Origin: Lachnospiraceae bacterium NK4A144
Lineage (GTDB): Bacteria; Bacillota; Clostridia; Lachnospirales; Lachnospiraceae
Assembly: GCA_000424365.1 (NCBI GenBank)
Contig: AUJT01000008.1
Span: 62,001 to 126,000, forward strand
Direction: 5' to 3'
DNA: 64,000 bases
The position numbers were made by a program, and so were the translations under genes. Below, piece after piece: positions 1 to 64,000 of this stretch (position 1 is its first letter; each line of letters opens with the position of its first letter). Below the pieces are notes generated by a model, which saw nothing but the letters and a program-made list of their open reading frames with translations, was not told the origin of the DNA and did no database searches.

Positions 1-817
1 CATTTACTGCGATATGTCTGCCCTTATCAGGATCTCCGATGCCTTCGCCAAATCCGTTAATGATGATCGCAGGATCCTGTCCACCATCATTAACTATGCA
101 GGACATGGGAATGATAGATCCCTCAATACCAAACTCTTTCTGAAGTTCAGAAGCATGGTCTCTAAATGCAATGAGGACTTTTTCAAGATCATCAGTTGTT
201 TCCGGTACCTCAAGTCCAAGGAAATCCAGCCACTTTTTATTAATAAAGCTCATATTGTCGATGGTCTGAATAGCTGTCTTTTCACTTCCGAGCTGCTCTA
301 TCCACGGCAAAGCCCAGATATGTCCGTTGACATCCGTGCACATAGCACGATATTCAGGATACTTATCAAAAACCGCCCTGAGATTTGGCATATAGTTATC
401 AATGTATTCCTCAAGATTGATGATCACACCCTGATCTGCATACTTTAAGAGATCACTGTCATTAAAGGATGCCGTAAACACAAAATCCGGAAGAGTATTT
501 ACGTTAGCCATTTCAAGAGAGATCTTATCTGCCCACTGATCTGACTGGATAGCGTTCCAATCCACATGTACATTTGTTTCTTCCTCAAGTCGCTTAAAGA
601 TCGTTCTATTATTCGGATCCGACTCTGTATTAGCGGGGTAGCTCGTAAGTCCCTTTATCGTCTTTTTCTCCTTTAGTGGAAATTCAAGACTTGCCTTGTC
701 TACCACCTGCATCTCTCCATTGCTAAGTGCTGCCTTTTTGCCGCATCCAACGCTTGTAACGGCCATAGACAATGCCAGCACTGATGTCATGAAGATTTTC
801 AACATCCTCTTTTTCAT
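1..817 (-). CDS. ABC transporter extracellular solute-binding lipoprotein (3' end outside window)
   Basis: The gene begins at the ATG whose complement is at 815-817 and stays open to the window edge, so the C-terminus is missing. The protein starts MKKRMLKIFMTSVLALSMAV and has a hydrophobic signal ending in TSVGCGKK, a lipobox-like site for lipid anchoring. Downstream it has the periplasmic-binding-protein features of the family paired with LplB/LplC permeases, for example WNAIQSDQWADKISLEMAN and the later GHIWALPW. It is the last gene of a three-gene operon with the permeases at 848-1750 and 1747-2661, and should capture a carbohydrate outside the membrane. The substrate cannot be read from sequence; complex plant oligosaccharides are typical of the family. 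No ATPase gene is nearby, which is usual because such systems often share an MsmX-type ATPase. Confidence 0.85.
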   Translation of the reverse strand, partial: MKKRMLKIFMTSVLALSMAVTSVGCGKKAALSNGEMQVVDKASLEFPLKEKKTIKGLTSYPANTESDPNNRTIFKRLEEETNVHVDWNAIQSDQWADKISLEMANVNTLPDFVFTASFNDSDLLKYADQGVIINLEEYIDNYMPNLRAVFDKYPEYRAMCTDVNGHIWALPWIEQLGSEKTAIQTIDNMSFINKKWLDFLGLEVPETTDDLEKVLIAFRDHASELQKEFGIEGSIIPMSCIVNDGGQDPAIIINGFGEGIGDPDKGRHIAVN

Positions 818-847
818 TGTTCCTCTCCTTTGCCTTTTCCTTTCCCT

Positions 848-1750
848 TTAACCTTTTACAGATCCAACCATTATTCCGCTGTCAAAATACTTCTGGAAAA
901 ATGGATACATTATAAGAAGCGGTAAGCTTGATATAATAATGGTTGCATATTTCAAAAGCTCAGCGAGCTGAGCTCTGGCTGCCGTACTCTGCATATCAGC
1001 TATCATTCCCGATTCAGGCTGATTTTGTATAAGTATCGAACGAAGCACCAGCTGAAGCGGCTGTTTTGCTGCATCGTTCAGATAGATCATTGCATCAAAG
1101 TAACTATTCCACATACCAACAAACTGCCAAAGAGCCAAAACTGTTATGACAGGCGTACATACCGGAAGCAGGATCTTGAAAAAATAAACCAGATCACTTG
1201 CTCCATCAACCTCTGCCGCTTCCCTTAACTCTGACGGTATATTTTGATAATATGTGCGGGCGATTATCATATTCCATACGCTGAATGCTCCCGGAAGGAT
1301 CACAGCCCACATACTGTTCAATAGTCCCATATCGCTTATCAGGAGGTATGTAGGTATCAGACCGCCTCCAAAAAACATCGTTATTACAAATATCAGATTA
1401 AAAAATTTTCTGCCCTTAAAGTCTTTTCTCGACATAGGATATGCTGCGAGAAGTGTTACACCTACGGATATGACCGTAAATAACACGGAATAAACGATCG
1501 CATTTCTGAATCCTGTCCATATCTGAGGATTTGACAGAACTCTCTCATAGGCTGTAGTCGTCCATTTACTCATGTCAAAGGATATTCCGCTATTTTGCAG
1601 CGTTACCGGATCCATGAAGGAAGCAATGATGATGTAAACTATCGGAACTATGACCGCAACTACAAATAATCCAAGAAAAACGAAGCTAAAACTCAACAGT
1701 ACCTTGTCCGAAAACGGTATATTTGCAAATTTTCTTTTCCTCATGATCAA
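848..1750 (-). CDS. Carbohydrate ABC transporter permease, LplC/YtcP type
   Basis: A 300-residue polytopic membrane protein with six predicted membrane spans, the normal length for this family. The EAA loop that docks on the ATPase is visible as ELREAAEVDGASDLVYFFKILLP, reading E-A-A-x-x-x-G around residue 178. The C-terminus, MYPFFQKYFDSGIMVGSVKG, is the characteristic LplC ending. It overlaps the upstream permease by 4 bases, indicating translational coupling, and is followed after 30 bases by the binding-protein gene. Together these form a CUT1-type sugar importer of the LplB/LplC/YtcQ class. Expression should follow the promoter at 2713-2741 and the adjacent LacI regulator. Family assignment is secure; the sugar is unknown. 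Confidence 0.9.
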   Translation of the reverse strand: MIMRKRKFANIPFSDKVLLSFSFVFLGLFVVAVIVPIVYIIIASFMDPVTLQNSGISFDMSKWTTTAYERVLSNPQIWTGFRNAIVYSVLFTVISVGVTLLAAYPMSRKDFKGRKFFNLIFVITMFFGGGLIPTYLLISDMGLLNSMWAVILPGAFSVWNMIIARTYYQNIPSELREAAEVDGASDLVYFFKILLPVCTPVITVLALWQFVGMWNSYFDAMIYLNDAAKQPLQLVLRSILIQNQPESGMIADMQSTAARAQLAELLKYATIIISSLPLLIMYPFFQKYFDSGIMVGSVKG

Positions 1751-2661
1751 AGACCCTTTCCGTCATTCATTTTTTCAACTGCCTTATTTACGATCAGAAG
1801 AAGAATGACATTGATAATCGTATTAAAAAGACCTACCGCAGTTGAAAAACTGTAATCTCCGTCAAGAAGACCCTTCTTATAAACATAGGTCGCTATGATC
1901 TCGGAACTCGCCATATTTAAGTCTGTTTGAAGCGCATATGCTTTTTCAAAACCAATACTCATAATGTTTCCGGCCTGAAGTATGAACTGGATCACGACCA
2001 TATCCTTGATCGCAGGCCATTCAACTACCTTTATCTGCTGCCAGAGGTTCGCTCCATCCATTACTGCCGCTTCTCTAAGTTCCTGACTTGCTCCTGCAAG
2101 TGCTGCTGTGTACATGATCGATGCCCAGCCGGCTCCCTGCCAGATTCCGGACGCAATGTAGATAGTTCTGAAAGCTCCCGGCATTGTCATAAAATTGATC
2201 TGTGAACCTAAAAGCTGATTTATAGGTCCTGTTACCGAAAGAAGGATTCTCACCAGACCGCAAAGGACTATTACCGATATAAAGTTTGGAAGATATAACA
2301 CCGTCTGTAATTTCTGCCTCACTCCTTTGCTTCTCACCCTGTTAAGCGTCAAAGCAAGGATTATCGGAACCGGAAATCCCCATGCCAGTCCAAATATACT
2401 AAGCTTTAGGGTGTTTAACAGGTAACTCATGAAATCCGGAGAAGAAAGAAATCTGCTGAAATTCTTAAATCCGATCCACCTGCTCCCAAGAATTCCCTTT
2501 ATCGGGTTATAGTCCATAAATCCTATAAGTATGCCTCCCATCGGCAGATACTTAAAGATAATTGTTAATAAAAGTGCCGGCATCAGAAATATCACATATA
2601 ACTGCCAGTGTTTTTTTACATAAGTAAATGTCTTCTTTATTTCACTTATATTTCTATCCAT
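1747..2661 (-). CDS. Carbohydrate ABC transporter permease, LplB/YteP type
   Basis: First gene of the sugar importer operon. The reading frame is open up to 2763, but I chose the ATG at 2659-2661 (MDRNISEIKKTF). It has GAGG a few bases upstream, gives the usual family length of about 304 residues, and lies downstream of a good promoter at 2713-2741; the longer start would sit inside that promoter. Six membrane spans are visible, the first being the LYVIFLMPALLLTIIF stretch. The EAA motif reads ELREAAVMDGANLWQQIKVVEWP. The permease should heterodimerise with the LplC partner encoded immediately downstream. Substrate is unknown. Confidence 0.88.
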   Translation of the reverse strand: MDRNISEIKKTFTYVKKHWQLYVIFLMPALLLTIIFKYLPMGGILIGFMDYNPIKGILGSRWIGFKNFSRFLSSPDFMSYLLNTLKLSIFGLAWGFPVPIILALTLNRVRSKGVRQKLQTVLYLPNFISVIVLCGLVRILLSVTGPINQLLGSQINFMTMPGAFRTIYIASGIWQGAGWASIMYTAALAGASQELREAAVMDGANLWQQIKVVEWPAIKDMVVIQFILQAGNIMSIGFEKAYALQTDLNMASSEIIATYVYKKGLLDGDYSFSTAVGLFNTIINVILLLIVNKAVEKMNDGKGL

Positions 2662-2672
2662 AAAAGCCTCAT

Positions 2673-2898
2673 GTTTACATTTGCACAACTCTGTTTCTTT
2701 TTTCCGAAACCAATAGTATTCCATTGTTGTGCATACGTCAATAATATTTGTGCATTTGCACATATATTTATTTAAATGTCACATGATCAAATGTCCTTTT
2801 TTGTCGATAATCAACTACAGCCTCGGCTTTTCTCCTAATTATCCAATTACATTTGTTTATGTTACATTATGACATTTGTCACTTTTACATTTGACACA
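2673..2898. promoter_or_regulatory. Cluster of ACATTTG-type operator candidates
   Basis: Related short motifs recur in the divergent intergenic region: TTTACATTTGCACAA near 2673, TGTGCATTTGCACA near 2750 (an inverted repeat), GACATTTGTC near 2871 (an inverted repeat), TTTACATTTGACACA near 2884, and related ATCAAATGTCC near 2787. Two flank the ABC promoter and one overlaps the -35 of the lacI-type promoter. That spacing suggests cooperative or looping repression by the LacI protein encoded at 3025-4083. Binding is inferred from position and repetition only. Confidence 0.5.
2713..2741 (-). promoter_or_regulatory. Promoter of the sugar ABC operon
   Basis: On the minus strand TTGACG (2736-2741) and TACTAT (2713-2718) are separated by exactly 17 bases. 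The predicted transcript starts about 40 bases before the lplB-type ATG. Operator-like GTGCAAATG sequences lie on both sides, at about 2674-2688 and 2750-2763, an arrangement that fits repression by the divergent LacI protein. Confidence 0.7.
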
Positions 2899-2919
2899 TT
2901 ACAAAATATAAATTAAGAT
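2891..2919 (+). promoter_or_regulatory. Promoter of the LacI-family regulator gene
   Basis: TTGACA at 2891-2896 and TAAGAT at 2914-2919 are separated by 17 bases. An ACATTTG-type operator candidate overlaps the -35, suggesting autoregulation. The transcript would begin near 2927 and carry the palindromic repeat at 2945-2987 in its leader. Confidence 0.65.
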
Positions 2920-2944
2920 TAGTTTATCGATAAGGAGTCATATA

Positions 2945-2987
2945 TATGATGTCAGGGTCAAAAGTCCTTTTATCCCTGTCTTCATAT
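2945..2987. repeat. Repeat B, short palindromic form
   Basis: An imperfect palindrome whose left arm contains GATGTCAGGGTCAAAAGT and whose right arm contains CTTTTATCCCTGTC. Close relatives occur at 12372, 26148, 33278, 42691, 43401 and 63019. This copy sits in the 5' leader of the LacI gene, where it would form a strong hairpin in the mRNA. Confidence 0.75.
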
Positions 2988-3024
2988 GTATTTGTCGCTT
3001 AAAACTTTCTTATGAGGATTTAGA

Positions 3025-4083
3025 ATGAATACTAGAGTAACCATTCAGGATATTGCCGATGCACTTAACTTATCCCGAAATACTGTTTCTAAAGCTATTA
3101 ACAATACCGGCACTATCGCTGATTCAACACGTGATATGGTTCTGAATAAAGCTGCAGAAATGGGATACAAGCAGTTTTCCTACATAGACATAACGACCAA
3201 AAAGATCAAGAGCAATGTCACAACAGACAAACCTATGGATCTGGCTTTTATCACCACTTCCAAACTTGATAACTCTCACTTTGGTTCCACTATGATTGAT
3301 AAGATCCAGCAGGAACTCTCGGAGATCGGATGCAGTCTGACCATTTACAGGGTACTTCCTTCTGAGATTGCAGAATGCAGGCTTCCCGGCAGCCTGAGCC
3401 TGTCCCGGATAGCCGGGATATTCTGCGCAGAGATGTTTAATATCGCATATTGCAGAATGCTGTCATCACTATCTGTTCCGGTACTCTTCATCGACTCTCC
3501 CTGCATAATGGGTGAAGAACCGCTAAATGCAGATATTCTGCTAATGGAAAATGAAGCTTACGCTTATTCTGTTATAAAAAAGTGCTGTGAAAAGGGATTT
3601 TCAAGGATAGGATTTATCGGTGATAAATATCACTGCCGTTCTTTTTATGAGAGATATGCTGCTTTTAGAAATGCTTTGAATTATTACGGTCTCAAATATG
3701 ATGATAGTATATGCCTCACAGAATCTGAGATCAATTCCAAAACCGGTGATGCGATAGATTATCAGGGCTACCTCGAATCAGGGATAAAAAAGATCAAAAA
3801 ACTCCCCGATATTTTCATCTGTGCAAATGATTTTGTTGCCTTCGATTTTCTGAAAATAGCCCGAAAAAATAATATTTCCGTACCCAATGATGTAAAATTA
3901 TGTGGTTTTGACGACTCTCAAGAGTCTACTATAGTTAATCCTGCAATGACTACAGTGCATATCCATAGTCAGCTGATGGGACATGAAGCTGTTGAACTTC
4001 TTTTGTCAAGGATCAAGGAACCATCCATGAACTTCAGGATAGTACACACAGAAACAAATCTGATCTATCGGGATTCTTTCTGA
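3025..4083 (+). CDS. LacI/PurR-family transcriptional regulator
   Basis: The protein has 352 residues, typical of LacI-family repressors. The N-terminal helix-turn-helix is clear: TIQDIADALNLSRNTVSKAIN at residues 6-26, followed by a hinge-like segment (TRDMVLNKAAEMGYKQF). The remainder resembles a type 1 periplasmic-binding fold. Its C-terminal lobe contains PDIFICANDFVAFDFLKIAR and VPNDVKLCGFDDSQESTIVNPAMTTVHI, hallmarks of the effector-binding core. It is transcribed divergently from the sugar ABC operon, and the shared intergenic region carries repeated operator candidates. The simplest model is ligand-controlled repression of that importer and of itself. The effector sugar cannot be deduced. 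Confidence 0.92.
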   Translation: MNTRVTIQDIADALNLSRNTVSKAINNTGTIADSTRDMVLNKAAEMGYKQFSYIDITTKKIKSNVTTDKPMDLAFITTSKLDNSHFGSTMIDKIQQELSEIGCSLTIYRVLPSEIAECRLPGSLSLSRIAGIFCAEMFNIAYCRMLSSLSVPVLFIDSPCIMGEEPLNADILLMENEAYAYSVIKKCCEKGFSRIGFIGDKYHCRSFYERYAAFRNALNYYGLKYDDSICLTESEINSKTGDAIDYQGYLESGIKKIKKLPDIFICANDFVAFDFLKIARKNNISVPNDVKLCGFDDSQESTIVNPAMTTVHIHSQLMGHEAVELLLSRIKEPSMNFRIVHTETNLIYRDSF

Positions 4084-4109
4084 GCATAAGAGAATCGATA
4101 TCAGCAGTA

Positions 4110-4167
4110 AAAAGCGATGCAGTAGAGCACTGTTCATTTTTATGCTCCATTGCATCGCTTATTTTTT
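4110..4167. terminator. Bidirectional terminator between lacI-type and MBL genes
   Basis: AAGCGATGCA (4112 region) pairs with TGCATCGCTT (4151-4160), with A-rich sequence before and a T-run after. It separates two convergent genes and can serve both strands. Confidence 0.8.
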
Positions 4168-4197
4168 AATAGACGTCTATTATACAGAAAAAGCGCC

Positions 4198-5016
4198 TTA
4201 GAAATCAACTTCCAGACCAACCTTAAGGTGATGTAATTTTTCGCCAAGCACATCCTTCAAAATGGTATACGCTTTTTCTCCTGTACAATGACCTGTACAG
4301 ATATACTCTATCTTCGTATCTTCAACTCTCTTTGCAAAGTTACGAACCTCATCACTCGTCTTGTTATACAGATGAAATCCACCGATCAGAGCCTTTATCT
4401 TTTTTCCTTCAAACGTCTCCTTTATCTCAGATATCACTCTGTCAGCTCCTATATGACAGCAACTGTTAAAAACCGCCAGCTCATCAGCGCACTCAAATAC
4501 AAGACTCTGTTCATGCGAAAAATCATCAATATCATATTTTTCACCATTCTTTATAAACATCTGCTCTCTTTCGCCAACCTTTAGCCTCTGCTCCCTATCT
4601 ATGATATGCGGAACTATGTATACCCCATCGGCTATCTCAGTGATACTATCTACTCTTTCTATCCGGTCTTTGTATTTAGAGAGCATTCCCTCCGGAAGTC
4701 CTATATATTCCATCTCTCCCTCTTCCAGCGCATAACAATTGTCCCTACAGCTCTCCTGTACATACAGCCGGGCAGTTTTGTTTTTTTCTAAAAATAGCGG
4801 AAATCCATTCCCATGATCATAGTGAGCATGAGAAAGTACAGCTATATCCACATCTTCTATTTTTTTCCCGAGTTTTTTGCAATTGTCAAAAAACAGTTCA
4901 GAGCCACCCGAATCAAGCAGTATATTCCTTCCCTTATATTCAATATAAATGCAAAGTCCCCATTCTCCTTCGATCTCGCCTGTGGATCTATTATCCACTA
5001 TAACTGTCATGTGCAT
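4198..5016 (-). CDS. Metallo-beta-lactamase-fold hydrolase, dihydropterin synthase-like subgroup
   Basis: A 272-residue protein with the metal-binding signature AVLSHAHYDHGNGFP near residue 62 (H-x-H-x-D-H). Further metal ligands are likely at NSCCHIGADRV and at the C-terminal CTGHCTGEKAY. The early LLDSGGSELFFDNCKKLG and the GGFHLY segment are typical of the subgroup often labelled 7,8-dihydropterin-6-methyl-4-(beta-D-ribofuranosyl)aminobenzene-5'-phosphate synthase, although most bacterial members have no proven substrate. It is a single gene, converging on the LacI gene and divergent from the small membrane-protein genes; a MITE now occupies its upstream region. The start could be either Met1 or Met3. 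Confidence 0.8.
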   Translation of the reverse strand: MHMTVIVDNRSTGEIEGEWGLCIYIEYKGRNILLDSGGSELFFDNCKKLGKKIEDVDIAVLSHAHYDHGNGFPLFLEKNKTARLYVQESCRDNCYALEEGEMEYIGLPEGMLSKYKDRIERVDSITEIADGVYIVPHIIDREQRLKVGEREQMFIKNGEKYDIDDFSHEQSLVFECADELAVFNSCCHIGADRVISEIKETFEGKKIKALIGGFHLYNKTSDEVRNFAKRVEDTKIEYICTGHCTGEKAYTILKDVLGEKLHHLKVGLEVDF

Positions 5017-5160
5017 TTTTCTTTACATACCTCCAAACTTTCCGTGCTGCTTAGCACAACTTCACACTCATATAGGAGCGAGTCATAAAGCCATAATACT
5101 AATATCATATCATTGAATTAGAAAATAAATTGGAGTACCATGAAAAATATAAAATAATTT

Positions 5161-5306
5161 GTAACAGTTCACACGTAAACGGAGCACTACGCTGCGGAGT
5201 TTACGACCAAGAAAGATGAAAAGCCATTGGATTTTGCCCATCGCCGGAGGCGATTTAATTGGCAAAATCCGTTACGTGAGCGAGCTGTAAGCGAGTGAAC
5301 TGTAAC
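5161..5306 (+). mobile_element. Repeat A copy 1: 146-bp MITE with 8-bp target duplication
   Basis: The element starts GTAACAGTTCAC and ends GTGAACTGTAAC, giving 12-bp inverted ends with one mismatch. The 8 bases on the left (AATAATTT, 5153-5160) are exactly repeated on the right (5307-5314), a clean target-site duplication. Internal stems are CGTAAAC/GTTTACG and GGATTTTGCC/GGCAAAATCC. It has no coding capacity. Nearly identical copies are at 43511-43655 and, reversed, 49149-49294. It lies in the divergent upstream region of the genes at 4198 and 5335 and could alter either promoter. Confidence 0.9.
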
Positions 5307-5334
5307 AATAATTTAGCAGAAACGGAGTTAAACC

Positions 5335-5856
5335 ATGGAAAATCTCTTGTATCTAAACGCAGTAATGCCGTATGTTTACCTGATTCTTTTTTATACTTCA
5401 AGCAAAATTCAGGATAGTTGGGTACTGCTTTACAGCATTTGTTTTATAGGAATGATAATTGAGATAATTTTCACCTTAATAATCTCGATATTATCACCTG
5501 ATAAAAGTAAACTTGCGAAAGTGAATCTGATAGTAAAACTGATACAAATCCCATATTATGTACTATTTTTTGTAGTAGCAACGGGAATTTTTACTATCTT
5601 AATGGCTCTGGCAGGCGCCGGAATTTTTGTTTTACCAATACTTATAGCCATAGATGCCGCGGTATTTGCTACAACAGTTATCCCGGCAGAAATATGTACG
5701 ATCAAACTAAAAATAGATAAAAAAATATCTGTAGTAAAAATGTTATTATACCTGGTTGTTAATTCATGGTATCTTATCGACATTATCACAGCTTTCGCAA
5801 TAAGAAACGACTATAAAAAACATTTCATCGCTCCACAGCCGGCAAATCAGCTTTGA
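5335..5856 (+). CDS. Hypothetical polytopic membrane protein
   Basis: I do not recognise a family. The 173-residue product is strongly hydrophobic, with about five predicted spans: residues near 7-22, 25-58, 75-95, 95-120 and 133-152. It has a short basic tail ending near NDYKKHFIAPQPANQL. A plausible GGAG site lies 10 bases before the ATG. It is followed after 29 bases by another small membrane protein at 5886, so the two probably form one transcription unit ending at the hairpin at 6269-6328. The MITE at 5161-5306 ends only 28 bases before the start codon, so the native promoter may have been displaced. Confidence 0.6.
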   Translation: MENLLYLNAVMPYVYLILFYTSSKIQDSWVLLYSICFIGMIIEIIFTLIISILSPDKSKLAKVNLIVKLIQIPYYVLFFVVATGIFTILMALAGAGIFVLPILIAIDAAVFATTVIPAEICTIKLKIDKKISVVKMLLYLVVNSWYLIDIITAFAIRNDYKKHFIAPQPANQL

Positions 5857-5885
5857 GAAATGAATAAATTCGAGGAAAGATAAAA

Positions 5886-6236
5886 ATGAAAGGCAACATA
5901 CAGGAATTTATAGTAACTAATCGCATTTTGAGCATTATGCAGTCTATTCTTTTAATCTTGGGATTCCTTGGGGTTCTTCGATTTTTATACGGTTGTGCAG
6001 GAAGCCACGATAATCCGGTGATTGGCTGGTACATTTTGTTTGGCGGATCGTTTCTTCTCATCTTTCTTGCAGTTATCGCTATCCTATTAGTCCCTGTAAG
6101 TATCGCAAACCTTATTATAAGCATAACCATCATACGACTTTCCGGAAAAAATGCACTGGCTATTGTAACTTTGGTTTTCTCAGGAACACTATTGTCGCTA
6201 TTGGTGATTCCGATCTTAATATGTATTTTCCTATAA
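5886..6236 (+). CDS. Small hypothetical membrane protein
   Basis: A 116-residue protein with about three hydrophobic segments: MQSILLILGFLGVLRFLYG, WYILFGGSFLLIFLAVIAILLV and the C-terminal LVFSGTLLSLLVIPILICIFL. GAGGAAAG precedes the ATG with good spacing, supporting translation. It is probably cotranscribed with the gene at 5335 and the pair is closed by a hairpin terminator. No conserved motif was recognised, so no function is proposed. Confidence 0.55.
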   Translation: MKGNIQEFIVTNRILSIMQSILLILGFLGVLRFLYGCAGSHDNPVIGWYILFGGSFLLIFLAVIAILLVPVSIANLIISITIIRLSGKNALAIVTLVFSGTLLSLLVIPILICIFL

Positions 6237-6268
6237 CGCTTGTCAAAAAACTCATTTCTTCGAACTAA

Positions 6269-6328
6269 AAAAGATCCGTTATCTGAGAAGGCTTGTCCCC
6301 TCCCCGGTAATGGATCTTATATATTTTC
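6269..6328. terminator. Hairpin terminator candidate between convergent genes
   Basis: AAGATCCGTTA (6271-6281) pairs with TAATGGATCTT (6308-6318) including one G-T pair, with a long loop. A-rich sequence lies before it and T-rich sequence after it, so it could serve both the plus-strand pair and the S66 peptidase gene. Confidence 0.55.
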
Positions 6329-6345
6329 TGCCTACCGCTTCACTT

Positions 6346-7380
6346 CTAATCTCTGCCGGAAAATATTATTTTCTGCTTCTTAACATCCACCGTTGTTTCT
6401 ACTCCGAAAGGAATGATGCACCGCGGAAGCGCGTGACCTATGTTTATGTTGCATACTATCGAAAGATCCGGATTTGCTATTACTTCTGTAAGAACTTTCT
6501 TGTATTCTGTCTCATATACCCTGTCCATTGGTTTTCCAATGATCACACCGTTTACAACATCAAATACGCCGTATTCTTTTAAATAATTCAGCGCTTTTCT
6601 GTATTTCAAAGGTTTCATTTGTTCTTCGCTTGATTCCAGCAGTAGAATCTTACCTCTCCATTCATCGACGGAAGGAAAAAGCTGATACTTACGGCATAGA
6701 GCAGGCATATCATCATAACGCTCACCATCAAAAATATCGTATATAGAATCTATACATCCTCCAAGAACTTCTCCAGAAAACTGGTCTTTTCCCTGCAAGA
6801 GCTCAAAACCCGTATCTTGCATAGGTTCCGGATCTACTCCAAGCTGATCTACGCCAAATGAAGTTCTTTCTTTATACCAATTTTCACTCGGTGTTATCTC
6901 ACGGACATTTCCGGTTTCTATTAGTTCAAGGAAATACTTTTTTGAATACGGCAGCATATCTTTACCCATCTCACATATGTCTGCTAAAAATGACTGGCCA
7001 TAAAAGCTCTTTGCACCTACTTTATACAGCATCAGATGATTAATAGTCGTATCGGAAAACCCAAGAAAGATTTTGTCATTGACTGCATTTTTCAATTCGG
7101 CATTTTCAAAAAGATACGGCAAGAGTTTGTATGTATCATCACCACCTATGGCACACAGGATCATATCGATCTCAGGATCTTTATATGCATTTATCAGATC
7201 CTCTGCTCTTTTTTCAGGATGCGCCGCAACATAATCTATTCCCTTGAGCGAATGCGGCATAAACTTTACTTTAAGACCCATTTCCTCAAGTCTCTTTACT
7301 CCAAGTTCAACTTCGTGTTTAACAAAGTCTTCCCCAATAGTTCCTCTTGAAAGACTTACGATTCCCAGTGTTTTTACCAT
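6346..7380 (-). CDS. S66-family LD-carboxypeptidase / MccF-like serine peptidase
   Basis: 344 residues, normal for peptidase family S66. The proposed nucleophile lies in GFSDTT (Ser about 109), preceded by the oxyanion-side GGDDTYKLLPYL. The C-terminal part supplies LLLESSEEQ and the catalytic-His region NIGHALPRCIIPFG. Family members either trim L,D-peptide bonds in murein tetrapeptides (LdcA) or cleave toxic aminoacyl nucleotides (MccF). The GGDD and length pattern looks closer to the MccF-like branch, but I cannot decide. AGAGG lies upstream of the ATG. It may share a transcript with the glycerate kinase gene, which ends 28 bases upstream. Confidence 0.82.
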   Translation of the reverse strand: MVKTLGIVSLSRGTIGEDFVKHEVELGVKRLEEMGLKVKFMPHSLKGIDYVAAHPEKRAEDLINAYKDPEIDMILCAIGGDDTYKLLPYLFENAELKNAVNDKIFLGFSDTTINHLMLYKVGAKSFYGQSFLADICEMGKDMLPYSKKYFLELIETGNVREITPSENWYKERTSFGVDQLGVDPEPMQDTGFELLQGKDQFSGEVLGGCIDSIYDIFDGERYDDMPALCRKYQLFPSVDEWRGKILLLESSEEQMKPLKYRKALNYLKEYGVFDVVNGVIIGKPMDRVYETEYKKVLTEVIANPDLSIVCNINIGHALPRCIIPFGVETTVDVKKQKIIFSGRD

Positions 7381-7408
7381 AGTAACCTCTTTCGATTTTT
7401 TCCAAATT

Positions 7409-8671
7409 TTAACGCTTCCAGAGGTCTATGTGCAAGTTTTTGTTCACAAGAATAACCGCTACATCATTAACATTTGTTCCCGTAGGTCCTGTGATTATAA
7501 GACCATTTGCACTTTTTAGCGCAGTATACGAATCATTATCACCAAGCAATCTGATGGGATCCAGTCCGCACTCTCTGATCGCATCAGCTGTGTCTCCATC
7601 CGCATACCCTCCGGCAGCATCGGTAGGTCCATCCGTACCGTCACTACCTATAGAGAAAACTGCTGCATTTCGGATTCCATCTATCTGCATCGCCGCAGAT
7701 AGCGCGATTTCCTGATTTCTTCCACCCTTTCCGCTGCCCTTCAGTGTTACAACAGTTTCGCCTCCTGCGATAAAAGCGCGCTTCTTCCCATCGTATGCGT
7801 GACTCTTCGCAATGCTTCCGAGAAAGCTCCCTGCATCACGCGCTTCACAGGCCATCTGATCAGTGAGAAAAGTAGTCTCGTACCCAAGCTTTTCGCAGCA
7901 TTTTTTTGCTGCCCTGCAAAGTTCTGTAACTGACCCGGTTATTCTGGTACATATATTATCCAGCGATTTTGGCGTCTCTATCATTAAGCATTTTCTTGCC
8001 TGTTCAGATATCTTTAGTCCATATTTTTCCACGATTTCTATTGCCTGTTCACATGTAGATGCATCAGGATATGCCGGACCGCTGGCTATCATATCTAAAG
8101 GGTCACCCAATATATCACTTAGAACTATGCTGTACACCCTGGCAGGAGCACATAGTTTTGCAAATCTTCCGCCCTTCACTTTACTAAGTCTCTTACGTAC
8201 AGTATTTATCTCTACAATATCTGCACCGGATGACAGCATCTGCTTTGTAATATCCTGCAAGTCTTCACCGGAGATGAGCGGAGCTTCAAAAAGCGCAGAA
8301 CCTCCTCCTGACAGGAGAAATAGTACTGTATCATCTGCCTCAAGATTTTTAACGATTTCCATTGCTCTCTCTGTTGCACGAAAGCTATTTTCATCCGGAA
8401 CAGGGTGACCTGCTTCTACGCATTCTACGCCCGGGATATTACCCTTTACATGACCGTACTTTGTGATCACGATGCCACAGTCAACAGTTCCAAGCATATT
8501 TACTGCAACAGACGCCATCTGCCACGCAGCCTTTCCTGCTGCTACCAGCACGAGTTTTCCTCTTCCCGGCTTAAAGTCTTCAAGCGCTCTGACTACCGCT
8601 TCATCCGGTAGCACTGACTCTACCGATTCTTTTATGATCTGCTCTGCATCTTTCCGTAATTCTATGTTCAT
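7409..8671 (-). CDS. Glycerate 2-kinase, type II (GckA/TtuD, MOFRL family)
   Basis: Predicted to phosphorylate D-glycerate to 2-phosphoglycerate with ATP, feeding lower glycolysis. The 420-residue length is typical. The N-terminal DUF4147-like half contains VLVAAGKAAWQMA and the signature LFLLSGGGSALFEAP. The C-terminal MOFRL domain contains FIAGGETVVTLKGSGKGGRNQE, split here as AGGETVV and GKGGRNQEIAL, and SIGSDGTDGPTDAAGGYADG. GGGG lies 8 bases before the ATG. It sits between the S66 peptidase gene and the endonuclease IV gene, all on the minus strand with short gaps. No glycerate dehydrogenase is adjacent, so the pathway context is not shown here. Confidence 0.9.
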   Translation of the reverse strand: MNIELRKDAEQIIKESVESVLPDEAVVRALEDFKPGRGKLVLVAAGKAAWQMASVAVNMLGTVDCGIVITKYGHVKGNIPGVECVEAGHPVPDENSFRATERAMEIVKNLEADDTVLFLLSGGGSALFEAPLISGEDLQDITKQMLSSGADIVEINTVRKRLSKVKGGRFAKLCAPARVYSIVLSDILGDPLDMIASGPAYPDASTCEQAIEIVEKYGLKISEQARKCLMIETPKSLDNICTRITGSVTELCRAAKKCCEKLGYETTFLTDQMACEARDAGSFLGSIAKSHAYDGKKRAFIAGGETVVTLKGSGKGGRNQEIALSAAMQIDGIRNAAVFSIGSDGTDGPTDAAGGYADGDTADAIRECGLDPIRLLGDNDSYTALKSANGLIITGPTGTNVNDVAVILVNKNLHIDLWKR

Positions 8672-8737
8672 TTATTTCCCCATGCACATTCATACTTTAG
8701 TACATCATAGCCTTTTACAGCAAAAACTTGTGAAGTG

Positions 8738-9565
8738 TCAAAACCATCCCTTTACTATGGCAATCTCACTTTTATATCCCTCGTCATCATTTGGTGTCTC
8801 CAGGATAAACGGAAGACCGCTCAAAACCGGATGCATAGCAATCCTTTTCATCGCATCCATACCTATCATGCCCTGTCCCAACTTTTCATGACGGTCTTTA
8901 TGAGAACCACACTCGTTTTTGCTGTCATTGAAGTGCACGGCTTTTAATCTGTCTAATCCTATAACTTCATCAAAACGATTCAATACTCTGTCCAGATCAT
9001 TTACAATGTCATATCCGGCATCCCAAACGTGACACGTATCAAAACAAACACCGATTTTTTCACTGAACTCTACCCTATCGATTATTTCCCGGAGTTCTTC
9101 AAAACTACTTCCCATCTCAGAGCCTTTTCCTGCCATTGTTTCGAGAAGCACTGTTGTATGCATTTCAGGACGGAGCCCTTTATTTATTCCCTCTGCAATC
9201 TGCTCAATACCTTTCTCCACTCCCTGACCGGTATGTGCTCCGGGGTGAAAATTGTAGTATTGATCCGGAACCATTTCCATACGCTTTAGATCGTTTTGAA
9301 ACATGTCTACGCCATTCGCTCTTGTAGAAAGATTCGCTGAACAAAGATTCATCGTATAGCTGCCGTGAGCAACCAGCTTTCCAAACTTCTCTTTTTTTAG
9401 TAAATCCCGAAGTGCCTCTGCATCTTCTGCGACTATATCTTTAGCCTTTCCTCCTCTGGGATTTCTGGTAAACCACGAAAAAGTATTACCTCCAAAATCT
9501 TTCATCTGCTTTCCCATAGCTTCATATCCATTAACTACCGACAAGTGACAACCTATAAAAACCAT
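8738..9565 (-). CDS. nfo: Endonuclease IV (AP endonuclease)
   Basis: 275 residues, standard for this TIM-barrel zinc enzyme that cuts DNA 5' to abasic sites in base-excision repair. The metal-binding signatures are all visible in order: NFHPGAHTG, LLETMAGKG, CFDTCHVWDAGYD, VHFNDSKNECGSHKDRHEKLGQG (in two parts: HFNDSKNECGSHKD and RHEKLGQG) and FILETP near the end. The N-terminus is GCHLSVVNGY, as in family members. The gene lies between the glycerate kinase and an acyltransferase-like gene, all on the minus strand. A hypoxanthine-DNA glycosylase, which makes abasic sites, is encoded 4 kb away on the other strand, with no sign of linkage. Confidence 0.95.
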   Translation of the reverse strand: MVFIGCHLSVVNGYEAMGKQMKDFGGNTFSWFTRNPRGGKAKDIVAEDAEALRDLLKKEKFGKLVAHGSYTMNLCSANLSTRANGVDMFQNDLKRMEMVPDQYYNFHPGAHTGQGVEKGIEQIAEGINKGLRPEMHTTVLLETMAGKGSEMGSSFEELREIIDRVEFSEKIGVCFDTCHVWDAGYDIVNDLDRVLNRFDEVIGLDRLKAVHFNDSKNECGSHKDRHEKLGQGMIGMDAMKRIAMHPVLSGLPFILETPNDDEGYKSEIAIVKGWF

Positions 9566-9600
9566 TCTTTACACTCTTTTCCAATTTCTCTAAAATTCCA

Positions 9601-10863
9601 TTACGGCAGAGTAATGGACGGAAGCTTTCGGTCTTCAAGTTCTCCGACCGTATATGCAATTCCTTCTTCCTCTAGTACCTGCAGAAATTCCTTTAAATAT
9701 TTGCCATCTTTACGAACAGTCTGGAAGTTAATAAAGAAATACTCTGCGTTGGCATTTACCTCGACCAAGAGATGTCCTGCCGTCAGAGAATATATTCCAT
9801 CAATAAATGGCTCCAGTCCGCCCCACTCGACCTTACCCACATAGCTGATATGATAAGACGACGGCAGACCATGCGTGGTCAGACTGTTGTCGACAGCATA
9901 ATCAACTTTGCTTTCAAGATCAGGCTGAGCATCGATCTGTTTTCGGTAATCATCTACCTTTCTGCAATATTCACAGCTTATTTCCGGCTGCATCTGGATG
10001 TACATACGGCTTCTCGTAACGGTTGAAATTTTCTCAATGGGCCAGTCACTCATTCCGACATCATACTGTACGTACATCTGTCTGACCATATCTCTGTAGG
10101 TATCAGGACATCCAACATCCGCCCTATAATTATTGGCGATCCCAACCGTGAACTTCTTCTCCTCCGGCAATGCCTTCACACACATCTTAAACAAAGTCGC
10201 CGCTAAAATAGAATTAGGACTTCCGTCATTATCATGAGCATATTTCATCAGAGGTGCCTTAGGGATACGAATGGGATAATAACCGTCCATTCCTTCAGGA
10301 TCTTTCATCCGTTTCATGTAGTCCATCTGCGGAATAAAAGAATCCATAGTAAAATTCAGTTTCCCAAGGGCTTCATCTTTCGGCAGAGATGCAACGTTCG
10401 GCTCAGACTGTTCCTCTTCCGTTATCGGTGTATCACTTGTCATGATACCTGTCTTATCCACGTCTCTGCCTAAATCCGTAAAATACTGCCATAATGTAGC
10501 CTTGATCCACCGCATAGATCCGCAGCCCCCGCAGAAGTTATGCGCAAATGAGAAAAAGATATTGTTCTGCACATAGCTTATGGCAAAAAGAAGACCATTG
10601 GTCTCATCTGTTCCGAGACATACACTCTTGTCCCCTTCAATCACAGCAATCGGTTTATCACAGGGTTCAAAAATATAAGCTCCTTCATCATTTACAGAAA
10701 CCGTCCGGTTATAGTATGGGAACCGCCGGAATGCTTTCGCAGCCGCCCCGGAAAGAACAGCACCATTTAACTGTTCCTTTAAAACCACCCTTATTTTTAC
10801 CGAATACACATTACGCTTCTTTATCTCGTAAAGAGTATAAGAATCAAAGTCATATTTTGGCAT
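9601..10863 (-). CDS. Condensation-like / alcohol acetyltransferase-like protein
   Basis: A 420-residue protein built like the chloramphenicol-acetyltransferase or condensation-domain superfamily. The N-terminal half ends with a motif in the place of HHxxxD: FFSFAHNFCGGCGSMRWIKA, near residues 105-122. The C-terminal half has the SYHISYVGKVEWGGLEPFI segment that resembles the D-F-G-W region strand, and a final NFQTVRKDGKYLKEFLQVLEE. It has neither a carrier-protein nor an adenylation neighbour, so a stand-alone acyl transfer role is more likely than peptide synthesis. The second catalytic His is not obvious, so activity is uncertain. The upstream gap of 93 bases to the GNAT gene may hold its promoter. 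Confidence 0.6.
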   Translation of the reverse strand: MPKYDFDSYTLYEIKKRNVYSVKIRVVLKEQLNGAVLSGAAAKAFRRFPYYNRTVSVNDEGAYIFEPCDKPIAVIEGDKSVCLGTDETNGLLFAISYVQNNIFFSFAHNFCGGCGSMRWIKATLWQYFTDLGRDVDKTGIMTSDTPITEEEQSEPNVASLPKDEALGKLNFTMDSFIPQMDYMKRMKDPEGMDGYYPIRIPKAPLMKYAHDNDGSPNSILAATLFKMCVKALPEEKKFTVGIANNYRADVGCPDTYRDMVRQMYVQYDVGMSDWPIEKISTVTRSRMYIQMQPEISCEYCRKVDDYRKQIDAQPDLESKVDYAVDNSLTTHGLPSSYHISYVGKVEWGGLEPFIDGIYSLTAGHLLVEVNANAEYFFINFQTVRKDGKYLKEFLQVLEEEGIAYTVGELEDRKLPSITLP

Positions 10864-10956
10864 TTTTCTACTCCCTTCTCACTCATAAAGAATTGAGTTT
10901 ACCCTTTGTTTAGTCTCAACTGATGTTCCACTGCCTACTATATCGGACTAGCTTCG

Positions 10957-11586
10957 TCAATCAAATATCTGTCCCGGAAGTTTCTTTTTCTCTTTTGGCG
11001 GAAAGTTCTTATCAAATGCCTCGACATCACTATCATCCACATAATAGCCCTTAGGCGTCTGGTATACTCCGGTGATGCCGTCAAGGTAACCCTTCTTTAA
11101 TTCTTTGCAAAGAAAAAATGAAGCGTCCGCATCTTCCGGAAGATCATGATACCTGATGCCGAATTTACCGGCATAGTCAAATCCGCTCTTTCCGTAAAAG
11201 TCGATATTTCCTTCAAAAAGAACAGCGCCGAATCCCATTTCAGAAGCCTTTTCCAATGAATGATCCAGTATAGCTTTACCGTAACCCTTGCGTTTAAGCT
11301 CGGGTGTGATCCCTATTGGTCCCATTGTGAGTACCGGGATTTCTCTCCCGTCATCAGACTCAATAACAGTCTTCATAAACATATTCTGACCAATGAACTT
11401 CCCATCTTTCTCCATGACAAAATCGAGTTCTTTTATAAAAGCAGGATCATTTCTAAGTGTATGGAGTACATAATGCTCACTGCATCCCGGACGGTAAACA
11501 TTCCAAAATGATTCTCTGACGAGATTTTCAACTGCTCTGTAATCTTTTTCCTCTTCTAATCGAATTGTATAATCCTGTGCTCCCAT
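10957..11586 (-). CDS. GNAT-family N-acetyltransferase
   Basis: I set the start at the ATG complementary to 11584-11586 (MGAQDYTIRLEEEKDY), because AAGGGG lies 8 bases upstream. The longer frame to 11670 overlaps the TetR gene. The 209-residue protein has the GNAT acetyl-CoA loop as LTMGPIGITPELKRKGYGKAIL (Q/R-x-x-G-x-G/A) near residues 90-110, followed by the GAVLFEGNIDFYGKSGF strand-helix of the YhbS-like subgroup. The substrate is unknown. It directly follows the TetR gene by 31 bases and is probably cotranscribed, so the operator at 12278-12321 may control both. Confidence 0.85.
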   Translation of the reverse strand: MGAQDYTIRLEEEKDYRAVENLVRESFWNVYRPGCSEHYVLHTLRNDPAFIKELDFVMEKDGKFIGQNMFMKTVIESDDGREIPVLTMGPIGITPELKRKGYGKAILDHSLEKASEMGFGAVLFEGNIDFYGKSGFDYAGKFGIRYHDLPEDADASFFLCKELKKGYLDGITGVYQTPKGYYVDDSDVEAFDKNFPPKEKKKLPGQIFD

Positions 11587-11617
11587 ATTTTTACCCCTTA
11601 ATTCATGAAACTTTTGT

Positions 11618-12244
11618 CTACTTTCTACTCCACCGTTTTTCAAATTCGTTTGTGATAGTTCTGAGATCATCTTTTATTCTTTCCCTATCTTCATTTGCAT
11701 CAAAGAGCTGGATTGATAACTGCAGCGGAGCAAACAGCTGTATTGCGAGATTTCTCGCGCCAAATTTTTCTGCTTCTTTACTTAGCTGACCGTTTTTGAT
11801 CATCTCGTGAAACAGATCTTCCGTATATTTCACCGGCCCGGATGCAAGTACATCCTGATAGAGCTTTGTCATCTCATCATTCTTGAACTGTTCCAGTGTT
11901 ATCATCTTTCGAAAAGCTGATGCAAATTCGTCTTCAGTCCAGTACACATACTGGTTATTTACAAATTCGCATAGATCTGAAAGAGAAGTCTGCTCGTAAC
12001 TTTCTGCATCTTCTTCGTATTCTTTTACCGGCACACTGTTGTCACTCGCCTGCTTTTCATCCTGCTCAAACATCTTTTTTATAATACTGTCAAATATCTC
12101 CTGCTTGCTTTTGTAATGGCGGTAAAGCGCTCCCTTTGTGATTCCCAGTTCGCTCGCGATCATACTGGTGGAAACTGCCTCAAAGCCCCGCTCCGCAAAC
12201 AGTCTTAACGCAATCAGCAGTATTTCTTCTTTATTTGTTTTCAT
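11618..12244 (-). CDS. TetR/AcrR-family transcriptional regulator
   Basis: 208 residues with a clear N-terminal TetR helix-turn-helix: EEILLIALRLFAERGFEAVS, then TSMIASELGITKGALYRHYKSKQEIFDSII (given here in parts), at residues 6-55. The C-terminal ligand-binding part is rich in acidic residues and has no family-specific motif I can name. A 44-bp inverted repeat lies 33 bases upstream of the start, the expected autoregulatory operator. The GNAT gene follows in the same direction and is the best candidate for coregulation. Confidence 0.92.
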   Translation of the reverse strand: MKTNKEEILLIALRLFAERGFEAVSTSMIASELGITKGALYRHYKSKQEIFDSIIKKMFEQDEKQASDNSVPVKEYEEDAESYEQTSLSDLCEFVNNQYVYWTEDEFASAFRKMITLEQFKNDEMTKLYQDVLASGPVKYTEDLFHEMIKNGQLSKEAEKFGARNLAIQLFAPLQLSIQLFDANEDRERIKDDLRTITNEFEKRWSRK

Positions 12245-12277
12245 CCAATGCCTTTCTTGAATTATAAAACATCTTCA

Positions 12278-12321
12278 AAAATAAACGACCGTTTACAATA
12301 TTGTAAACGATCGTTTATTTT
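12278..12321. promoter_or_regulatory. TetR operator: 44-bp inverted repeat
   Basis: Two arms, with AAACGACCGTTTACAAT on the left and ATTGTAAACGATCGTTT on the right, meet at 12299/12300. They pair across 22 bases each with one mismatch. Each arm contains its own smaller palindrome, AAACGAYCGTTT, so two dimers could bind. It sits just upstream of the TetR gene. Confidence 0.85.
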
Positions 12322-12371
12322 AGTCAAGTATTTTTTTCTGCGTCATAAAATCTGACAGTTGCATATTTATA

Positions 12372-12407
12372 ATGTTGGGATCAAAAGTCCTTTTGCCCCT
12401 GTCATCA
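12372..12407. repeat. Repeat B, short palindromic form
   Basis: Reads with GGGATCAAAAGTCC on the left and CTTTTGCCCCTGTCATCA on the right. The right end merges with the stop codon of the zinc-ribbon gene, whose TGA complement is at 12405-12407. Confidence 0.75.
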
Positions 12408-12671
12408 TATCCAGCTATAGTCGCCGCCTGTGACAGCAAGGCTCAGTAGCTGATCGTACTTCTCAACGTCCTCGCCCTCGATCATTCTTATAAGTTTCGC
12501 ATTTTCTATAACTTTTGGCATCTCATCATCCGGACCAATCTCCATATCCGGTTCTTCACCGCAATACGGACATACTAGCTGCGGGCCTATTCGCACATCA
12601 AGAAAACGACTGCCACAAGCGCTGCATTCATAATATCCGCATCTTTCTGTATCATCTGGTACATAGTACAT
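12405..12671 (-). CDS. Small zinc-ribbon protein of unknown function
   Basis: An 88-residue acidic protein with two Cys pairs, CSACGSRF (residues about 16-23) and CPYCGEEP (residues about 34-41), forming a rubredoxin-like zinc ribbon. The rest is acidic and ends GGDYSWI. It lies just downstream of the HEPN gene with a gap of 18 bases, so it may be the last gene of the MNT-HEPN transcript. Its stop codon lies inside the terminal TCATCA of a short Repeat B copy, so the native end may have been altered by repeat insertion. No specific function can be assigned. Confidence 0.65.
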   Translation of the reverse strand: MYYVPDDTERCGYYECSACGSRFLDVRIGPQLVCPYCGEEPDMEIGPDDEMPKVIENAKLIRMIEGEDVEKYDQLLSLAVTGGDYSWI

Positions 12672-12689
12672 TTGTTATTTACCTCAACT

Positions 12690-13085
12690 TTAATCATTTT
12701 GACTATTCATTTTTGAAATATAATCAGTCAATACTTTAACCATCTCAGCTGCATGCTCATACTGTTCACGTGCATCTTCGGAAGAAACTATGTAAAAATC
12801 ATTATAATCACATGTATTCCTTATCTGAAACGCATTCTGAAGATATTTCGAATACTTTTTATCAATTTTACCGGTTTTAACATATTCTTTTTGAAAATAC
12901 GCAATCACTCCTGCATGTTTCGAAAAATCAACGCGTTCTATCGCCAAAACAGCCCTCACTGCTGAAAATATAGCATAATATGAACGGCTTATTGAATCTT
13001 TATATTGATGTGCATCCAATAATATTTCCGCAGATTTCAAACGTTCTACCGCAGATTCCAACCGGTACTTTACTAAATCATCCAA
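12690..13085 (-). CDS. HEPN-domain protein (UPF0332-like), partner of MNT nucleotidyltransferase
   Basis: 131 residues, mostly helical, with the UPF0332 pattern: YRLESAVERLKSAEILLDAH, KDSISRSYYAIFSAVRAVLA and a C-terminal RNTCDYNDFY. In toxin-type HEPN RNases a conserved R-x(4-6)-H motif forms the active site. Here the equivalent stretch begins RNTCDY and has no His within reach, so RNase activity is doubtful. It overlaps the nucleotidyltransferase gene by 8 bases, the standard arrangement of HEPN/MNT pairs, where the MNT partner usually neutralises the HEPN protein. The family pairing is secure; toxin activity is not. Confidence 0.82.
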   Translation of the reverse strand: MDDLVKYRLESAVERLKSAEILLDAHQYKDSISRSYYAIFSAVRAVLAIERVDFSKHAGVIAYFQKEYVKTGKIDKKYSKYLQNAFQIRNTCDYNDFYIVSSEDAREQYEHAAEMVKVLTDYISKMNSQND

Positions 13086-13416
13086 TCTTTAATCCTTCTT
13101 TCTCAATATTACGGTAATACGGAAGTGTTTCCTTATACTTTTCATATTCATCATATGGTATAACCGTTGGAGAAATAACAACATCATTATCTAATCCAAC
13201 ATCTGCCGCTTCATCCCAGACCTGTCTAAGCTTATTTTGCAGATTTACCCTCTCACCCACAACTATCGCCGCTATATCAATATCTGACTGAGAATCATAA
13301 TCACCACGCGCATACGAACCATAGAGAATGATGCTTTTTATATCTGAACCATATACCTTACGGTATACCGAAACAATTCTATTTGAAACATATGATAAGG
13401 TATCCTTGGAACACAT
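13078..13416 (-). CDS. MNT-type minimal nucleotidyltransferase, partner of HEPN protein
   Basis: The active-site signature GSYARGDYDSQSDIDIAAIV is complete: GS-x-ARG followed by S-D-I-D, supplying two metal-binding aspartates. A later DNDVVIS could give the third. I prefer the ATG at 13414-13416 because GGTGA lies 6 bases upstream, giving 112 residues; the frame is open to 13461. It overlaps the HEPN gene by 8 bases. In studied systems the MNT protein transfers nucleotides to the HEPN partner and acts as antitoxin. Whether that holds here is inference. Confidence 0.85.
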   Translation of the reverse strand: MCSKDTLSYVSNRIVSVYRKVYGSDIKSIILYGSYARGDYDSQSDIDIAAIVVGERVNLQNKLRQVWDEAADVGLDNDVVISPTVIPYDEYEKYKETLPYYRNIEKEGLKIG

Positions 13417-13504
13417 AATTTCACCACGCTTTTTCTCAACAATTAATTGCGTTTCTATCATTTTAACTATATCGCAAAAACAGCCTCCATGCTATACTAA
13501 CAGA

Positions 13505-13975
13505 ATGTTCAGAGTTAGAATTAAAATAATCTTTTCACTTATTTATTTAATCGGACTAGCACTACTTTTGCCGTATTACTATGGCATATTCGTGGTTTCT
13601 AAAGAATATGACTACTTTATATTTCGGCGACCGATCACTGAACCTCTGCTTTTTAATGCAGTTTATTGGGGAATACTTGTAATTTTACTGTACCTCACCT
13701 ACCGATTACTGTCCAAACTTTTAATCGTGATAGATGTTGATCGTGTCAAAAACATTCTTAAAGTTAAATGTCTGTTTCTTCCCGTTATATCAATACCGGT
13801 TGAAGACATCACCTCTTGGAAAAGCAACGATGTCCAATACAGAAACGGGCGTATCCGCTATCTCTATGTTCGGTATAAATTTCTTTTATTAAGGATCAAC
13901 AGTCAGATTCATGTAAATCACGCTCAGCTTGAAGGCTATCTTCAGGCAAATATTCCAAGAAAGCGACGCAGCTAA
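13505..13975 (+). CDS. Hypothetical membrane protein with C-terminal PH-like segment
   Basis: I placed the start at the ATG at 13505 (MFRVRIKIIFSLIYLIGL). The longer frame from 13328 would overlap the divergent MNT gene and has no support. The 156-residue product has two membrane spans, near residues 7-30 and 45-70. A soluble tail follows whose VDVDRVKNILKVKCLF and ISIPVEDITSWKSNDV resemble bacterial PH-like domains. The stop codon overlaps the next start in TAATG, so translation is coupled to the DNA glycosylase. A second, mutated copy of its last 13 codons lies at 14497-14539. Confidence 0.55.
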   Translation: MFRVRIKIIFSLIYLIGLALLLPYYYGIFVVSKEYDYFIFRRPITEPLLFNAVYWGILVILLYLTYRLLSKLLIVIDVDRVKNILKVKCLFLPVISIPVEDITSWKSNDVQYRNGRIRYLYVRYKFLLLRINSQIHVNHAQLEGYLQANIPRKRRS

Positions 13976-13979
13976 TGAT
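13937..13979 (+). repeat. 43-bp duplicated gene-junction sequence, copy 1
   Basis: Covers the last codons of the gene at 13505 plus the following start codon. It matches 14497-14539 at 36 of 43 positions, including shared GCAAATATTCCA and CTAATGAT. Confidence 0.7.
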
Positions 13980-14454
13980 AATTCATCCAATCCCACCTGT
14001 ATATGATAAAAACTCAGAAATACTGATCCTCGGCAGCTTCCCTTCCGTCAAATCCAGAGAAGCTGCATTCTTTTACGGTCATCCTCAAAATAGATTTTGG
14101 AAAGTCCTATCCACAATCTATGATGATGAAACACCTGAAACAACAGATGATAAACGTAAATTTTTACTTAGAAATCACGTTGCCGTATGGGATGTGATCG
14201 GTTCCTGCGATATCGTTGGCTCTTCGGACTCCAGCATCAAAAATGTCACCGTGAATGACCTCAATCTAATATTAAAATCCGCTGACATAAAGGAAATCTA
14301 TGTCAACGGAAAAACTGCGTTTAAGTATTATCATAAATATACCGAAGCTCTGACCGGACGGCAGGCTATCTGTCTCCCCTCAACCAGTCCTGCAAATGCA
14401 GCCTGGAATATCGATCGATTGGTTGATGCTTGGAAGGTCATTCGAACGGTTTGA
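13975..14454 (+). CDS. Hypoxanthine-DNA glycosylase (DNA-deoxyinosine glycosylase, UDG family 6)
   Basis: A 159-residue protein of the uracil-DNA glycosylase superfamily, HDG branch, which removes deaminated adenine (hypoxanthine) from DNA. The N-terminal signature is LILGSFPSVKSREAAFFYGH, followed by PQNRFWKVL. The C-terminal base-binding loop reads CLPSTSPANAAW near residues 135-146. Its start ATG overlaps the previous stop codon by one base. A hairpin-free gap with a sequence duplication follows before the TauE-type gene. The product makes abasic sites that endonuclease IV (8738-9565) could process. Confidence 0.9.
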   Translation: MIIHPIPPVYDKNSEILILGSFPSVKSREAAFFYGHPQNRFWKVLSTIYDDETPETTDDKRKFLLRNHVAVWDVIGSCDIVGSSDSSIKNVTVNDLNLILKSADIKEIYVNGKTAFKYYHKYTEALTGRQAICLPSTSPANAAWNIDRLVDAWKVIRTV

Positions 14455-14496
14455 TAAAATCCTTTTCGCTTTTATATCTTCTACACATATTTCTCT

Positions 14497-14539
14497 TATC
14501 TTCAAGCAAATATTCCACGAAGGCGGTACAACTAATGAT
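14497..14539 (+). repeat. 43-bp duplicated gene-junction sequence, copy 2
   Basis: A diverged copy of 13937-13979. It still reads as YLQANIPRRRYN followed by stop, matching YLQANIPRKRRS of the upstream gene, and again runs directly into a start codon. It looks like the stump of a deleted paralogue. Confidence 0.7.
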
Positions 14540-15254
14540 CCTTTGGATAATAGCTACCCTTGCGGCTTTTTTTGTAAAGGGGCTCTGCGGCTTTGCTAAC
14601 ACTTTGGTTTTCACATCAGTTCTCGGATTCGGGATAGCTAACGTTAATATCTCACCGGTGGAACTTGTTCTTGGTTATCCCACAAACCTCATCATGACCT
14701 GGAAAAACAGGAAACAGCTAAAAGTCGGCGTATACCTGCCTTTAGCATTACTGGTCCTTGCCGGTAGCATTCCCGGAGCTTTTTTGTTGAAAAACATCAA
14801 TGTACAATATCTGAAAATCTTCTTTGGGATAGTCGTGATCCTCATCGGGATAGAAATGTTTCTAAGAGAATATCAAAAGACACGTCTGCGTGAATCCAAA
14901 CTCCTCCTCGGAGCGATCGGCATTCTGTCCGGTTTGCTATGCGGTCTTTTCGGAATAGGCGCTCTGCTCGTCGCATATGTCGGCAGAGTAACCAATACAA
15001 GCGACGAGTTTAAGGCAAATATCAGTGCTGTTTTTATTGTTGAAAATACCGTCCGACTTATTATTTATACTGCGCTCGGTGTCATTACTTTCGAATCCGT
15101 AAAACAGGCAGTTTTACTCACTCCATTTATGCTTGCAGGATTATTCGCCGGAATGAAAAGTTCCGCAATTCTTGATGAAAAGCATGTTAAAAAGCTGGTG
15201 ATCATCCTGCTCATCATTTCAGGTGCGGTATTAGCTGCAAAGAACATATTTTAG
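14535..15254 (+). CDS. TauE/SafE-family membrane transporter
   Basis: I chose the ATG at 14535 (MILWIIATLAAFFVKGLCGF), which gives 240 residues. The frame is open from 14430 but that overlaps the glycosylase gene. About seven to eight membrane spans occur. The family-typical GLCGFANTLVFTSVLGFG loop is near the N-terminus and ILSGLLCGLFGIGALLVAYV in the middle, the two halves of the internal repeat. TauE/SafE proteins export sulfite, sulfoacetate or related organic anions; the substrate here is unknown. It starts within the duplicated junction sequence. Confidence 0.85.
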   Translation: MILWIIATLAAFFVKGLCGFANTLVFTSVLGFGIANVNISPVELVLGYPTNLIMTWKNRKQLKVGVYLPLALLVLAGSIPGAFLLKNINVQYLKIFFGIVVILIGIEMFLREYQKTRLRESKLLLGAIGILSGLLCGLFGIGALLVAYVGRVTNTSDEFKANISAVFIVENTVRLIIYTALGVITFESVKQAVLLTPFMLAGLFAGMKSSAILDEKHVKKLVIILLIISGAVLAAKNIF

Positions 15255-15280
15255 CCAGGCTTTTAGTACAATTTTTTGTA

Positions 15281-15341
15281 TTGACAATACTTTCAGCGTG
15301 CGTTATTGTATCACTGTACTAGTCATCTAATACAATAGTAC
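15281..15341 (+). promoter_or_regulatory. Promoter and operator of the YtrA-type GntR/ABC operon
   Basis: TTGACA (15281-15286) and TATTGT (15304-15309) are separated by 17 bases. Just downstream, GTACTA (15316-15321) and TAGTAC (15336-15341) form an inverted repeat with a 14-base spacer. This is the expected kind of site for a YtrA-like repressor, here placed to block early elongation or initiation. Confidence 0.7.
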
Positions 15342-15365
15342 AATAAACAGAAAGGAATACGCACT

Positions 15366-15728
15366 ATGCCATGGAACCTTAATTCGGGTAGCCCTATATT
15401 CATCCAGATTATTGATCATCTCCAAAATGATATTGTTTCAGGTTTTTACAAACCCGGGGATAAACTTCCAAGTGTTCGTGAGCTTGCTGCCGAAGCCGGC
15501 GTCAATCCCAACACAATGCAGAAGGCACTCAGTGAATTTGAACTGACAGGACTGGTTCACTCAGAGAGAACCAGCGGACGTTTTATTACGGAGGACCAAA
15601 AATTGATAGAAGAATTAAAGACATCACTTGTACAAACACAGATAAAAGAATTCTTTGAAAACCTGAAGAAACTTGGCTTTACCGAAAATGAGATCCTGCA
15701 GCTTGTCAAAGAACATACGGATAAATAA
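15366..15728 (+). CDS. GntR-family regulator, YtrA subfamily
   Basis: A 120-residue short GntR regulator. The winged helix is clear: PIFIQIIDHLQNDIVSGFYK, PGDKLPSVRELAAEAGVNPN, then TMQKALSEFELTGLVHSERT (residues 9-75). The tail is short and helical, with no effector domain, as in YtrA. It is followed after 19 bases by an ABC ATPase and a permease, the standard YtrA operon layout; such operons usually respond to cell-envelope stress. The inverted repeat at 15316-15341 is its probable operator. Confidence 0.92.
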   Translation: MPWNLNSGSPIFIQIIDHLQNDIVSGFYKPGDKLPSVRELAAEAGVNPNTMQKALSEFELTGLVHSERTSGRFITEDQKLIEELKTSLVQTQIKEFFENLKKLGFTENEILQLVKEHTDK

Positions 15729-15747
15729 TTTTATTAAGGAGCAAAAT

Positions 15748-16446
15748 ATGAGTAATCTGTTAGAAATACAGGGCTTATTCAAAAATTATGATAATATTCA
15801 GGCTCTGAACAACGTAAATCTGTCTATCAGTCCGGGACATATAACAGGTCTTCTGGGACCAAACGGAAGCGGAAAGACAACTCTCATAAAGATAATCTGC
15901 GGTCTTCTGCGTCCATCTTCAGGAACCGTACTTGTGGACGGCAATCCGATCGGTCCCAAGTCAAAGGCGATCATTTCTTATCTTCCTGATAAAACCTACC
16001 TTAGCAACAACATGACTATTTTATCTGTTATCGAGATGTTTAAAGACTTTTACGATGATTTTGACGATAACAGAGCATACGAAATGCTTAATAGTCTCAA
16101 CATCGATCCCAAGCGCAAACTCAAAACTCTTTCTAAAGGTAATAAAGAAAAGGTTCAGCTTATTCTTGTTATGAGCCGCAGAGCCAAGCTCTATATTCTG
16201 GACGAGCCCATTGCCGGTGTTGATCCTGCCGCCAGAGATTATATATTACGGACTATTATCAGTAACTATGATCCATCTGCTTCTATCATCATATCTACAC
16301 ACCTTATCGCAGACATAGAGCCGGTGCTGGATGAAGTTATTTTCTTACAAAACGGAAATGTCAGACTCTATCAGCCTGTTGATGACATAAGAGCAAACTA
16401 TGGCAAATCAGTCGATGAATTTTTCAGGGAGGTATACAGATGTTAG
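15748..16446 (+). CDS. ABC transporter ATP-binding protein of the YtrA-type operon
   Basis: 232 residues from the ATG at 15748, which has AAGGAG upstream. Walker A is GLLGPNGSGKTTLIK. The ABC signature is degenerate, LSKGNKEKVQL. Walker B is LYILDEPIAGVDP and the switch His lies in SIIISTHLIADIE. The degenerate signature and short length are usual for ABC-2-type exporters controlled by YtrA-like regulators. Its end overlaps the permease start by 7 bases. It may extrude antimicrobial peptides or remodel the envelope; no direct evidence is present. Confidence 0.9.
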   Translation: MSNLLEIQGLFKNYDNIQALNNVNLSISPGHITGLLGPNGSGKTTLIKIICGLLRPSSGTVLVDGNPIGPKSKAIISYLPDKTYLSNNMTILSVIEMFKDFYDDFDDNRAYEMLNSLNIDPKRKLKTLSKGNKEKVQLILVMSRRAKLYILDEPIAGVDPAARDYILRTIISNYDPSASIIISTHLIADIEPVLDEVIFLQNGNVRLYQPVDDIRANYGKSVDEFFREVYRC

Positions 16447-17252
16447 GCAAACTTATTAAACATGAATTTAAGAATACATGGATGGCAATGGTTCTTATAT
16501 ATGTCATAACCATCTTCCTTGGGATTTCAGGAGCCATTTTTTTCAGAATCCTAAATTCATACGAAATTTTAACAGAATCATGGCGTGCATTTTTGAACAT
16601 GGCCGGTTTTTTAGGCGCTGTTGCCGCACTGTCAGCACTTAACATGATCGTCATTATATTTCTTGTTGTACACTATTACAAAAATCTGTATTCCTCACAG
16701 GGATATCTATCATTTACACTGCCCGCAACAGCAACAGAAGTAGTTTCTTCCCGAATAATCGTTTCCTGCATATGGATGTTGCTTTTTTATGTATCTGTAT
16801 TTATCAGCATTACATCATCGCTGTTCCTTATGCTCCAACTTCCTGAGTTTTCAAATTTATGTCAAGGTATAAAAGAATTCTTTAATGAGCTAGCACACAG
16901 TTCTTCCTTAGGCTCTTTTGTAGGATTCATTACACTATTAGTTTTTTCAGCTATACTTTCAACATTCGCAAATCTTATGCAGTATTTCTTTTGCATAAGC
17001 ATAGGACAGTTATGGCACAAAAACAAAATTTTAGGCGCAGTAATATGCTATATCGGAACAAGCATCGTTCTTGGAATAATTGTCAACTTCATAAGTTTCG
17101 GAAGCATATTACTAAACTCTTTTAACGATACCGAATCCACAAATTTCATTTATAACTACATAGCAAGGCTTTCCGTGTACTCAATTGTACTCATACTTAT
17201 TTTCTATTTTACATCTATATTTGTTGCAAACGAAAAACTCAATCTTGACTGA
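16440..17252 (+). CDS. ABC-2-type membrane subunit of the YtrA-type operon
   Basis: A 270-residue membrane protein with six predicted spans. It begins MLGKLIKHEFKNTWMAMVLIY, which is typical of ABC-2 exporter subunits that open with a cytosolic amphipathic helix. The later YSSQGYLSFTLPATATEVVSSR segment is a common feature of Lachnospiraceae homologues, where T-L-P-x-T follows the second span. It is the last gene of the operon, with the terminator at 17337-17363 downstream. Its partner ATPase overlaps by 7 bases. Confidence 0.8.
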   Translation: MLGKLIKHEFKNTWMAMVLIYVITIFLGISGAIFFRILNSYEILTESWRAFLNMAGFLGAVAALSALNMIVIIFLVVHYYKNLYSSQGYLSFTLPATATEVVSSRIIVSCIWMLLFYVSVFISITSSLFLMLQLPEFSNLCQGIKEFFNELAHSSSLGSFVGFITLLVFSAILSTFANLMQYFFCISIGQLWHKNKILGAVICYIGTSIVLGIIVNFISFGSILLNSFNDTESTNFIYNYIARLSVYSIVLILIFYFTSIFVANEKLNLD

Positions 17253-17292
17253 TCATGAACAAAGAAATTCCCTCATCCGGTCTAACCATAGC

Positions 17293-17334
17293 AAAGAATC
17301 CGTTTTTAGGAATTCCAACGTAATTTCCTATAAG
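17293..17334 (+). repeat. Repeat C, short deletion derivative
   Basis: Begins AAAGAATCCG and ends AATTCCAACGTAATTTCCT then ATAAG. These match the two outer parts of the hairpin cluster at 36171-36303 with the middle missing. It lies just before the operon terminator. Confidence 0.5.
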
Positions 17335-17336
17335 TC

Positions 17337-17363
17337 AAAAAGAGCCCTTTGCGGGCTCTTTTT
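17337..17363 (+). terminator. Rho-independent terminator
   Basis: AAAAAGAGCCC and GGGCTCTTTTT pair around a short TTTGC loop, ending in a T-run. It closes the GntR/ABC operon and could also stop queA transcripts from the other strand. Confidence 0.9.
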
Positions 17364-17393
17364 ATAATTATGTTACATTTGCAACATCCTGAT

Positions 17394-18437
17394 TCACTTT
17401 ATGAACATTGCATCGCCAAATGAGAAAAATCTATATCTCTCCTTTACAGCTTCTTTATATGCTGCCATTACATGATCACGTCCTGCGAGAGCTGATACAA
17501 GCATGATAAGAGTTGACTCCGGCAGGTGGAAGTTTGTAATAAGTCCGTCAAGGACTTTGAACTTATATCCCGGATAGATAAAGATATCTGTATTACTTCC
17601 TGCTGTTGGCTGTACTACACCATTCTCATCCGCTGCAGACTCGATAGTACGGCAACTTGTAGTTCCGACACAGATAATTCGACCTGAACCGGATTTCTTC
17701 ACTTCATTGATCGTATCAGCTGCAGACTTGGTAACCATATAGTACTCAGTGTGCATATGATGATTCAGCACGTTTTCTTCCTTAACAGGACGGAAAGTTC
17801 CGAGTCCTACGTGAAGCGTCACATAGACGATCTTTACACCCATGTCCTCGATTTCCTGCAAAAGTTCTTTTGTGAAGTGAAGTCCTGCCGTAGGAGCCGC
17901 TGCCGAACCGTCAAACTTTGCATACACAGTGTTGTAGCGGTCTCTCTCTTTAAGTTTATGAGTTATATAAGGAGGCAAAGGCATCTCTCCGAGCTTATCC
18001 AGAATCTCTTCAAAAATTCCGTCATACTCAAAGTGAACGAGTCGATCACCCTCATCCACGATGTCGATGATCTCCGCTTTCAGAAGTCCGTCACCAAATA
18101 CTACGCGGGCACCTTTTCTGAGTTTCTTTCCGGGACGCACGATAGTCTCCCATATATCATTCTCTTTTCTCTTAAGGAGAAGGATTTCTACCGCTGCCCC
18201 AGTGTCTTCCTTTACACCAAGGAGGCGTGCCGGTATAACACGGGTGTTATTTAGCACAAGGCAGTCTCCTGCTCTTAAATAACCCTTGATATCGTGGAAG
18301 ATCTTGTGTTCAAAAGCACCTGTATTCTTATCCATAACAAGCAATCTGGACTGATCTCTGTTCTCCAGCGGGTCCTGCGCAATCAATTCTTCCGGCAGAT
18401 CATACCAAAAATCTTTTTTTAATAATTCTTCACTCAT
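17394..18437 (-). CDS. queA: S-adenosylmethionine:tRNA ribosyltransferase-isomerase
   Basis: 347 residues, the normal size. It transfers and isomerises the ribosyl group of SAM onto 7-aminomethyl-7-deazaguanine in tRNA, making epoxyqueuosine. Diagnostic segments are [61 protein letters not shown] and [22 protein letters not shown] lies 9 bases before the ATG. The tgt gene, which acts upstream in the same queuosine pathway, is encoded at 33818-34951. It is probably monocistronic, downstream of ade but separated from it by a terminator. Confidence 0.97.
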
Positions 18438-18495
18438 TATATAAACTCCAACTTCTTTTATATAAACCCATCCAATAACCTTAGCGATATATACA

Positions 18496-18524
18496 CAAAG
18501 AAACCCGACCTTCGTCGGGCTTCT
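18496..18524 (-). terminator. Terminator of adenine deaminase gene
   Basis: On the minus strand GCCCGAC and GTCGGGT form a tight stem with a GAAG loop, followed by TTTCTTTG. It separates ade from queA. Confidence 0.75.
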
Positions 18525-18578
18525 CTATTCTAGAAATATGTATCTCATTTGTCAACCGTACATAAAGCATTTACAGCT

Positions 18579-20381
18579 CTACCCTAAAAAAAGATCTACA
18601 AACCGGAAGTTCCTACAGTCGACAAGTCCCCGGTTGGTAAGTCTGAGTTCGGGTAAGCATGCCAGTGCAGCCAGTGCCATGGTCATATAAGGAGAATTTA
18701 TCACGCATCCCATGTCCTTCCATGCGGCATCAAGCTTACTGATAAGTGCAGCCATCTCCTCAACCGGAAGATCATTCATGAGACCGGCGATCGGTAACGG
18801 AACAAGTGCCAATACTTTGCCGTCTGCTGCCGCGCACATTCCGCCTCCGCACTCTATCAGAGTATTTGCAGCGAGAGCCATATCCTCATCGTTTGTTCCG
18901 GCTACGAGCAGGTTATGCGCATCATGAGCAACTGTCTGTGCCATAGCCCCCTTCTTGAATCCGAATCCTTTTATAAATCCTACTCCTTTGGTGCCAGTCT
19001 CATTATGCCTCTCAAAAACTGCCATCTTCATGACATCCTGTGCCGGATCAGCTAATACACGACCATCCTTAACCGCAAGATCAAGTACCCTCTCATAGTT
19101 ACTTACACGGTTGGGAATTATCTCAATAACGCGTGTTTTTACGCTTTCCTCTGCCCCTTCCGGTGCAGCTATCATGAAACTGTCTGACGTGATAGTCTCA
19201 CCTACGTGCATCGTATTATATACTGAAGCCGGAAATTCAGACTTGCCGTAATCAACTGTCATCTTTCCGTTCTCAGCTACAACATCTCCGTCAATAATAG
19301 TACGTGTGATACGGATATCTCTTAGATCATCAAAGAATACTATATCAGCACACTTACCCGGAGCGATACTTCCCATCTCATGTTCCATTCGCAGGCATGA
19401 AGCAGGATTAATAGTGACATACTGTATAGCTTTGATCGGATCAAGTCCCAGCTTAATAGCGCATCGAACAATATGATCAAGATGGCCATGAGATATCAAC
19501 GTATCAGGATGTGTATCATCTGAGACCAGACAAGCATAACGGTCATCTATTTTATTGTCTAAAACTGCGCTGATTATTACGGGCATATCCTGCCATGCAC
19601 TTCCGAAACGTATCAACGCATACATTCCGCGGCGCATCTTCTCAAGGACGTCCTCGGCTCTGGTGGACTCGTGACAACACCTGACTCCTGATGCTATATA
19701 AGCATTTAGCCCCGCTCCCGTCTCAGGGATCGAATAATGACCTGTGACCACCTGATCAGCTTTCAGCGTCTCGGCAATCTCTCCATGAACATTGGGATCT
19801 GTGCCGATCACTCCCGGAAAATTCATCATCTCTCCGAGCCCCATGACTCCGTCCCAGGTCATCATCTCACGTACATCCTCTGGACCGATATGAGAGCCGG
19901 TGTCTTCGAAACCTGTTACCGCAGGTACGCAGGAAGGGACATTAGCCATCGACTTTAGTGGCGTCTTCTTCCCATCGTCTATCATGGCTTTTACCCCCTC
20001 TGGTCCGCATACATTGCATATCTCATGCGGATCCATAAAGATTCCTGTGGTACCGTGAGGAACTACTGCTCGTCCATATTCTCTTACACTTATCATAGAT
20101 GATTCCACATGGATATGAGCATCTATGAAACCGGGAGCTATATACTGACCGGCGGCATCAATCACCTTCGTATCCTCTCCAATACAATGAGATGCATCAC
20201 CGACAAGAGCTATCCTTCCTTCGGCAATTGCTACATCCATTCCCTCCTGTACCTCAGCGGTGCATACATTAACGAGTTTTGCATTTCTGATAACGAGTTC
20301 AGCTTTTTCAACCCCTGTCGCTACTTTTGCCAGTGTTGCTGTCACTTCAAAGAGTGGCTTTTTACAAAACTTGTTAAGCAT
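18579..20381 (-). CDS. ade: Adenine deaminase
   Basis: A 600-residue amidohydrolase that converts adenine to hypoxanthine for purine salvage. The metal site is APGFIDAHIHVESSM near residue 90, with further ligands in VSDDTHPD and the NPASCLRMEHEMGSIAPGKC region. The C-terminal adenine-deaminase domain has VAHDAHNLLVAGTNDEDMAL and the ECGGGMC motif. Length and domain order match the bacterial Ade family. The ATG overlaps the upstream PRD-containing reading frame by 8 bases, so translation may be coupled to that gene remnant. Confidence 0.96.
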   Translation of the reverse strand: MLNKFCKKPLFEVTATLAKVATGVEKAELVIRNAKLVNVCTAEVQEGMDVAIAEGRIALVGDASHCIGEDTKVIDAAGQYIAPGFIDAHIHVESSMISVREYGRAVVPHGTTGIFMDPHEICNVCGPEGVKAMIDDGKKTPLKSMANVPSCVPAVTGFEDTGSHIGPEDVREMMTWDGVMGLGEMMNFPGVIGTDPNVHGEIAETLKADQVVTGHYSIPETGAGLNAYIASGVRCCHESTRAEDVLEKMRRGMYALIRFGSAWQDMPVIISAVLDNKIDDRYACLVSDDTHPDTLISHGHLDHIVRCAIKLGLDPIKAIQYVTINPASCLRMEHEMGSIAPGKCADIVFFDDLRDIRITRTIIDGDVVAENGKMTVDYGKSEFPASVYNTMHVGETITSDSFMIAAPEGAEESVKTRVIEIIPNRVSNYERVLDLAVKDGRVLADPAQDVMKMAVFERHNETGTKGVGFIKGFGFKKGAMAQTVAHDAHNLLVAGTNDEDMALAANTLIECGGGMCAAADGKVLALVPLPIAGLMNDLPVEEMAALISKLDAAWKDMGCVINSPYMTMALAALACLPELRLTNRGLVDCRNFRFVDLFLG

Positions 20382-20799
20382 TGTTTGTCTCCTCCCTTGT
20401 CTCTTCTACTCTATGTATTTGTATTATTAGATATAGTACTTCCTGCTTTGTAAGTTCCAGTGAAAACTTAGACTTTACGAAACTGTTTATCCTTTCTGTG
20501 CAGGACAGATATTGTGGATATGCTGTTGTGATCTCATTATACAAAAAATCCTGTCCTTCGTCGCGTACAAGAGAGCCTTTTATGAGCCTTTCAGCTAAAA
20601 ATTTTACATGTGTATATAACCCTGCATAAGATGTATTTTCTCTGTTTGTGAGACCGCCTCTGTCGTATCGTATGATGTCCATGATGCTCCGTGCAGTATC
20701 CATCACCGACTGCTCATAGCTTTCATTCTGATTTTCGGACTGCCCACTTATAAAATGAAATGCGATATACCCGATCTCACCCTTTGGGATCTCGCAACC
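20374..20799 (-). pseudogene. Truncated BglG/LicT-type antiterminator: end of PRD1 plus PRD2
   Basis: From 20799 the frame reads CEIPKGEIGYIAFHFISGQ, the end of a PTS-regulation domain (PRD1). It then enters a nearly complete PRD2, with YAGLYTHVKFLAERLIKG and LTKQEVLYLIIQIHRVEE. The RNA-binding domain and most of PRD1 are missing, and an in-frame stop lies at 20800-20802. The only usual internal start is a GTG at 20704-20706, which would yield 110 residues of PRD2. The break lies 40 bases from a perfect 62-bp palindrome. It overlaps the ade start by 8 bases, so the remnant may still be translated as a leader for ade. Alternatively it is a PRD-only regulator. Confidence 0.75.
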
Positions 20800-20800
20800 T

Positions 20801-20832
20801 CAAAATAGCTTGCATCCACTTCAGACGCAAGC
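20801..20832 (-). terminator. Possible terminator downstream of the lipoprotein gene
   Basis: On the minus strand GCTTGC (20827-20832) and GCAAGC (20808-20813) form a stem, followed by TATTTTG. The stem is short and the T-run weak. Confidence 0.45.
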
Positions 20833-20837
20833 CTAAT

Positions 20838-20899
20838 AATGACCCAAGGGGACGGGGGTGGTGGTCCATGGACCACCACCCCCGTCCCCTTGGGTCATT
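20838..20899. repeat. Repeat D copy 1: perfect 62-bp palindrome
   Basis: Both 31-base arms are exact complements with no loop. The outer part is AATGACCCAAGGGGACGGGG and the centre is GGTCCATGGACC. A related palindrome is at 60143-60200. The TGA stop of the lipoprotein gene (20895-20897) lies in its outer arm. Confidence 0.85.
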
Positions 20900-22046
20900 C
20901 TCCAAATATATCTTTGTATATAGTATTGTACTTATCCTCAGATATTTCCTCATCATTATAATAATATATGCGATTTCCATCCTCCTCTTCATTCCAATAT
21001 AAATTCATCGAATCCTCTATTTGAAGATCTCCATTATACTTATAGAGCTGATACGTACTACGTCCTTCATGTGAGGTATCCTGATACACAACCCATGTAG
21101 CGTTGTTATATGTTATGTATCTGGCAAAAGCAGCAGTCCCTTCTCCATCTGCAAACATAGTTACTTTTCCGTCTTTGCAGTCGAAACACATGATTCCATA
21201 CATTGTTTCGATTATATACTCTAATTCTCCATCGTTATCTACATCATACGGTTCGATAACTTTCTGGTAGTCATTCATGTCATCTTCAGACCAACCCCAG
21301 TCTCTGGTATCAATATATCCGGTCTTACCATCAATATCTGCAAACTCCGCTTGTACTTCACCCTTGCAGAATGCTTCAAACAGTTCCTGCGGACTCATTG
21401 CATTTAACTCTTCCTGAGTATACTTTGCTTCAAAAGGCTCATTCTCACCGTTAATATCCTCTGTTACATCTTCTAATAAACCATCTTTTAGCATGTACAT
21501 ATAGCAAAACGGACTCTTATCAAAAGTATTATAACCGCTAAGGTAAAAGCATTTCCCACCATCAATATCTTTAAATTCTTCTTCCGTATAGTATGTAATA
21601 TTGGGATCATACCATCCAAATAGCTGCTCTACCTCCAGGTTTTCATTAACGAACCAGACTGTCGAAGAATACCAGCGGGTATCATCTTCGTCATCTTGAT
21701 GTCCGCGCAGCACAAAAGCTTCATCGTTTCCATCATCATCAAAATCTACACGATACGATGCAAACTCTCCTTCTTTCATTACATCAAGCTCTTTTGCATA
21801 TTCATATACGGCATCCGTGAATTCATTTTCACCTTTTTCCAGATTGACAATGTCCTGCATCTCTTCTGTAGAATCTTCCGTTTTTTCTGTAAATCTTTCA
21901 GTATCTTCCGTATTTTCATTTTGTTCTTCACTTACAGTTTCTTTTAAATCATTTGTCTCTGCAGTTTTTTTGTTTTCACCACAGCCATATAATGCAAATG
22001 CCGTACAAGCACTTATAAGTGCTAACAATATTATCCTCTTTTTCAC
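20895..22046 (-). CDS. Asp-rich secreted lipoprotein of unknown function
   Basis: I chose the GTG at 22044-22046, preceded by AGGAG. A TTG start at 22070 is also open but has poor spacing. The 383-residue protein begins MKKRIILLALISACTAFALYGCGE, a lipoprotein signal with the lipid-anchored Cys in LYGCGE. A low-complexity Glu/Thr linker follows. The exported part has two calcium-binding-like Asp loops, DFDDDGNDEAFVLRG and YDVDNDGELEYIIE, similar to VCBS/FG-GAP-type repeats. The C-terminus is acidic. Its stop codon is formed inside the palindrome at 20838-20899, so the original C-terminus may have been changed. No function is recognisable. Confidence 0.7.
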   Translation of the reverse strand: MKKRIILLALISACTAFALYGCGENKKTAETNDLKETVSEEQNENTEDTERFTEKTEDSTEEMQDIVNLEKGENEFTDAVYEYAKELDVMKEGEFASYRVDFDDDGNDEAFVLRGHQDDEDDTRWYSSTVWFVNENLEVEQLFGWYDPNITYYTEEEFKDIDGGKCFYLSGYNTFDKSPFCYMYMLKDGLLEDVTEDINGENEPFEAKYTQEELNAMSPQELFEAFCKGEVQAEFADIDGKTGYIDTRDWGWSEDDMNDYQKVIEPYDVDNDGELEYIIETMYGIMCFDCKDGKVTMFADGEGTAAFARYITYNNATWVVYQDTSHEGRSTYQLYKYNGDLQIEDSMNLYWNEEEDGNRIYYYNDEEISEDKYNTIYKDIFGE

Positions 22047-22165
22047 TAAACTGATACTCCTATCTTTCAATCCTTCCTACTTCCTGTACAGTCCTTTTTA
22101 TCAGCACAGTATGCCGCTAAAATTATGAATCTCATGCTGTATTATTTGTGCTGTGAGTTTTAAAT

Positions 22166-22212
22166 CACCGAAAAAGCCGCTGTCTCCCAAAGTGAAGATG
22201 CAACGGCTTTTC
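22166..22212 (-). terminator. Terminator of pheST operon
   Basis: On the minus strand AAAAGCCG (22204-22211) pairs with CGGCTTTTT (22171-22179) around a long loop, ending in T-rich sequence directly after pheT. Confidence 0.7.
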
Positions 22213-22233
22213 TAGCTGTTTATTTATTACGTA

Positions 22234-24669
22234 TTATGATCTGAGCTCGATTCCGAGTCCGTTAAGACCGTTAAGAATCTTCTTCATCGCGGAGTTAACC
22301 TCATCATCAGAAAGTGTCTTCTCAAGGTTTCTGAAGGTCAGTGTGTATGCTACTGACTTGAAGCCTGCCTTGATCTGATCGCCCTCATAGATATCAAAGA
22401 GCTTCATGCTCTCCAGGATCTTTCCACCTCTCTGACGAAGGATATCATCGATCTGACCTACGAGTACTTCCTTCGGCACTACCATAGAGATATCACGGGT
22501 AACTGCCGGGAACTTTGCGATTCCGGTGAACTTACGGTCAAAGGTTGCACGCTTAACGATTTCAGGAAGGTCAAGAACTGCAACGTATACTCTGCTGCCG
22601 ATAGAATAATTATCAGCAACTACAGGATGAACCTCACCCATGAAACCGATAACCTGTCCATCATAGACGATATTTGCCTGACGACCCGGATGCAGGAATG
22701 TCTTTCCACTCTTCGGATCATAGGACGGAGTCTGCTTCATTCCAACCTTGCCGAGGAACTCCTCTACTACACCCTTAAGTGTATAGAAATCTCCCTCACC
22801 GTAAGAACCAAGAGTCAGCTGTGTACGCTCATCCGGATAGTCATTAAGAGGAAGTGCCTTCGGCAGATAGATGTTTCCGATCTCGTAGAGCTTTACATCC
22901 TTATTTCTGCGGTTGTAGTTTGTTGCAAGGCTTGTAAGCATACCATTGAGTGTCAGCGTTCTCATGATAGAGAAGTCCTCTCCCAGAGGATTGCTGATAG
23001 CGATAGCCTGTCTCTCCGTAGCGTCAGCCGGCAGCATGAGCTTATCAAATACCTTCGGACTCTCAAAGGAATATGCCATTGCTCCTGAGTAGCCTGCAAA
23101 CTCAGCAACATTACGCGCAACATCCTCTACACGCATCTTGAAAGTCTTTTTTCCGCTGTTTGCGCTGGATGCAGGGAGAGTTGTCGGGATATTCTCATAA
23201 CCAAAGAATCTAGCAACCTCCTCACTGGAATCAGCAAATCCCAGAAGATCCTGACGGAATGTCGGGCATACGAGGTCACCTGTGTTCTCGTCATACTCAA
23301 CTTCAAGTCTGCTAAAGTACTCAAGCATATCTTCTTTAGAAATATCTGTGCCAAGGTACTGATTGATACGCTCAGGCTCAAACTTAATGCGTACTTTCTC
23401 AGGAAGCTCTGTATGAACGTCAACTACACCCTTAAGAACTGTACCGCAATTAAGATCCTCGACAAGTGTACATGCACGGTTCATGGCATCGAGTGCATTA
23501 TGGGGATCGAGACCCTTTTCAAAGATACCGGAAGCATCTGTACGAAGTCCTACACGCTTAGAAGACTTACGGATATTCGGGCCGTTAAATGTAGCAGCCT
23601 CGAAAAGAATATCAGTAACATTTTCGGTGATCATGGAATTTTCTCCGCCCATGATACCTGCGATACCGATTTCCTTCTCGCCATCACAGATCATCAGTAC
23701 ATCATGATCCAGATTTCTTTCCTGTCCGTCAAGAGTAGTGAACTTCTCACCATCCTTAGCACGACGAACTACGATCTTTCCGCCCGCGATAGTAGAAAGG
23801 TCATAAGCGTGCATAGGCTGACCGTACTCCATCATTACAAAGTTTGTGATATCTACGATATTGTTGATAGGACGGATACCTGCTGCGCGGAGGCACTTCT
23901 TCATCCACTCCGGTGACTCACCGATCTTTACGTTCTTTACAACACGTCCTGTATAACGTCTGCAAAGGTCAGTGTCCTCTACTTCTACGCTGATGTAGTC
24001 AGAAGAGCTCTCTGATGCGTTTGCACCTGTCTCACGAACGCACGGATAAACAAACTTTTTATTGAATGTAGCTGCTGCCTCACGTGCGATACCCATTACT
24101 GCATAACAGTCAACACGGTTTGAAGTGATCTCATACTCAAAGATAGTATCGTGAAGACCCATGAGCTCGATGGCATCACTTCCCGGAACTGCGTCATCGG
24201 AAAGGAAATAAAGTCCGCTCTCCGGAGCATCCGGAAATACCTCTCTGGAAGAACCAAGTTCCTCAACAGAGCACATCATGCCAAAGCTGTCCACGCCGCG
24301 GAGTTTTCCTGCCTTGATCTCGATACCGTCTTCCGGAAGCGCACCGCCATCATGACCGCCTGCTACCTTTCCGCCATCAAGAACTACGATGACCTTCTGT
24401 CCCTTATCGCCAACATGTACATTCGGTGCACCTGTAACGATCTGAACTGTCTCAGATCCTACATTTACCTGACACACAACGAGCTTTTCTGCATCAGGAT
24501 GCTTCTCTACGGAAAGTATCTCACCAACTACGATCTTGGAGAGATTCTTATCAAGTTTCTCAAAACCCTCAACCTTTGTTCCAGTGAGGGTCATTCTATC
24601 TGTATATTCCTGATCTGTACATTCCAGATCCGGAACATACCTCTTGATCCAATTTAATGATGTATTCAT
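22234..24669 (-). CDS. pheT: Phenylalanine-tRNA ligase beta subunit
   Basis: 811 residues, full length for the bacterial beta subunit of the alpha2-beta2 enzyme that charges tRNA-Phe. Domains in order: the N-terminal tRNA-binding EMAP-like domain (VGEILSVEKHPDAEKLVVCQ, residues 47-66); the B3/B4 editing region with RPINNIVDITNFVMMEYGQP; B5; the catalytic-like core with NPLGEDFSIMRTLTLNGML; and a C-terminal ferredoxin-like anticodon-binding domain starting around KFPAVTRDISMVVP. It follows pheS by 64 bases and shares its T-box control. Confidence 0.98.
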   Translation of the reverse strand: MNTSLNWIKRYVPDLECTDQEYTDRMTLTGTKVEGFEKLDKNLSKIVVGEILSVEKHPDAEKLVVCQVNVGSETVQIVTGAPNVHVGDKGQKVIVVLDGGKVAGGHDGGALPEDGIEIKAGKLRGVDSFGMMCSVEELGSSREVFPDAPESGLYFLSDDAVPGSDAIELMGLHDTIFEYEITSNRVDCYAVMGIAREAAATFNKKFVYPCVRETGANASESSSDYISVEVEDTDLCRRYTGRVVKNVKIGESPEWMKKCLRAAGIRPINNIVDITNFVMMEYGQPMHAYDLSTIAGGKIVVRRAKDGEKFTTLDGQERNLDHDVLMICDGEKEIGIAGIMGGENSMITENVTDILFEAATFNGPNIRKSSKRVGLRTDASGIFEKGLDPHNALDAMNRACTLVEDLNCGTVLKGVVDVHTELPEKVRIKFEPERINQYLGTDISKEDMLEYFSRLEVEYDENTGDLVCPTFRQDLLGFADSSEEVARFFGYENIPTTLPASSANSGKKTFKMRVEDVARNVAEFAGYSGAMAYSFESPKVFDKLMLPADATERQAIAISNPLGEDFSIMRTLTLNGMLTSLATNYNRRNKDVKLYEIGNIYLPKALPLNDYPDERTQLTLGSYGEGDFYTLKGVVEEFLGKVGMKQTPSYDPKSGKTFLHPGRQANIVYDGQVIGFMGEVHPVVADNYSIGSRVYVAVLDLPEIVKRATFDRKFTGIAKFPAVTRDISMVVPKEVLVGQIDDILRQRGGKILESMKLFDIYEGDQIKAGFKSVAYTLTFRNLEKTLSDDEVNSAMKKILNGLNGLGIELRS

Positions 24670-24733
24670 CTCAGTCTATATCTCCTCTATAAACACTGGT
24701 TTATATCTGAAAAATTTTCACTAATCCGCCTTA

Positions 24734-25756
24734 TCAAAACTGCTTTAAGAATCTGATATCGTTCTCGTACATAAGACGCATGTCATCGATCTCATACTTA
24801 AGAAGTGCGATTCTCTCAAGTCCTACACCAAAAGCGAAGCCCTTGTACTTCAGCGGATCAATGTGGCTCATTTCCAGTACGTGCGGATGTACCATACCGC
24901 AGCCGAGGATCTCGATCCAACCCTCTCCCTTACAGAAACGGCATCCCTTACCGCCACACTTAAAGCAGGATACGTCCATCTCAGCAGAAGGCTCGGTGAA
25001 CGGGAAGTGATGAGGACGGAACTTTACCTTTGTATCCTCACCGAAAAGCTCTTTCGCAAACTCTGCAAGAGTTCCTTTAAGATCCGCAAAAGAAACGTTT
25101 TCATCAATTACAAGACCCTCTACCTGATGGAATACCGGTGAATGTGTAGCATCTACTTCATCTGCACGGTATACACGTCCCGGGCTGATCATACGAATCG
25201 GGATCCTGCCCTTTTCCATCTCATGAACCTGAGTACCGCTTGTCTGTGTACGGAGAAGCATTTCTCCATTTATATAAAATGTATCCTGCTCGTCCTTTGC
25301 CGGATGATCAGCAGGGATATTCAGTGCTTCAAAGTTGTAGTAATCCTTCTCAACTTCCGGACCCTCTACTACTTCATAACCAAGACCGATAAAGATTCTC
25401 TCCATCTCTTCCAGAGCGATCTGATTCGGGTGACGATGACCGATGGCAGAACCCTTTGCCGGAAGCGTAACATCGATTGTTTCTGCGGCAAGCTGAACTT
25501 CTCTCGCTGCAGACTCAAGCCTTGTCTTTGCTTCTTCCATGGCATTTTCGATCTCTGTACGGAGCTCATTTACCATCTGTCCTACCTTCGGACGATCCTC
25601 CGCTGCCACATCACGCATGCCCTTAAGTACTGCTGTGAGTGAACCTTTCTTTCCAAGTACCTCTACCCTTACATCATTAAGGCGATCGAGATCCACGCTT
25701 TCAGAAATCTGACTGAGCGCTTTTTCTCTGATCTCTTCCAGTTTTTCCTTAATCAT
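24734..25756 (-). CDS. pheS: Phenylalanine-tRNA ligase alpha subunit
   Basis: 340 residues, standard for bacterial PheS. The N-terminal coiled coil, MIKEKLEEIREKALSQISES, is followed by the class II catalytic core. Motif 2 region is RTQTSGTQVHEM with RVYRADEVDATHSPVFHQVEG. A four-Cys zinc-like insertion, CFKCGGKGCRFCKGEGW, is seen as in many Firmicutes. Motif 3 is GVGLERIALLKY. It is the first gene of the pheST operon, with a T-box leader and a strong promoter directly upstream. Confidence 0.98.
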   Translation of the reverse strand: MIKEKLEEIREKALSQISESVDLDRLNDVRVEVLGKKGSLTAVLKGMRDVAAEDRPKVGQMVNELRTEIENAMEEAKTRLESAAREVQLAAETIDVTLPAKGSAIGHRHPNQIALEEMERIFIGLGYEVVEGPEVEKDYYNFEALNIPADHPAKDEQDTFYINGEMLLRTQTSGTQVHEMEKGRIPIRMISPGRVYRADEVDATHSPVFHQVEGLVIDENVSFADLKGTLAEFAKELFGEDTKVKFRPHHFPFTEPSAEMDVSCFKCGGKGCRFCKGEGWIEILGCGMVHPHVLEMSHIDPLKYKGFAFGVGLERIALLKYEIDDMRLMYENDIRFLKQF

Positions 25757-25818
25757 AATTTCCTTTCCAGCCTATAATCAGCTAACCAATATTTCTTCCC
25801 TTGCCGCGCGCATCGCAT

Positions 25819-26095
25819 CAAAAAAGGGCAGTACCGCAAGGGACGGAAGTCTTTCCGCGGTACCACCCTATTTTTCCTATTTTGAAGCTGCAACACAGCC
25901 AAATGCACAGGAACACTTATCAGCTTAACGCGCTGTAACGTCCGTCAGCAGTCTTAACAAACCACCTCCGGCAGCTCCGCATGTGAATATTTTCCCGGTC
26001 GTGTCAAGTGAAAGCTCTCAGCCGATGACTTTCCTCTCTGGTCAGGTATCTCCGGTATCTTAAAATGCATCAATGCCTTTTTCCATATTTACTGA
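25819..26095 (-). ncRNA. T-box leader (tRNA-Phe-sensing riboswitch) of pheST
   Basis: The minus strand carries the conserved T-box AGGGTGGTACCGCGG at 25855-25869. Downstream is a terminator stem that ends in a T-run near 25819, where GGGCAGTACCGC re-pairs with the T-box region. Upstream, AGAGAGG and GGCTGAGAGC elements fit a stem I. A TTC codon at 25985-25987 is one candidate Phe specifier, but I could not verify the specifier loop. Uncharged tRNA-Phe would stabilise the antiterminator and allow transcription of pheST. Confidence 0.92.
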
Positions 26096-26098
26096 ACC

Positions 26099-26127
26099 AT
26101 TTTAATGTGATGAAGCATTTATGTCAA
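26099..26127 (-). promoter_or_regulatory. Promoter of the pheST T-box transcript
   Basis: On the minus strand TTGACA (26122-26127) and TAAAAT (26099-26104) have a 17-base spacer. The predicted start at about 26092 fits the 5' end of the T-box leader. The long Repeat B copy begins 21 bases upstream. Confidence 0.8.
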
Positions 26128-26147
26128 GTGTTACACTATTTACTTTA

Positions 26148-26340
26148 TGATGTAAGGGTCAAAAGTACTTTTGCCCCTTACTGATGACACGAATTGCTTC
26201 GCTTCTTTATGAAGCTTACGCAATTCTAAAACACTCGCATTCCGCGTAATTACGCTACATGCTCGTGTTTTGCGGGTCCCAAATAAAAAATCCTTTATGA
26301 GCAAGCTCAATAGGATTTTTTACTTTTGCCCCTGTCATCA
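26148..26340. repeat. Repeat B, long structured form, copy 1
   Basis: The 193-bp unit opens with a complete short palindrome (GATGTAAGGGTCAAAAGTAC, then TTTTGCCCCTTACTGATG) and ends CTTTTGCCCCTGTCATCA. Between them are three hairpins: GAATTGC/GCAATTC (26191-26226); an imperfect 38-base palindrome from ACACTCGC to GCTCGTGT (26231-26268); and ATCCT..TGAGC/GCTCA..AGGAT (26290-26316). A second long copy at 42691-42861 keeps the same structure. The element fills the gap between the pheST promoter and the serA stop codon, whose TGA lies in its terminal TCA. Confidence 0.8.
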
Positions 26341-27513
26341 CTTTATCACACGAACTCTGTAGACATCCTCAAGTGCATTGAGTTTATCAAGTACTTCATC
26401 AGTGATAAGTGAATCCAGATCAAACATTGCTACTGCATACTCTTTTTTAGACTTGGAGTTCAGGTTCGCAATATTTATACCTGCATCACCGAATGCCGCT
26501 GTAAACTTTGTGAGCATGTTTGCCTTGTTCCTGTGGAAGATAACAACTCTTGACGCACTCTCTGCTTCACCAAGGTCGATCGCAGGATAATTTACAGAAT
26601 TCTTGATATTTCCATTCTCCATGTACTCACGGAGTTCCTTTACTGCCATCACAGCGCAGTTGTCCTCTGACTCCTCTGTGGAAGCTCCGAGGTGAGGTGT
26701 TACGATACATCCCTCTGCACCTACTGTTGTCGGATTCGGGAAATCACTTACATACTTTCTGAGTTTGCCGACCTTGAGTGCTGCTACTACGGATTCCTCA
26801 TCTACCAGCTCGTCACGGGCAAAGTTCAGGATCACTGCAGTATCCTTCATGAGCTTGATCGCTTCTGCATTGATCATATGACGTGTGGAATCAAGAAGCG
26901 GCACATGGATTGTGATGTAATCACAATTTGCGTAGATTTCCTCAACTTTAAGCACATGCTTTATGGATCTTGACAGATGCCATGCTGCATCAACAGAAAT
27001 ATAAGGATCATAACCATATACTTCCATGCCGAGATTTACAGCTGCGTTTGCAACCTTAACTCCGATGGCACCGAGTCCGATGACACCGAGCTTCTTGCCT
27101 GCGATCTCTGTTCCGGCATACTGCTTCTTCTGCTTTTCTGCTGTCTTTGCTACATCAGGATCGTTCTTTCCCTCTGTATTAAGCCAGTTGATACCGTCAA
27201 CGATACCACGGGATGCGTAGAGCATACCTGCGATAACGAGTTCCTTTACACCGTTTGCATTTGCACCCGGAGTATTGAATACGACAATACCCTTTTCTGC
27301 ACATTTCTCAAGCGGAATATTGTTTACGCCCGCACCTGCACGGGCAACTGCCAGGAGGTTCTCCGGCAGATCCATGTCATGCATCTTTGCAGAACGCACA
27401 AGGACACAGTCTGCATCCTTGAAATCGTCACAATGAACGTATCCATCACCAAATTTATCGAGTCCGATCTTTGCAATAGGATTCAGTGTATGATATTTGA
27501 ACATTTCTCTCAC
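26338..27513 (-). CDS. serA: D-3-phosphoglycerate dehydrogenase with ACT domain
   Basis: 391 residues. It oxidises 3-phosphoglycerate to 3-phosphohydroxypyruvate with NAD+, the first step of serine synthesis. The Rossmann motif is GVIGLGAIGVKVANAA. Catalytic Arg, Glu and His regions are LNFARDELVDEESV and IVTPHLGASTEESEDN. A C-terminal ACT domain, VVIFHRNKANMLTKFTAAF to the end, should bind serine as feedback inhibitor. It overlaps serC by 4 bases. Its TGA stop lies within the terminal TCATCA of a Repeat B element. Confidence 0.96.
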   Translation of the reverse strand: MREMFKYHTLNPIAKIGLDKFGDGYVHCDDFKDADCVLVRSAKMHDMDLPENLLAVARAGAGVNNIPLEKCAEKGIVVFNTPGANANGVKELVIAGMLYASRGIVDGINWLNTEGKNDPDVAKTAEKQKKQYAGTEIAGKKLGVIGLGAIGVKVANAAVNLGMEVYGYDPYISVDAAWHLSRSIKHVLKVEEIYANCDYITIHVPLLDSTRHMINAEAIKLMKDTAVILNFARDELVDEESVVAALKVGKLRKYVSDFPNPTTVGAEGCIVTPHLGASTEESEDNCAVMAVKELREYMENGNIKNSVNYPAIDLGEAESASRVVIFHRNKANMLTKFTAAFGDAGINIANLNSKSKKEYAVAMFDLDSLITDEVLDKLNALEDVYRVRVIK

Positions 27514-28592
27514 CCGTTCTTCTTCTCAAAATCAGCCATAAACTCAACAAGTTTCTCTACGCCTTCCTTCGGCATAGCATTGTAGATGGAAGCTCTCATT
27601 CCGCCTACGCTTCTGTGACCCTTGAGGTTTACAAAACCAGCCTCTGTGGACTCAGCAACAAACTTCTTATCGAGTTCTTCGTTTCCTGTTACGAAAGGTA
27701 CATTCATAAGAGAACGAGATGCCTTCTCTACTGTTCCCTTAAAGAGCTGTGACTGATCAAGGAAGTTGTAAAGAATCGCTGCCTTCTCTTCGTTCTTTGC
27801 CTTCATGGCTGCGAGACCGCCCTGCTCCTTAAGCCACTTGAAAACAAGTCCGCAAGTGTAGATAGTGTAGCACGGAGGTGTATTAAAGAGGCTGTCTGCG
27901 TCTGCCTGTGTCTTCCACTTCAGCATGGTAGGTGTGCCCTCAAGTACATCATCTGTAACGAGGTCATCACGAACAACAACGATAGACATACCGGCAGGGC
28001 CTACATTTTTCTGTACACCGCCGTAAAGAACCGCATACTTGCTGATGTCATGGGGTTCTGACAGGAACATGGATGAAACATCCGCTACCAGATCCTTCCC
28101 CTTTGTATTCGGAAGTTCCGGGAACTTTGTTCCGTATATCGTATTATTCTGGCAGATATATACATAATCTGCATCATCACTTATCGGAAGATCTGAACAG
28201 TCAGGGATATATGAAAAAGTCTTGTCCTCTGATGAAGCAATAGCCCTTGCATCACCATATCTCTTTGCTTCCTGCCATGCTTTCTTTGCCCACTGACCGG
28301 TAATGATGTAATCAGCAACCTTATTCTTCATGAGATTCATAGGTATTGCTGAAAACTGTGTCCAGGCACCGCCCTGCAGGAAGAGAACCTTGTAGTTGTC
28401 CGGTACGCCGACCAGCTCCCTGAAGTCCTTTTCCGCAGTTTTGATGATCTCATCAAACCACTTTGAGCGATGACTCATCTCCATGACTGACTGTCCGGAT
28501 CCATGATAGTCCAACATTTCTTCAGCGCATGTCTTCAGAACCTCTTCCGGCATCATTGCCGGACCTGCGGAAAAATTATAAACTCTGCTCAT
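27510..28592 (-). CDS. serC: Phosphoserine aminotransferase
   Basis: 360 residues, typical of SerC, the PLP enzyme that converts 3-phosphohydroxypyruvate to phosphoserine using glutamate. The N-terminus, VYNFSAGPAMMPEEVL, is diagnostic. The PLP lysine lies in YGGVQKNVGPAGMSIV near residue 195. Other conserved parts are FLQGGAWTQFSAIPMNL and LKGHRSVGGMRASIYNAMP. AAGGAGA precedes the ATG. It heads a two-gene serC-serA operon with overlapping ends; a phosphoserine phosphatase gene is not in the window. Confidence 0.97.
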   Translation of the reverse strand: MSRVYNFSAGPAMMPEEVLKTCAEEMLDYHGSGQSVMEMSHRSKWFDEIIKTAEKDFRELVGVPDNYKVLFLQGGAWTQFSAIPMNLMKNKVADYIITGQWAKKAWQEAKRYGDARAIASSEDKTFSYIPDCSDLPISDDADYVYICQNNTIYGTKFPELPNTKGKDLVADVSSMFLSEPHDISKYAVLYGGVQKNVGPAGMSIVVVRDDLVTDDVLEGTPTMLKWKTQADADSLFNTPPCYTIYTCGLVFKWLKEQGGLAAMKAKNEEKAAILYNFLDQSQLFKGTVEKASRSLMNVPFVTGNEELDKKFVAESTEAGFVNLKGHRSVGGMRASIYNAMPKEGVEKLVEFMADFEKKNG

Positions 28593-28685
28593 TGCTCTTC
28601 CGTCTCCTTACACTTTGATTTTTCATAAATTCGGCTTATCACCGAAAGCCCCCATCGGCAAATACCAATTTCGACTAATACACTA

Positions 28686-28714
28686 ACTGTATCACCCGAG
28701 GAATATTTTATCAA
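28686..28714 (-). promoter_or_regulatory. Putative promoter of serC-serA
   Basis: TTGATA (28709-28714) and TACAGT (28686-28691) on the minus strand are separated by 17 bases. The leader of about 85 bases contains a small CCGATGGGGGCTTTCGG hairpin, but no known riboswitch was recognised. Confidence 0.5.
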
Positions 28715-28754
28715 CCTAAAATTTTATCGCTTTAGCGTTTTAAAGTTTAAACTT

Positions 28755-30443
28755 TTATTTCTCAGCCTTTTTCTTTGCAAGATCAGCTTCATCAAAAGCC
28801 TCGGAAATCGATTTCCCCGGCGCTACCATGGGATATACGCTATCATCTTTATCTATAACACATTCGATGAGAACCGGTCCGTTGTAAGCTATTGCTTCCT
28901 CAATAGCCGGAGCTACTTCTTCCTTCTTTGTGACACGGATCGCTTTACATCCGAGTCCCTCTGCCACCTTGCAATAGTCAACCTTATCGGTAAGTACAGT
29001 CTGTGAGTAGCGTTTACCGTAAAACAGCGTCTGCCACTGACGCACCATGCCCAGAACTTCATTATTAATGACGATATCAATGACAGGGATATTGTAACGA
29101 CTTGCAGTAGCAAGCTCATTCATATTCATACGGAAACATCCGTCTCCGCCGATATTTACGACAATATCCTCAGGGCATCCGACTTTTGCACCGATAGCTG
29201 CTCCCAGACCGTATCCCATAGTTCCGAGACCGCCGCTGGTGATGAAGTGACGCGGCTTTCTGAAGCGATAGTACTGAGCTGTCCACATCTGATGCTGTCC
29301 AACGTCTGTCGTAACGATCGCCTTTGAACCGGTCACTCGATCAAGTTCCTCGATCACAAAAGGACATGTCAGACGATCCTTTGCATAGCTAAGAGGGAAC
29401 TCCTTTTTAAGCTCATTTATGTGCTCATTCCACTCTGTATTCTTCTTTTCATGAACGAGCGGAGTAAGCTCACGAAGTACATGACGCAGATCTCCTATAA
29501 GACTGGCACTTGTACGGATATTTTTATTTATCTCCGCTGCGTCTATGTCGATGTGAAGGATCTTTGCATGTGACGCAAACTTCTTTGCATTACCAACTAC
29601 ACGGTCAGAGAATCTCGCTCCCATCGCAATAAGCAGATCGCACTCACTCGCTGCCTTATTACTGGTCTTTGTGCCGTGCATACCGATCATACCTGTATAG
29701 AGCGGATTTGTAGGATCAAAAGCGCCCTTACCCATAAGCGTATCACATACAGGACAGCTTATTTTCTCTGCGAAATCTTTAACTTCCTCAGATGCTCCAG
29801 AAAGGACTGCGCCTCCTCCGAGGTATATCAGAGGTCTCTTTGCCATATTTATGAGATGCGCCGCTTCTTTCAGCTGTTCTGCTGTATAACGGTTAGAACG
29901 CTTCGCCGGTTCTGCATTTTTAGCCTTAAATTCTGCCTTATTTGCTGTCACATCTTTTGTGACATCCACCAAAACAGGTCCCGGACGTCCTGACTGCGCT
30001 ATTTCAAAGGCTCTTCTGAGAGTATCTGCGAGTTTATTTACATCCTTTACGATGTAACCATGCTTTGTTATAGGCATGGTCACACCTGCAATATCCACCT
30101 CCTGGAATGTATCTTTTCCGAGAAGCGGCAGATTAACGTTTGCCGTGATAGCTACCATCGGCACCGAATCCATGAACGCTGTTGCTATTCCTGTTACGAG
30201 ATTGGTAGCGCCCGGGCCTGATGTTGCCATACAGACACCGACTTTACCGGTTGCTCTTGCATATCCATCTGCTGCATGGGATGCTCCCTGCTCATGGCTT
30301 GTGAGCACGTGGCGGATTTCATCCGAATGTTTATAAAGTGCATCATATACATTCAGTATCGAACCACCCGGGTAACCGAAAACGGTGTCAACACCTTCTT
30401 CTTTTAATACTTCTACGATTATTTCTGCACCTGTAAGCTGCAT
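28755..30443 (-). CDS. ilvB: Acetolactate synthase large subunit, biosynthetic type
   Basis: 562 residues. A thiamine-diphosphate enzyme that condenses pyruvate into acetolactate (or with 2-ketobutyrate) for branched-chain amino acids. Conserved parts are FGYPGGSILNVYDAL, the catalytic Glu in TSHEQGASHAADGYARATG, SGPGATNLVTGIATA and the ThDP motif GDGCFRMNMNELATA ending in IVINN. FAD-region residues fit the AHAS type rather than the catabolic AlsS type. It is the last gene of the leuB-ilvD-ilvB operon, 17 bases after ilvD. No small regulatory subunit (ilvN) lies alongside, so that must be elsewhere or absent. Confidence 0.95.
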   Translation of the reverse strand: MQLTGAEIIVEVLKEEGVDTVFGYPGGSILNVYDALYKHSDEIRHVLTSHEQGASHAADGYARATGKVGVCMATSGPGATNLVTGIATAFMDSVPMVAITANVNLPLLGKDTFQEVDIAGVTMPITKHGYIVKDVNKLADTLRRAFEIAQSGRPGPVLVDVTKDVTANKAEFKAKNAEPAKRSNRYTAEQLKEAAHLINMAKRPLIYLGGGAVLSGASEEVKDFAEKISCPVCDTLMGKGAFDPTNPLYTGMIGMHGTKTSNKAASECDLLIAMGARFSDRVVGNAKKFASHAKILHIDIDAAEINKNIRTSASLIGDLRHVLRELTPLVHEKKNTEWNEHINELKKEFPLSYAKDRLTCPFVIEELDRVTGSKAIVTTDVGQHQMWTAQYYRFRKPRHFITSGGLGTMGYGLGAAIGAKVGCPEDIVVNIGGDGCFRMNMNELATASRYNIPVIDIVINNEVLGMVRQWQTLFYGKRYSQTVLTDKVDYCKVAEGLGCKAIRVTKKEEVAPAIEEAIAYNGPVLIECVIDKDDSVYPMVAPGKSISEAFDEADLAKKKAEK

Positions 30444-30460
30444 ATTCTTACTCCTGTGTA

Positions 30461-32137
30461 TTAATTCATTCCCTCAGGTATCTCAAGTACCGCACCGCGA
30501 TTTCCGCTGGTAACGAGTTTCTGATAACGTGCAAGATAACCTGTGGTTACATTTGGCTTTCTCGGCTTCCAATTCTTACGTCTCTCTGCAAGGACTTCGT
30601 CGGATACGAGAACATTCAGCGCATTGTTCGGAATATCAACCTTGATGATATCGCCTTCTTCAATGAGAGCGATAGGACCGCCTACTGCTGCCTCAGGAGA
30701 AACATGACCGATGGATGCTCCTCTGGATGCTCCGGAGAAACGGCCATCTGTGATAAGTGCGACGCTTTCTCCAAGTCCCATACCTGCGATGGCACTTGTC
30801 GGATTCAGCATCTCTCTCATACCCGGACCACCCTTAGGTCCCTCATAACGGATGACAACTACATCACCAGGATTGATCTTTCCACCAAGGATTGCACTGA
30901 TCGCATCTTCTTCGCAATCAAATACACGAGCCGGTCCCTCATGAGTCATCATTGACGGAGCAACTGCAGATCTCTTTACAATACCTGTATCCGGTGCGAT
31001 ATTTCCCTTAAGCACTGCGATACCGCCCTCCTGCATGTAAGGATTTTCAATAGGACGGATAACTTCCGGATTCATGTTTACTGCATTCTTGATATTTTCT
31101 CCGACTGTCTTTCCTGTAACTGTCATGCAGTCAAGATTCAGCAGATCCTTTTTATTAAGCTCGTTCATTACTGCGTAAACACCGCCTGCTTCATTGAGGT
31201 CTTCCATGTAAGTCGGGCCGGCCGGTGCCAGATGACAGAGATTAGGAGTACGTGCAGAAATCTCGTTCGCGATCTCCATATTGAGCTCTACGCCTGCTTC
31301 ATGAGCGATAGCGGGCAGGTGAAGCATAGTATTTGTTGAGCATCCAAGTGCCATATCCATAGTCATGGCATTCATAAATGCTTCCTTTGTCATGATGTCT
31401 CTCGGACGGATATTTCTCCTGTACATCTCCATTACTGCATATCCTGCCTGCTTTGCGAGACGGATCCTCTCAGAATAAACTGCAGGAATCGTACCATTTC
31501 CGCGAAGTCCCATACCGATCGCTTCTGTAAGACAGTTCATGGAGTTTGCAGTGTACATACCGGAACAGGAACCACAGGTCGGACACACATGCTCTGCAAA
31601 GTAATCAAGCTCTGCTTCATCGATCCTGCCTGCGGCCTTTTCTCCAACAGCCTCAAACATTGAGGAAAGTGAACGCTTTTTGCCATGAACGTGTCCGGCG
31701 AGCATCGGGCCGCCGGATACAAATACTGTCGGGATATTTACACGTGCAGCTGCCATCAGTAGTCCCGGAACGTTCTTATCACAGTTCGGGATCATTACGA
31801 GAGCATCAAACTGATGTGCAAGTGCCATACACTCTGTTGAGTCAGCGATGAGGTCACGTGTTACGAGTGAATACTTCATTCCGATGTGCCCCATTGCGAT
31901 ACCATCACAAACAGCTATAGCAGGAAATACTACCGGTGTTCCGCCAGCTTCTGCTACACCAAGCTTTACAGCCTGTGTGATCTTATCAAGGTTCATGTGT
32001 CCCGGAACGATTTCATTATAGGAGCTTACGATACCTACTAACGGTCTCTCCATCTCCTCTTTTGTATATCCCAGTGCATTAAAAAGACTTCTTGCAGGAG
32101 CTGCCTGATCTCCTCTTTTTACATTATCACTTCTCAT
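30461..32137 (-). CDS. ilvD: Dihydroxy-acid dehydratase
   Basis: 558 residues, full length for the Fe-S dehydratase that forms the 2-keto acids of valine and isoleucine synthesis. Iron-sulfur ligands are in [11 protein letters not shown] and [18 protein letters not shown]. Other signatures are [33 protein letters not shown] and [21 protein letters not shown]. It sits between leuB (33 bases upstream) and ilvB (17 bases downstream), all on one transcript. Confidence 0.97.
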
Positions 32138-32170
32138 TTCCGATTCCTCCTACTATAAACTTAACTAGTC

Positions 32171-33253
32171 TTAAACTCTTGCTGCTATGAGATCACCCAT
32201 TTCTGCTGTCCCGACCTTTGTCGTTCCTTCTGAATAGATGTCTCCTGTACGGTAACCTTCTCTGAGCACCTTACGAACTGCTTCTTCCACTGCATCTGCC
32301 TCTTTCTGCAGTCCGAATGAGAAACGAAGCATCATTGCAGCAGAAAGGATCGTTGCGATAGGATTTGCGATGCCCTTTCCTGCAATATCCGGTGCGGATC
32401 CGCCAGAAGGCTCATAAAGACCGAAGCTTGTCTCGTTAAGTGAAGCACTTGAAAGCATTCCGATAGAGCCTGTGATCTCAGCTGCCTCATCAGAAAGAAT
32501 GTCTCCAAACATATTCTCAGTAAGAACTACATCAAACTGTGCCGGATCCTTTACGAGCTGCATTGCTGCATTATCTACGAGCATATGCTCTACTGTTACT
32601 TCCGGATATTTCTCTGCGACTTCATTTACGACTTTTCTCCAAAGTCTTGATGAGTCAAGGACATTTGCCTTATCCACGCTCGTAACTTTCTTTCTGCGCT
32701 TCATAGCGACCTCAAAGCCCTTGATAGCGATACGACGGATTTCATCCTCGTTATAGGAAAGTGTATCTACTGCAGTCATCACACCATCGACTTCGGTGGT
32801 ATGACGCTCACCAAAGTAAAGTCCTCCGGTAAGTTCTCTCATGATCAGCATATCAAAGCCTTTTTCTGCTGTTTCACGTCTCAGCGGGCAGGCGTCTGAC
32901 AATTCAGGATACAAATATGAAGGACGAAGATTTGCAAAAAGTCCCAGTGCCTTTCTGATCTTTAAGAGACCTGCTTCCGGACGTTTTTCCGGCGGAAGCT
33001 TATACCACGGTGATGTTGATGTATTTCCTCCGATGGAACCCATAAGAACCGCATCCGATGCCTTCGCCTGTTCTATTGCCTCATCTGTAAGCGGAACACC
33101 ATGCTTATCAATAGAACATCCACCCATCAAAATATCAGTATAGTTAAATGTGTGTCCGTACTTTGCGCCGATACTGTCGAGAACCTTCCTTGCTTCAGCA
33201 GTAACCTCCGGGCCTATTCCATCTCCGGCAATACAGCCTATATTGAATTCCAT
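32171..33253 (-). CDS. leuB: 3-isopropylmalate dehydrogenase
   Basis: 360 residues, the oxidative decarboxylase of leucine synthesis. It begins [19 protein letters not shown]. The substrate loop with [13 protein letters not shown] and the metal-binding [20 protein letters not shown] lead to [19 protein letters not shown], the family signature. The NAD-binding part is [18 protein letters not shown]. It leads the operon leuB-ilvD-ilvB; leuA, leuC, leuD and ilvC are not in the window. A short Repeat B copy lies 25-53 bases upstream of the ATG, where the promoter or leader should be. Confidence 0.97.
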
Positions 33254-33277
33254 TAACCTTACACTCCTTTCATATAA

Positions 33278-33306
33278 TGATCAAAAATACTTTTGACCCT
33301 GTCATC
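33278..33306. repeat. Repeat B, short form with degenerate left arm
   Basis: TGATCAAAAATACTTTTGAC followed by CCTGTCATC. The palindrome is partly decayed. It lies in the leader or promoter region of leuB. Confidence 0.65.
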
Positions 33307-33362
33307 CAATTTAACACTATGACTTTTTAAGTTTTTTGTACTTTAACTCGATAAAGCGTTTT

Positions 33363-33393
33363 TTATACAGAATAGGGCGTGCACTGCACGCCC
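33363..33393 (-). terminator. Possible terminator after yajC
   Basis: GGGCGTGCA (33375-33383) pairs perfectly with TGCACGCCC (33385-33393). The downstream T-content on the minus strand is weak, so termination is uncertain. Confidence 0.5.
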
Positions 33394-33424
33394 TCTGGAA
33401 TCCGTTCTAAATATCTATCGATTA

Positions 33425-33745
33425 TCAGTCAGCTGCTGACTCCGGCTTCTCGATCTGAGCGATTGCAGTTTTCTGCATCGGGATTCGGCAATTTTTGTTG
33501 CTGCCGAACTCAACAATAACTGTATCCTCAGTAATATCGATAACCACACCATAAAAGCCGCTGTTTGTCAGAACAGAATCACCCACTTCAAGAGCATCGA
33601 GCATAGCCTTCATGCGGTTCTGTTCCTTCTTCTGCGGACGGAACATCATAAAATAAAACATAGCGCCGATAAGAACGATGTAAACAACGATCATGGCAAG
33701 GTTTCCACCTGTGCCTGCAGCAGCGCCGCTGAGCAGTAAATTCAT
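33425..33745 (-). CDS. yajC: Preprotein translocase subunit YajC
   Basis: 106 residues with a single N-terminal membrane span, MIVVYIVLIGAMFYFMMFRP, followed directly by the hallmark RPQKKEQNRMKAMLDALEVGD. The soluble C-terminal part has ENTVIVEFG-like strands (EDTVIVEFGSNKNCRIPMQK). YajC associates with SecDF in the inner membrane. It follows tgt on the same strand after 72 bases, the common tgt-yajC arrangement; secDF is not present here. Confidence 0.95.
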   Translation of the reverse strand: MNLLLSGAAAGTGGNLAMIVVYIVLIGAMFYFMMFRPQKKEQNRMKAMLDALEVGDSVLTNSGFYGVVIDITEDTVIVEFGSNKNCRIPMQKTAIAQIEKPESAAD

Positions 33746-33817
33746 TTTTCGAAATCTCCTTTCAAACGTTAAAATACATGATACACAAATCTTAATTTAT
33801 CCGCAAGTTTTAATTAA

Positions 33818-34951
33818 TCAATCATCAGGTGTATTAAGATCTGCCAAGAACTGTTTTCTAAACTCTTCGTAGTGATGAGCTTCGATCGCCTCTCTGATCT
33901 CTTCCATCATATGATTATAAAAATAGAGGTTATGCATTACACAAAGGCGCATACCGAGCATTTCCTTCGCTTTCAGAAGATGACGCACATACGCTCTGCT
34001 GTAATTCCGACACGCCTCACACTGGCATCCTTCCTCGATCGGTCTGGTATCCAGTTCATACTTGGCATTAAAGAGATTTTTCTTTCCATGATGTGTATAA
34101 ACATGACCATGACGTCCATTTCTTGACGGATATACGCAGTCAAAGAAATCGATTCCTCTATATACACCCTCTATAATATTCGCAGGTGTTCCGACACCCA
34201 TGAGGTAAGTCGGCTTATTTTCAGGCAGATGAGGCACTGTCACATCAAGAACATGATACATTTCCTCTGCTGTCTCACCTACTGCCAGTCCGCCGACTGC
34301 ATAACCATCTAGATCCATCTCCGCTATTTCCTGCGCATGCTGGATACGGATATCATCATAGATCGCACCCTGATTGATCCCAAAGAGCATCTGATGAGGA
34401 TTAACCGTATCAGGCAGTGAATTCAGTCTGTCCATCTCCACCTTACAGCGCTTAAGCCATCTGGTGGTTCTTTCAACGCTGGGGCGAACATAATCTCTGC
34501 TTGCCTTTGAATTAGGGCATTCATCAAATGCCATAGCAATAGTAGATCCGAGATTTGACTGGATCTGCATACTTTCTTCCGGTCCCATAAAGATCTTTCT
34601 GCCATCGATATGCGAACGGAAAGTTACGCCTTCTTCTTTGATCTTTCTTAAAGATGAAAGTGAAAAAACCTGAAATCCGCCGGAATCAGTAAGGATAGGA
34701 CGATCCCAGTTCATAAACTTATGGAGTCCGCCAAGCTTCTTTATCAGTTTGTCTCCGGTACGAACATGCAGATGATATGTATTGCTGAGTTCCACCTGTG
34801 TTCCGATCTCATGGAGGTCCACCGTGGATACCGCGCCTTTAATAGCTGCTACCGTACCGACATTCATGAAAACAGGCGTCTCGATCACACCATGAACTGT
34901 TGTGAGACGTCCTCTTTTTGCTCTACCGTCTTTTGTGATTAATTCGTACAT
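33818..34951 (-). CDS. tgt: tRNA-guanine transglycosylase
   Basis: I chose the ATG at 34949-34951 (MYELITKDGRAKRGRLTTVHG), which matches family N-termini; the frame is open to 34984. The 377-residue TIM-barrel enzyme swaps guanine 34 for preQ1 in tRNA anticodons. Catalytic Asp regions are LTDSGGFQVFSLSSLRKIKE (given as LTDSGGFQVFSL) and FFDCVYPSRNGRHG. The C-terminal zinc site is CQCEACRNYSRAYVRHLLKA, with three Cys and one His. Together with queA at 17394 it indicates queuosine synthesis. Confidence 0.97.
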   Translation of the reverse strand: MYELITKDGRAKRGRLTTVHGVIETPVFMNVGTVAAIKGAVSTVDLHEIGTQVELSNTYHLHVRTGDKLIKKLGGLHKFMNWDRPILTDSGGFQVFSLSSLRKIKEEGVTFRSHIDGRKIFMGPEESMQIQSNLGSTIAMAFDECPNSKASRDYVRPSVERTTRWLKRCKVEMDRLNSLPDTVNPHQMLFGINQGAIYDDIRIQHAQEIAEMDLDGYAVGGLAVGETAEEMYHVLDVTVPHLPENKPTYLMGVGTPANIIEGVYRGIDFFDCVYPSRNGRHGHVYTHHGKKNLFNAKYELDTRPIEEGCQCEACRNYSRAYVRHLLKAKEMLGMRLCVMHNLYFYNHMMEEIREAIEAHHYEEFRKQFLADLNTPDD

Positions 34952-35063
34952 TTTTTCTCTTCGTTCCAAAAAATCAGCAAACAAGCCAAATTCATGACTT
35001 GTTTGCCATTCTTCTTAAACCATTAAATTTACAAGTGGTATTATTCTACGACAACAATCCAAA

Positions 35064-36122
35064 TTAATCAACCAGTCCTATTTCTCTGTCATATTCTTCA
35101 AGACAAAGTTCACGTCCCATGATCTCCTTTGCCGCTGCTTCTCCTACATAACGGTAATGCCATGGTTCGTACTCTATTTCAGTGATCGTTTCCTTACCCT
35201 TAGGATAACGCAGGATAAATCCATATTCTGCGGCATGCTCTTTAAGCCATTTTCCACCATCCGTATCGCCGAATCCGGCATCCAGCTGCTGGTAGTCAGG
35301 AATAATAAAGTCAAACGCAAGTCCAACCTCATGCTCACTGGTTCCGGGTATAGCAACTGTCTGGCTAGCAAGATCGTAAGCCTCTGCCTCGGAATATCCC
35401 TGCATAGTGTAGGATTTCATCTTTCTTGCAAAAAGCAGCTGCTGCTTCTCGGGTGTACGATAAGGTGAGCAGATATAGAGATTCACACCATCTTCCTGTG
35501 CTGCCTTCAACATTTCAAGTACATGAGGCATTACTCTCGTATCACTCTTAACGTTTCCGCGGATAGTTTCGAGTTCAAACTCATAATCATCCGGGATATG
35601 ATTGTGCTTATTTATGAGGATAAGCGACCAGTCATCTGCATAATCCGCATTGACATATGAACCTTCTTCATCACTGTATATCCTTGCGCTCTCATCTGTC
35701 TGAAAATCCGACGTACTCTCAACGGACGATGCGCTGTTTCTGCTGATAGCATTTTCGAGATCCCTCATATCCGCAGCGTCATCTGCTGAAACGGTTGCTC
35801 CTGTTTCGCTGTAGCCGCCATTGGTCTCATCGTCCATATCGTCCATGTTTTCAACTTCAAAAGCTGTTCCATCGGTAGTCGTGACATAGATACCATAGGA
35901 CTCGTAATTGCCGATCTCATCCTCAGCAAATGTGAAACTGCTCGTCAGCACAAAAATACAGCATACTGCAGCGACAGCAGTAACTTTTCTCATATTATGG
36001 AATAATGTGTGGAATAAATGATAGAAAAACAGCCATGCCACGAACACAACCATGCACAGAACCCTAAGTGCCTTATGATGTCTGGCTATGTCCATCAGTC
36101 TGTTCTGAACCCTGACCTTCAT
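35064..36122 (-). CDS. VanY-like D-alanyl-D-alanine carboxypeptidase, membrane-anchored
   Basis: A 352-residue protein of peptidase family M15B. A basic N-terminus is followed by a hydrophobic anchor near residues 17-40 and a second hydrophobic stretch, AVAAVCCIFVLTSSFTFA (residues about 48-66), that looks like a signal segment. After an acidic, Ser/Asp-rich linker the catalytic domain has the zinc motifs TSEHEVGLAFDF (S-x-H-x-x-x-x-x-x-D) and EPWHYRYVG near the end. It should trim the terminal D-Ala of peptidoglycan stem peptides outside the membrane. The two hydrophobic segments make topology uncertain. The gene is alone, with the hairpin cluster at 36173-36303 upstream. Confidence 0.88.
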   Translation of the reverse strand: MKVRVQNRLMDIARHHKALRVLCMVVFVAWLFFYHLFHTLFHNMRKVTAVAAVCCIFVLTSSFTFAEDEIGNYESYGIYVTTTDGTAFEVENMDDMDDETNGGYSETGATVSADDAADMRDLENAISRNSASSVESTSDFQTDESARIYSDEEGSYVNADYADDWSLILINKHNHIPDDYEFELETIRGNVKSDTRVMPHVLEMLKAAQEDGVNLYICSPYRTPEKQQLLFARKMKSYTMQGYSEAEAYDLASQTVAIPGTSEHEVGLAFDFIIPDYQQLDAGFGDTDGGKWLKEHAAEYGFILRYPKGKETITEIEYEPWHYRYVGEAAAKEIMGRELCLEEYDREIGLVD

Positions 36123-36172
36123 AAATGGACTACCCCTAACTAATTACAATACTCTCATCCCAATTATGACAA

Positions 36173-36303
36173 AGAATCCGACCCTGTCGGATTCTCCGCG
36201 CAAGCGCGGGAGCCGTAGGCTCTTCCTCTCCGCGCGTGTCGCATCCCAATGCACACAGTGCATTTTTATCTTATAGAAATTCCATCGGAATTTCCCATAA
36301 GAT
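36173..36303. repeat. Repeat C: cluster of five consecutive hairpins
   Basis: Five stems follow each other: AGAATCCGAC/GTCGGATTCT (36173-36195), CCGCGC/GCGCGG (36196-36209), GAGCC/GGCTC (36210-36222), AATGCAC/GTGCATT (36248-36264), and ATCTTAT+AATTCC/GGAATT+ATAAGAT (36268-36303). The outer parts match 17293-17334, and the GGATTCT..GTCGCATCC part matches 44200-44225. It lies between the divergent VanY-like and aroC genes and has no coding potential. Confidence 0.65.
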
Positions 36304-36374
36304 GAATAAACACGTCCCCTAAACGGTTTATCAGTTATGTATAATTTATCACACAATAAACATAAACTCAATGA

Positions 36375-36404
36375 TTAACATAACTAAAATAATCCATGTA
36401 TTAT
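36375..36404 (+). promoter_or_regulatory. Putative aroC promoter
   Basis: TTAACA (36375-36380) and TATTAT (36399-36404) with an 18-base spacer, about 50 bases before the aroC start. Both boxes are imperfect. Confidence 0.4.
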
Positions 36405-36457
36405 ACTAAAAATCTGTGTTATCATTATCGAAAACAATGATTTAAGGAGCAAAAAAC

Positions 36458-37564
36458 ATGGCCGGGTCAACTTTTGGAACACTTTTTCGCGCTACGACCT
36501 GGGGAGAATCTCACGGTGCCGGAATCGGAGCTGTTGTAGACGGATGCCCCGCAGGAATCCCGCTTAAAGCCAGCGACATTCAGAAATATCTTGATCGCAG
36601 AAAGCCGGGGCAGTCCCGTTTCACCACTGCACGTGCCGAATCTGATGAAGTCGAGATACTTTCCGGTGTTTTTAATGACACCACAGAGGGAACTCCTATT
36701 TCCCTCCTTATCCGCAATAATGACCAGCACTCAAAAGATTACAACAATCTAAAGGATGTATATCGTCCTGGTCATGCCGATTTCACCTTTGATAAAAAAT
36801 ATGGTTTCCGTGACTACCGCGGCGGCGGACGTTCTTCCGGCCGTGAAACTGCCGGTCGTGTGGCAGCAGGTGCAGTAGCCGCAGCTTTCTTGAAGGAACT
36901 GGGTATCACTGTTGAAGCCTACGCAAAGTCTATCGGACATTTTTCTGTATCTGATGATAGAATCGACTACAAAGAAGCCTTAAAAAATCCACTTTCTCTT
37001 CCGGATCACGAAGTTTATGAAAAAGCTGCCGAATGGGTAGACTCTATCCGTTCCGAACAGGATTCTGCCGGAGGTGTGATCGAATGCAGGATCAACGGTC
37101 TTCCTGTCGGTCTCGGCGAGACAGTATTTGATAAATTAGACGCACTTCTTTCTCAGGCGATCATGTCCATTGGAGCCGTTAAAGGATTTGAGATTGGTGA
37201 CGGTTTCAAGGCCGCCGAAGCCCGCGGCTCAGAAAATAACGATGGTTTTTTATCTGAAAATAATAAAATTCATCCCGTTACTAATCACGCAGGTGGCATA
37301 CTTGGCGGCATGTCGAGCGGAGCGCCCGTTATCTTCCGTGCAGCAGTAAAACCTACTCCTTCTATATCGAAAGAGCAGCAAACTGTCGATATAACCGGTG
37401 TTCCCAAATCATTTACGATCACAGGAAGACACGACCCTCTGATCGTTCCACGTGCAGTGGTCGTTGTTGAGTCAATGGCAAGTCTTACGATCGCAGATCT
37501 TCTGCTCAGAAATATGACCGCGCGTATTGACATGATTCGCGAATTTTATGATAATTTAGGTTGA
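36458..37564 (+). CDS. aroC: Chorismate synthase
   Basis: 368 residues. It makes chorismate from EPSP using reduced FMN, the last shared step of aromatic amino acid synthesis. Signatures are TWGESHGAGIGAVVDGCPAG at the N-terminus, the RPGHADFTFDKKYGFRDYRG region followed by GGGRSSGRETAGRVAAGAVA, and HAGGILGGMSSGAPVIFRAA. AAGGAG lies 9 bases before the ATG. It is followed by a lactonase gene after about 80 bases containing hairpins, so a shared transcript is possible but attenuated. Confidence 0.98.
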   Translation: MAGSTFGTLFRATTWGESHGAGIGAVVDGCPAGIPLKASDIQKYLDRRKPGQSRFTTARAESDEVEILSGVFNDTTEGTPISLLIRNNDQHSKDYNNLKDVYRPGHADFTFDKKYGFRDYRGGGRSSGRETAGRVAAGAVAAAFLKELGITVEAYAKSIGHFSVSDDRIDYKEALKNPLSLPDHEVYEKAAEWVDSIRSEQDSAGGVIECRINGLPVGLGETVFDKLDALLSQAIMSIGAVKGFEIGDGFKAAEARGSENNDGFLSENNKIHPVTNHAGGILGGMSSGAPVIFRAAVKPTPSISKEQQTVDITGVPKSFTITGRHDPLIVPRAVVVVESMASLTIADLLLRNMTARIDMIREFYDNLG

Positions 37565-37604
37565 AGAAACTCCGGTTCTCTCCGGCCGGTTTCTATACTA
37601 AATC

Positions 37605-37629
37605 CTGTCGGATTTTCAGGGTCCGACAG
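37605..37629 (+). promoter_or_regulatory. Hairpin just before the lactonase ribosome site
   Basis: CTGTCGGA (37605-37612) pairs exactly with TCCGACAG (37622-37629) and ends 5 bases before GGAGG. It could modulate translation or mark a processed junction after aroC. The same CTGTCGGATT word occurs in the first hairpin of Repeat C. Confidence 0.4.
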
Positions 37630-37645
37630 AGCGATGGAGGCAAAT

Positions 37646-38707
37646 ATGAGCGAAAACAAAGCTATCGGTAAGTACGTTGTATACGGCGCCGGCTACACCA
37701 GAAATGATGGTTGCGGCATTCGCGTCTACGATTTCAATCCCGATTCGGGACGAATTTCCTTAAAGGACAGCGTTAAGATCACCAATGCGTCCTACATCAC
37801 TATCTCTCATAACAGAAAATTCCTGTATTCCATCACGGATGACGGAGTTGCTGCTTTCAAGATCAAGGCAGACGGAGGTCTCGACTTCCTCAACATGACC
37901 GATATCAACGGCATGCGTGGATGCTATCTGAATACTGATTATGAAGACCGTTTCGTATTTGTTGCCGGATATCACGACGGAAAGATCACAGTTCTTTCCA
38001 TCAATTCCGACGGAAGTGTCAACAAGATCTGCGACGAGATCTATCAGAAGGGTGTCGGCAGCATCGCTGAGCGTAATTTCCGCCCTCATGTTGACTGTGT
38101 AAAGATGACACGTGATAATAAGTACCTCTGCGCTACTGACGTAGGAATGGACCAGATCAAGGTTTACCGCCTGAACCACGAAACCGGTAAGCTGAAGCTC
38201 GAAGATATCATTCGTTCAGATATCGAGTCCGCTCCTCATCATATCAAGTTCTCACTTGATGGAAAATTTGCCTACATCATCCACGAGCTGAAGAACATTA
38301 TTGATGTTTATTCATACGAAGAAGTGGACGGAGAGCCGGTATTCAAGAAAATCCAGACTGTTCCGACAGTTGAAAAGGATCCGTCAAACATGACTGCAGC
38401 TTATGCTCTTCACCTTTCCGCTGATGACAAGTACATCTACTGCTCAAATGCAGGTGATGACTCTGTCGGACTGTTTGAAAGAGATAAGACGACCGGTCTC
38501 CTTAAGGAATTATTTGTACTGCCTGTTTCAGGTCAGTTCCCTAAGGATATCGCTTTGTCTGACGACAACCGTTTCCTTCTGTCCATGAACCACGAAACAA
38601 ATACTATATCTTTCTTCAGAGTAAATCTTCAGGATAAGACTCTGATAATGAACGGCGGTTTTGAGCCATTTAATGCAGGCAACTGCATCTTGATCCACCG
38701 CCTTTGA
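37646..38707 (+). CDS. Lactonase family beta-propeller protein (6-phosphogluconolactonase-like)
   Basis: Starting at the ATG at 37646, with GGAGG upstream, the 353-residue protein has the seven-bladed propeller pattern of YbhE/Pgl lactonases. Repeated blade motifs include ASYITISHNRKFLYSITDDG, VDCVKMTRDNKYLCATDVGM and LHLSADDKYIYCSNAGDDSV. The family motif region is PHHIKFSLDGKFAYIIHEL. Family members hydrolyse 6-phosphogluconolactone or related lactones, but many are only inferred. It has no oxidative pentose-phosphate neighbours here; a terminator follows at 38771. Confidence 0.85.
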   Translation: MSENKAIGKYVVYGAGYTRNDGCGIRVYDFNPDSGRISLKDSVKITNASYITISHNRKFLYSITDDGVAAFKIKADGGLDFLNMTDINGMRGCYLNTDYEDRFVFVAGYHDGKITVLSINSDGSVNKICDEIYQKGVGSIAERNFRPHVDCVKMTRDNKYLCATDVGMDQIKVYRLNHETGKLKLEDIIRSDIESAPHHIKFSLDGKFAYIIHELKNIIDVYSYEEVDGEPVFKKIQTVPTVEKDPSNMTAAYALHLSADDKYIYCSNAGDDSVGLFERDKTTGLLKELFVLPVSGQFPKDIALSDDNRFLLSMNHETNTISFFRVNLQDKTLIMNGGFEPFNAGNCILIHRL

Positions 38708-38770
38708 ACCTGACTCACTGAAACGCACAGGAACTATATATTCCTGTTGTTAGAAACAGCTACGATCAGG

Positions 38771-38808
38771 AAGCCTGCGCAATGAAGCATTAGCGCAGGC
38801 TTTCTTGC
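38771..38808 (+). terminator. Rho-independent terminator after the lactonase gene
   Basis: AAGCCTGCGC (38771-38780) pairs with GCGCAGGCTT (38793-38802), followed by TCTTG and T-rich sequence. Confidence 0.85.
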
Positions 38809-38853
38809 TGTTATTAATTCTGTCCCGGGATACTTTCGGGAATGGGAGGAACT

Positions 38854-39927
38854 ATGCCTGTTAAGCTGATCGATCTGCAACACATTACAAAACGCTATGA
38901 TGACAATACTGTCCTTGATGATTTCAGTTTATATATACGAGAAAATGAATTTGTAACACTACTCGGACCATCGGGATGTGGAAAAACTACTACTCTAAGG
39001 ATCATAGGAGGTTTTGAAAGGCCAGACAGCGGCACAGTTCTGTTTCAGGGCAAAGACATCACTGACCTCCCTCCGAATAAAAGAGAGCTGAATACTGTTT
39101 TCCAGAAGTATGCTCTTTTCCCTCATATGACAATCGCCGATAATATAGCCTTTGGACTCCGTATACATAAGAAATCCAACGATTATATAAAAGACAAGAT
39201 CTCATATGCATTAAAGCTCGTTAATCTTGAAGGATACGAAAACAGAATGCCTGATTCGCTGTCCGGCGGTCAGCAGCAGCGTATTGCAATAGCACGTGCT
39301 ATTGTTAACGAACCAAAGGTTCTGCTCCTTGATGAGCCTCTCGGTGCTCTTGACCTTAAGCTCAGACAGGACATGCAATATGAGCTTATCCGATTAAAAA
39401 ATGAGCTTGGTATTACTTTTGTCTATGTAACCCATGATCAGGAAGAAGCTCTGACCATGTCCGATACAATTGTTGTCATGAATCAGGGTTATATACAGCA
39501 GATAGGTACTCCTACTGACATCTATAACGAACCTCAGAACGCATTTGTTGCTGACTTTATCGGAGATTCCAATATTGTTTCCGGTATCATGATCCGCGAC
39601 AAGCTTGTAGAGATCCTCGGAGCCCGTTTCGACTGCGTAGATACCGGTTTCGGTGAGAACCGCCCGGTCGATGTGGTCATCCGCCCCGAGGATATAGATC
39701 TCGTAAAGCCCGAAGACGGAACTATCGAAGGTGTTGTAACTGATGTGATCTTCAAGGGAGTTCATTATGAAATGTGCGTAATGAGCAACGGCTTTGAATG
39801 GATCGTTCATTCAACAGATTGTTTCCCTGTAGACACTCACGTCGGAATACACGTAGATCCTTTTGACATCCAGATCATGCATAAGCCTGAGTCGGAGGAT
39901 GAGAAAGCTGTGGCAGTCGATGAATAA
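38854..39927 (+). CDS. potA: Spermidine/putrescine ABC transporter ATP-binding protein
   Basis: 357 residues from the ATG at 38854, which follows GGAGG. Walker A is [14 protein letters not shown], the signature is [17 protein letters not shown], Walker B is [12 protein letters not shown], and the H-loop is [12 protein letters not shown]-terminal TOBE-like domain starts after residue 240, with [15 protein letters not shown]. This is the PotA/MalK subclass that powers importers. It overlaps potB by 8 bases and begins the potA-potB-potCD operon, so polyamine uptake is the clear prediction. Confidence 0.93.
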
Positions 39928-40756
39928 GAAATCCAGTCTGCTCTCCGGTCCATATCTCATATGGAGTATCGGTTTTATCATTATTCCGCTTTTTATCGTG
40001 TTATTCGAAGCATTCACAGGTGAAAACGGACAGTTTACGCTGCAGTATGTTGCAGACATTACGTGGTTTGTAAACTTGAAATCATTGGGACTCTCTCTTG
40101 TTTTCTCTCTGATCTCGACTGCTGTCTGTCTGCTGCTCGCCTATCCTCTGGCAATGATCCTTGCCGAATTCGGAAAGGGACGGTCATCCATTACGGTTTT
40201 GGTATTTATCCTGCCAATGTGGATGAACTCTCTGCTCCGAACGATAGCCTGGCAAAATCTGCTGGAACGTCATGGTGTAATAAACGGTTTTCTCTCCGCT
40301 CTCCATCTGCCGGCGCTTTACATCATTAATAAACCGCCTGCAATAGTGCTCGGAATGGTATACGATTTCCTTCCGTTCATGGTACTCCCGATCTACAATG
40401 CCATCTCAAGGATCGACAGAGACATCATAAATGCGGCAAGAGACCTGGGGGCAAACGGTATAAAAACTCTTTTCAGCGTAATATGGCCCATGAGCCTGCC
40501 CGGAGTTATTTCCGGCATCACAATGGTATTTGTACCGTCGCTCACGACTTTCGTTATCTCAGATATCCTCGGAGGCGGAAAAATACTGCTGATCGGTAAC
40601 ATAATCGAGCAGATGTTTACACAGGACAGCGACTGGCACGCAGGAAGCGGACTTTCCGTCGTCCTCATGATCTTCATCGTTATCAGTATGATAATCGAAG
40701 AAAAATACGACGCGACTCCGTCAACAGGTACCAAAAAGGAAAGGAGGAAAAAGTAA
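39920..40756 (+). CDS. potB: Spermidine/putrescine ABC transporter permease PotB
   Basis: I chose the ATG at 39920 ([19 protein letters not shown]), which overlaps the potA end by 8 bases. The 278-residue protein has six spans and the PotB-typical [20 protein letters not shown] loop. The EAA motif reads [21 protein letters not shown]. The last codon overlaps the potCD start in TAATG, so the whole operon is translationally coupled. Confidence 0.93.
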
Positions 40757-42627
40757 TGAAAAAGCATCGTGGAATTAAAATGTTTTATCTGATCGTAATG
40801 CTGATCTTCCTTTACGCTCCTATCCTTACGCTCATGGTATTGTCCTTCAACGCAAGTAAATCCCGCTCCAGATGGGGCGGTTTTACCCTTGACTGGTATA
40901 TATCTCTTGTAGAAGACGGCGGGATAATATCGGCATTTAAGACAACGCTTATCATAGCCTTCTTGTCTGCCCTTATTGCAACCGCGCTGGGCACTGCGGC
41001 CTGTATCGGAATGCAGACCATGCGAAGAAAATTCCGTCGGCTTATCCTGGCGATCACGAATATTCCTATGCTGAATGCCGATATCGTGACCGGTGTAAGT
41101 CTTATGCTTCTCTTCATCGCAGCACGAATGACCATGGGTTTTCGTACTGTACTGCTGGCACATATCACCTTTAACATTCCTTACGTGATATTGTCAGTCA
41201 TGCCTCGTTTCAGGCAGCTAAACAGAAACACCTACGAGGCGGCTCTGGATCTGGGTGCATCTCCGTTATATGCATTTTTCCGCATAACACTTCCGGATCT
41301 GATGCCTGCGATCCTGTCCGGATTTTTGATGAGCTTTACGATGTCACTCGATGACTTTATCATCACCCACTTCACCAAGGGTGCCGGATTCGATACACTC
41401 TCTACTAAGATCTATTCAGAAGTAAAGAAAGGTATCAAACCTGAGATCTATGCACTTTCAACGCTTATGTTTGTGGCAGTACTGCTTCTTCTCTGGCTTG
41501 TAAATTACCATCCGTGGACCAGACGAAAAAACGATAATGGGCGTAAAAAATTCCGCTCAGTACCCGGAATAGCCGCTGTACTGGTAACCATCATATGCGC
41601 AACAGGCCTGCTTTCCGGCTGCGGTTCATCTGCAGCTGCAGACTATAACGATCCCAACTCACTCTTCATCTACAATGCAGGTGAGTATATCGATCCCGAT
41701 CTTTTAGACGAATTTGAAGATGAGACCGGCATCAACGTTGTTTATGATGAGTTTGAAACACTCGAGATCATGTACCCGAAGGTAGAGAGCGGAGCGGCTC
41801 GTTACGACCTTATCTGCCCTTCCGATTACATGATCGAGAAAATGCGAAAGAACGACCTTTTGAAGCCGATAAACATCGATAATATACCGAATCTCAAAAA
41901 TATCGGTGAATCATATTGGGAAACTGCCCGTTCTTTTGATCCTGACAATACTTATGCAGTACCTTACTGCTGGGGAACTGTCGGAATCCTTTACAATAAG
42001 ACAATGGTCGACGAACCTGTAGATTCATGGTCGATCCTTTGGGACGAAAAATATAAAGACCAGATCCTTATGCAGGATTCTGTACGTGATGCCATGATGG
42101 TTGCTCTGAAACTACTCGGATATTCTGCAAATACCACCGATGAAAAAGAGCTTCGTGAAGCAACTGAACTCCTCGAGAAGCAGAAGCCTCTGGTGCAGGC
42201 TTATGTAGTAGATCAGGTTCGAGACAAAATGATCGGTAACGAAGCTGCTCTCGGCGTTATTTACTCCGGTGAGGCGATCTTTACCAAGCGCGAAAACCCC
42301 GATCTGGATTATGTGGTTCCAAAAGAAGGAAGCAACATATGGCTCGACTGCTGGGTAATGCCCAAGAACGCGACTCACGTGGAAAATGCAGAGAAATTCC
42401 TTGATTTCCTGTCGAGACCTGATATCGCTTACAGAAACTTCGATTATATAACTTACTCCACGCCCAATACGGCAGCAAGGGAACTGATACCGGATGAAGA
42501 CATTAAAAATTCCAATATTGCTTTTCCGGATCTGACAAAGATGAGCGGTCTTGAGACCTATTCATTCCTTGGAGAAGCAGAAGACAGACACTTAAATTCT
42601 CTTTGGAGAGAAGTCAAAGCATATTAA
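40756..42627 (+). CDS. potCD: PotC-PotD fusion: polyamine permease joined to its substrate-binding protein
   Basis: A 623-residue fusion. Residues 1-250 are a PotC-type permease with six spans and the EAA motif YEAALDLGASPLYAFFRITL near 160-180. A basic linker (TRRKNDNGRKKFR) follows, then a second hydrophobic stretch with a lipobox-like LLSGCGSS (Cys289). The rest is a complete PotD-type binding protein, from LFIYNAGEYIDPDLLDEFED to the C-terminus, with PYCWGTVGILYNK and YSGEAIFTKRENPD. The binding protein may stay tethered to the permease or be released by signal peptidase II at Cys289. It is the last gene of the operon. Confidence 0.92.
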   Translation: MKKHRGIKMFYLIVMLIFLYAPILTLMVLSFNASKSRSRWGGFTLDWYISLVEDGGIISAFKTTLIIAFLSALIATALGTAACIGMQTMRRKFRRLILAITNIPMLNADIVTGVSLMLLFIAARMTMGFRTVLLAHITFNIPYVILSVMPRFRQLNRNTYEAALDLGASPLYAFFRITLPDLMPAILSGFLMSFTMSLDDFIITHFTKGAGFDTLSTKIYSEVKKGIKPEIYALSTLMFVAVLLLLWLVNYHPWTRRKNDNGRKKFRSVPGIAAVLVTIICATGLLSGCGSSAAADYNDPNSLFIYNAGEYIDPDLLDEFEDETGINVVYDEFETLEIMYPKVESGAARYDLICPSDYMIEKMRKNDLLKPINIDNIPNLKNIGESYWETARSFDPDNTYAVPYCWGTVGILYNKTMVDEPVDSWSILWDEKYKDQILMQDSVRDAMMVALKLLGYSANTTDEKELREATELLEKQKPLVQAYVVDQVRDKMIGNEAALGVIYSGEAIFTKRENPDLDYVVPKEGSNIWLDCWVMPKNATHVENAEKFLDFLSRPDIAYRNFDYITYSTPNTAARELIPDEDIKNSNIAFPDLTKMSGLETYSFLGEAEDRHLNSLWREVKAY

Positions 42628-42640
42628 GCGTAGGCATAAG

Positions 42641-42692
42641 AAAAACGTAGGATTCAGACATTTATGTATGTCTCGATCCTACGTTTTTTATT
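42641..42692 (+). terminator. Strong terminator of the pot operon
   Basis: AAAAACGTAGGAT pairs with ATCCTACGTTTTT, and an inner GACA/TGTC extends the stem. The T-run ends exactly where the long Repeat B copy begins. Confidence 0.9.
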
Positions 42693-42861
42693 TTGACCCT
42701 TACTGATGTCACGGATTGCTTCATTGCTACGCAATTCTCGCAATCCTAAAACACTCGCATTTCGCGTAATAACGCTACTTGCTCGTGTTTTGCGGGTCCC
42801 AAGGTCTCAATCCTCTTTGTGCAAGCACAATCGGATTTTGACCTTTTGACCCTGACATCAT
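42691..42861. repeat. Repeat B, long structured form, copy 2
   Basis: Starts within the left palindrome at TTTTGACCCTTACTGATGTC and ends CCTTTTGACCCTGACATCAT. It keeps the three internal hairpins of copy 1: GGATTGC/GCAATCC (42713-42746), the ACACTCGC to GCTCGTGT palindrome, and AATCC..TGTGC/GCACA..GGATT (42810-42837). Two stems differ from copy 1 by paired changes. It fills the convergent gap between the pot operon and the UPF0303 gene and ends 2 bases from that gene's stop codon. Confidence 0.8.
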
Positions 42862-42862
42862 C

Positions 42863-43381
42863 TTAATTCACGTCAGATTTTTTTATTCTCGGGATTTCAT
42901 CTGTATGGAGATACTGGCTGAGACATCTTACCAAAAAGTCATGATCCTGTACATGATTCATGCCTGAAACTATTATGGCACCTATCACACCTCCCTCTTC
43001 AAGCCTTATAGGGAAAGCTCCGCCTGCACAGGCATATACGTTTTCATCCATAAACTTGTCAGCCATCGTCTTCTCTGTTTTCCTTAGACGCATGAACCAT
43101 GAAAGAGAACTCACTTCTTCACGTATTACCGTATTATATTTTCTCTCGACCCAATACAGATTGTCAGGAACGGTTCCATCCATCATTGCCTGATAAACTA
43201 TAGCCCCATTGCTGCGACGGATCGAGATCACCACATGAATATCCTTTTTATGTGCTTCCTGCAAAATGAAATTTCCAAGTTCCAGCGCATCTTCATTTGT
43301 AAAATGCGTAAACTGTAAGATTTCTTCCTGCATATTCAAAACATTCATGATCTCCTCAACCGTCTTTACCGAATCCATCAT
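42863..43381 (-). CDS. UPF0303 / HbpS-like (DUF336-related) protein
   Basis: A 172-residue protein resembling the UPF0303 (YBR137W-like) family. The core has HVVISIRRSNGAIVYQAMMD and the C-terminal AGGAFPIRLEEGGVIGAIIVSGM, which is the glycine-rich turn of the GlcG/HbpS fold. Some relatives bind or degrade haem and others stabilise partner proteins, so function is open. GGAGG lies 5 bases before the ATG. Repeat B copies sit on both sides: one ends 2 bases from its stop codon and another lies 20 bases upstream of its start. Confidence 0.75.
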   Translation of the reverse strand: MMDSVKTVEEIMNVLNMQEEILQFTHFTNEDALELGNFILQEAHKKDIHVVISIRRSNGAIVYQAMMDGTVPDNLYWVERKYNTVIREEVSSLSWFMRLRKTEKTMADKFMDENVYACAGGAFPIRLEEGGVIGAIIVSGMNHVQDHDFLVRCLSQYLHTDEIPRIKKSDVN

Positions 43382-43400
43382 ATGGCCTCCTCTATAAATA

Positions 43401-43435
43401 TGATGTAAGCGTCAAAAATACTTTTGCCCCTTACT
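43401..43435. repeat. Repeat B, short palindromic form
   Basis: TGATGTAAGCGTCAAAAATA followed by CTTTTGCCCCTTAC. It lies upstream of the UPF0303 gene, in its promoter or leader. Confidence 0.7.
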
Positions 43436-43510
43436 TTTTACTCTGATAATATTATATACCAATTCCCCGCCTCATTTTCTCAAACTTTTATTAAAAATGT
43501 ACAAAAAGAG

Positions 43511-43655
43511 GTTACAGTTCACACGTAAACGGAGCATTTACTGCGGAGTTTACGACCAAAAAAGTGGAATAGTCATTGGATTTTGCCCATCGTCGCAGAC
43601 GATTTAATTGGCAAAATCCGTTACGTGAGCGAGCTGAAAGCAAGTGAACAGTAAC
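43511..43655 (+). mobile_element. Repeat A copy 2: 145-bp MITE with 8-bp target duplication
   Basis: Ends are GTTACAGTTCAC and GTGAACAGTAAC. The flanking octamer AAAAAGAG occurs on both sides (43503-43510 and 43656-43663). This copy is the most diverged of the three but keeps the internal GGATTTTGCC/GGCAAAATCC stem. It is inserted at the foot of the terminator of the 43712 gene, so the duplication includes the T-tract and first stem bases of that terminator. Confidence 0.9.
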
Positions 43656-43698
43656 AAAAAGAGCATCACCATGACATCAGTCACAGCAATGCTCTCTT
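43656..43698 (-). terminator. Terminator of the 43712 gene
   Basis: On the minus strand GAGCAT (43689-43694) pairs with ATGCTC (43661-43666), followed by TTTTT. Repeat A copy 2 abuts its T-tract. Confidence 0.7.
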
Positions 43699-43711
43699 CA
43701 CATTCCAATAC

Positions 43712-43990
43712 TCAGGCGATTGCTTCGAGTTTCTTAACCTTTTCAATATCGAATTCTTCCTCACCGGCAGAACCCATAACTTCCTCGTAATACTTTCTGA
43801 GTTCTTCACGACCCTCGTCTTTTAAAACGATTTCCACCGCTCTCCTTCGACACTCAGCACTCTCAGCGCCGTAAGTTCTGATAAGTACTTCAGGATTATT
43901 CACGATCCAATTGCATACACGGTAAAGAATCGCAGGATCTTCACGATATGACTGTACATAAGTTTCAATGTTCTCATTCACAATGCTCAT
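43712..43990 (-). CDS. Small acidic helical protein of unknown function
   Basis: 92 residues, strongly charged and helical, with no membrane span or metal motif. A central AESAECRRRAVEIVLKDEGR (residues about 42-61) is followed by an acidic tail. It has its own start with GGAGC upstream and its own terminator, so it looks like a real single-gene unit. I do not recognise a family. It is flanked by Repeat A sequences on both sides. Confidence 0.5.
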   Translation of the reverse strand: MSIVNENIETYVQSYREDPAILYRVCNWIVNNPEVLIRTYGAESAECRRRAVEIVLKDEGREELRKYYEEVMGSAGEEEFDIEKVKKLEAIA

Positions 43991-44048
43991 CAGTAGCTCC
44001 TTTATTCATCTTAAAATCACAAGACATATACCTTGTCTATATGTTTTT

Positions 44049-44070
44049 GTTCACTCGCTTACAGCTCGCC
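44049..44070 (-). repeat. Repeat A fragment (end only)
   Basis: GTTCACTCGCTTACAGCTCG matches the terminal 20 bases of the reversed element, after which similarity stops. Confidence 0.5.
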
Positions 44071-44165
44071 AAGTGCTTCGTGCAGTAAAAAACGCACAAC
44101 AAATATATAATACAGTATATTGTATACATTTTCAAGCTAAAAAGTTCCGCTTTTACAGGTTTCTT

Positions 44166-44237
44166 GTTACAGTTCACTCGCTTACAGCTCGCTCACGTAA
44201 CGGATTCTTCGCTCACGTCGCATCCAATACGCGCAAA
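44166..44237 (-). repeat. Repeat A end joined to a Repeat C-like segment
   Basis: 44166-44205 matches the right end of Repeat A (GTTACAGTTCACTCGCTTAC onwards to CGTAACGGAT). From there the sequence continues as GGATTCTTCGCTCACGTCGC and ATCCAATACGCGCA, which matches the middle of the hairpin cluster at 36189-36255 instead. It appears to be a hybrid or nested remnant. The whole 43991-44318 interval contains no gene. Confidence 0.5.
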
Positions 44238-44239
44238 AT

Positions 44240-44292
44240 AAAATCCCCCCAGAGTAGACATTGGATAATTCCAGTGTCTACTTTAGGGGAAT
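44240..44292 (-). terminator. Terminator after hypA
   Basis: On the minus strand AGTAGACACTGG and the later CCAATGTCTACT pair, with an outer CCCC/GGGG extension, followed by ATTTTATTTTG. It ends the trpS-hypA unit. Confidence 0.75.
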
Positions 44293-44318
44293 CATATCAC
44301 ATTCACATGGTCAGGATT

Positions 44319-44660
44319 TTATTCTGCACGTACAGACTTTATTATAAATTCACTTCCTGTGCCCTTTATTAGCCTTGATTCGCCTCCGCACTCCGGACAT
44401 GCAAACATTCTCCCATGCGGAAATATATGCCCGCATTTCGAACATTTAAGCTGTGCCGATGTATGCTCAAATTTAAGCTCCGCGTTTTCACAGCTGTGTC
44501 CCTCGGAAAGCATTTCAAAATACATCGTGACACATTCATCCACCACACCTGACAGCTCACCTATCACAAGGTCGATACCAAGGATCTTTTTATAATGATT
44601 CTTCTCTGTTTCCTTATCAAGTGTGCGGATAAGATTTTCTACTATCGGAAGCTCATGCAT
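44319..44660 (-). CDS. hypA: Hydrogenase maturation nickel metallochaperone HypA-like protein
   Basis: 113 residues from the ATG at 44658-44660. I prefer this start because HypA proteins begin MHE (here MHELPIVE), where His2 binds nickel. The zinc site is [20 protein letters not shown], with the two C-x-x-C pairs. The acidic [17 protein letters not shown] segment is conserved in the family. The start lies inside the end of trpS (8-base overlap), so it is translationally coupled to it. No hydrogenase or other hyp gene is in the window, so its nickel client must be elsewhere. Confidence 0.9.
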
Positions 44661-45747
44661 TTTTGTACTTCTCGATCTGCTCCTGGATAAGAGCATTGTC
44701 ATCAAAGTAGTTGATCTTCATAGCAGCCTTTACATCATCAAGAGTCTTTGCCGCTACCTCGCGTGCCTCCTCAGTACCCTTCTTCAGTACTTCGTAAACA
44801 TACGGGATGTCCTTCTCAAACTCGTGACGACGTGCACGGATAGGCTCAAGAGTTGCCTGCATTACATTGTTCAGGAACTTCTTAACCTTCATATCTCCGA
44901 GACCGCCTCTTGTATAGTGGTCCTTCATCTCCTGCAGGTTCTGGTAATCAGGGCAGAACTCTGCGAAATACTCATCCTTGCAGAAAGCATCAAGATAAGT
45001 AAATACCGTATTACCCTCAAGTTTGCCGGGATCCGAAACCTTGAGATGTGTAGGATCGGTAAACATGCTCTTTACCTTCTTTTCCAGTTCAGCCGGATCC
45101 TCGGAAAGATAAATGCAGTTTCCGAGAGACTTACTCATCTTTTCCTTTCCGTCAATACCCGGAAGACGGAGACAAGCCTTGTCTGTAGGAAGCATGATAT
45201 CAGGCTCTACAAGAACAGGTCCGTATACGGAATTAAACTTACGAACTATCTCACGAGTCTGCTCGATCATCGGCTCCTGATCCTCACCTACCGGAACCGT
45301 AGTAGCCTTAAACGCAGTAATATCTGCTGCCTGGCTGATCGGATAGCACATAAAACCAACCGGAATGCTATTCTGGAAATCACGCATATGAAGCTCATTC
45401 TTAACGGTAGGATTACGCTGCAGACGTGCAACTGTAACGAGATTCATATAATAGAATGTGAGCTCTGTAAGCTCTGGGATCTGTGACTGTATGAGGATAG
45501 AAGTCTTAGCAGGATCGATTCCTACTGAAAGATAATCAAGTGCTACTTCTACGATATTCTGACGAACCTTCTCCGGATTATCCGCATTATCTGTAAGCGC
45601 CTGTGCATCAGCGACCATTACAAAGATCTTATCGTACTCCCCGGACTCCTGCAGTTCTACTCTTCTGCGAAGAGAACCAACGTAGTGTCCTACATGCAAA
45701 CGTCCTGTGGGACGATCACCTGTCAAAATGATTTTACTGTTACCCAT
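44653..45747 (-). CDS. trpS: Tryptophan-tRNA ligase
   Basis: 364 residues, class I aminoacyl-tRNA synthetase. The HIGH motif appears as [14 protein letters not shown] near residue 13 and the KMSKS loop as [11 protein letters not shown] near residue 200. QPMIEQTRE-like substrate contacts ([17 protein letters not shown]) are also visible. GGAGG lies upstream of the ATG. The short leader contains a GAAGCC/GGCTTC hairpin but no T-box consensus. Its end overlaps hypA. Confidence 0.97.
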
Positions 45748-45818
45748 TTTAATAAACCTCCAAAATCCGAAGCCCTTCTCCGGCTTCCCTTTACTACTCT
45801 ATATTTTTGCTGTTTCCG

Positions 45819-46415
45819 TCAAAAATGATAATTCTTTTGCTTCAACAGCCTTGTTTTCACATAATGAAATGTCTTTTCTTCCCCGTATACAGCCAGCATA
45901 CGAAGAAGCCCGTAAAGCAGCAGACGTGTCTCTCTGTGCATCGGTATCCTGTACATATTGTACTCGAAATACTTTAACGGAAGATCGTCTGTATAATGCC
46001 CTTTATTATAAATCTTAGATGCTGCGATGCGATCCATCATCATCTCGACCACATATCTCAGAGGCATTTTTACTGCGATAAGTATATCCTTTTCGTTTGT
46101 CGTTCTGGAATTGTAATCGATCCAGTACTCGTAATGGTGCAGATTTCGACCCTTGTGATGAAGCCATGCAGACGAATAACCCACAGCCTCTCTTTCTGCA
46201 TTATTGGGGCTGCGGTTTCCCTGATAATATCTTGCTCCAACTAAAAATTCTCTCGGAGAATACTTAGATAAGTCGTGCATAAGTCCCTGCCAATATAAAC
46301 CTACACGAAAACAATTTCTCATAACGAGGATCTTGTGTTCCGTAATAGTAATAAAATGGCTGACAGGATGAGAATCCATCACAATACGAAGTGCATTTAT
46401 GATCATTTCTGTCAT
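45819..46415 (-). CDS. DUF5662-family protein
   Basis: 198 residues. HFITITEHKILVMRNCFRVG and WQGLMHDLSKYSPREFLVGA near residues 20-62 are the hallmark of the DUF5662 family; the following ARYYQGNRSPNNAEREA and AWLHHKGRNLHHYEYWID add a His-rich patch. The H-D-x-S-K and HH-x-x-x-x-x-HH pattern suggests a metal site, possibly HD-like, but I know of no assigned activity. Its start overlaps the TraX gene by 4 bases, in the operon GlgX-like, TraX, DUF5662. Confidence 0.8.
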   Translation of the reverse strand: MTEMIINALRIVMDSHPVSHFITITEHKILVMRNCFRVGLYWQGLMHDLSKYSPREFLVGARYYQGNRSPNNAEREAVGYSSAWLHHKGRNLHHYEYWIDYNSRTTNEKDILIAVKMPLRYVVEMMMDRIAASKIYNKGHYTDDLPLKYFEYNMYRIPMHRETRLLLYGLLRMLAVYGEEKTFHYVKTRLLKQKNYHF

Positions 46416-47053
46416 CGGAAATACCTCATCTTTATCCAGTACAGGATAAGAAGATGTCCGGGGTAGAAAGCATAAAAGAAATACTTAAATCCCGGACCCT
46501 TCTGTCCATTGTAAAGAGAAATCGGTAAAAGTGCAAGGCTGCCAAACGACTGGATATATGACGAAAACAACCTGCAATTTAGGATAATGATCGAATTGCA
46601 TTTGCTGAATTCCAGATCCCTAAACCAATAAAAACAGCAGACCATCAGAACTCCAATATACCGATAGTCAGAATGGATCATCTGCGCGATTCCGCCAAAA
46701 GCCGCAATTGCCGCAGCTTTTAGATATAAGCTGTTGCTGAGCTTCATCACCTGAAGTGCCATGAGTCCGAGAAACAGCGTAAAGAAGACATTCTGATGCA
46801 GCGGATCGAAAAATTTGCCATGAAAGTATAGATCAAACGGAACCTCCGACACCAAAGCAAATAGAAATAATCGTCCCAGATACTTCTTTACATTTCGTGT
46901 ATGGCAAAAACCCTCAACGAGTAAAAAAGCATATATCGGAAATGCCAGTCTGCCTATATATCTAAGCTCCCTTATTTTGGGATAGAGCTGTGAGCCGATA
47001 TGATCAATGAGCATAGCCACGCAAGCTAATAATTTCAACGAAAAAACGCTCAT
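46412..47053 (-). CDS. TraX-family membrane protein
   Basis: 213 residues with about six spans. The N-terminus LKLLACVAMLIDHIGSQLYP, with LRYIGRLAFPIYAFLLVEGF next, is the TraX family signature. TraX was first named for F-pilin N-acetylation, but chromosomal homologues are common in Lachnospiraceae without pili and probably acetylate other surface molecules. It overlaps both neighbours by 4 bases, so it is cotranslated with the GlgX-like protein and DUF5662. Confidence 0.88.
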   Translation of the reverse strand: MSVFSLKLLACVAMLIDHIGSQLYPKIRELRYIGRLAFPIYAFLLVEGFCHTRNVKKYLGRLFLFALVSEVPFDLYFHGKFFDPLHQNVFFTLFLGLMALQVMKLSNSLYLKAAAIAAFGGIAQMIHSDYRYIGVLMVCCFYWFRDLEFSKCNSIIILNCRLFSSYIQSFGSLALLPISLYNGQKGPGFKYFFYAFYPGHLLILYWIKMRYFR

Positions 47054-49029
47054 TTTCCACTTCTCTTTTTCTTTTTAGTTTTGTTTTTCACCGGCTTATC
47101 ATCCTCAGTCATAAGGATCCGCACACTTCTCGGAGGGATGGTTATTAGACTTCCGTCATCAGAATCTTTTTTGGAGGATTTCTCCATCTCTCCTGTCGCA
47201 AGCACTTCCGTCCACTTTTTACCCACCGGAGCCTTCGGCACCGCAAGCTGTTTGCTCTGCCAGTACATGTTAAATGCCAGATAAAAGTCTCTGTCGGGTT
47301 TTCCATCCGGCAGGATCTCATAAGAGCCTGCATATAAAACACCGATATGTCTGAAATAGTCCTCATAACGCGGAGCCCATGCCTGTTCTCCGTGGAATGA
47401 AATATCCGGCCATCCATAATTTCTAAAGTCGGTATACTTCTTTGCCTCTGCACTCCTAAATACAGGATGCGCCTTTCTGAAAGCTATGAGGAACTTCACG
47501 AACTCATATACTTCACTATTTTTTGAAAGATGATCCCAGTTAAGCCAGTTCACGGAATTATCCTGGCAGTATGGATTATTATTTCCGTGTCTCGTGTGCA
47601 GGAACTCATCTCCGGCTGTGATCTCCGGTATTCCCTGTGATAAAAACAGCATTACGAGCGCATTGCGTATCTGTCTGTGACGCAGGCGCAAAACCGGTTT
47701 CCTTCGCGTAGCGCCTTCTGCTCCGCAATTCCATGAATAGTTGTAATCGGTTCCGTCCGTATTGTTTTCACCGTTGGCTTCGTTATGTTTTCCGTCGTAA
47801 CTTACCATGTCATTTAAGGTGAATCCCGCATAACTCGACAGGAAATTAACTACGGCATATCTCTGTGGATGCTCCGCTATATGAGCCTGAAAAGCTCTCA
47901 GCATATCTGAATCACTCTTTAAATAGCGACGGATGTCGTATAAAAACGGATCATTTAAGACCGCAAGATTCGGAACCTTATCCTGTCTTAAATACGTGTG
48001 CCTGTCTCCGCCTCCTGCGGTAAATGCCGCACAGGAAGATGCTATACGTTCAATCTCCTGCGGAACATGCTCAAGTATTATCTTTACTGTAGAAAGATAC
48101 GGGTCCGTAAGAATCTCCTCTGCCGGAACAGCAACACCCAGAATCCTGAATCCATCCACATGATAACGTATTCTCCAGAATCTAAGCACCTGCAGGATAA
48201 ATTCCTTTGACATATCCGGTTCAAAATAGAAATCCGCAAGAACCTCTATGCCTGCCTCATGATATGCAAGCACGAGCTTTTTGAAGGATTCCGGTCCGTT
48301 TCCATTCGCAGAATAACTATTTTTAGGTGTAAAATAATTTCCTCTGGTAAAGCCCCAGTAATTTATCCTGCGGCCCATATGACCTTTTTTACCGGCTTCT
48401 TCGGCTTCTGTAGTAGTCCGCGCTTTTTTCTCCGGCATAACTTCATTAAAGTCATAAACAGGCATAAACTCTGCTGTATTTATACCAAGTTCCTTTATAT
48501 AAGGCAGCTTTTCAATAGCACCTTCAAAAGTGCCCGGATGAGCAACTTTACTGCTCTTATGCATCGTAAAACCACGGACATGCATATAATAGAGCATCAT
48601 TTCATTCCAGGGTCTCTCTATAGGTCTGTCATTTTTCCATGCCTCAGATGCTTCCGTTCCGGTTTCTTCCACCGGTATCAGAGCTTTCGGATGGAAATGT
48701 CCCCACCTCTCGTCTCCAATAGTCCTTAAAGCAAAGGGATCGACAAATTCTCTTTTTCCGCTCTTTAAGAGGCATGAGAATCTCCCCGGCTCCAATAATC
48801 CTGGGCCGGAAATCTCCATCGCATATACTCTTCCCACGATTCCCTTTTTAGGAAACGGTATTTCTCTCGAAGCTCCGCTTTTACGGTCAAAAAGAACGAG
48901 AGAAAGCCCTTCCCCCGTTCTTCCGCATGCCGCAATATGCACCCTGTCACCAACGACCTGCATACCAAGGGGCGTCGGTGCTCCGGGCTGAACTTCTATC
49001 TGAATTACTTCTGTACTGTTATCTGCCAT
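47050..49029 (-). CDS. GlgX/isoamylase-like GH13 protein, apparently catalytically inactive
   Basis: 659 residues with a GH13 glycogen-debranching framework: an N-terminal CBM48-like part (residues about 10-110), then MLYYMHVRGFTMHKSS and YWGFTRGNYFTPKNSYSA. GFTLNDMVSYDGKHNEANGE near 402-421 is almost the GlgX signature. However, the catalytic positions are changed. The nucleophile motif GFRFD reads GFRIL (residues 293-297). The H-D before GFTLND is Y-A. The D-x-x-x-N-H region is replaced by LADFYFEPDMS. A segment of roughly 60 residues normally between regions I and II also seems missing. I read it as a pseudoenzyme. The C-terminus is Lys-rich. Confidence 0.8.
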   Translation of the reverse strand: MADNSTEVIQIEVQPGAPTPLGMQVVGDRVHIAACGRTGEGLSLVLFDRKSGASREIPFPKKGIVGRVYAMEISGPGLLEPGRFSCLLKSGKREFVDPFALRTIGDERWGHFHPKALIPVEETGTEASEAWKNDRPIERPWNEMMLYYMHVRGFTMHKSSKVAHPGTFEGAIEKLPYIKELGINTAEFMPVYDFNEVMPEKKARTTTEAEEAGKKGHMGRRINYWGFTRGNYFTPKNSYSANGNGPESFKKLVLAYHEAGIEVLADFYFEPDMSKEFILQVLRFWRIRYHVDGFRILGVAVPAEEILTDPYLSTVKIILEHVPQEIERIASSCAAFTAGGGDRHTYLRQDKVPNLAVLNDPFLYDIRRYLKSDSDMLRAFQAHIAEHPQRYAVVNFLSSYAGFTLNDMVSYDGKHNEANGENNTDGTDYNYSWNCGAEGATRRKPVLRLRHRQIRNALVMLFLSQGIPEITAGDEFLHTRHGNNNPYCQDNSVNWLNWDHLSKNSEVYEFVKFLIAFRKAHPVFRSAEAKKYTDFRNYGWPDISFHGEQAWAPRYEDYFRHIGVLYAGSYEILPDGKPDRDFYLAFNMYWQSKQLAVPKAPVGKKWTEVLATGEMEKSSKKDSDDGSLITIPPRSVRILMTEDDKPVKNKTKKKKRSGK

Positions 49030-49148
49030 TTTTCATCTTTCTCTGCATCGTTAATTACTACAATGCAGAATTTTTACAACAAACGATATTCTGAATAATT
49101 GTAACACAGAACAACTTTTTGCGCGAGTATTATTGCTTTTCATCTTTC

Positions 49149-49294
49149 GTTACTGTTCACTCGCTTCCAGCTCGCTCACGTAACGGATTTTGCCAATTAA
49201 ATCGCCTCCGGCGATGGGCAAAATCTAATGGCTTTTCATCTTTCGTGGTCGTAAACTCCGCAGCGTAGTGCTCCGTTTACGTGTGAACTGTTAC
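49149..49294 (-). mobile_element. Repeat A copy 3 (reversed): 146-bp MITE with 8-bp target duplication
   Basis: The reverse complement differs from copy 1 at only about 4 of 146 bases. The octamer CATCTTTC is present exactly on both sides (49141-49148 and 49295-49302). The insertion lies in the 3' end of the UvrD-like gene, and its left-end sequence now supplies the last 19 codons and the stop of that gene. Confidence 0.92.
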
Positions 49295-51116
49295 CATCTT
49301 TCTCATTACATATCACTCTTAAAAATCTCGATTTCGTCATAGCTTTTCCGTGATCATCTTTTATATACCATATATGCAGCCTCTCTTCCGCTCGCGTCAT
49401 GCCTACATAAAAAAGACGGCGTTCTTCCTCTATGTCGCTTTTTAAGACTGACTTATCTGACGGAAGGATGCCTTCGTTTACATCCGTCAGAAATACCTCA
49501 TTAAATTCAAGTCCTTTTGATCTGTGAAGCGTCATTATAGTCACCGCATCCTGATCACTGTTTCCGGCCCCTCTCTGCTGTATCTTCTGTATCTCATACC
49601 TGTACTGCTCCGCTGACTCCTCCCATGCAGCAAAGGATCTGAATTCACGTGCTCTTTCCTTCATTTCCTCTGCCATGACCTTCAGTTCCCGATACTCCAG
49701 CCGTTTCTTCGCTGCATAATCTCTTAAAAAACTAAGATATCCCATTCCATTAAGTATAAAATGTACCGCTGCATAAGGTCTCATTTTGGATAAAGCAGCC
49801 AGATCCCGTCTGTATTTCGATATTTGAGAAAGCGTTTTCACATCGTATTTATGGTACTCTTCCAATTCATCAAAATTAAACTCACAACCTCTCACCGCAT
49901 TCCTGCTGATACACCTGTAGGGTCTGTTCATTACCCTGTAAAATGTCCTCCGGCTCATATCTCCCCCTGCCTGCCGAAGATATGCAAATATATCCTGCGC
50001 GATAAAGTGATCATAAGGATTTGTGATCTTTTCTCCCGAACGGCAAGGGATATCAAATGAAGTCAGTTTTTCTGCGATAAACGATACAAGACTATTGGTC
50101 CTGACAAGGATAGCTCTTTCATTAAGCTGACCTTTATGATTTTTTAATTCGTCTCTCAGAGCATTTATCTCCTCCTCTCTGCTCTTAAATCCCCTGATAT
50201 CGATCCTGTCTGACCCATCAGGCCTGTCATCATCCTGTTTCTTTTTATTAGCCCGTATCTCTTTTTCCAGACGGTTTTCATTTTCTGCTATCACCTTTGA
50301 AGCAGCATCAACTATCTCCGCATGTGACCGGTAATTTGTACTGAGATGAATCACTGCCGCTCCGGGATAGTCCCTGATAAAGTCCTGCATGACAGACGGA
50401 TCAGCTCCCCGAAAAGAATATATCGACTGGTCATCATCACCGACCATAAAAAGATTTGCATTATTCCCCGCCAACATACGGATTCCCTTATATTGTGCAG
50501 GATCCATATCCTGACATTCGTCTACGAGAATAAATCTAAACTTTTCCTGCCAGCGGCGTAAAACTTCCGGGCGCTCACTAAAAAGCTGTACGACTCTCAG
50601 AACCATATCATCAAAGTCAATAAGACGCAGATCATTCATTCTCTGCCTGTAAAGCCTGCAAACCTCAGGAAAAAGCTCCTCCGACAAAACTGCTGATGAC
50701 ACTTCCTCCGGCGCTTTTCCGCATTTCACACGACTGATCTCAGACAACAAAGTAACTGCAGAACGGCGAAAGTCAAGTATTTCTACTTCTTTCTGCATTA
50801 AGATCTCGCTCAGGATATTAAATTGTATTTCTGGATTTATTATATTTTCTGAAGTGAAACGATAGGTGTTTCGTAGAATATTAAAAAATACGGAATGAAA
50901 TGTTCCGAAAGTGACAGATGCCGCGGCATCTCCGAGAAGTTCCTGTGCACGGCTTTTCATCTCTGTACCGGCTGCACGGGTAAATGTGATGGTTAAAATA
51001 GAAGAAGGATCAATATGTGCCTCTGAAACAAGAAACTGCAGGCGGTTCACCAATACACGGGTCTTTCCGGCCCCCGGTCCCGCGACTACCATAGCGGGAC
51101 CATATATATGGGTCAC
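49236..51116 (-). CDS. UvrD/PcrA-like superfamily 1 DNA helicase with MITE-encoded C-terminus
   Basis: 626 residues from a GTG at 51114-51116. Helicase motifs in order: Walker A VVAGPGAGKTRVLV, TITFTRAAGTEM, motif II FILVDECQDMDPAQY (DECQD), motif III VGDDDQSIYSFRGADP, motif V IMTLHRSKGLEFNEVF and motif VI EEERRLFYVGMTRAEERL. The usual Q motif reads LSDEQLQAV in frame just upstream of the GTG, back to a stop at 51183-51185, with no ATG/GTG/TTG there. So the true start may be a rare codon near 51150-51158. The last residues, GNSSHVNGALRCGVYDHER, come from Repeat A. It follows gltX almost without a gap. Confidence 0.88.
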   Translation of the reverse strand: MTHIYGPAMVVAGPGAGKTRVLVNRLQFLVSEAHIDPSSILTITFTRAAGTEMKSRAQELLGDAAASVTFGTFHSVFFNILRNTYRFTSENIINPEIQFNILSEILMQKEVEILDFRRSAVTLLSEISRVKCGKAPEEVSSAVLSEELFPEVCRLYRQRMNDLRLIDFDDMVLRVVQLFSERPEVLRRWQEKFRFILVDECQDMDPAQYKGIRMLAGNNANLFMVGDDDQSIYSFRGADPSVMQDFIRDYPGAAVIHLSTNYRSHAEIVDAASKVIAENENRLEKEIRANKKKQDDDRPDGSDRIDIRGFKSREEEINALRDELKNHKGQLNERAILVRTNSLVSFIAEKLTSFDIPCRSGEKITNPYDHFIAQDIFAYLRQAGGDMSRRTFYRVMNRPYRCISRNAVRGCEFNFDELEEYHKYDVKTLSQISKYRRDLAALSKMRPYAAVHFILNGMGYLSFLRDYAAKKRLEYRELKVMAEEMKERAREFRSFAAWEESAEQYRYEIQKIQQRGAGNSDQDAVTIMTLHRSKGLEFNEVFLTDVNEGILPSDKSVLKSDIEEERRLFYVGMTRAEERLHIWYIKDDHGKAMTKSRFLRVICNEKDGNSSHVNGALRCGVYDHER

Positions 51117-51148
51117 AGCCTGCAGCTGTTCATCTGACAGATCTAAAG

Positions 51149-52603
51149 TTATGATAACTTTTCGATAGCCTTTCTGATCCTGTTAAGAGATTCTTCCTTG
51201 CCAAGGATCTCCATGATCTCAGTAGCGCCGCCCGGTGTCATCTGCTTTCCGGATACAGCAGTACGGATCGGCCAGAGGACATATCCGTTCTTATAACCCT
51301 TCTCTTCAGTAAATGCCTTGATCAGAGAATACAGACCATCATTACTGTAATCATCTGTTTCTTCCAGTCTCGGAAGGATTTCCTTAAGTACAGAAAGTGA
51401 AGTCTCGGCATTAGTCTTCATTTTCTTATGAGTGTACATAGCGATATCATACTCCGGAACAGCCTCAAAGAAATCAATGAGATCTGCGATATCCGGGAAG
51501 ATCTCGATTCTGGACTGTACGAGTGCTGCGATCTTCTTCAGATCACAATCTCTCTTTACTACTTCCTTGATGTAAGGGAGTGCCTTTTCATAGAAACTGT
51601 CGAAATCCATCTTCTTGATGTATTCACCGTTCATCCACTTGAGCTTATTGTAATCAAATACAGCCGGGCTCTTGCTCATGTGATGATAATCAAACTTTGC
51701 GATAAGCTCTTCCATGGACATGATCTCCTGATTGTCCTCAGGTGACCATCCAAGAAGTGCTACGAAGTTTACAACAGCCTCTGCAAGGAATCCCTGCTCG
51801 ATGAGATCCTCGAAAGAGCTGTGACCGCTTCTCTTACTGAGCTTCTTATGTGTCTCATCAGTAATAAGCGGACAATGGATGTACTCCGGAACCTCCCAGC
51901 CAAATGCCTCATAGAGACGATTGTACTTAGGAGAAGATGAAAGATACTCATTTCCGCGAACTACATGAGTGATGCCCATGAGATGGTCATCTACTACATT
52001 TGCAAAATTGTATGTCGGGAAACCATCAGACTTGATAAGGATCATATCATCAAGCTCTGAATTGTTAACTGTAATATCACCGTAAATATCATCATGGAAA
52101 GTAGTAGTACCCTCAGTAGGATTGTTCTGACGGATAACGAACGGCATACCTGCTTTAAGATTTGCCTCTACCTCTTCCTTTGAGAGATTAGCACAATGCT
52201 TATCGTAAACAGATATGGTCTTTCCGCTCTCATCAACAGTCTGCTTAAGAGATGCCAGACGCTCCGGTGTGCAGAAGCAGTAATATGCTTCACCCTTTTC
52301 AACAAGCTTCTTTGCATACTCCATGTAAATCCCGCACTTTACACGTTCGGACTGTACATACGGGCCTACGCCCTTATCCTTATCAGGCCCTTCGTCATAT
52401 TCGATACCTGTATCTGCAAGTGTTTTATAAATAATATCTACTGCGCCTTCTACCTCACGCTTCTGGTCAGTATCTTCTATACGGAAGATAAAGTCTCCGC
52501 CTGCGTGACGGGTAATGAGATAAGCGTAAAGCGCTGTTCTTAAATTTCCAACATGCATACGACCCGTAGGGCTCGGTGCAAATCTGGTTCTAACCTTAGA
52601 CAT
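51149..52603 (-). CDS. gltX: Glutamate-tRNA ligase
   Basis: 484 residues, class I synthetase that charges tRNA-Glu. The HIGH region is [20 protein letters not shown] at residues 6-25, and the KMSKS loop is KKLSKRSGH near residue 250. The ICDFQCTPE-type zinc region is not obvious, consistent with many Firmicutes. GAGC lies upstream of the ATG. It leads a unit with the UvrD-like helicase, whose frame begins at or before the gltX stop codon. Confidence 0.97.
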
Positions 52604-52656
52604 GAATCTTTAGCTCCTTTCAAACTTATAAAATATAGCACATCGAAAACGCGGAA

Positions 52657-54633
52657 TCAAGAATCCAGCTGAACTGTAGGAGGAGCATCCAGACTTTCTT
52701 CCGGATCTGTATCAGAGCTTTCCGGATTTGACGGTTCATAATCCTCTGCTTCCTCGTCTTTTTCCTGCTGCTCATCCTCCTCGTCATCATCATCGTCGTC
52801 ATCGTCATCGTCCGAATCATCATCGTCGGAATCGTCATCATCATCGTCCGAATCATCCTTATCGTCATCGGAATCATCGTCATCATCATCGTCGGAATCG
52901 TCATCAGAATCATCGTCATCATCGGAATCGTCATCGTCATCATCTTCATCCGTATCTTCCGTAGATTCTTCATCATCAGAATCATCCGGCGAACCTTTTC
53001 CGGCGCTTGCCTGGATTTCTCTCAAAATGTCATAGTCATAGTCAATTTCATCGCCATCCGACTTAACATAGCGGAAATAAAACACCGGCGATGTTCCGTT
53101 ATTACCAAACTCCTCACCTACGTGAAGTGAAACATTTCCCGCTGCGCTGGACTCATGAACATACATCTGCTCTGTACCGTCATCAGTCTCTACATATCCT
53201 AAAAAGATACCCGCATGTCCATAACTATGGCTGCCATCATGACCATAAACCATGATGTCACCCGCACGAACATTATCCAGCCCCTTTACGGTGTCATTTT
53301 CCTCATCTTCTACTGCTATAAGCTTCAGGAATCCTCCACCCTGTGAAAAGATCATGCTGTCTGTATTGCAGTATCCAAGACTGTTATTAAGTGCCAGAAG
53401 GTATATATAATCAACCCAGTGTGAGCAGTCCATACCTGAAATCTCATCACAGGCCGCGACAATATCTTCATCAGCGACTATCGGGAAATCGTCTTCACCA
53501 AGTTCTGAATAGTCAGGTCTTAAAGGCTGGGCACCACCAAGGATATACGGGATACGTCCCACCGTAAGGAGCGCTGACTTTACGATACGATATTCACGTT
53601 CCGAGAGACCATCATTATATTTCCAGGTCAGCTGCAGAACAGTCTTTATATCATCAGTACTCAACGGCTCATTTGTAGTCACCGCATTATCCGAAACATT
53701 GTAGGATTCCAGCTCCAACTCATCCCTCGACAGGTGATCGGATTTATCATAAATATCTCCGAGAGACGCATCTCCCGCGCCCTCCATCTCTTTCCGGAAG
53801 CCTGCTGCCGTAAGCATGTCGAGACGGTCCTGCTCTGCCTTCTTTCGAGCTTCCTCATCTTCCAGATATTTCTGATAAGCAAGCTGATTATCATAAGCCG
53901 ACTGAACAGCATAGTCAAAAATCGGTGATGTATAGTTAAAAATCAGCCCCATAAGCATCACAAGACATGCTGAGATCACCTTCGCCCGCATTGCTGCGAC
54001 CTTTAGTGAAAATGCAGACACTCTCTTAAACGGAATCGGGTTCATCCAACGTGTATGACGTTTCCACGGTGTCCTTGCGGCCTCTTTTTTTACTTTTCTA
54101 AGTTCTCTATTGTAATGATAGTTTTCTCCAAAGAAGCCAAGGTGCTTCTGAGGCCCCAGATATACTCTGTCTTTACTGAAAAACTTAAGGAAACGATGTA
54201 TCTGGTACGGAATATCCAGCGGCGGGAACGACAGCATATCGATAAATCCCGGTCCGTTCTCCGGATAATACCTACGCGCATATCGCCTGATCTCGGCAAA
54301 TCTTGATCTTCTCTTTCTGTTAAAAACAGTGATCTTCCAAGCTAACCAGTTCTGATGCCTTTGTTTCTGAGGTCCCGGAACTACGTAGTTTTTGCTGAAA
54401 AGATGCTGTATCTCGCAAAGCAATCTGCCAATACTAAACGGCGGAAATTCCATCATATCTATGATGCCCGTTCCTGTGAGCCCGGGAACTCCCTCGACCT
54501 TCTTCGCCCTCTTTTCTGCTGCACGCTTATTAAGCCAGGACGCAGTCGGACCTAAATGTTTCTGTGGTCCAAGCGCTATTCTGTCCTGGCTGAAAAACTT
54601 CCGTATTCTTTTCAGGTGATATATCAAATGCAT
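52657..54633 (-). CDS. Membrane-anchored NlpC/P60-like protein with N-terminal triple repeat and Ser-Asp tail
   Basis: 658 residues in four parts. Residues 1-205 hold three copies of a basic repeat centred on FFSQDRIALGPQKHLG (12-28), LFSKNYVVPGPQKQRH (78-93) and FFSKDRVYLGPQKHLG (151-166); the first two are each followed by IDMMEFPPF or IDMLSFPPL. A membrane span follows near 218-236. The exported part has a coiled-coil-like YLEDEEARKKAEQDRLDML, then an NlpC/P60-type domain with IPYILGGAQ, DCSHWV (Cys403), YGHAGIF (His473) and VHESS (His493). The final 110 residues are an almost pure Ser-Asp/Glu tail. By the positive-inside rule the repeats are cytosolic. It probably cleaves peptidoglycan peptides. 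Confidence 0.75.
   Translation of the reverse strand: MHLIYHLKRIRKFFSQDRIALGPQKHLGPTASWLNKRAAEKRAKKVEGVPGLTGTGIIDMMEFPPFSIGRLLCEIQHLFSKNYVVPGPQKQRHQNWLAWKITVFNRKRRSRFAEIRRYARRYYPENGPGFIDMLSFPPLDIPYQIHRFLKFFSKDRVYLGPQKHLGFFGENYHYNRELRKVKKEAARTPWKRHTRWMNPIPFKRVSAFSLKVAAMRAKVISACLVMLMGLIFNYTSPIFDYAVQSAYDNQLAYQKYLEDEEARKKAEQDRLDMLTAAGFRKEMEGAGDASLGDIYDKSDHLSRDELELESYNVSDNAVTTNEPLSTDDIKTVLQLTWKYNDGLSEREYRIVKSALLTVGRIPYILGGAQPLRPDYSELGEDDFPIVADEDIVAACDEISGMDCSHWVDYIYLLALNNSLGYCNTDSMIFSQGGGFLKLIAVEDEENDTVKGLDNVRAGDIMVYGHDGSHSYGHAGIFLGYVETDDGTEQMYVHESSAAGNVSLHVGEEFGNNGTSPVFYFRYVKSDGDEIDYDYDILREIQASAGKGSPDDSDDEESTEDTDEDDDDDDSDDDDDSDDDSDDDDDDDSDDDKDDSDDDDDDSDDDDSDDDDDDDDDDEEDEQQEKDEEAEDYEPSNPESSDTDPEESLDAPPTVQLDS
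52776..52976 (-). repeat. TCATCG-type microsatellite encoding the Ser-Asp tail
   Basis: Plus-strand sequence is built almost only of TCATCG/TCGTCA/TCATCA triplets, encoding Asp and Ser on the minus strand. Such tracts change length by slippage and in triplet steps would stay in frame. Confidence 0.9.
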
Positions 54634-54779
54634 CAGTTTCCTCGTTAAATTGTCTTTGAGCTGTCATCGCCGGTTCAAAGACATAGTTATAACAATTTTA
54701 TTCCACTTTTGAATTCCTTGCAATTCATATAAGTTAAAGAGTTTCTTATTATTTTTAGAATTTTTTTATTTCATTATTA

Positions 54780-54808
54780 TTGAATAGCCTAAATTAATTT
54801 ACTATAAT
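54780..54808 (+). promoter_or_regulatory. Promoter of the MATE transporter gene
   Basis: TTGAAT (54780-54785) and a perfect TATAAT (54803-54808) with a 17-base spacer, 30 bases before the start codon. Confidence 0.8.
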
Positions 54809-54838
54809 GTAAAAACTATTCATTTAGGAGATGATAAA

Positions 54839-56188
54839 ATGCAGCAGGACATGACAAAGGGACCGATCCTTTCGGCCATTCTAAAATTTACTATTCCGCT
54901 CTTTATCGGAAATATGTTTCAGCAGTTCTACAATATGGCAGATACTGTCATAGTAGGACGCTTTGTTGGCGAGGGTGCGCTGGCTGCAGTAGGCTCTACA
55001 GGAACAGTTATGTTCTTGCTTATGGGATTTGCCGTGGGAATGACTTCCGGCTTTTCCATACCAACCAGCCAATATTACGGTGCCGGCGACCAAAAAGGAG
55101 TCCGCAAAACTATCGGAACCGGAACAATACTCACGCTCATTATCGCCATACTTCTTACTATCGGTTCCACACTGATGGTAAATGATCTTTTGGTGCTTAT
55201 GAACACGCCTGCAGATATAATAGCCGATGCCAAAAGCTATCTCTCCGTTATATGTCTCGGCCTGTCGTCCTGCATTTTTTATAATTTATTTTCCGGATAT
55301 CTGCGTGCTGTCGGAAATAGCCAGGCGCCTCTGTTTTTCCTGGTTTTTTCAGCGATACTCAATATCATACTTGATCTTATCCTCATCATAAATTTCCATA
55401 TGGGTGTCGCAGGTGCAGCACTGGCAACCGTACTTTCACAGGGAATTTCCGCTATTCTCTGTGTTATCTATATTTTCGCAAGAGTTAAAATGCTGATCCC
55501 CAAACCATCAGAATGGCATATAGATCTGCATATTGCTGCAAAACAGATGAAGATGGGCGTTCCTATGGCTCTTCAGTTTGCAATAACAGCTTCAGGAACA
55601 ATGATCATGCAGACAGCAATAAATCTCTTTGGTTCGACTGCTGTCGCTGCTTTCACTGCCGCCGCGAAAGTTCAGAATCTGCTTACTCAGGGCATGCTCT
55701 CAATGGGACAGACAATGGCTACCTATTGTGGACAAAACTACGGAAGCGGAGACGTATCACGACTTAAAACAGGTGTTAAACGCGCTGTACAGGTAGAGAT
55801 CATATATTCCCTGCTCGCTGCTCTGCTTTTCTACCTGCTGCTTCCAAATATGGTCGCGCTTTTTTTCTCAGGAGACACAGGCATCGCAGAACTTCTGCCG
55901 TGGGCCCGGACCTATGCTACCGTCAGCATGATATTCTACATTCCACTGAGCTTCATTTTTATATTCCGAAGCGCAATGGAAGGATGTGGTTCTGCACTTC
56001 TGGTCCTCTGCTGCGGCATCGTGGAATTTGTAGCCAGATGCGCTGTTGCATTCCTCGCCATGCAGGTTAAGAGTTATCTCCTGGCAGTTTCCTGCGATCC
56101 TGCCGCATGGTTCGCAGCAGCGGTCTTTTCTGCATTTGCATTCCTGCACGTGATAAAAAATGTAGAGAAAAAGCTGTCAAGATCGTAA
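54839..56188 (+). CDS. MATE-family efflux transporter
   Basis: 449 residues with twelve predicted spans arranged as two MatE halves. The N-terminus, MTKGPILSAILKFTIPLFIG followed by NMFQQFYNMADTVIVGRFVG, is typical of the DinF/NorM-like branch in Firmicutes. The second half begins MKMGVPMALQFAITASGTMI. It should export cationic drugs or metabolites in exchange for Na+ or H+. AGGAG lies 8 bases before the ATG. It is monocistronic, ending in the bidirectional terminator at 56206-56253. Confidence 0.93.
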   Translation: MQQDMTKGPILSAILKFTIPLFIGNMFQQFYNMADTVIVGRFVGEGALAAVGSTGTVMFLLMGFAVGMTSGFSIPTSQYYGAGDQKGVRKTIGTGTILTLIIAILLTIGSTLMVNDLLVLMNTPADIIADAKSYLSVICLGLSSCIFYNLFSGYLRAVGNSQAPLFFLVFSAILNIILDLILIINFHMGVAGAALATVLSQGISAILCVIYIFARVKMLIPKPSEWHIDLHIAAKQMKMGVPMALQFAITASGTMIMQTAINLFGSTAVAAFTAAAKVQNLLTQGMLSMGQTMATYCGQNYGSGDVSRLKTGVKRAVQVEIIYSLLAALLFYLLLPNMVALFFSGDTGIAELLPWARTYATVSMIFYIPLSFIFIFRSAMEGCGSALLVLCCGIVEFVARCAVAFLAMQVKSYLLAVSCDPAAWFAAAVFSAFAFLHVIKNVEKKLSRS

Positions 56189-56205
56189 ATCATGATTCTA
56201 ATACT

Positions 56206-56253
56206 AAAAATGGCTGACGCCGGATCAATTTTCACGGCGTCAGCCATTTTTTT
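56206..56253. terminator. Bidirectional terminator between MATE and Gld-like genes
   Basis: TGGCTGACGCC pairs with GGCGTCAGCCA, with A-run before and T-run after, so it works on both strands. Confidence 0.9.
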
Positions 56254-56258
56254 AATTA

Positions 56259-56822
56259 TCACTCATCAGAATCTTTTTCACTTACGAGAGCTTCCGGATC
56301 CACATTGAAATCATTTGGTACTGAAGATGTGATCACATATACCTTTGATGTATCATCATCAAGATACATGTAATAATTCTCCGTTACATCATTCTTTGCT
56401 CCGATCGTGAGCTTCTGCGTCTTTCCGTCAGAATCTACAGCAGTGATCACATTTGCAGGATCATTCAGACCAAAAGCCTCGAGATCTATCTCATCACCGG
56501 TAAGCGTACGTGTTGATGAGAGAAGTTCCAGATCAGAAGTCTTTGAATTCATCGTTACAGAATTAAGACTCACCGAACCGTAATACCAAACACTATCTTT
56601 CTTCTCGATACTCACATCTTTTCCATCATATATCCATGACAGCTTAGAGATCCCGTTCCCACTGAGTGTACCTATGTTTTCGGACTCAGTAGCTGCCGCT
56701 TCGCTCGCTTCCGATGCGGCCTCATCCGCATCATGGAATGATTTCATTCCGAAGTATCCTGCAACCAATATGATCAACGCTATGAGCAGGATCACTAAAT
56801 TACGTATCTGCTGCTTTGTCAT
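56259..56822 (-). CDS. DUF4340-family protein of a Gld-like ABC operon
   Basis: 187 residues from the ATG at 56820-56822, which has AAGGAGGAG upstream. An N-terminal membrane span, NLVILLIALIILVAGYFGM, is followed by an external domain with the DUF4340 pattern. WIYDGKDVSIEKKDSVWYYG, LTGDEIDLEAFGLNDPANVI and KLTIGAKNDVTENYYMYLDD (which ends in a lipid-anchor-free tail) are visible. It lies 1 base after the GldFG-like gene. In other genomes DUF4340 proteins often accompany GldG-type ABC systems; the role is unknown. Full-length family members are usually longer, and this one has a single domain. Confidence 0.8.
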   Translation of the reverse strand: MTKQQIRNLVILLIALIILVAGYFGMKSFHDADEAASEASEAAATESENIGTLSGNGISKLSWIYDGKDVSIEKKDSVWYYGSVSLNSVTMNSKTSDLELLSSTRTLTGDEIDLEAFGLNDPANVITAVDSDGKTQKLTIGAKNDVTENYYMYLDDDTSKVYVITSSVPNDFNVDPEALVSEKDSDE

Positions 56823-56823
56823 C

Positions 56824-58974
56824 TTACTTTCTCCTCCTTCTGAACCATACAACGATGCCGGAAGCAAGGATCACTACAGGGATCACCAGCACAAGGAAGA
56901 ATCCCAAAAGCAGTGCTGTACCATACGGAACAGTAAGCGAAGCCGTGTCATAGCTCTTTGCAGGTATAGTAGTATTGATTTCCTGATCGATCATATCGTT
57001 AAGAGCACTTGTGACCATCTGAACATTTGCCCCTGCAACCAGAGCATCGATCTGATCCGCAAAGAGATTATCCGTACCGAATACAGCGATCTTTGTGCCC
57101 TTCTCATCATCATCTGCAGACTCTGTCACATATGAGGCAACAACAAACGGTCCATTTACATCAGATGCATCCTGCTCTGCGCTCACCTGTCCCTGATCAG
57201 CCTGAATATTCATCTTTGCATAAGAACTGTCAGTCGTTGTGAGAGCCTTCTCGATAGTCTCTGTATCACGGATCTCATTATCGGAAACAGTGAAACCTGA
57301 TGACTGCGGCAATAAATTCAGGAGCTTCGCGCTCTTAACGGCAGTTGTAAGTGTAGATGAATCAGAATCCGGTATCAGATAAAGAGGTGTCTGATACATA
57401 TGCTGCTGATCACCCTCGAGCACAACTCCATTCACATGATTCAGTCCGTAATAAGAAAGAATAGAATCAAAGTTAGGCGTCTCTGTCTCCGTATAACCTG
57501 ATGTAATGATAGCTTTTCCGCCATCTTTCAGATACTTCAGCATCTGCTCCGCGTCATCTGATGAAAAATCAGACTTAGGGCTAAGGATCAGAACCGCATC
57601 TGCATCCTCAGGTACTCCACCGCTTGTCATGAGATTCAGTTCTTCAGTCTCTATATTTTGCTTTTTGATCGCATTATTCAGAGAAGTAAAGTTAGAGATC
57701 GAATCCTCATTGTGACCTGTAACTATGTAAAGCTTCGGTATATCATCTGTTGTTACATAAGAAATAGCGGATGTTATCTGTCCCTCACCATCATATCCTG
57801 TCTTTGTACTGGAGTATGTCTGATAGTCAACGCTTGTCTCATACAGGTCATATGGTGAAACGACCTTTGATCTGTCACCGTTTACAACTATAAGTGAACC
57901 GATCGACACATTTTCATCTGTGTACTTCTGATAAAATGTCGGATCCAGTGTCGGATCTTTATAAGTAACCTTTACGTGATCAGAAAGCTCGGCATACTGA
58001 TCCAGAGTCTTCTCTACTTCTTTGTAGTCGTAGTTTTCCATCATTTCTCTAGTACCGACAACAAGTATCTGAATATCGGTATTTAAGGATGACAGAAATT
58101 TCTTTGAATCCTCTGTAAGGGTGTACATCTTTCCAGATGTCACATCGAACTCTGCGTAACGGGTCGGCAGCTGTCCTACCATGAGGTTAAGCACTACAGC
58201 AATCGCTATACCGATCACTACCGTAACATTGCTGTATACCGAAAGAGAGATCGTACTCTTTGAAACAGAGTATCTTCTCTTCTGTATCGCCTGACAGGTA
58301 AGGAAAAGCATCAATACAACCACAGTTACAAAATAGATGACTTCCTTTACGTCTATGACACCGCTCATAAGATTATCGAGACGGGATGAGAAATCAAAGA
58401 TCTTTAATACAGATGCAACATTATCTCCGCTCTGTGTCAGTATCCCTACTATTCCGGACATAAGGAATGTGAGGAACAGAGCAATGAAAGACAGTACTGC
58501 TGCGATAACCTGACTCTCTGTGATAGAGGAAATAAATACACCTACAGCGATGCAGGCCGCACCGAAAAGGAAATATCCGAGTATCGCCGAATAGCTCTCA
58601 GCATACTGAACCTTTCCAAAGAAACTCATGATCAGCGGAAAAACGCAGGACACAAGCACCGGTACACCAAATATGGACAGGATAGCCAGAAATTTTCCTG
58701 CAACTATTTTTCCGACAGAAACAGGTGCTGTGAGAAGCAGCTGATCGGTCTTCTGCCTTTTCTCTTCCGCAAGGATCCTCATTGTCAGGATAGGGATCAT
58801 GATAAGGAGGATAAAGAGTACATTCTGCATTACTCCTGCAAGAGATGAATTCATACTCATGAGGCAGCTTGCCATAAAGTAAAGCCCGATGACCAAAAGG
58901 TTTACAGCTACAAAAAGGGCACCTGTCACAGAATAAAAATAAGTCTTTAATTCTTTTTTGAATATTGCGAGCAT
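56824..58974 (-). CDS. GldF-GldG-type fused ABC permease and external domain
   Basis: 716 residues. The first 245 form an ABC-2 permease with six spans, starting MLAIFKKELKTYFYSVTGAL and with LAEEKRQKTDQLLLTAPVSV near residue 70 (the family-typical loop). A seventh span near 260-280 leads to an external GldG-like domain (PF09822-type) with MYTLTEDSKKFLSSLNTDI and DIPKLYIVTGHNEDSIS. A final span, LLLGFFLVLVIPVVILASGI, ends in RRRRK. Names derive from gliding genes of Bacteroidetes, but nothing here suggests gliding; it is more likely an envelope exporter. Confidence 0.88.
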   Translation of the reverse strand: MLAIFKKELKTYFYSVTGALFVAVNLLVIGLYFMASCLMSMNSSLAGVMQNVLFILLIMIPILTMRILAEEKRQKTDQLLLTAPVSVGKIVAGKFLAILSIFGVPVLVSCVFPLIMSFFGKVQYAESYSAILGYFLFGAACIAVGVFISSITESQVIAAVLSFIALFLTFLMSGIVGILTQSGDNVASVLKIFDFSSRLDNLMSGVIDVKEVIYFVTVVVLMLFLTCQAIQKRRYSVSKSTISLSVYSNVTVVIGIAIAVVLNLMVGQLPTRYAEFDVTSGKMYTLTEDSKKFLSSLNTDIQILVVGTREMMENYDYKEVEKTLDQYAELSDHVKVTYKDPTLDPTFYQKYTDENVSIGSLIVVNGDRSKVVSPYDLYETSVDYQTYSSTKTGYDGEGQITSAISYVTTDDIPKLYIVTGHNEDSISNFTSLNNAIKKQNIETEELNLMTSGGVPEDADAVLILSPKSDFSSDDAEQMLKYLKDGGKAIITSGYTETETPNFDSILSYYGLNHVNGVVLEGDQQHMYQTPLYLIPDSDSSTLTTAVKSAKLLNLLPQSSGFTVSDNEIRDTETIEKALTTTDSSYAKMNIQADQGQVSAEQDASDVNGPFVVASYVTESADDDEKGTKIAVFGTDNLFADQIDALVAGANVQMVTSALNDMIDQEINTTIPAKSYDTASLTVPYGTALLLGFFLVLVIPVVILASGIVVWFRRRRK

Positions 58975-58977
58975 GAC

Positions 58978-60015
58978 TTACTCTTCCTCCTTTCCATCTG
59001 CCGTAACACTTGTTGTATTTACGTCACCATCTTCCTTTTTGTCTGTATCCACATCAGTTGCAGTCACTTCTGCAGCCGGCACAGTGTCTCCTGTGAGCTT
59101 CAGATATACATCCTCGAGTGACATCCTGTCGGAATGCATATCAAGGACCGGAAGTCTCTTCTCTGCTGCCTTTCGGAATACAGTTTCACGAATATCTGTC
59201 GCAGCATCACTTGTTATAACCGCCTTTACGATACCTCGTTCTGTTGACTCATCAAAACGGATAGCCTTGAGACCACTAATGCCGCTAAGCGCTTCCTTTA
59301 CTTCGTTTTCAGACGCACGAACTTCCATATGCATGGTCACTGTGTCGCTCATGGAATGAGCCAGATTTTCCGGTGTATCGCTGGCTACCAGGCGTCCATG
59401 GGAGATGACCATGATATGATCACAGACTGCGCTTATCTCCTGCAAAATATGCGAACTCAGGATAACTGTATGCTTCTCTCCAAGAGAACGAATGAGATCA
59501 CGTATCTCGATTATCTGCGCCGGATCAAGACCTACTGTAGGCTCATCAAGGATTATGAGGTCCGGATATCCGATAAGAGCCTCTGCAATACCAACTCTCT
59601 GCTTATAACCCTTTGACAGATTGCGGATAAGACGGTCTCTCACATCATGCGTCTTTGTGCGTTCCATGATCTCACCGACCATAGATGCACGCTCCGCCTT
59701 TGGGATCTTCTTTAATTCTGCTGCAAAAAGGAGATATTCCTTTACAGTCATATCTGTATAAACAGGCGGGATCTCCGGAAGGTATCCTATCCGTTTCTTT
59801 GCCTCGATAGGCTCCTTTAAGATATCGTGACCATCGATAAGGACTGTTCCCTCCGATGCCGCGAGATACCCTGTTATCATGTTCATGGTCGTGGATTTAC
59901 CGGCACCATTTGGTCCGAGAAATCCGTAAATACGTCCTTTTTCTATAGAAAAGGTAAGGTGATCTACCGCCGTATTTGAACCATACCGCTTCGTAAGATT
60001 TTTCACTTCCAGCAT
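58978..60015 (-). CDS. ABC transporter ATP-binding protein, GldA-like
   Basis: 345 residues. Walker A is GFLGPNGAGKSTTMN, signature LSKGYKQRVGIAEALIG, Walker B LIILDEPTVGLDPAQ, and H-loop VILSSHILQEISAVCD. A C-terminal regulatory extension follows, ending in a 35-residue acidic Thr/Asp/Glu tail (TATDVDTDKKEDGDVNTTSV) that is absent from typical GldA proteins. GGAGG lies near the ATG. It leads the operon with the GldFG fusion, 3 bases before it, and DUF4340. Confidence 0.92.
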   Translation of the reverse strand: MLEVKNLTKRYGSNTAVDHLTFSIEKGRIYGFLGPNGAGKSTTMNMITGYLAASEGTVLIDGHDILKEPIEAKKRIGYLPEIPPVYTDMTVKEYLLFAAELKKIPKAERASMVGEIMERTKTHDVRDRLIRNLSKGYKQRVGIAEALIGYPDLIILDEPTVGLDPAQIIEIRDLIRSLGEKHTVILSSHILQEISAVCDHIMVISHGRLVASDTPENLAHSMSDTVTMHMEVRASENEVKEALSGISGLKAIRFDESTERGIVKAVITSDAATDIRETVFRKAAEKRLPVLDMHSDRMSLEDVYLKLTGDTVPAAEVTATDVDTDKKEDGDVNTTSVTADGKEEE

Positions 60016-60142
60016 AGTTCTGGCTTCCTCCTCAAATAAATTTCATGCGGTTTTGTTCTAACCTAAATGCAAAAACCGCAAACTCTCAAACGGATGCAAG
60101 TATAATCCCTTTATGTGATGATTTTGTGACCTTTAAAATTTT

Positions 60143-60200
60143 TGGACCATGGGGACGGGGTTACAGGTTCATGAACCTGTAACCCCGTCCCCGTGGTCCA
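60143..60200. repeat. Repeat D copy 2: 58-bp palindrome
   Basis: Arms meet at 60171/60172 with one mismatch and no loop. The outer part is TGGACCATGGGGACGGGG and the centre is AGGTTCATGAACCT. It shares the GGGGACGGGG core with 20838-20899, while the centres differ. Confidence 0.8.
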
Positions 60201-60590
60201 CCCATGGTTCAAAAAGAAGTCTTGATCAATTTTATATATCTTTTTAACCATTCGGATGTGTTATTTTTTGTTTCCGAGTCCAATTATTCAATCTGCTATT
60301 CTATAGAGTTTATCGGTTCACACGTTATGAACAATTTTTTATTTAGGTGCCACTGTTCACACTATATAAATTCGAATTTCTGTACCAATTCCCGATTTTA
60401 TCATTTTTATCACGCCTGATATCTTTATGTCATTCTCTATTTTTGTACAAAACACTCACGCGTTATAATTATTCCGACATCCATTTTTATACGCATCTCT
60501 TTATTTTTTATCTGTTATCATCTGTCTCTACGACGCACCTGATCATATTCCCTGTCCGGCAGGTGTTATCCTTATTTTTCTTGACGAAAA
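60201..60590. other. AT-rich gene-free stretch
   Basis: I see no coding frame with a ribosome site, no RNA family and no strong hairpin. Base composition is lower in GC than the neighbouring genes. It may be the remains of deleted sequence. Confidence 0.5.
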
Positions 60591-61982
60591 TTAATCAAGT
60601 CCACCCACAATTTTCGTTCCTTTTTGCCACTGTTGAGATGTTTTACTTAAGACATCATTCGATACCATTTCATCATCGACTGTCCCCTCTGCCTTATCAA
60701 TACCAAGTGGTTTGAAAAGTTCATGGGTCTTTCTCATCTCTCCGTTCTTCAACATGTATACATCAACCATATAACTGGATTCGGAATCGTAATCATCGAT
60801 GACAGTTCCTTCTCTCTCCTTATACTGCATTGTCCCATACTGACCATAATCTCCCAGATAATACACCTCGCCCTTCCTGATCGTATATATAGAAACTCCA
60901 TCCGCATGCGCGACGCCGCTCCATGAAACCATTTCAGGAGAATCATTGTCATCCAGGTATATATAATCAACATTATTCTCTTCTATATCAGAATGTGCAT
61001 TTATATAATCCTGATAAAGCTTCATAGAATCCGCATAATTCAAAATATCAGGTGTTTCTTCTGTTCTACTCTTCGCCACGTCAGACTCCTCAGGATCAGA
61101 GATCACACTCTTCGATGCGACATTCTCCGTCAGTTCCTCCTTAAAATCGAATTCTCCGAATGGTATCGAGGCGATCGGTGCTCTGCTGATCCCGCTGTCA
61201 GAAGAAAAATTACCATATATAAATGACAGACCGTCCTCCGAAATATAGGCCGCTATCTCAGACAAAGTAGCATTCTTTAATTCTTTAAGAAAACCCTGAT
61301 CATAGTCTGACGGACGATCCTCTACGAGTTTTGAAAAAGCATCATAAACCTTTGCTCTGATATCTGTTTTGGAATTATTAACTATATCCTGCGCCTGCAC
61401 CCTTTCTCCCGACTTCCTGTCGATGATACAGGGAGCATATACATAAACAGGTCTCGAGTCATCCAGATATTCGGTAGCTTCCACGAGAAAGGATATATAA
61501 TTCTCATCCACATAGCTCAGACCTTCTATAGACATGTCTACCTGATAGCTCATTATCTTTGCGCCCTGCGCTTCTCTGGCTTCTATAGCCTTACTGTAAT
61601 GGCTGACGATGGACGCATACCTTTCTTTCACCACTTCATTAAACACATCTGCATTTTCCACATCAGAAAAGACCGGAATCTTGCCCATGCAATACGCATC
61701 TGCCCCATTGTCAAGCCCGATCGTCACAGGAAGCGCTTCCATTCTGCATATAGAATCCGGATCAGTTTTATCAGTATCATTCTCTTCTGTCTCTGACGGC
61801 TCCTCATCCTCGATTTCCGTACTTTCTTCTGTAATATCCGTAACCTCTTCCGTCGCTGACTCCTGCTTTTCAGCTGCATTTTTATCTACTTTGGCTTCTA
61901 ACATGCCCATTGCTCTTCCGCATCCTGTAATGCCGAAAATCATAAAACACATCAGCAACGATATCACTAATCTCTTTTTCAC
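60591..61982 (-). CDS. Asp/Glu-rich secreted lipoprotein with DUF3298-like region
   Basis: 463 residues from a GTG at 61980-61982, which has GGGGGA upstream. It begins MKKRLVISLLMCFMIFGITG, and the lipid-anchored Cys lies in GITGCGRAM. An Asp/Glu/Thr linker follows. The middle part (residues about 110-270) resembles RsiV/DUF3298 exported domains, with DSRPVYVYAPCIIDRKSGER and DQGFLKELKNATLSEIAAYI. The C-terminal part has YIYLDDNDSPEMVSWSGVAH, an Asp loop similar to that of the lipoprotein at 20895-22046. Substrate or partner is unknown. It is a single gene, downstream of a divergent promoter region at 61983-62198. Confidence 0.7.
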   Translation of the reverse strand: MKKRLVISLLMCFMIFGITGCGRAMGMLEAKVDKNAAEKQESATEEVTDITEESTEIEDEEPSETEENDTDKTDPDSICRMEALPVTIGLDNGADAYCMGKIPVFSDVENADVFNEVVKERYASIVSHYSKAIEAREAQGAKIMSYQVDMSIEGLSYVDENYISFLVEATEYLDDSRPVYVYAPCIIDRKSGERVQAQDIVNNSKTDIRAKVYDAFSKLVEDRPSDYDQGFLKELKNATLSEIAAYISEDGLSFIYGNFSSDSGISRAPIASIPFGEFDFKEELTENVASKSVISDPEESDVAKSRTEETPDILNYADSMKLYQDYINAHSDIEENNVDYIYLDDNDSPEMVSWSGVAHADGVSIYTIRKGEVYYLGDYGQYGTMQYKEREGTVIDDYDSESSYMVDVYMLKNGEMRKTHELFKPLGIDKAEGTVDDEMVSNDVLSKTSQQWQKGTKIVGGLD

Positions 61983-62198
61983 AATAAATCCCCCGGAGCA
62001 AATGTACGATTTTCTGTACAATACTAACACATAGCCCGCTCAACGACAACGAATTGATTCTTAAGACATTCTTAAAAATAACGTACCGTACGCCAAATTG
62101 TACCCACTTGTAAACATGACATCCGGCATATTACTGTGTTAAAATTTATGTAATTAAAACTGCAGAAATGGCGATGTCGCTATAGTAGGAGGGGTTCT

Positions 62199-62906
62199 AT
62201 GGGGACGATTTTTTACGCGATTGCAGATGGTTTTGAGGACGGTATCGTGCTGACTCAGGCCAGACATTGTAATGAGGAGGAGCAATACGAGCTATCCGAA
62301 TTCTATCAGGAGTATGCTCTGTTTCCTGAGGGGAAACCACTTCCATTATTATATCTCACACCAGATGATCTCCCGGACAGACCGGAAGACGGAACTTTCT
62401 TAAAACTAAATAATCATGTATGGATACTTGATGAAAATGAACGGCAGCGCTATCTGAATCTGAATCAGGCACGCTATGATGCTGAGGATGAGATCAAAAA
62501 GCAGGAAAAAAAGGCTGCAGCTCAGAAAAAAGCTAAACACGATCGTAAGATGCTGTCTCTCCTTTCTAATATAGAAGGATGGCGTGTATCCAGTGAACAG
62601 GTCATTGATGAAGGCGGACATACAACAATCTATCATCATAAAATAACGATCCATGGTCAGACACTGACTTTTCTCGAGCAAAATGTCTACAATTTTGGTC
62701 GTGTCGTTAATCCGGAATATGCGCTTACTGAATCAGTCAGTTCCGGCGGACTGCAGATGGACTACCGTGGAAAAGCATTTTGGTACACACTTGATAACCA
62801 TAACAAATGGACTCCTGTAAGAGAACTTACGGAAGATGAAAAACTCGCAACCACTCTTATCGAAAACTATGGGAAGGGTGTAAACGAGAAAATACGGCAA
62901 AGATAA
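62199..62906 (+). CDS. Hypothetical protein with charged central coiled coil
   Basis: 235 residues, cytosolic by composition. The N-terminal part, MGTIFYAIADGFEDGIVLTQ, is followed by an Asp/Pro-rich segment (LYLTPDDLPDRPEDGTFLKL). A Lys/Ala-rich helix (EDEIKKQEKKAAAQKKAKHD, residues 96-115) links to a C-terminal domain with beta-strand character. GGAGG lies 7 bases before the ATG, and a terminator follows at 62983. I do not recognise a family. Confidence 0.6.
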   Translation: MGTIFYAIADGFEDGIVLTQARHCNEEEQYELSEFYQEYALFPEGKPLPLLYLTPDDLPDRPEDGTFLKLNNHVWILDENERQRYLNLNQARYDAEDEIKKQEKKAAAQKKAKHDRKMLSLLSNIEGWRVSSEQVIDEGGHTTIYHHKITIHGQTLTFLEQNVYNFGRVVNPEYALTESVSSGGLQMDYRGKAFWYTLDNHNKWTPVRELTEDEKLATTLIENYGKGVNEKIRQR

Positions 62907-62982
62907 AGCTATCGATTATTTAGATGTAAACGTAAATGTGCCAAGTTTTCATCTTTATAATATCAATTCACTTCTTCTCTCT

Positions 62983-63016
62983 TGAAGACGACCGGGCGAC
63001 CGGTCGTCTTACTTTT
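62983..63016 (+). terminator. Rho-independent terminator
   Basis: AAGACGACCGG pairs perfectly with CCGGTCGTCTT around GCGA, followed by ACTTTTTG. It closes the gene at 62199. Confidence 0.85.
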
Positions 63017-63018
63017 TG

Positions 63019-63036
63019 CTTTTGACCCTGTCATCA
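63019..63036. repeat. Repeat B half-site
   Basis: CTTTTGACCCTGTCATCA, one arm only, directly after the terminator. The 63037-63311 interval otherwise holds no gene, only the leader of the binding-protein gene. Confidence 0.6.
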
Positions 63037-63311
63037 GTGTACATAAACTAACAACATAAGCTCACAACATAAAATAATTCCGTCAACTGATTATACTTCA
63101 ACAGTTTATGTCACCATTCCTTTCAGAACACCTCTATCAATGTACAAAAATATCGCCATATTTTTTAAAAAGTCAGGTAAACTCTAAATAAAAAACCCTG
63201 TAATTCCGAAATAACCTATAAGAATAACTGTCAATTTTTTTCAGATCAATACATTTTTTTGATCTTTTGGATGTCTGACAAAACTTTTGTTTACAGAGGG
63301 GGATAGTGATC

Positions 63312-64000
63312 ATGAAAAGGAAACTGGCATTGTTAGTACTGGCATCCGCCGTGACTTTTTCCTGCGTCTTGTCAGGATGTGGAAAAAACAAATCAGCAAA
63401 CGATAATGATGCGGCATCTGACTCGTCAGATGCTGACATGTCACAGCAATCAATTACCCTCATAAACAGTAAAAGCGAAGTTTCTGATCAGATATCAGAG
63501 CTTGCATCTGCGTACCGGTCAGAAACCGGTGTGACCGTAAATGTCATAAATATCCCATCGGGCGTAGATGCTCAGGCTACCGTTAAGGGGCTCTATCTGT
63601 CAGACCAGATGCCGGACATCATATCCTGTGAAGCTGCTTCCTTTTCAAATTGGGATGGTCTACTCGTAGATATGAGCAGCGAACAATGGGTTGGACGGAC
63701 CGATGCTGAGTATGTCGATACCACCTACGGCACCATAGGTTTCCCCTATGCTACAGAAGCGATCGGTCTCGCTTATAATGCAGACATCTTAGAAAAAGCA
63801 GAAATAGACGCCTCAACTCTCACAAGTCCTGATGCATACCGAGAGGCTTTTAAAAAGATCGACTCGATGAAACATGACTTAGGTCTGATCGCTGTTGTGG
63901 GATATGCCACAGAACCCGAAAACCTTGGATGGTCAGCCGGAAATCATATATTTGGAAATTATCTGGATGCAGGTCTCGAAAGATCTGACACCACCTACAT
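63312..64000 (+). CDS. ABC transporter extracellular solute-binding lipoprotein (3' end outside window)
   Basis: From the ATG at 63312, with GGGGG upstream, the protein begins MKRKLALLVLASAVTFSCVL and has the lipobox SGCGKNK. A Ser/Asp linker is followed by a type-1 binding fold: SDQISELASAYRSETGVTVN, then SDQMPDIISCEAASFSNWDG and PYATEAIGLAYNADILEKA, as in sugar-binding proteins of the UgpB/MalE class. The frame is open to the window edge. It is probably the first gene of another sugar importer whose permeases lie beyond the window. Unlike the protein at 1-817, it resembles CUT1 MalE-type rather than LplA-type members. Confidence 0.85.
   Translation, partial: MKRKLALLVLASAVTFSCVLSGCGKNKSANDNDAASDSSDADMSQQSITLINSKSEVSDQISELASAYRSETGVTVNVINIPSGVDAQATVKGLYLSDQMPDIISCEAASFSNWDGLLVDMSSEQWVGRTDAEYVDTTYGTIGFPYATEAIGLAYNADILEKAEIDASTLTSPDAYREAFKKIDSMKHDLGLIAVVGYATEPENLGWSAGNHIFGNYLDAGLERSDTTY

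Follow-up and report, generated by a model that had tools for sequence, protein, structure and literature searches.

Clostridiales-1 RNA, known until now as the Rfam family RF01699, is cargo of a non-autonomous DNA transposon (a MITE), and both the mobility of this element and the pairing conserved within its RNA are established here. The element was met in a stretch of 64,000 nucleotides from Lachnospiraceae bacterium NK4A144, referred to throughout as the window, where a sequence-only reading had picked out two copies (26148-26340 and 42691-42861) with three stems in the same order, and had offered a structured mobile element or a repeat-derived RNA as their nature. The copies and their stems are as described and both descriptions hold: target-site duplications and empty sites accompany conserved pairing, which places the element among the structured mobile repeats, as bcr1, BOX and REP are. 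The account that we favour, and consider rather probable, is that the MITE is moved in trans and carries an RNA often read together with the preceding gene, with a REP-like role in 3' untranslated regions.

The expectation that no described family has such a layout did not survive, as both window copies give cmscan matches to the whole RF01699 model (gathering cut-off 48 bits), copy 1 at 120.9 bits on the minus strand (26182-26340) and copy 2 at 125.7 bits on the minus strand (42704-42860), and the core of the window elements belongs to this family, published in 2010. The accessible text of its original description, by Weinberg et al. 2010 (PMC2864571), gives Clostridiales-1 a table row reading y, n and n with the distribution 'Clostridiales, human gut', and in the main text leaves mobility, terminal repeats and copy number unmentioned. 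Rfam types the family as 'Gene; sRNA'. The table headings over the three letters are reportedly RNA, cis-regulatory and switch. In the open-licence literature, with the 2010 paper represented by its main text, we found no report of mobility. The Rfam model itself stops before the right-hand end of the mobile unit, so that the MITE is longer than the model.

Two compensatory base-pair changes between the window copies had also been proposed, and both can be read in the sequence: A26192-T26225 against G42714-C42745, and A26300-T26307 against T42820-A42827. The first falls in the stem GAATTGC/GCAATTC (26191-26197 paired with 26220-26226) and the second in GAG(CAAG)CTC. The same reading took both copies to be bounded by a palindrome, and this boundary sequence is the 17-nt terminal inverted repeat of the elements; it does enclose copy 1, but copy 2, which retains its left terminal repeat (42843-42859, minus strand), is truncated inside the right-hand palindrome near 42691. 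The Rfam model places the RNA strand of both copies on the minus strand (Table 1).

Table 1. Features of the Clostridiales-1 elements and their short derivatives in the window
Feature	Position	Strand	Basis
Copy 1: MITE, complete (191 nt), around a Clostridiales-1 RNA core	26149..26339	-	Terminal repeats and ends; RF01699, 120.9 bits; site empty in relatives G047 and G003
Target-site duplication ACTTTAT, one side of copy 1	26142..26148		Read in the sequence; 7-8 bp typical of the family
Target-site duplication ACTTTAT, other side of copy 1	26340..26346		Read in the sequence
RNA core of copy 1, RF01699 match	26182..26340	-	cmscan
Hairpin 1 of copy 1, first on the RNA strand, G(CUUG)C loop	26274..26331	-	Structure line; covariation, helices 2 and 3
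Hairpin 2 of copy 1, conserved purine-rich internal loops	26228..26271	-	Structure line; helix 4
Hairpin 3 of copy 1, includes A26192-T26225	26191..26226	-	Structure line; helices 5 and 6
Terminal repeat of copy 1, RNA 5' side, GATGACAGGGGCAAAAG	26323..26339	-	End-pattern search
Terminal repeat of copy 1, RNA 3' side, GATGTAAGGGTCAAAAG, beyond the Rfam model	26149..26165	+	End-pattern search
Copy 2: MITE truncated in the right-hand palindrome	42691..42859	-	RF01699, 125.7 bits; absent in G047, solo end in G003
Hairpin 3 of copy 2, includes G42714-C42745	42713..42746	-	Read in the sequence; structure line
36-nt derivative, two terminal repeats back to back	2948..2983		0 and 2 mismatches
36-nt derivative, two terminal repeats back to back, one degenerate	12371..12406		Family D2; end-pattern search

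The limits of the mobile unit emerge when copies from the source genome are aligned with their flanks, where a right-hand extension, GTAAGGGGCAAAATTTACTTTTGACCCTTACATC, often follows the Rfam core. The resulting unit of ~190 nt starts with GATGTCAGGGTCAAAAG and finishes with nearly its reverse complement. Allowing at most one mismatch, the end pattern GATGNMAGGGDCAAAAG is present in the genome at 114 places per strand, against 1 and 0 for a reversed-pattern control, and with up to three mismatches it is found 16 times in the window, where 2.74 occurrences are expected. Perfect duplications flank 18 of the 35 copies from this genome that have the right end (13 of 7 bp and 5 of 8 bp, both flanks being available for 33) and 15 of 18 such copies in a diverse set (10 of 7 bp and 5 of 8 bp). 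When flanks were exchanged between copies in 2000 trials, the mean number of perfect 7-mers was 0.57 in the source genome and 0.68 in the diverse set, with maxima of 5 and 4. Copies without the right end have a perfect 7-mer in 1 of 31 and 1 of 42 cases, respectively, and L005 has an 8-mer; because those in the diverse set so rarely show a duplication, many copies may be old or stand-alone. The 7-mer test covered 64 of the 70 collected source-genome copies (both flanks being needed) and all 60 diverse copies, and the 8-mer test the right-end copies. Short end pairs in 80 listed loci of named genomes, which may overlap one another, bear perfect duplications in 23 of 45 cases (20 of 7 bp, 3 of 8 bp). 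Derivatives with common ends measure 36-37, 73, 81-90 and 143 nt, and at one locus (L333, genome G016) such ends enclose another long hairpin, so that their cargo may be of more than one kind. The element is thus described by a length of ~190 nt, terminal inverted repeats, many copies, duplications of 7-8 bp and empty sites in relatives, as a MITE is.

Mobility is seen at copy 1, whose neighbours are a 2-hydroxyacid dehydrogenase gene (26338-27513, minus strand), read by us as SerA-like from its ACT domain, and a T-box-like leader before a phenylalanyl-tRNA synthetase gene (the leader, at 25836-26082 on the minus strand, scores 77.9 bits, under its cut-off of 93). Three of 25 loci in relatives (L311-L313) were compared here, the others being more distant and many of them standing for a neighbouring gene. 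In G047 and G003, where the protein is 98% identical, the site is empty and the gene end, GTG ATA AAR TAA, continues towards the leader, while in G030 (97%) the site is occupied by an insertion that another repeat interrupts; two close relatives without copy 1 and one with it show that the MITE has moved. The window sequence has a TGA made of the duplicated T and the first GA of the element, so that the stop codon is replaced and the protein unchanged. At the copy 2 site G047 is empty and G003 holds a solo end; the element is absent from G030 as well, where the sequence beyond the gene is too divergent to align.

The 4.09-Mb genome (68 contigs) holds 87 RF01699 matches at E <= 0.001, 68 of them above the cut-off, and the same search found none in 14 control genomes. 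We collected 70 of the 87, namely 67 of the 68 above the cut-off and three of 75 nt, with copy 1 taken from the window. Measured against their consensus, 60 aligned cores comprise 14 identical to it, 29 at no more than 10 differences, one at 16 and 16 at 26 or more, a distribution that points to a recent burst superimposed on an older stock. The family occurs in at least 43 of 48 genomes of the genus and, patchily, in at least 111 of 392 genomes and 54 of 173 genera of the order, these counts being lower bounds because stricter filters were used. From the best matches listed in the order-wide search, 60 diverse copies were picked by hand. An end-pattern scan of named genomes gave at least 115 stretches, and most of the 80 listed titles belong to the Lachnospiraceae or to further Clostridia. 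Butyribacter intestini, Muricomes intestini, Coprococcus comes and Enterocloster bolteae are among the matches listed.

Other repeats share this landscape. A second interspersed repeat, beginning GTTACAGTTCACACGTAAACGGAGCA, lies on both strands of the window (5140-5326, 43490-43660, 44043-44206 and 49145-49294), and elsewhere lies within Clostridiales-1 elements or is fused to them (L062-L064, L066, L067, L075, L120 and L313). A TCATCG-like repeat array with 9-15-nt spacing (52730-52998) sits inside a minus-strand open frame (52657-54633). Directly behind the core, several genomes have partial copies of its modules in tandem, the unit varying by genome (L142, L146, L149, L157, L166, L172, L174, L185 and L186).

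Selection on structure, in RNA or single-stranded DNA, had been suggested from the two compensatory pairs, and we followed the pairing in a larger alignment of 58 copies, made up of 55 of the 60 diverse copies (L185 and L189-L192 left out), both window copies and L054. Paired positions do not vary independently in it: all 37 named pairs, in six helices that include a closing stem, show double changes, as do all 28 pairs that RNAalifold predicted on a sequence-only alignment of the same copies. Paired combinations fill 94.7% of 2116 cells, compared with 71.8% after shuffling and 28.6-43.7% when the alignment is slid, and the covariation score is 0.610 compared with 0.191 and 0.054-0.107; of these controls, shuffling takes no account of relatedness and sliding retains it. 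None of the five measures taken was equalled in 500 shuffles. The closing stem covaries as well, its arms standing ~150 nt apart, and together with the three hairpins it supplies the features by which members of RF01699 are recognised. Unpaired columns are also conserved in this alignment, some of them invariant, and GCTTGC, which gives a G(CUUG)C loop, is present in 50 of the 60 diverse copies. Both CUUG loops and tandem G-A pairs are features characteristic of RNA.

Within the one genome, too, copies at separate loci differ by compensated changes. Thirteen of the 16 cores at 26 or more differences (the rearranged L073, L076 and L079 being dropped) and window copy 1 make a set of 14 older copies, in which 56 pairs show 38 double changes, 5 one-sided cells and 18 broken ones; shuffling yields 6.6 double changes on average and 15 at most. 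Here 97.7% of cells are paired, against 91.9% when shuffled. Several master copies could explain part of these between-locus changes.

The chief competitor, which we regard as unlikely although it has real points in its favour, is that the element is selfish DNA whose hairpins are of consequence solely in single-stranded or cruciform DNA, during transposition or replication, with template switching (quasi-palindrome correction) keeping the arms alike and the RNA having no role. Arm-to-arm copying in DNA also yields double changes without intermediates, and one-sided changes are indeed scarce. They number 24, as compared with 493 double changes, in the diverse set (mean identity 0.59), and 4 against 36 in the older copies of the source genome (mean identity 0.85), where a SAM-riboswitch control from the same family (30 loci out of 53 listed matches), less diverged than the diverse set at a mean identity of 0.83, gives 25 against 51. 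Against it, one-sided changes are commoner in the 18 MITE-type copies (35 against 108 double), and covariation extends to the widely separated arms of the closing stem. The tandem partial copies in other genomes would suit the selfish reading, since they suggest replication slippage.

Strand preference bears on the same choice. The conservation of bases in loops and internal loops is that of a single strand, counter to a role in DNA only, and this Rfam strand gives the more stable fold in all 60 diverse copies, at a mean of -78.7 kcal/mol compared with -68.6 for the complement; the copies are not 60 independent tests because the loop bases are common by descent. A wobble test gave 27 GU against 16 AC on the Rfam strand of the diverse set and 18 GU against 27 AC for the complement fold; it carries little weight, as the older source-genome copies are balanced between strands (GU/AC 15/4 and 14/4), a balance that favours the selfish reading, and RNAalifold favours GU by construction. 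The orientation of copies relative to genes, taken as open frames of at least 70 codons in 400-nt flanks, also opposes the selfish reading: between codirectional genes, 25 of 34 copies in the source genome (p 0.009) and 17 of 25 in the diverse set (p 0.11) run with the genes, or 42 of 59 when pooled (p 0.0015), some diverse genomes giving several copies. For right-end copies only, the counts are 14 of 20 (p 0.12) and 4 of 7, which are not significant.

A stand-alone, trans-acting sRNA gene of the Rfam type, multiplied by the MITE, would agree with the Rfam entry, with the conserved unpaired bases and with the presence, in other families of the order, of cores that lack MITE ends. We think it improbable, considering the dozens of dispersed copies in a single genome and the patchy presence across the order, and considering that the preceding stop codon is often adjacent, lying within 30 nt or inside the element in 24 of 39 sense cases in the source genome and 23 of 32 in the diverse set.

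For the MITE that carries an RNA read with its neighbour, the favoured account would run as follows. A transposase acting in trans, probably of DDE type, would recognise the 17-nt ends and insert the element into intergenic DNA that is for the most part rich in A+T, as a rule behind a T and with 7 or 8 bp duplicated, a step for which the ends, the duplications and an empty site are at hand. The core folds into the closing stem and three hairpins, with its CUUG loop and purine-rich internal loops, pairing being kept by the compensatory changes described above. Because the copies run mostly with neighbouring genes and copy 1 supplies a stop codon to the gene before it, the RNA would belong to the transcript of the preceding gene. 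The weakest step is the role, the likeliest being a stable REP-like 3'-UTR structure that would shield or insulate transcript ends; any function assigned to Clostridiales-1 RNA is suggested by analogy with bcr, BOX and REP elements. RNA-level selection on the copies is likely. A bolder joint reading, to which we lean less than halfway, makes Clostridiales-1 a mobile, strand-specific RNA device of several helices carried in MITEs that lands mostly in sense beside genes and is selected as RNA at each site, so that transposition seeds dozens of working copies; equally tentatively, this device would be spreading through Lachnospiraceae and relatives and would differ from an ordinary sRNA gene.

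The search for the enzyme covered part of the sequence collections and a few transposase families, and within that scope no autonomous element with the MITE ends was found. PF00872 (IS256 type) has no match in the source genome, and PF01609, searched in four genomes of which one had no match, gave 11 loci, none with two such ends within 2 mismatches. Among the five PF01609 loci of the source genome, L352 and L353 have inverted repeats of their own and L344 has a short one, and no inverted repeats were found for L347 and L349; at L352 the MITE merely adjoins the insertion sequence. A scan of the 80 listed named loci (L195-L274, of at least 115) for inward end pairs 300-4500 nt apart, with flanks agreeing in at least 5 of 7 bases, gave three pairs, of which those of 399 and 326 nt contain short open frames only and that of 2824 nt (L257) is read as two separate MITEs. 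The 50 open frames beside 24 solitary ends show no family common between loci, and G396, G383, G402, G418 and G023 have no end pairs at 0.5-4 kb. A viral source was rejected too, as 29 stretches of viral contigs carry the end pattern once each with no partner at 0.5-4 kb with a duplication, which we take as chance.

Movement as a REP-type element by a RAYT (Y1) transposase is already contradicted and deserves hardly any credence: the elements are intergenic, palindromic and high in copy number and the genome has a 270-aa RAYT-like gene with a Y1_Tnp match (L044, the only such gene there), but this gene is flanked by a different palindrome of its own (~1080-1105 and ~2005-2035), RF01699 is absent from its locus and those of three shorter Y1_Tnp genes (4 of 5 matches scanned), and the 7-8 bp duplications are not expected of Y1 transposition. 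The gene and its palindromes appear to be a separate REP-type system. A perfect palindrome with 31-bp arms in the window (20838-20899) resembles those around this gene.

An orphan Rfam family is now tied to a mobile element whose unit exceeds the Rfam model, and with this comes a caution, that transposition lies behind how many copies of this 'sRNA' there are and how widely they occur. The MITE, scattered over the genomes of gut bacteria, explains how Clostridiales-1 spreads. If the compensatory changes at each site reflect selection on RNA, dozens of copies of different ages in one genome amount to a natural experiment.

Among known systems, the closest in form are the bcr repeats of the Bacillus cereus group, described in the accessible text as 100-400 bp long, with bcr1 in tens of copies per genome, mobile features and conserved secondary structure; their mobility is tied to TTTAT motifs and a process like site-specific recombination, and bcr1 is restricted to that group (PMC6542083, PMC2267715). 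By that description the Clostridiales-1 MITE shares the size class, tens of copies, mobile features and conserved structure, but it has variable 7-8-mer duplications beside 17-nt inverted repeats and is found in Lachnospirales and relatives. BOX elements are modular, structured, intergenic repeats with mobile features, built of boxA, boxB and boxC modules. The MITE resembles them in being a modular, structured, intergenic repeat with mobile features and is probably unrelated in sequence; those of Streptococcus pneumoniae are named in PMC3110155. REP elements, in the accessible text of PMC3733652, are miniature palindromes for which mobility, and perhaps action as RNA, is proposed. The Clostridiales-1 MITE is likewise palindromic, miniature and mobile, whereas, measured against that account, it has target duplications and we found no RAYT link for it; and where a REP is a 20-40-nt palindrome ending in GTAG, the MITE is ~190 nt long and ends in GATG, as do its derivatives of 36-37 nt.
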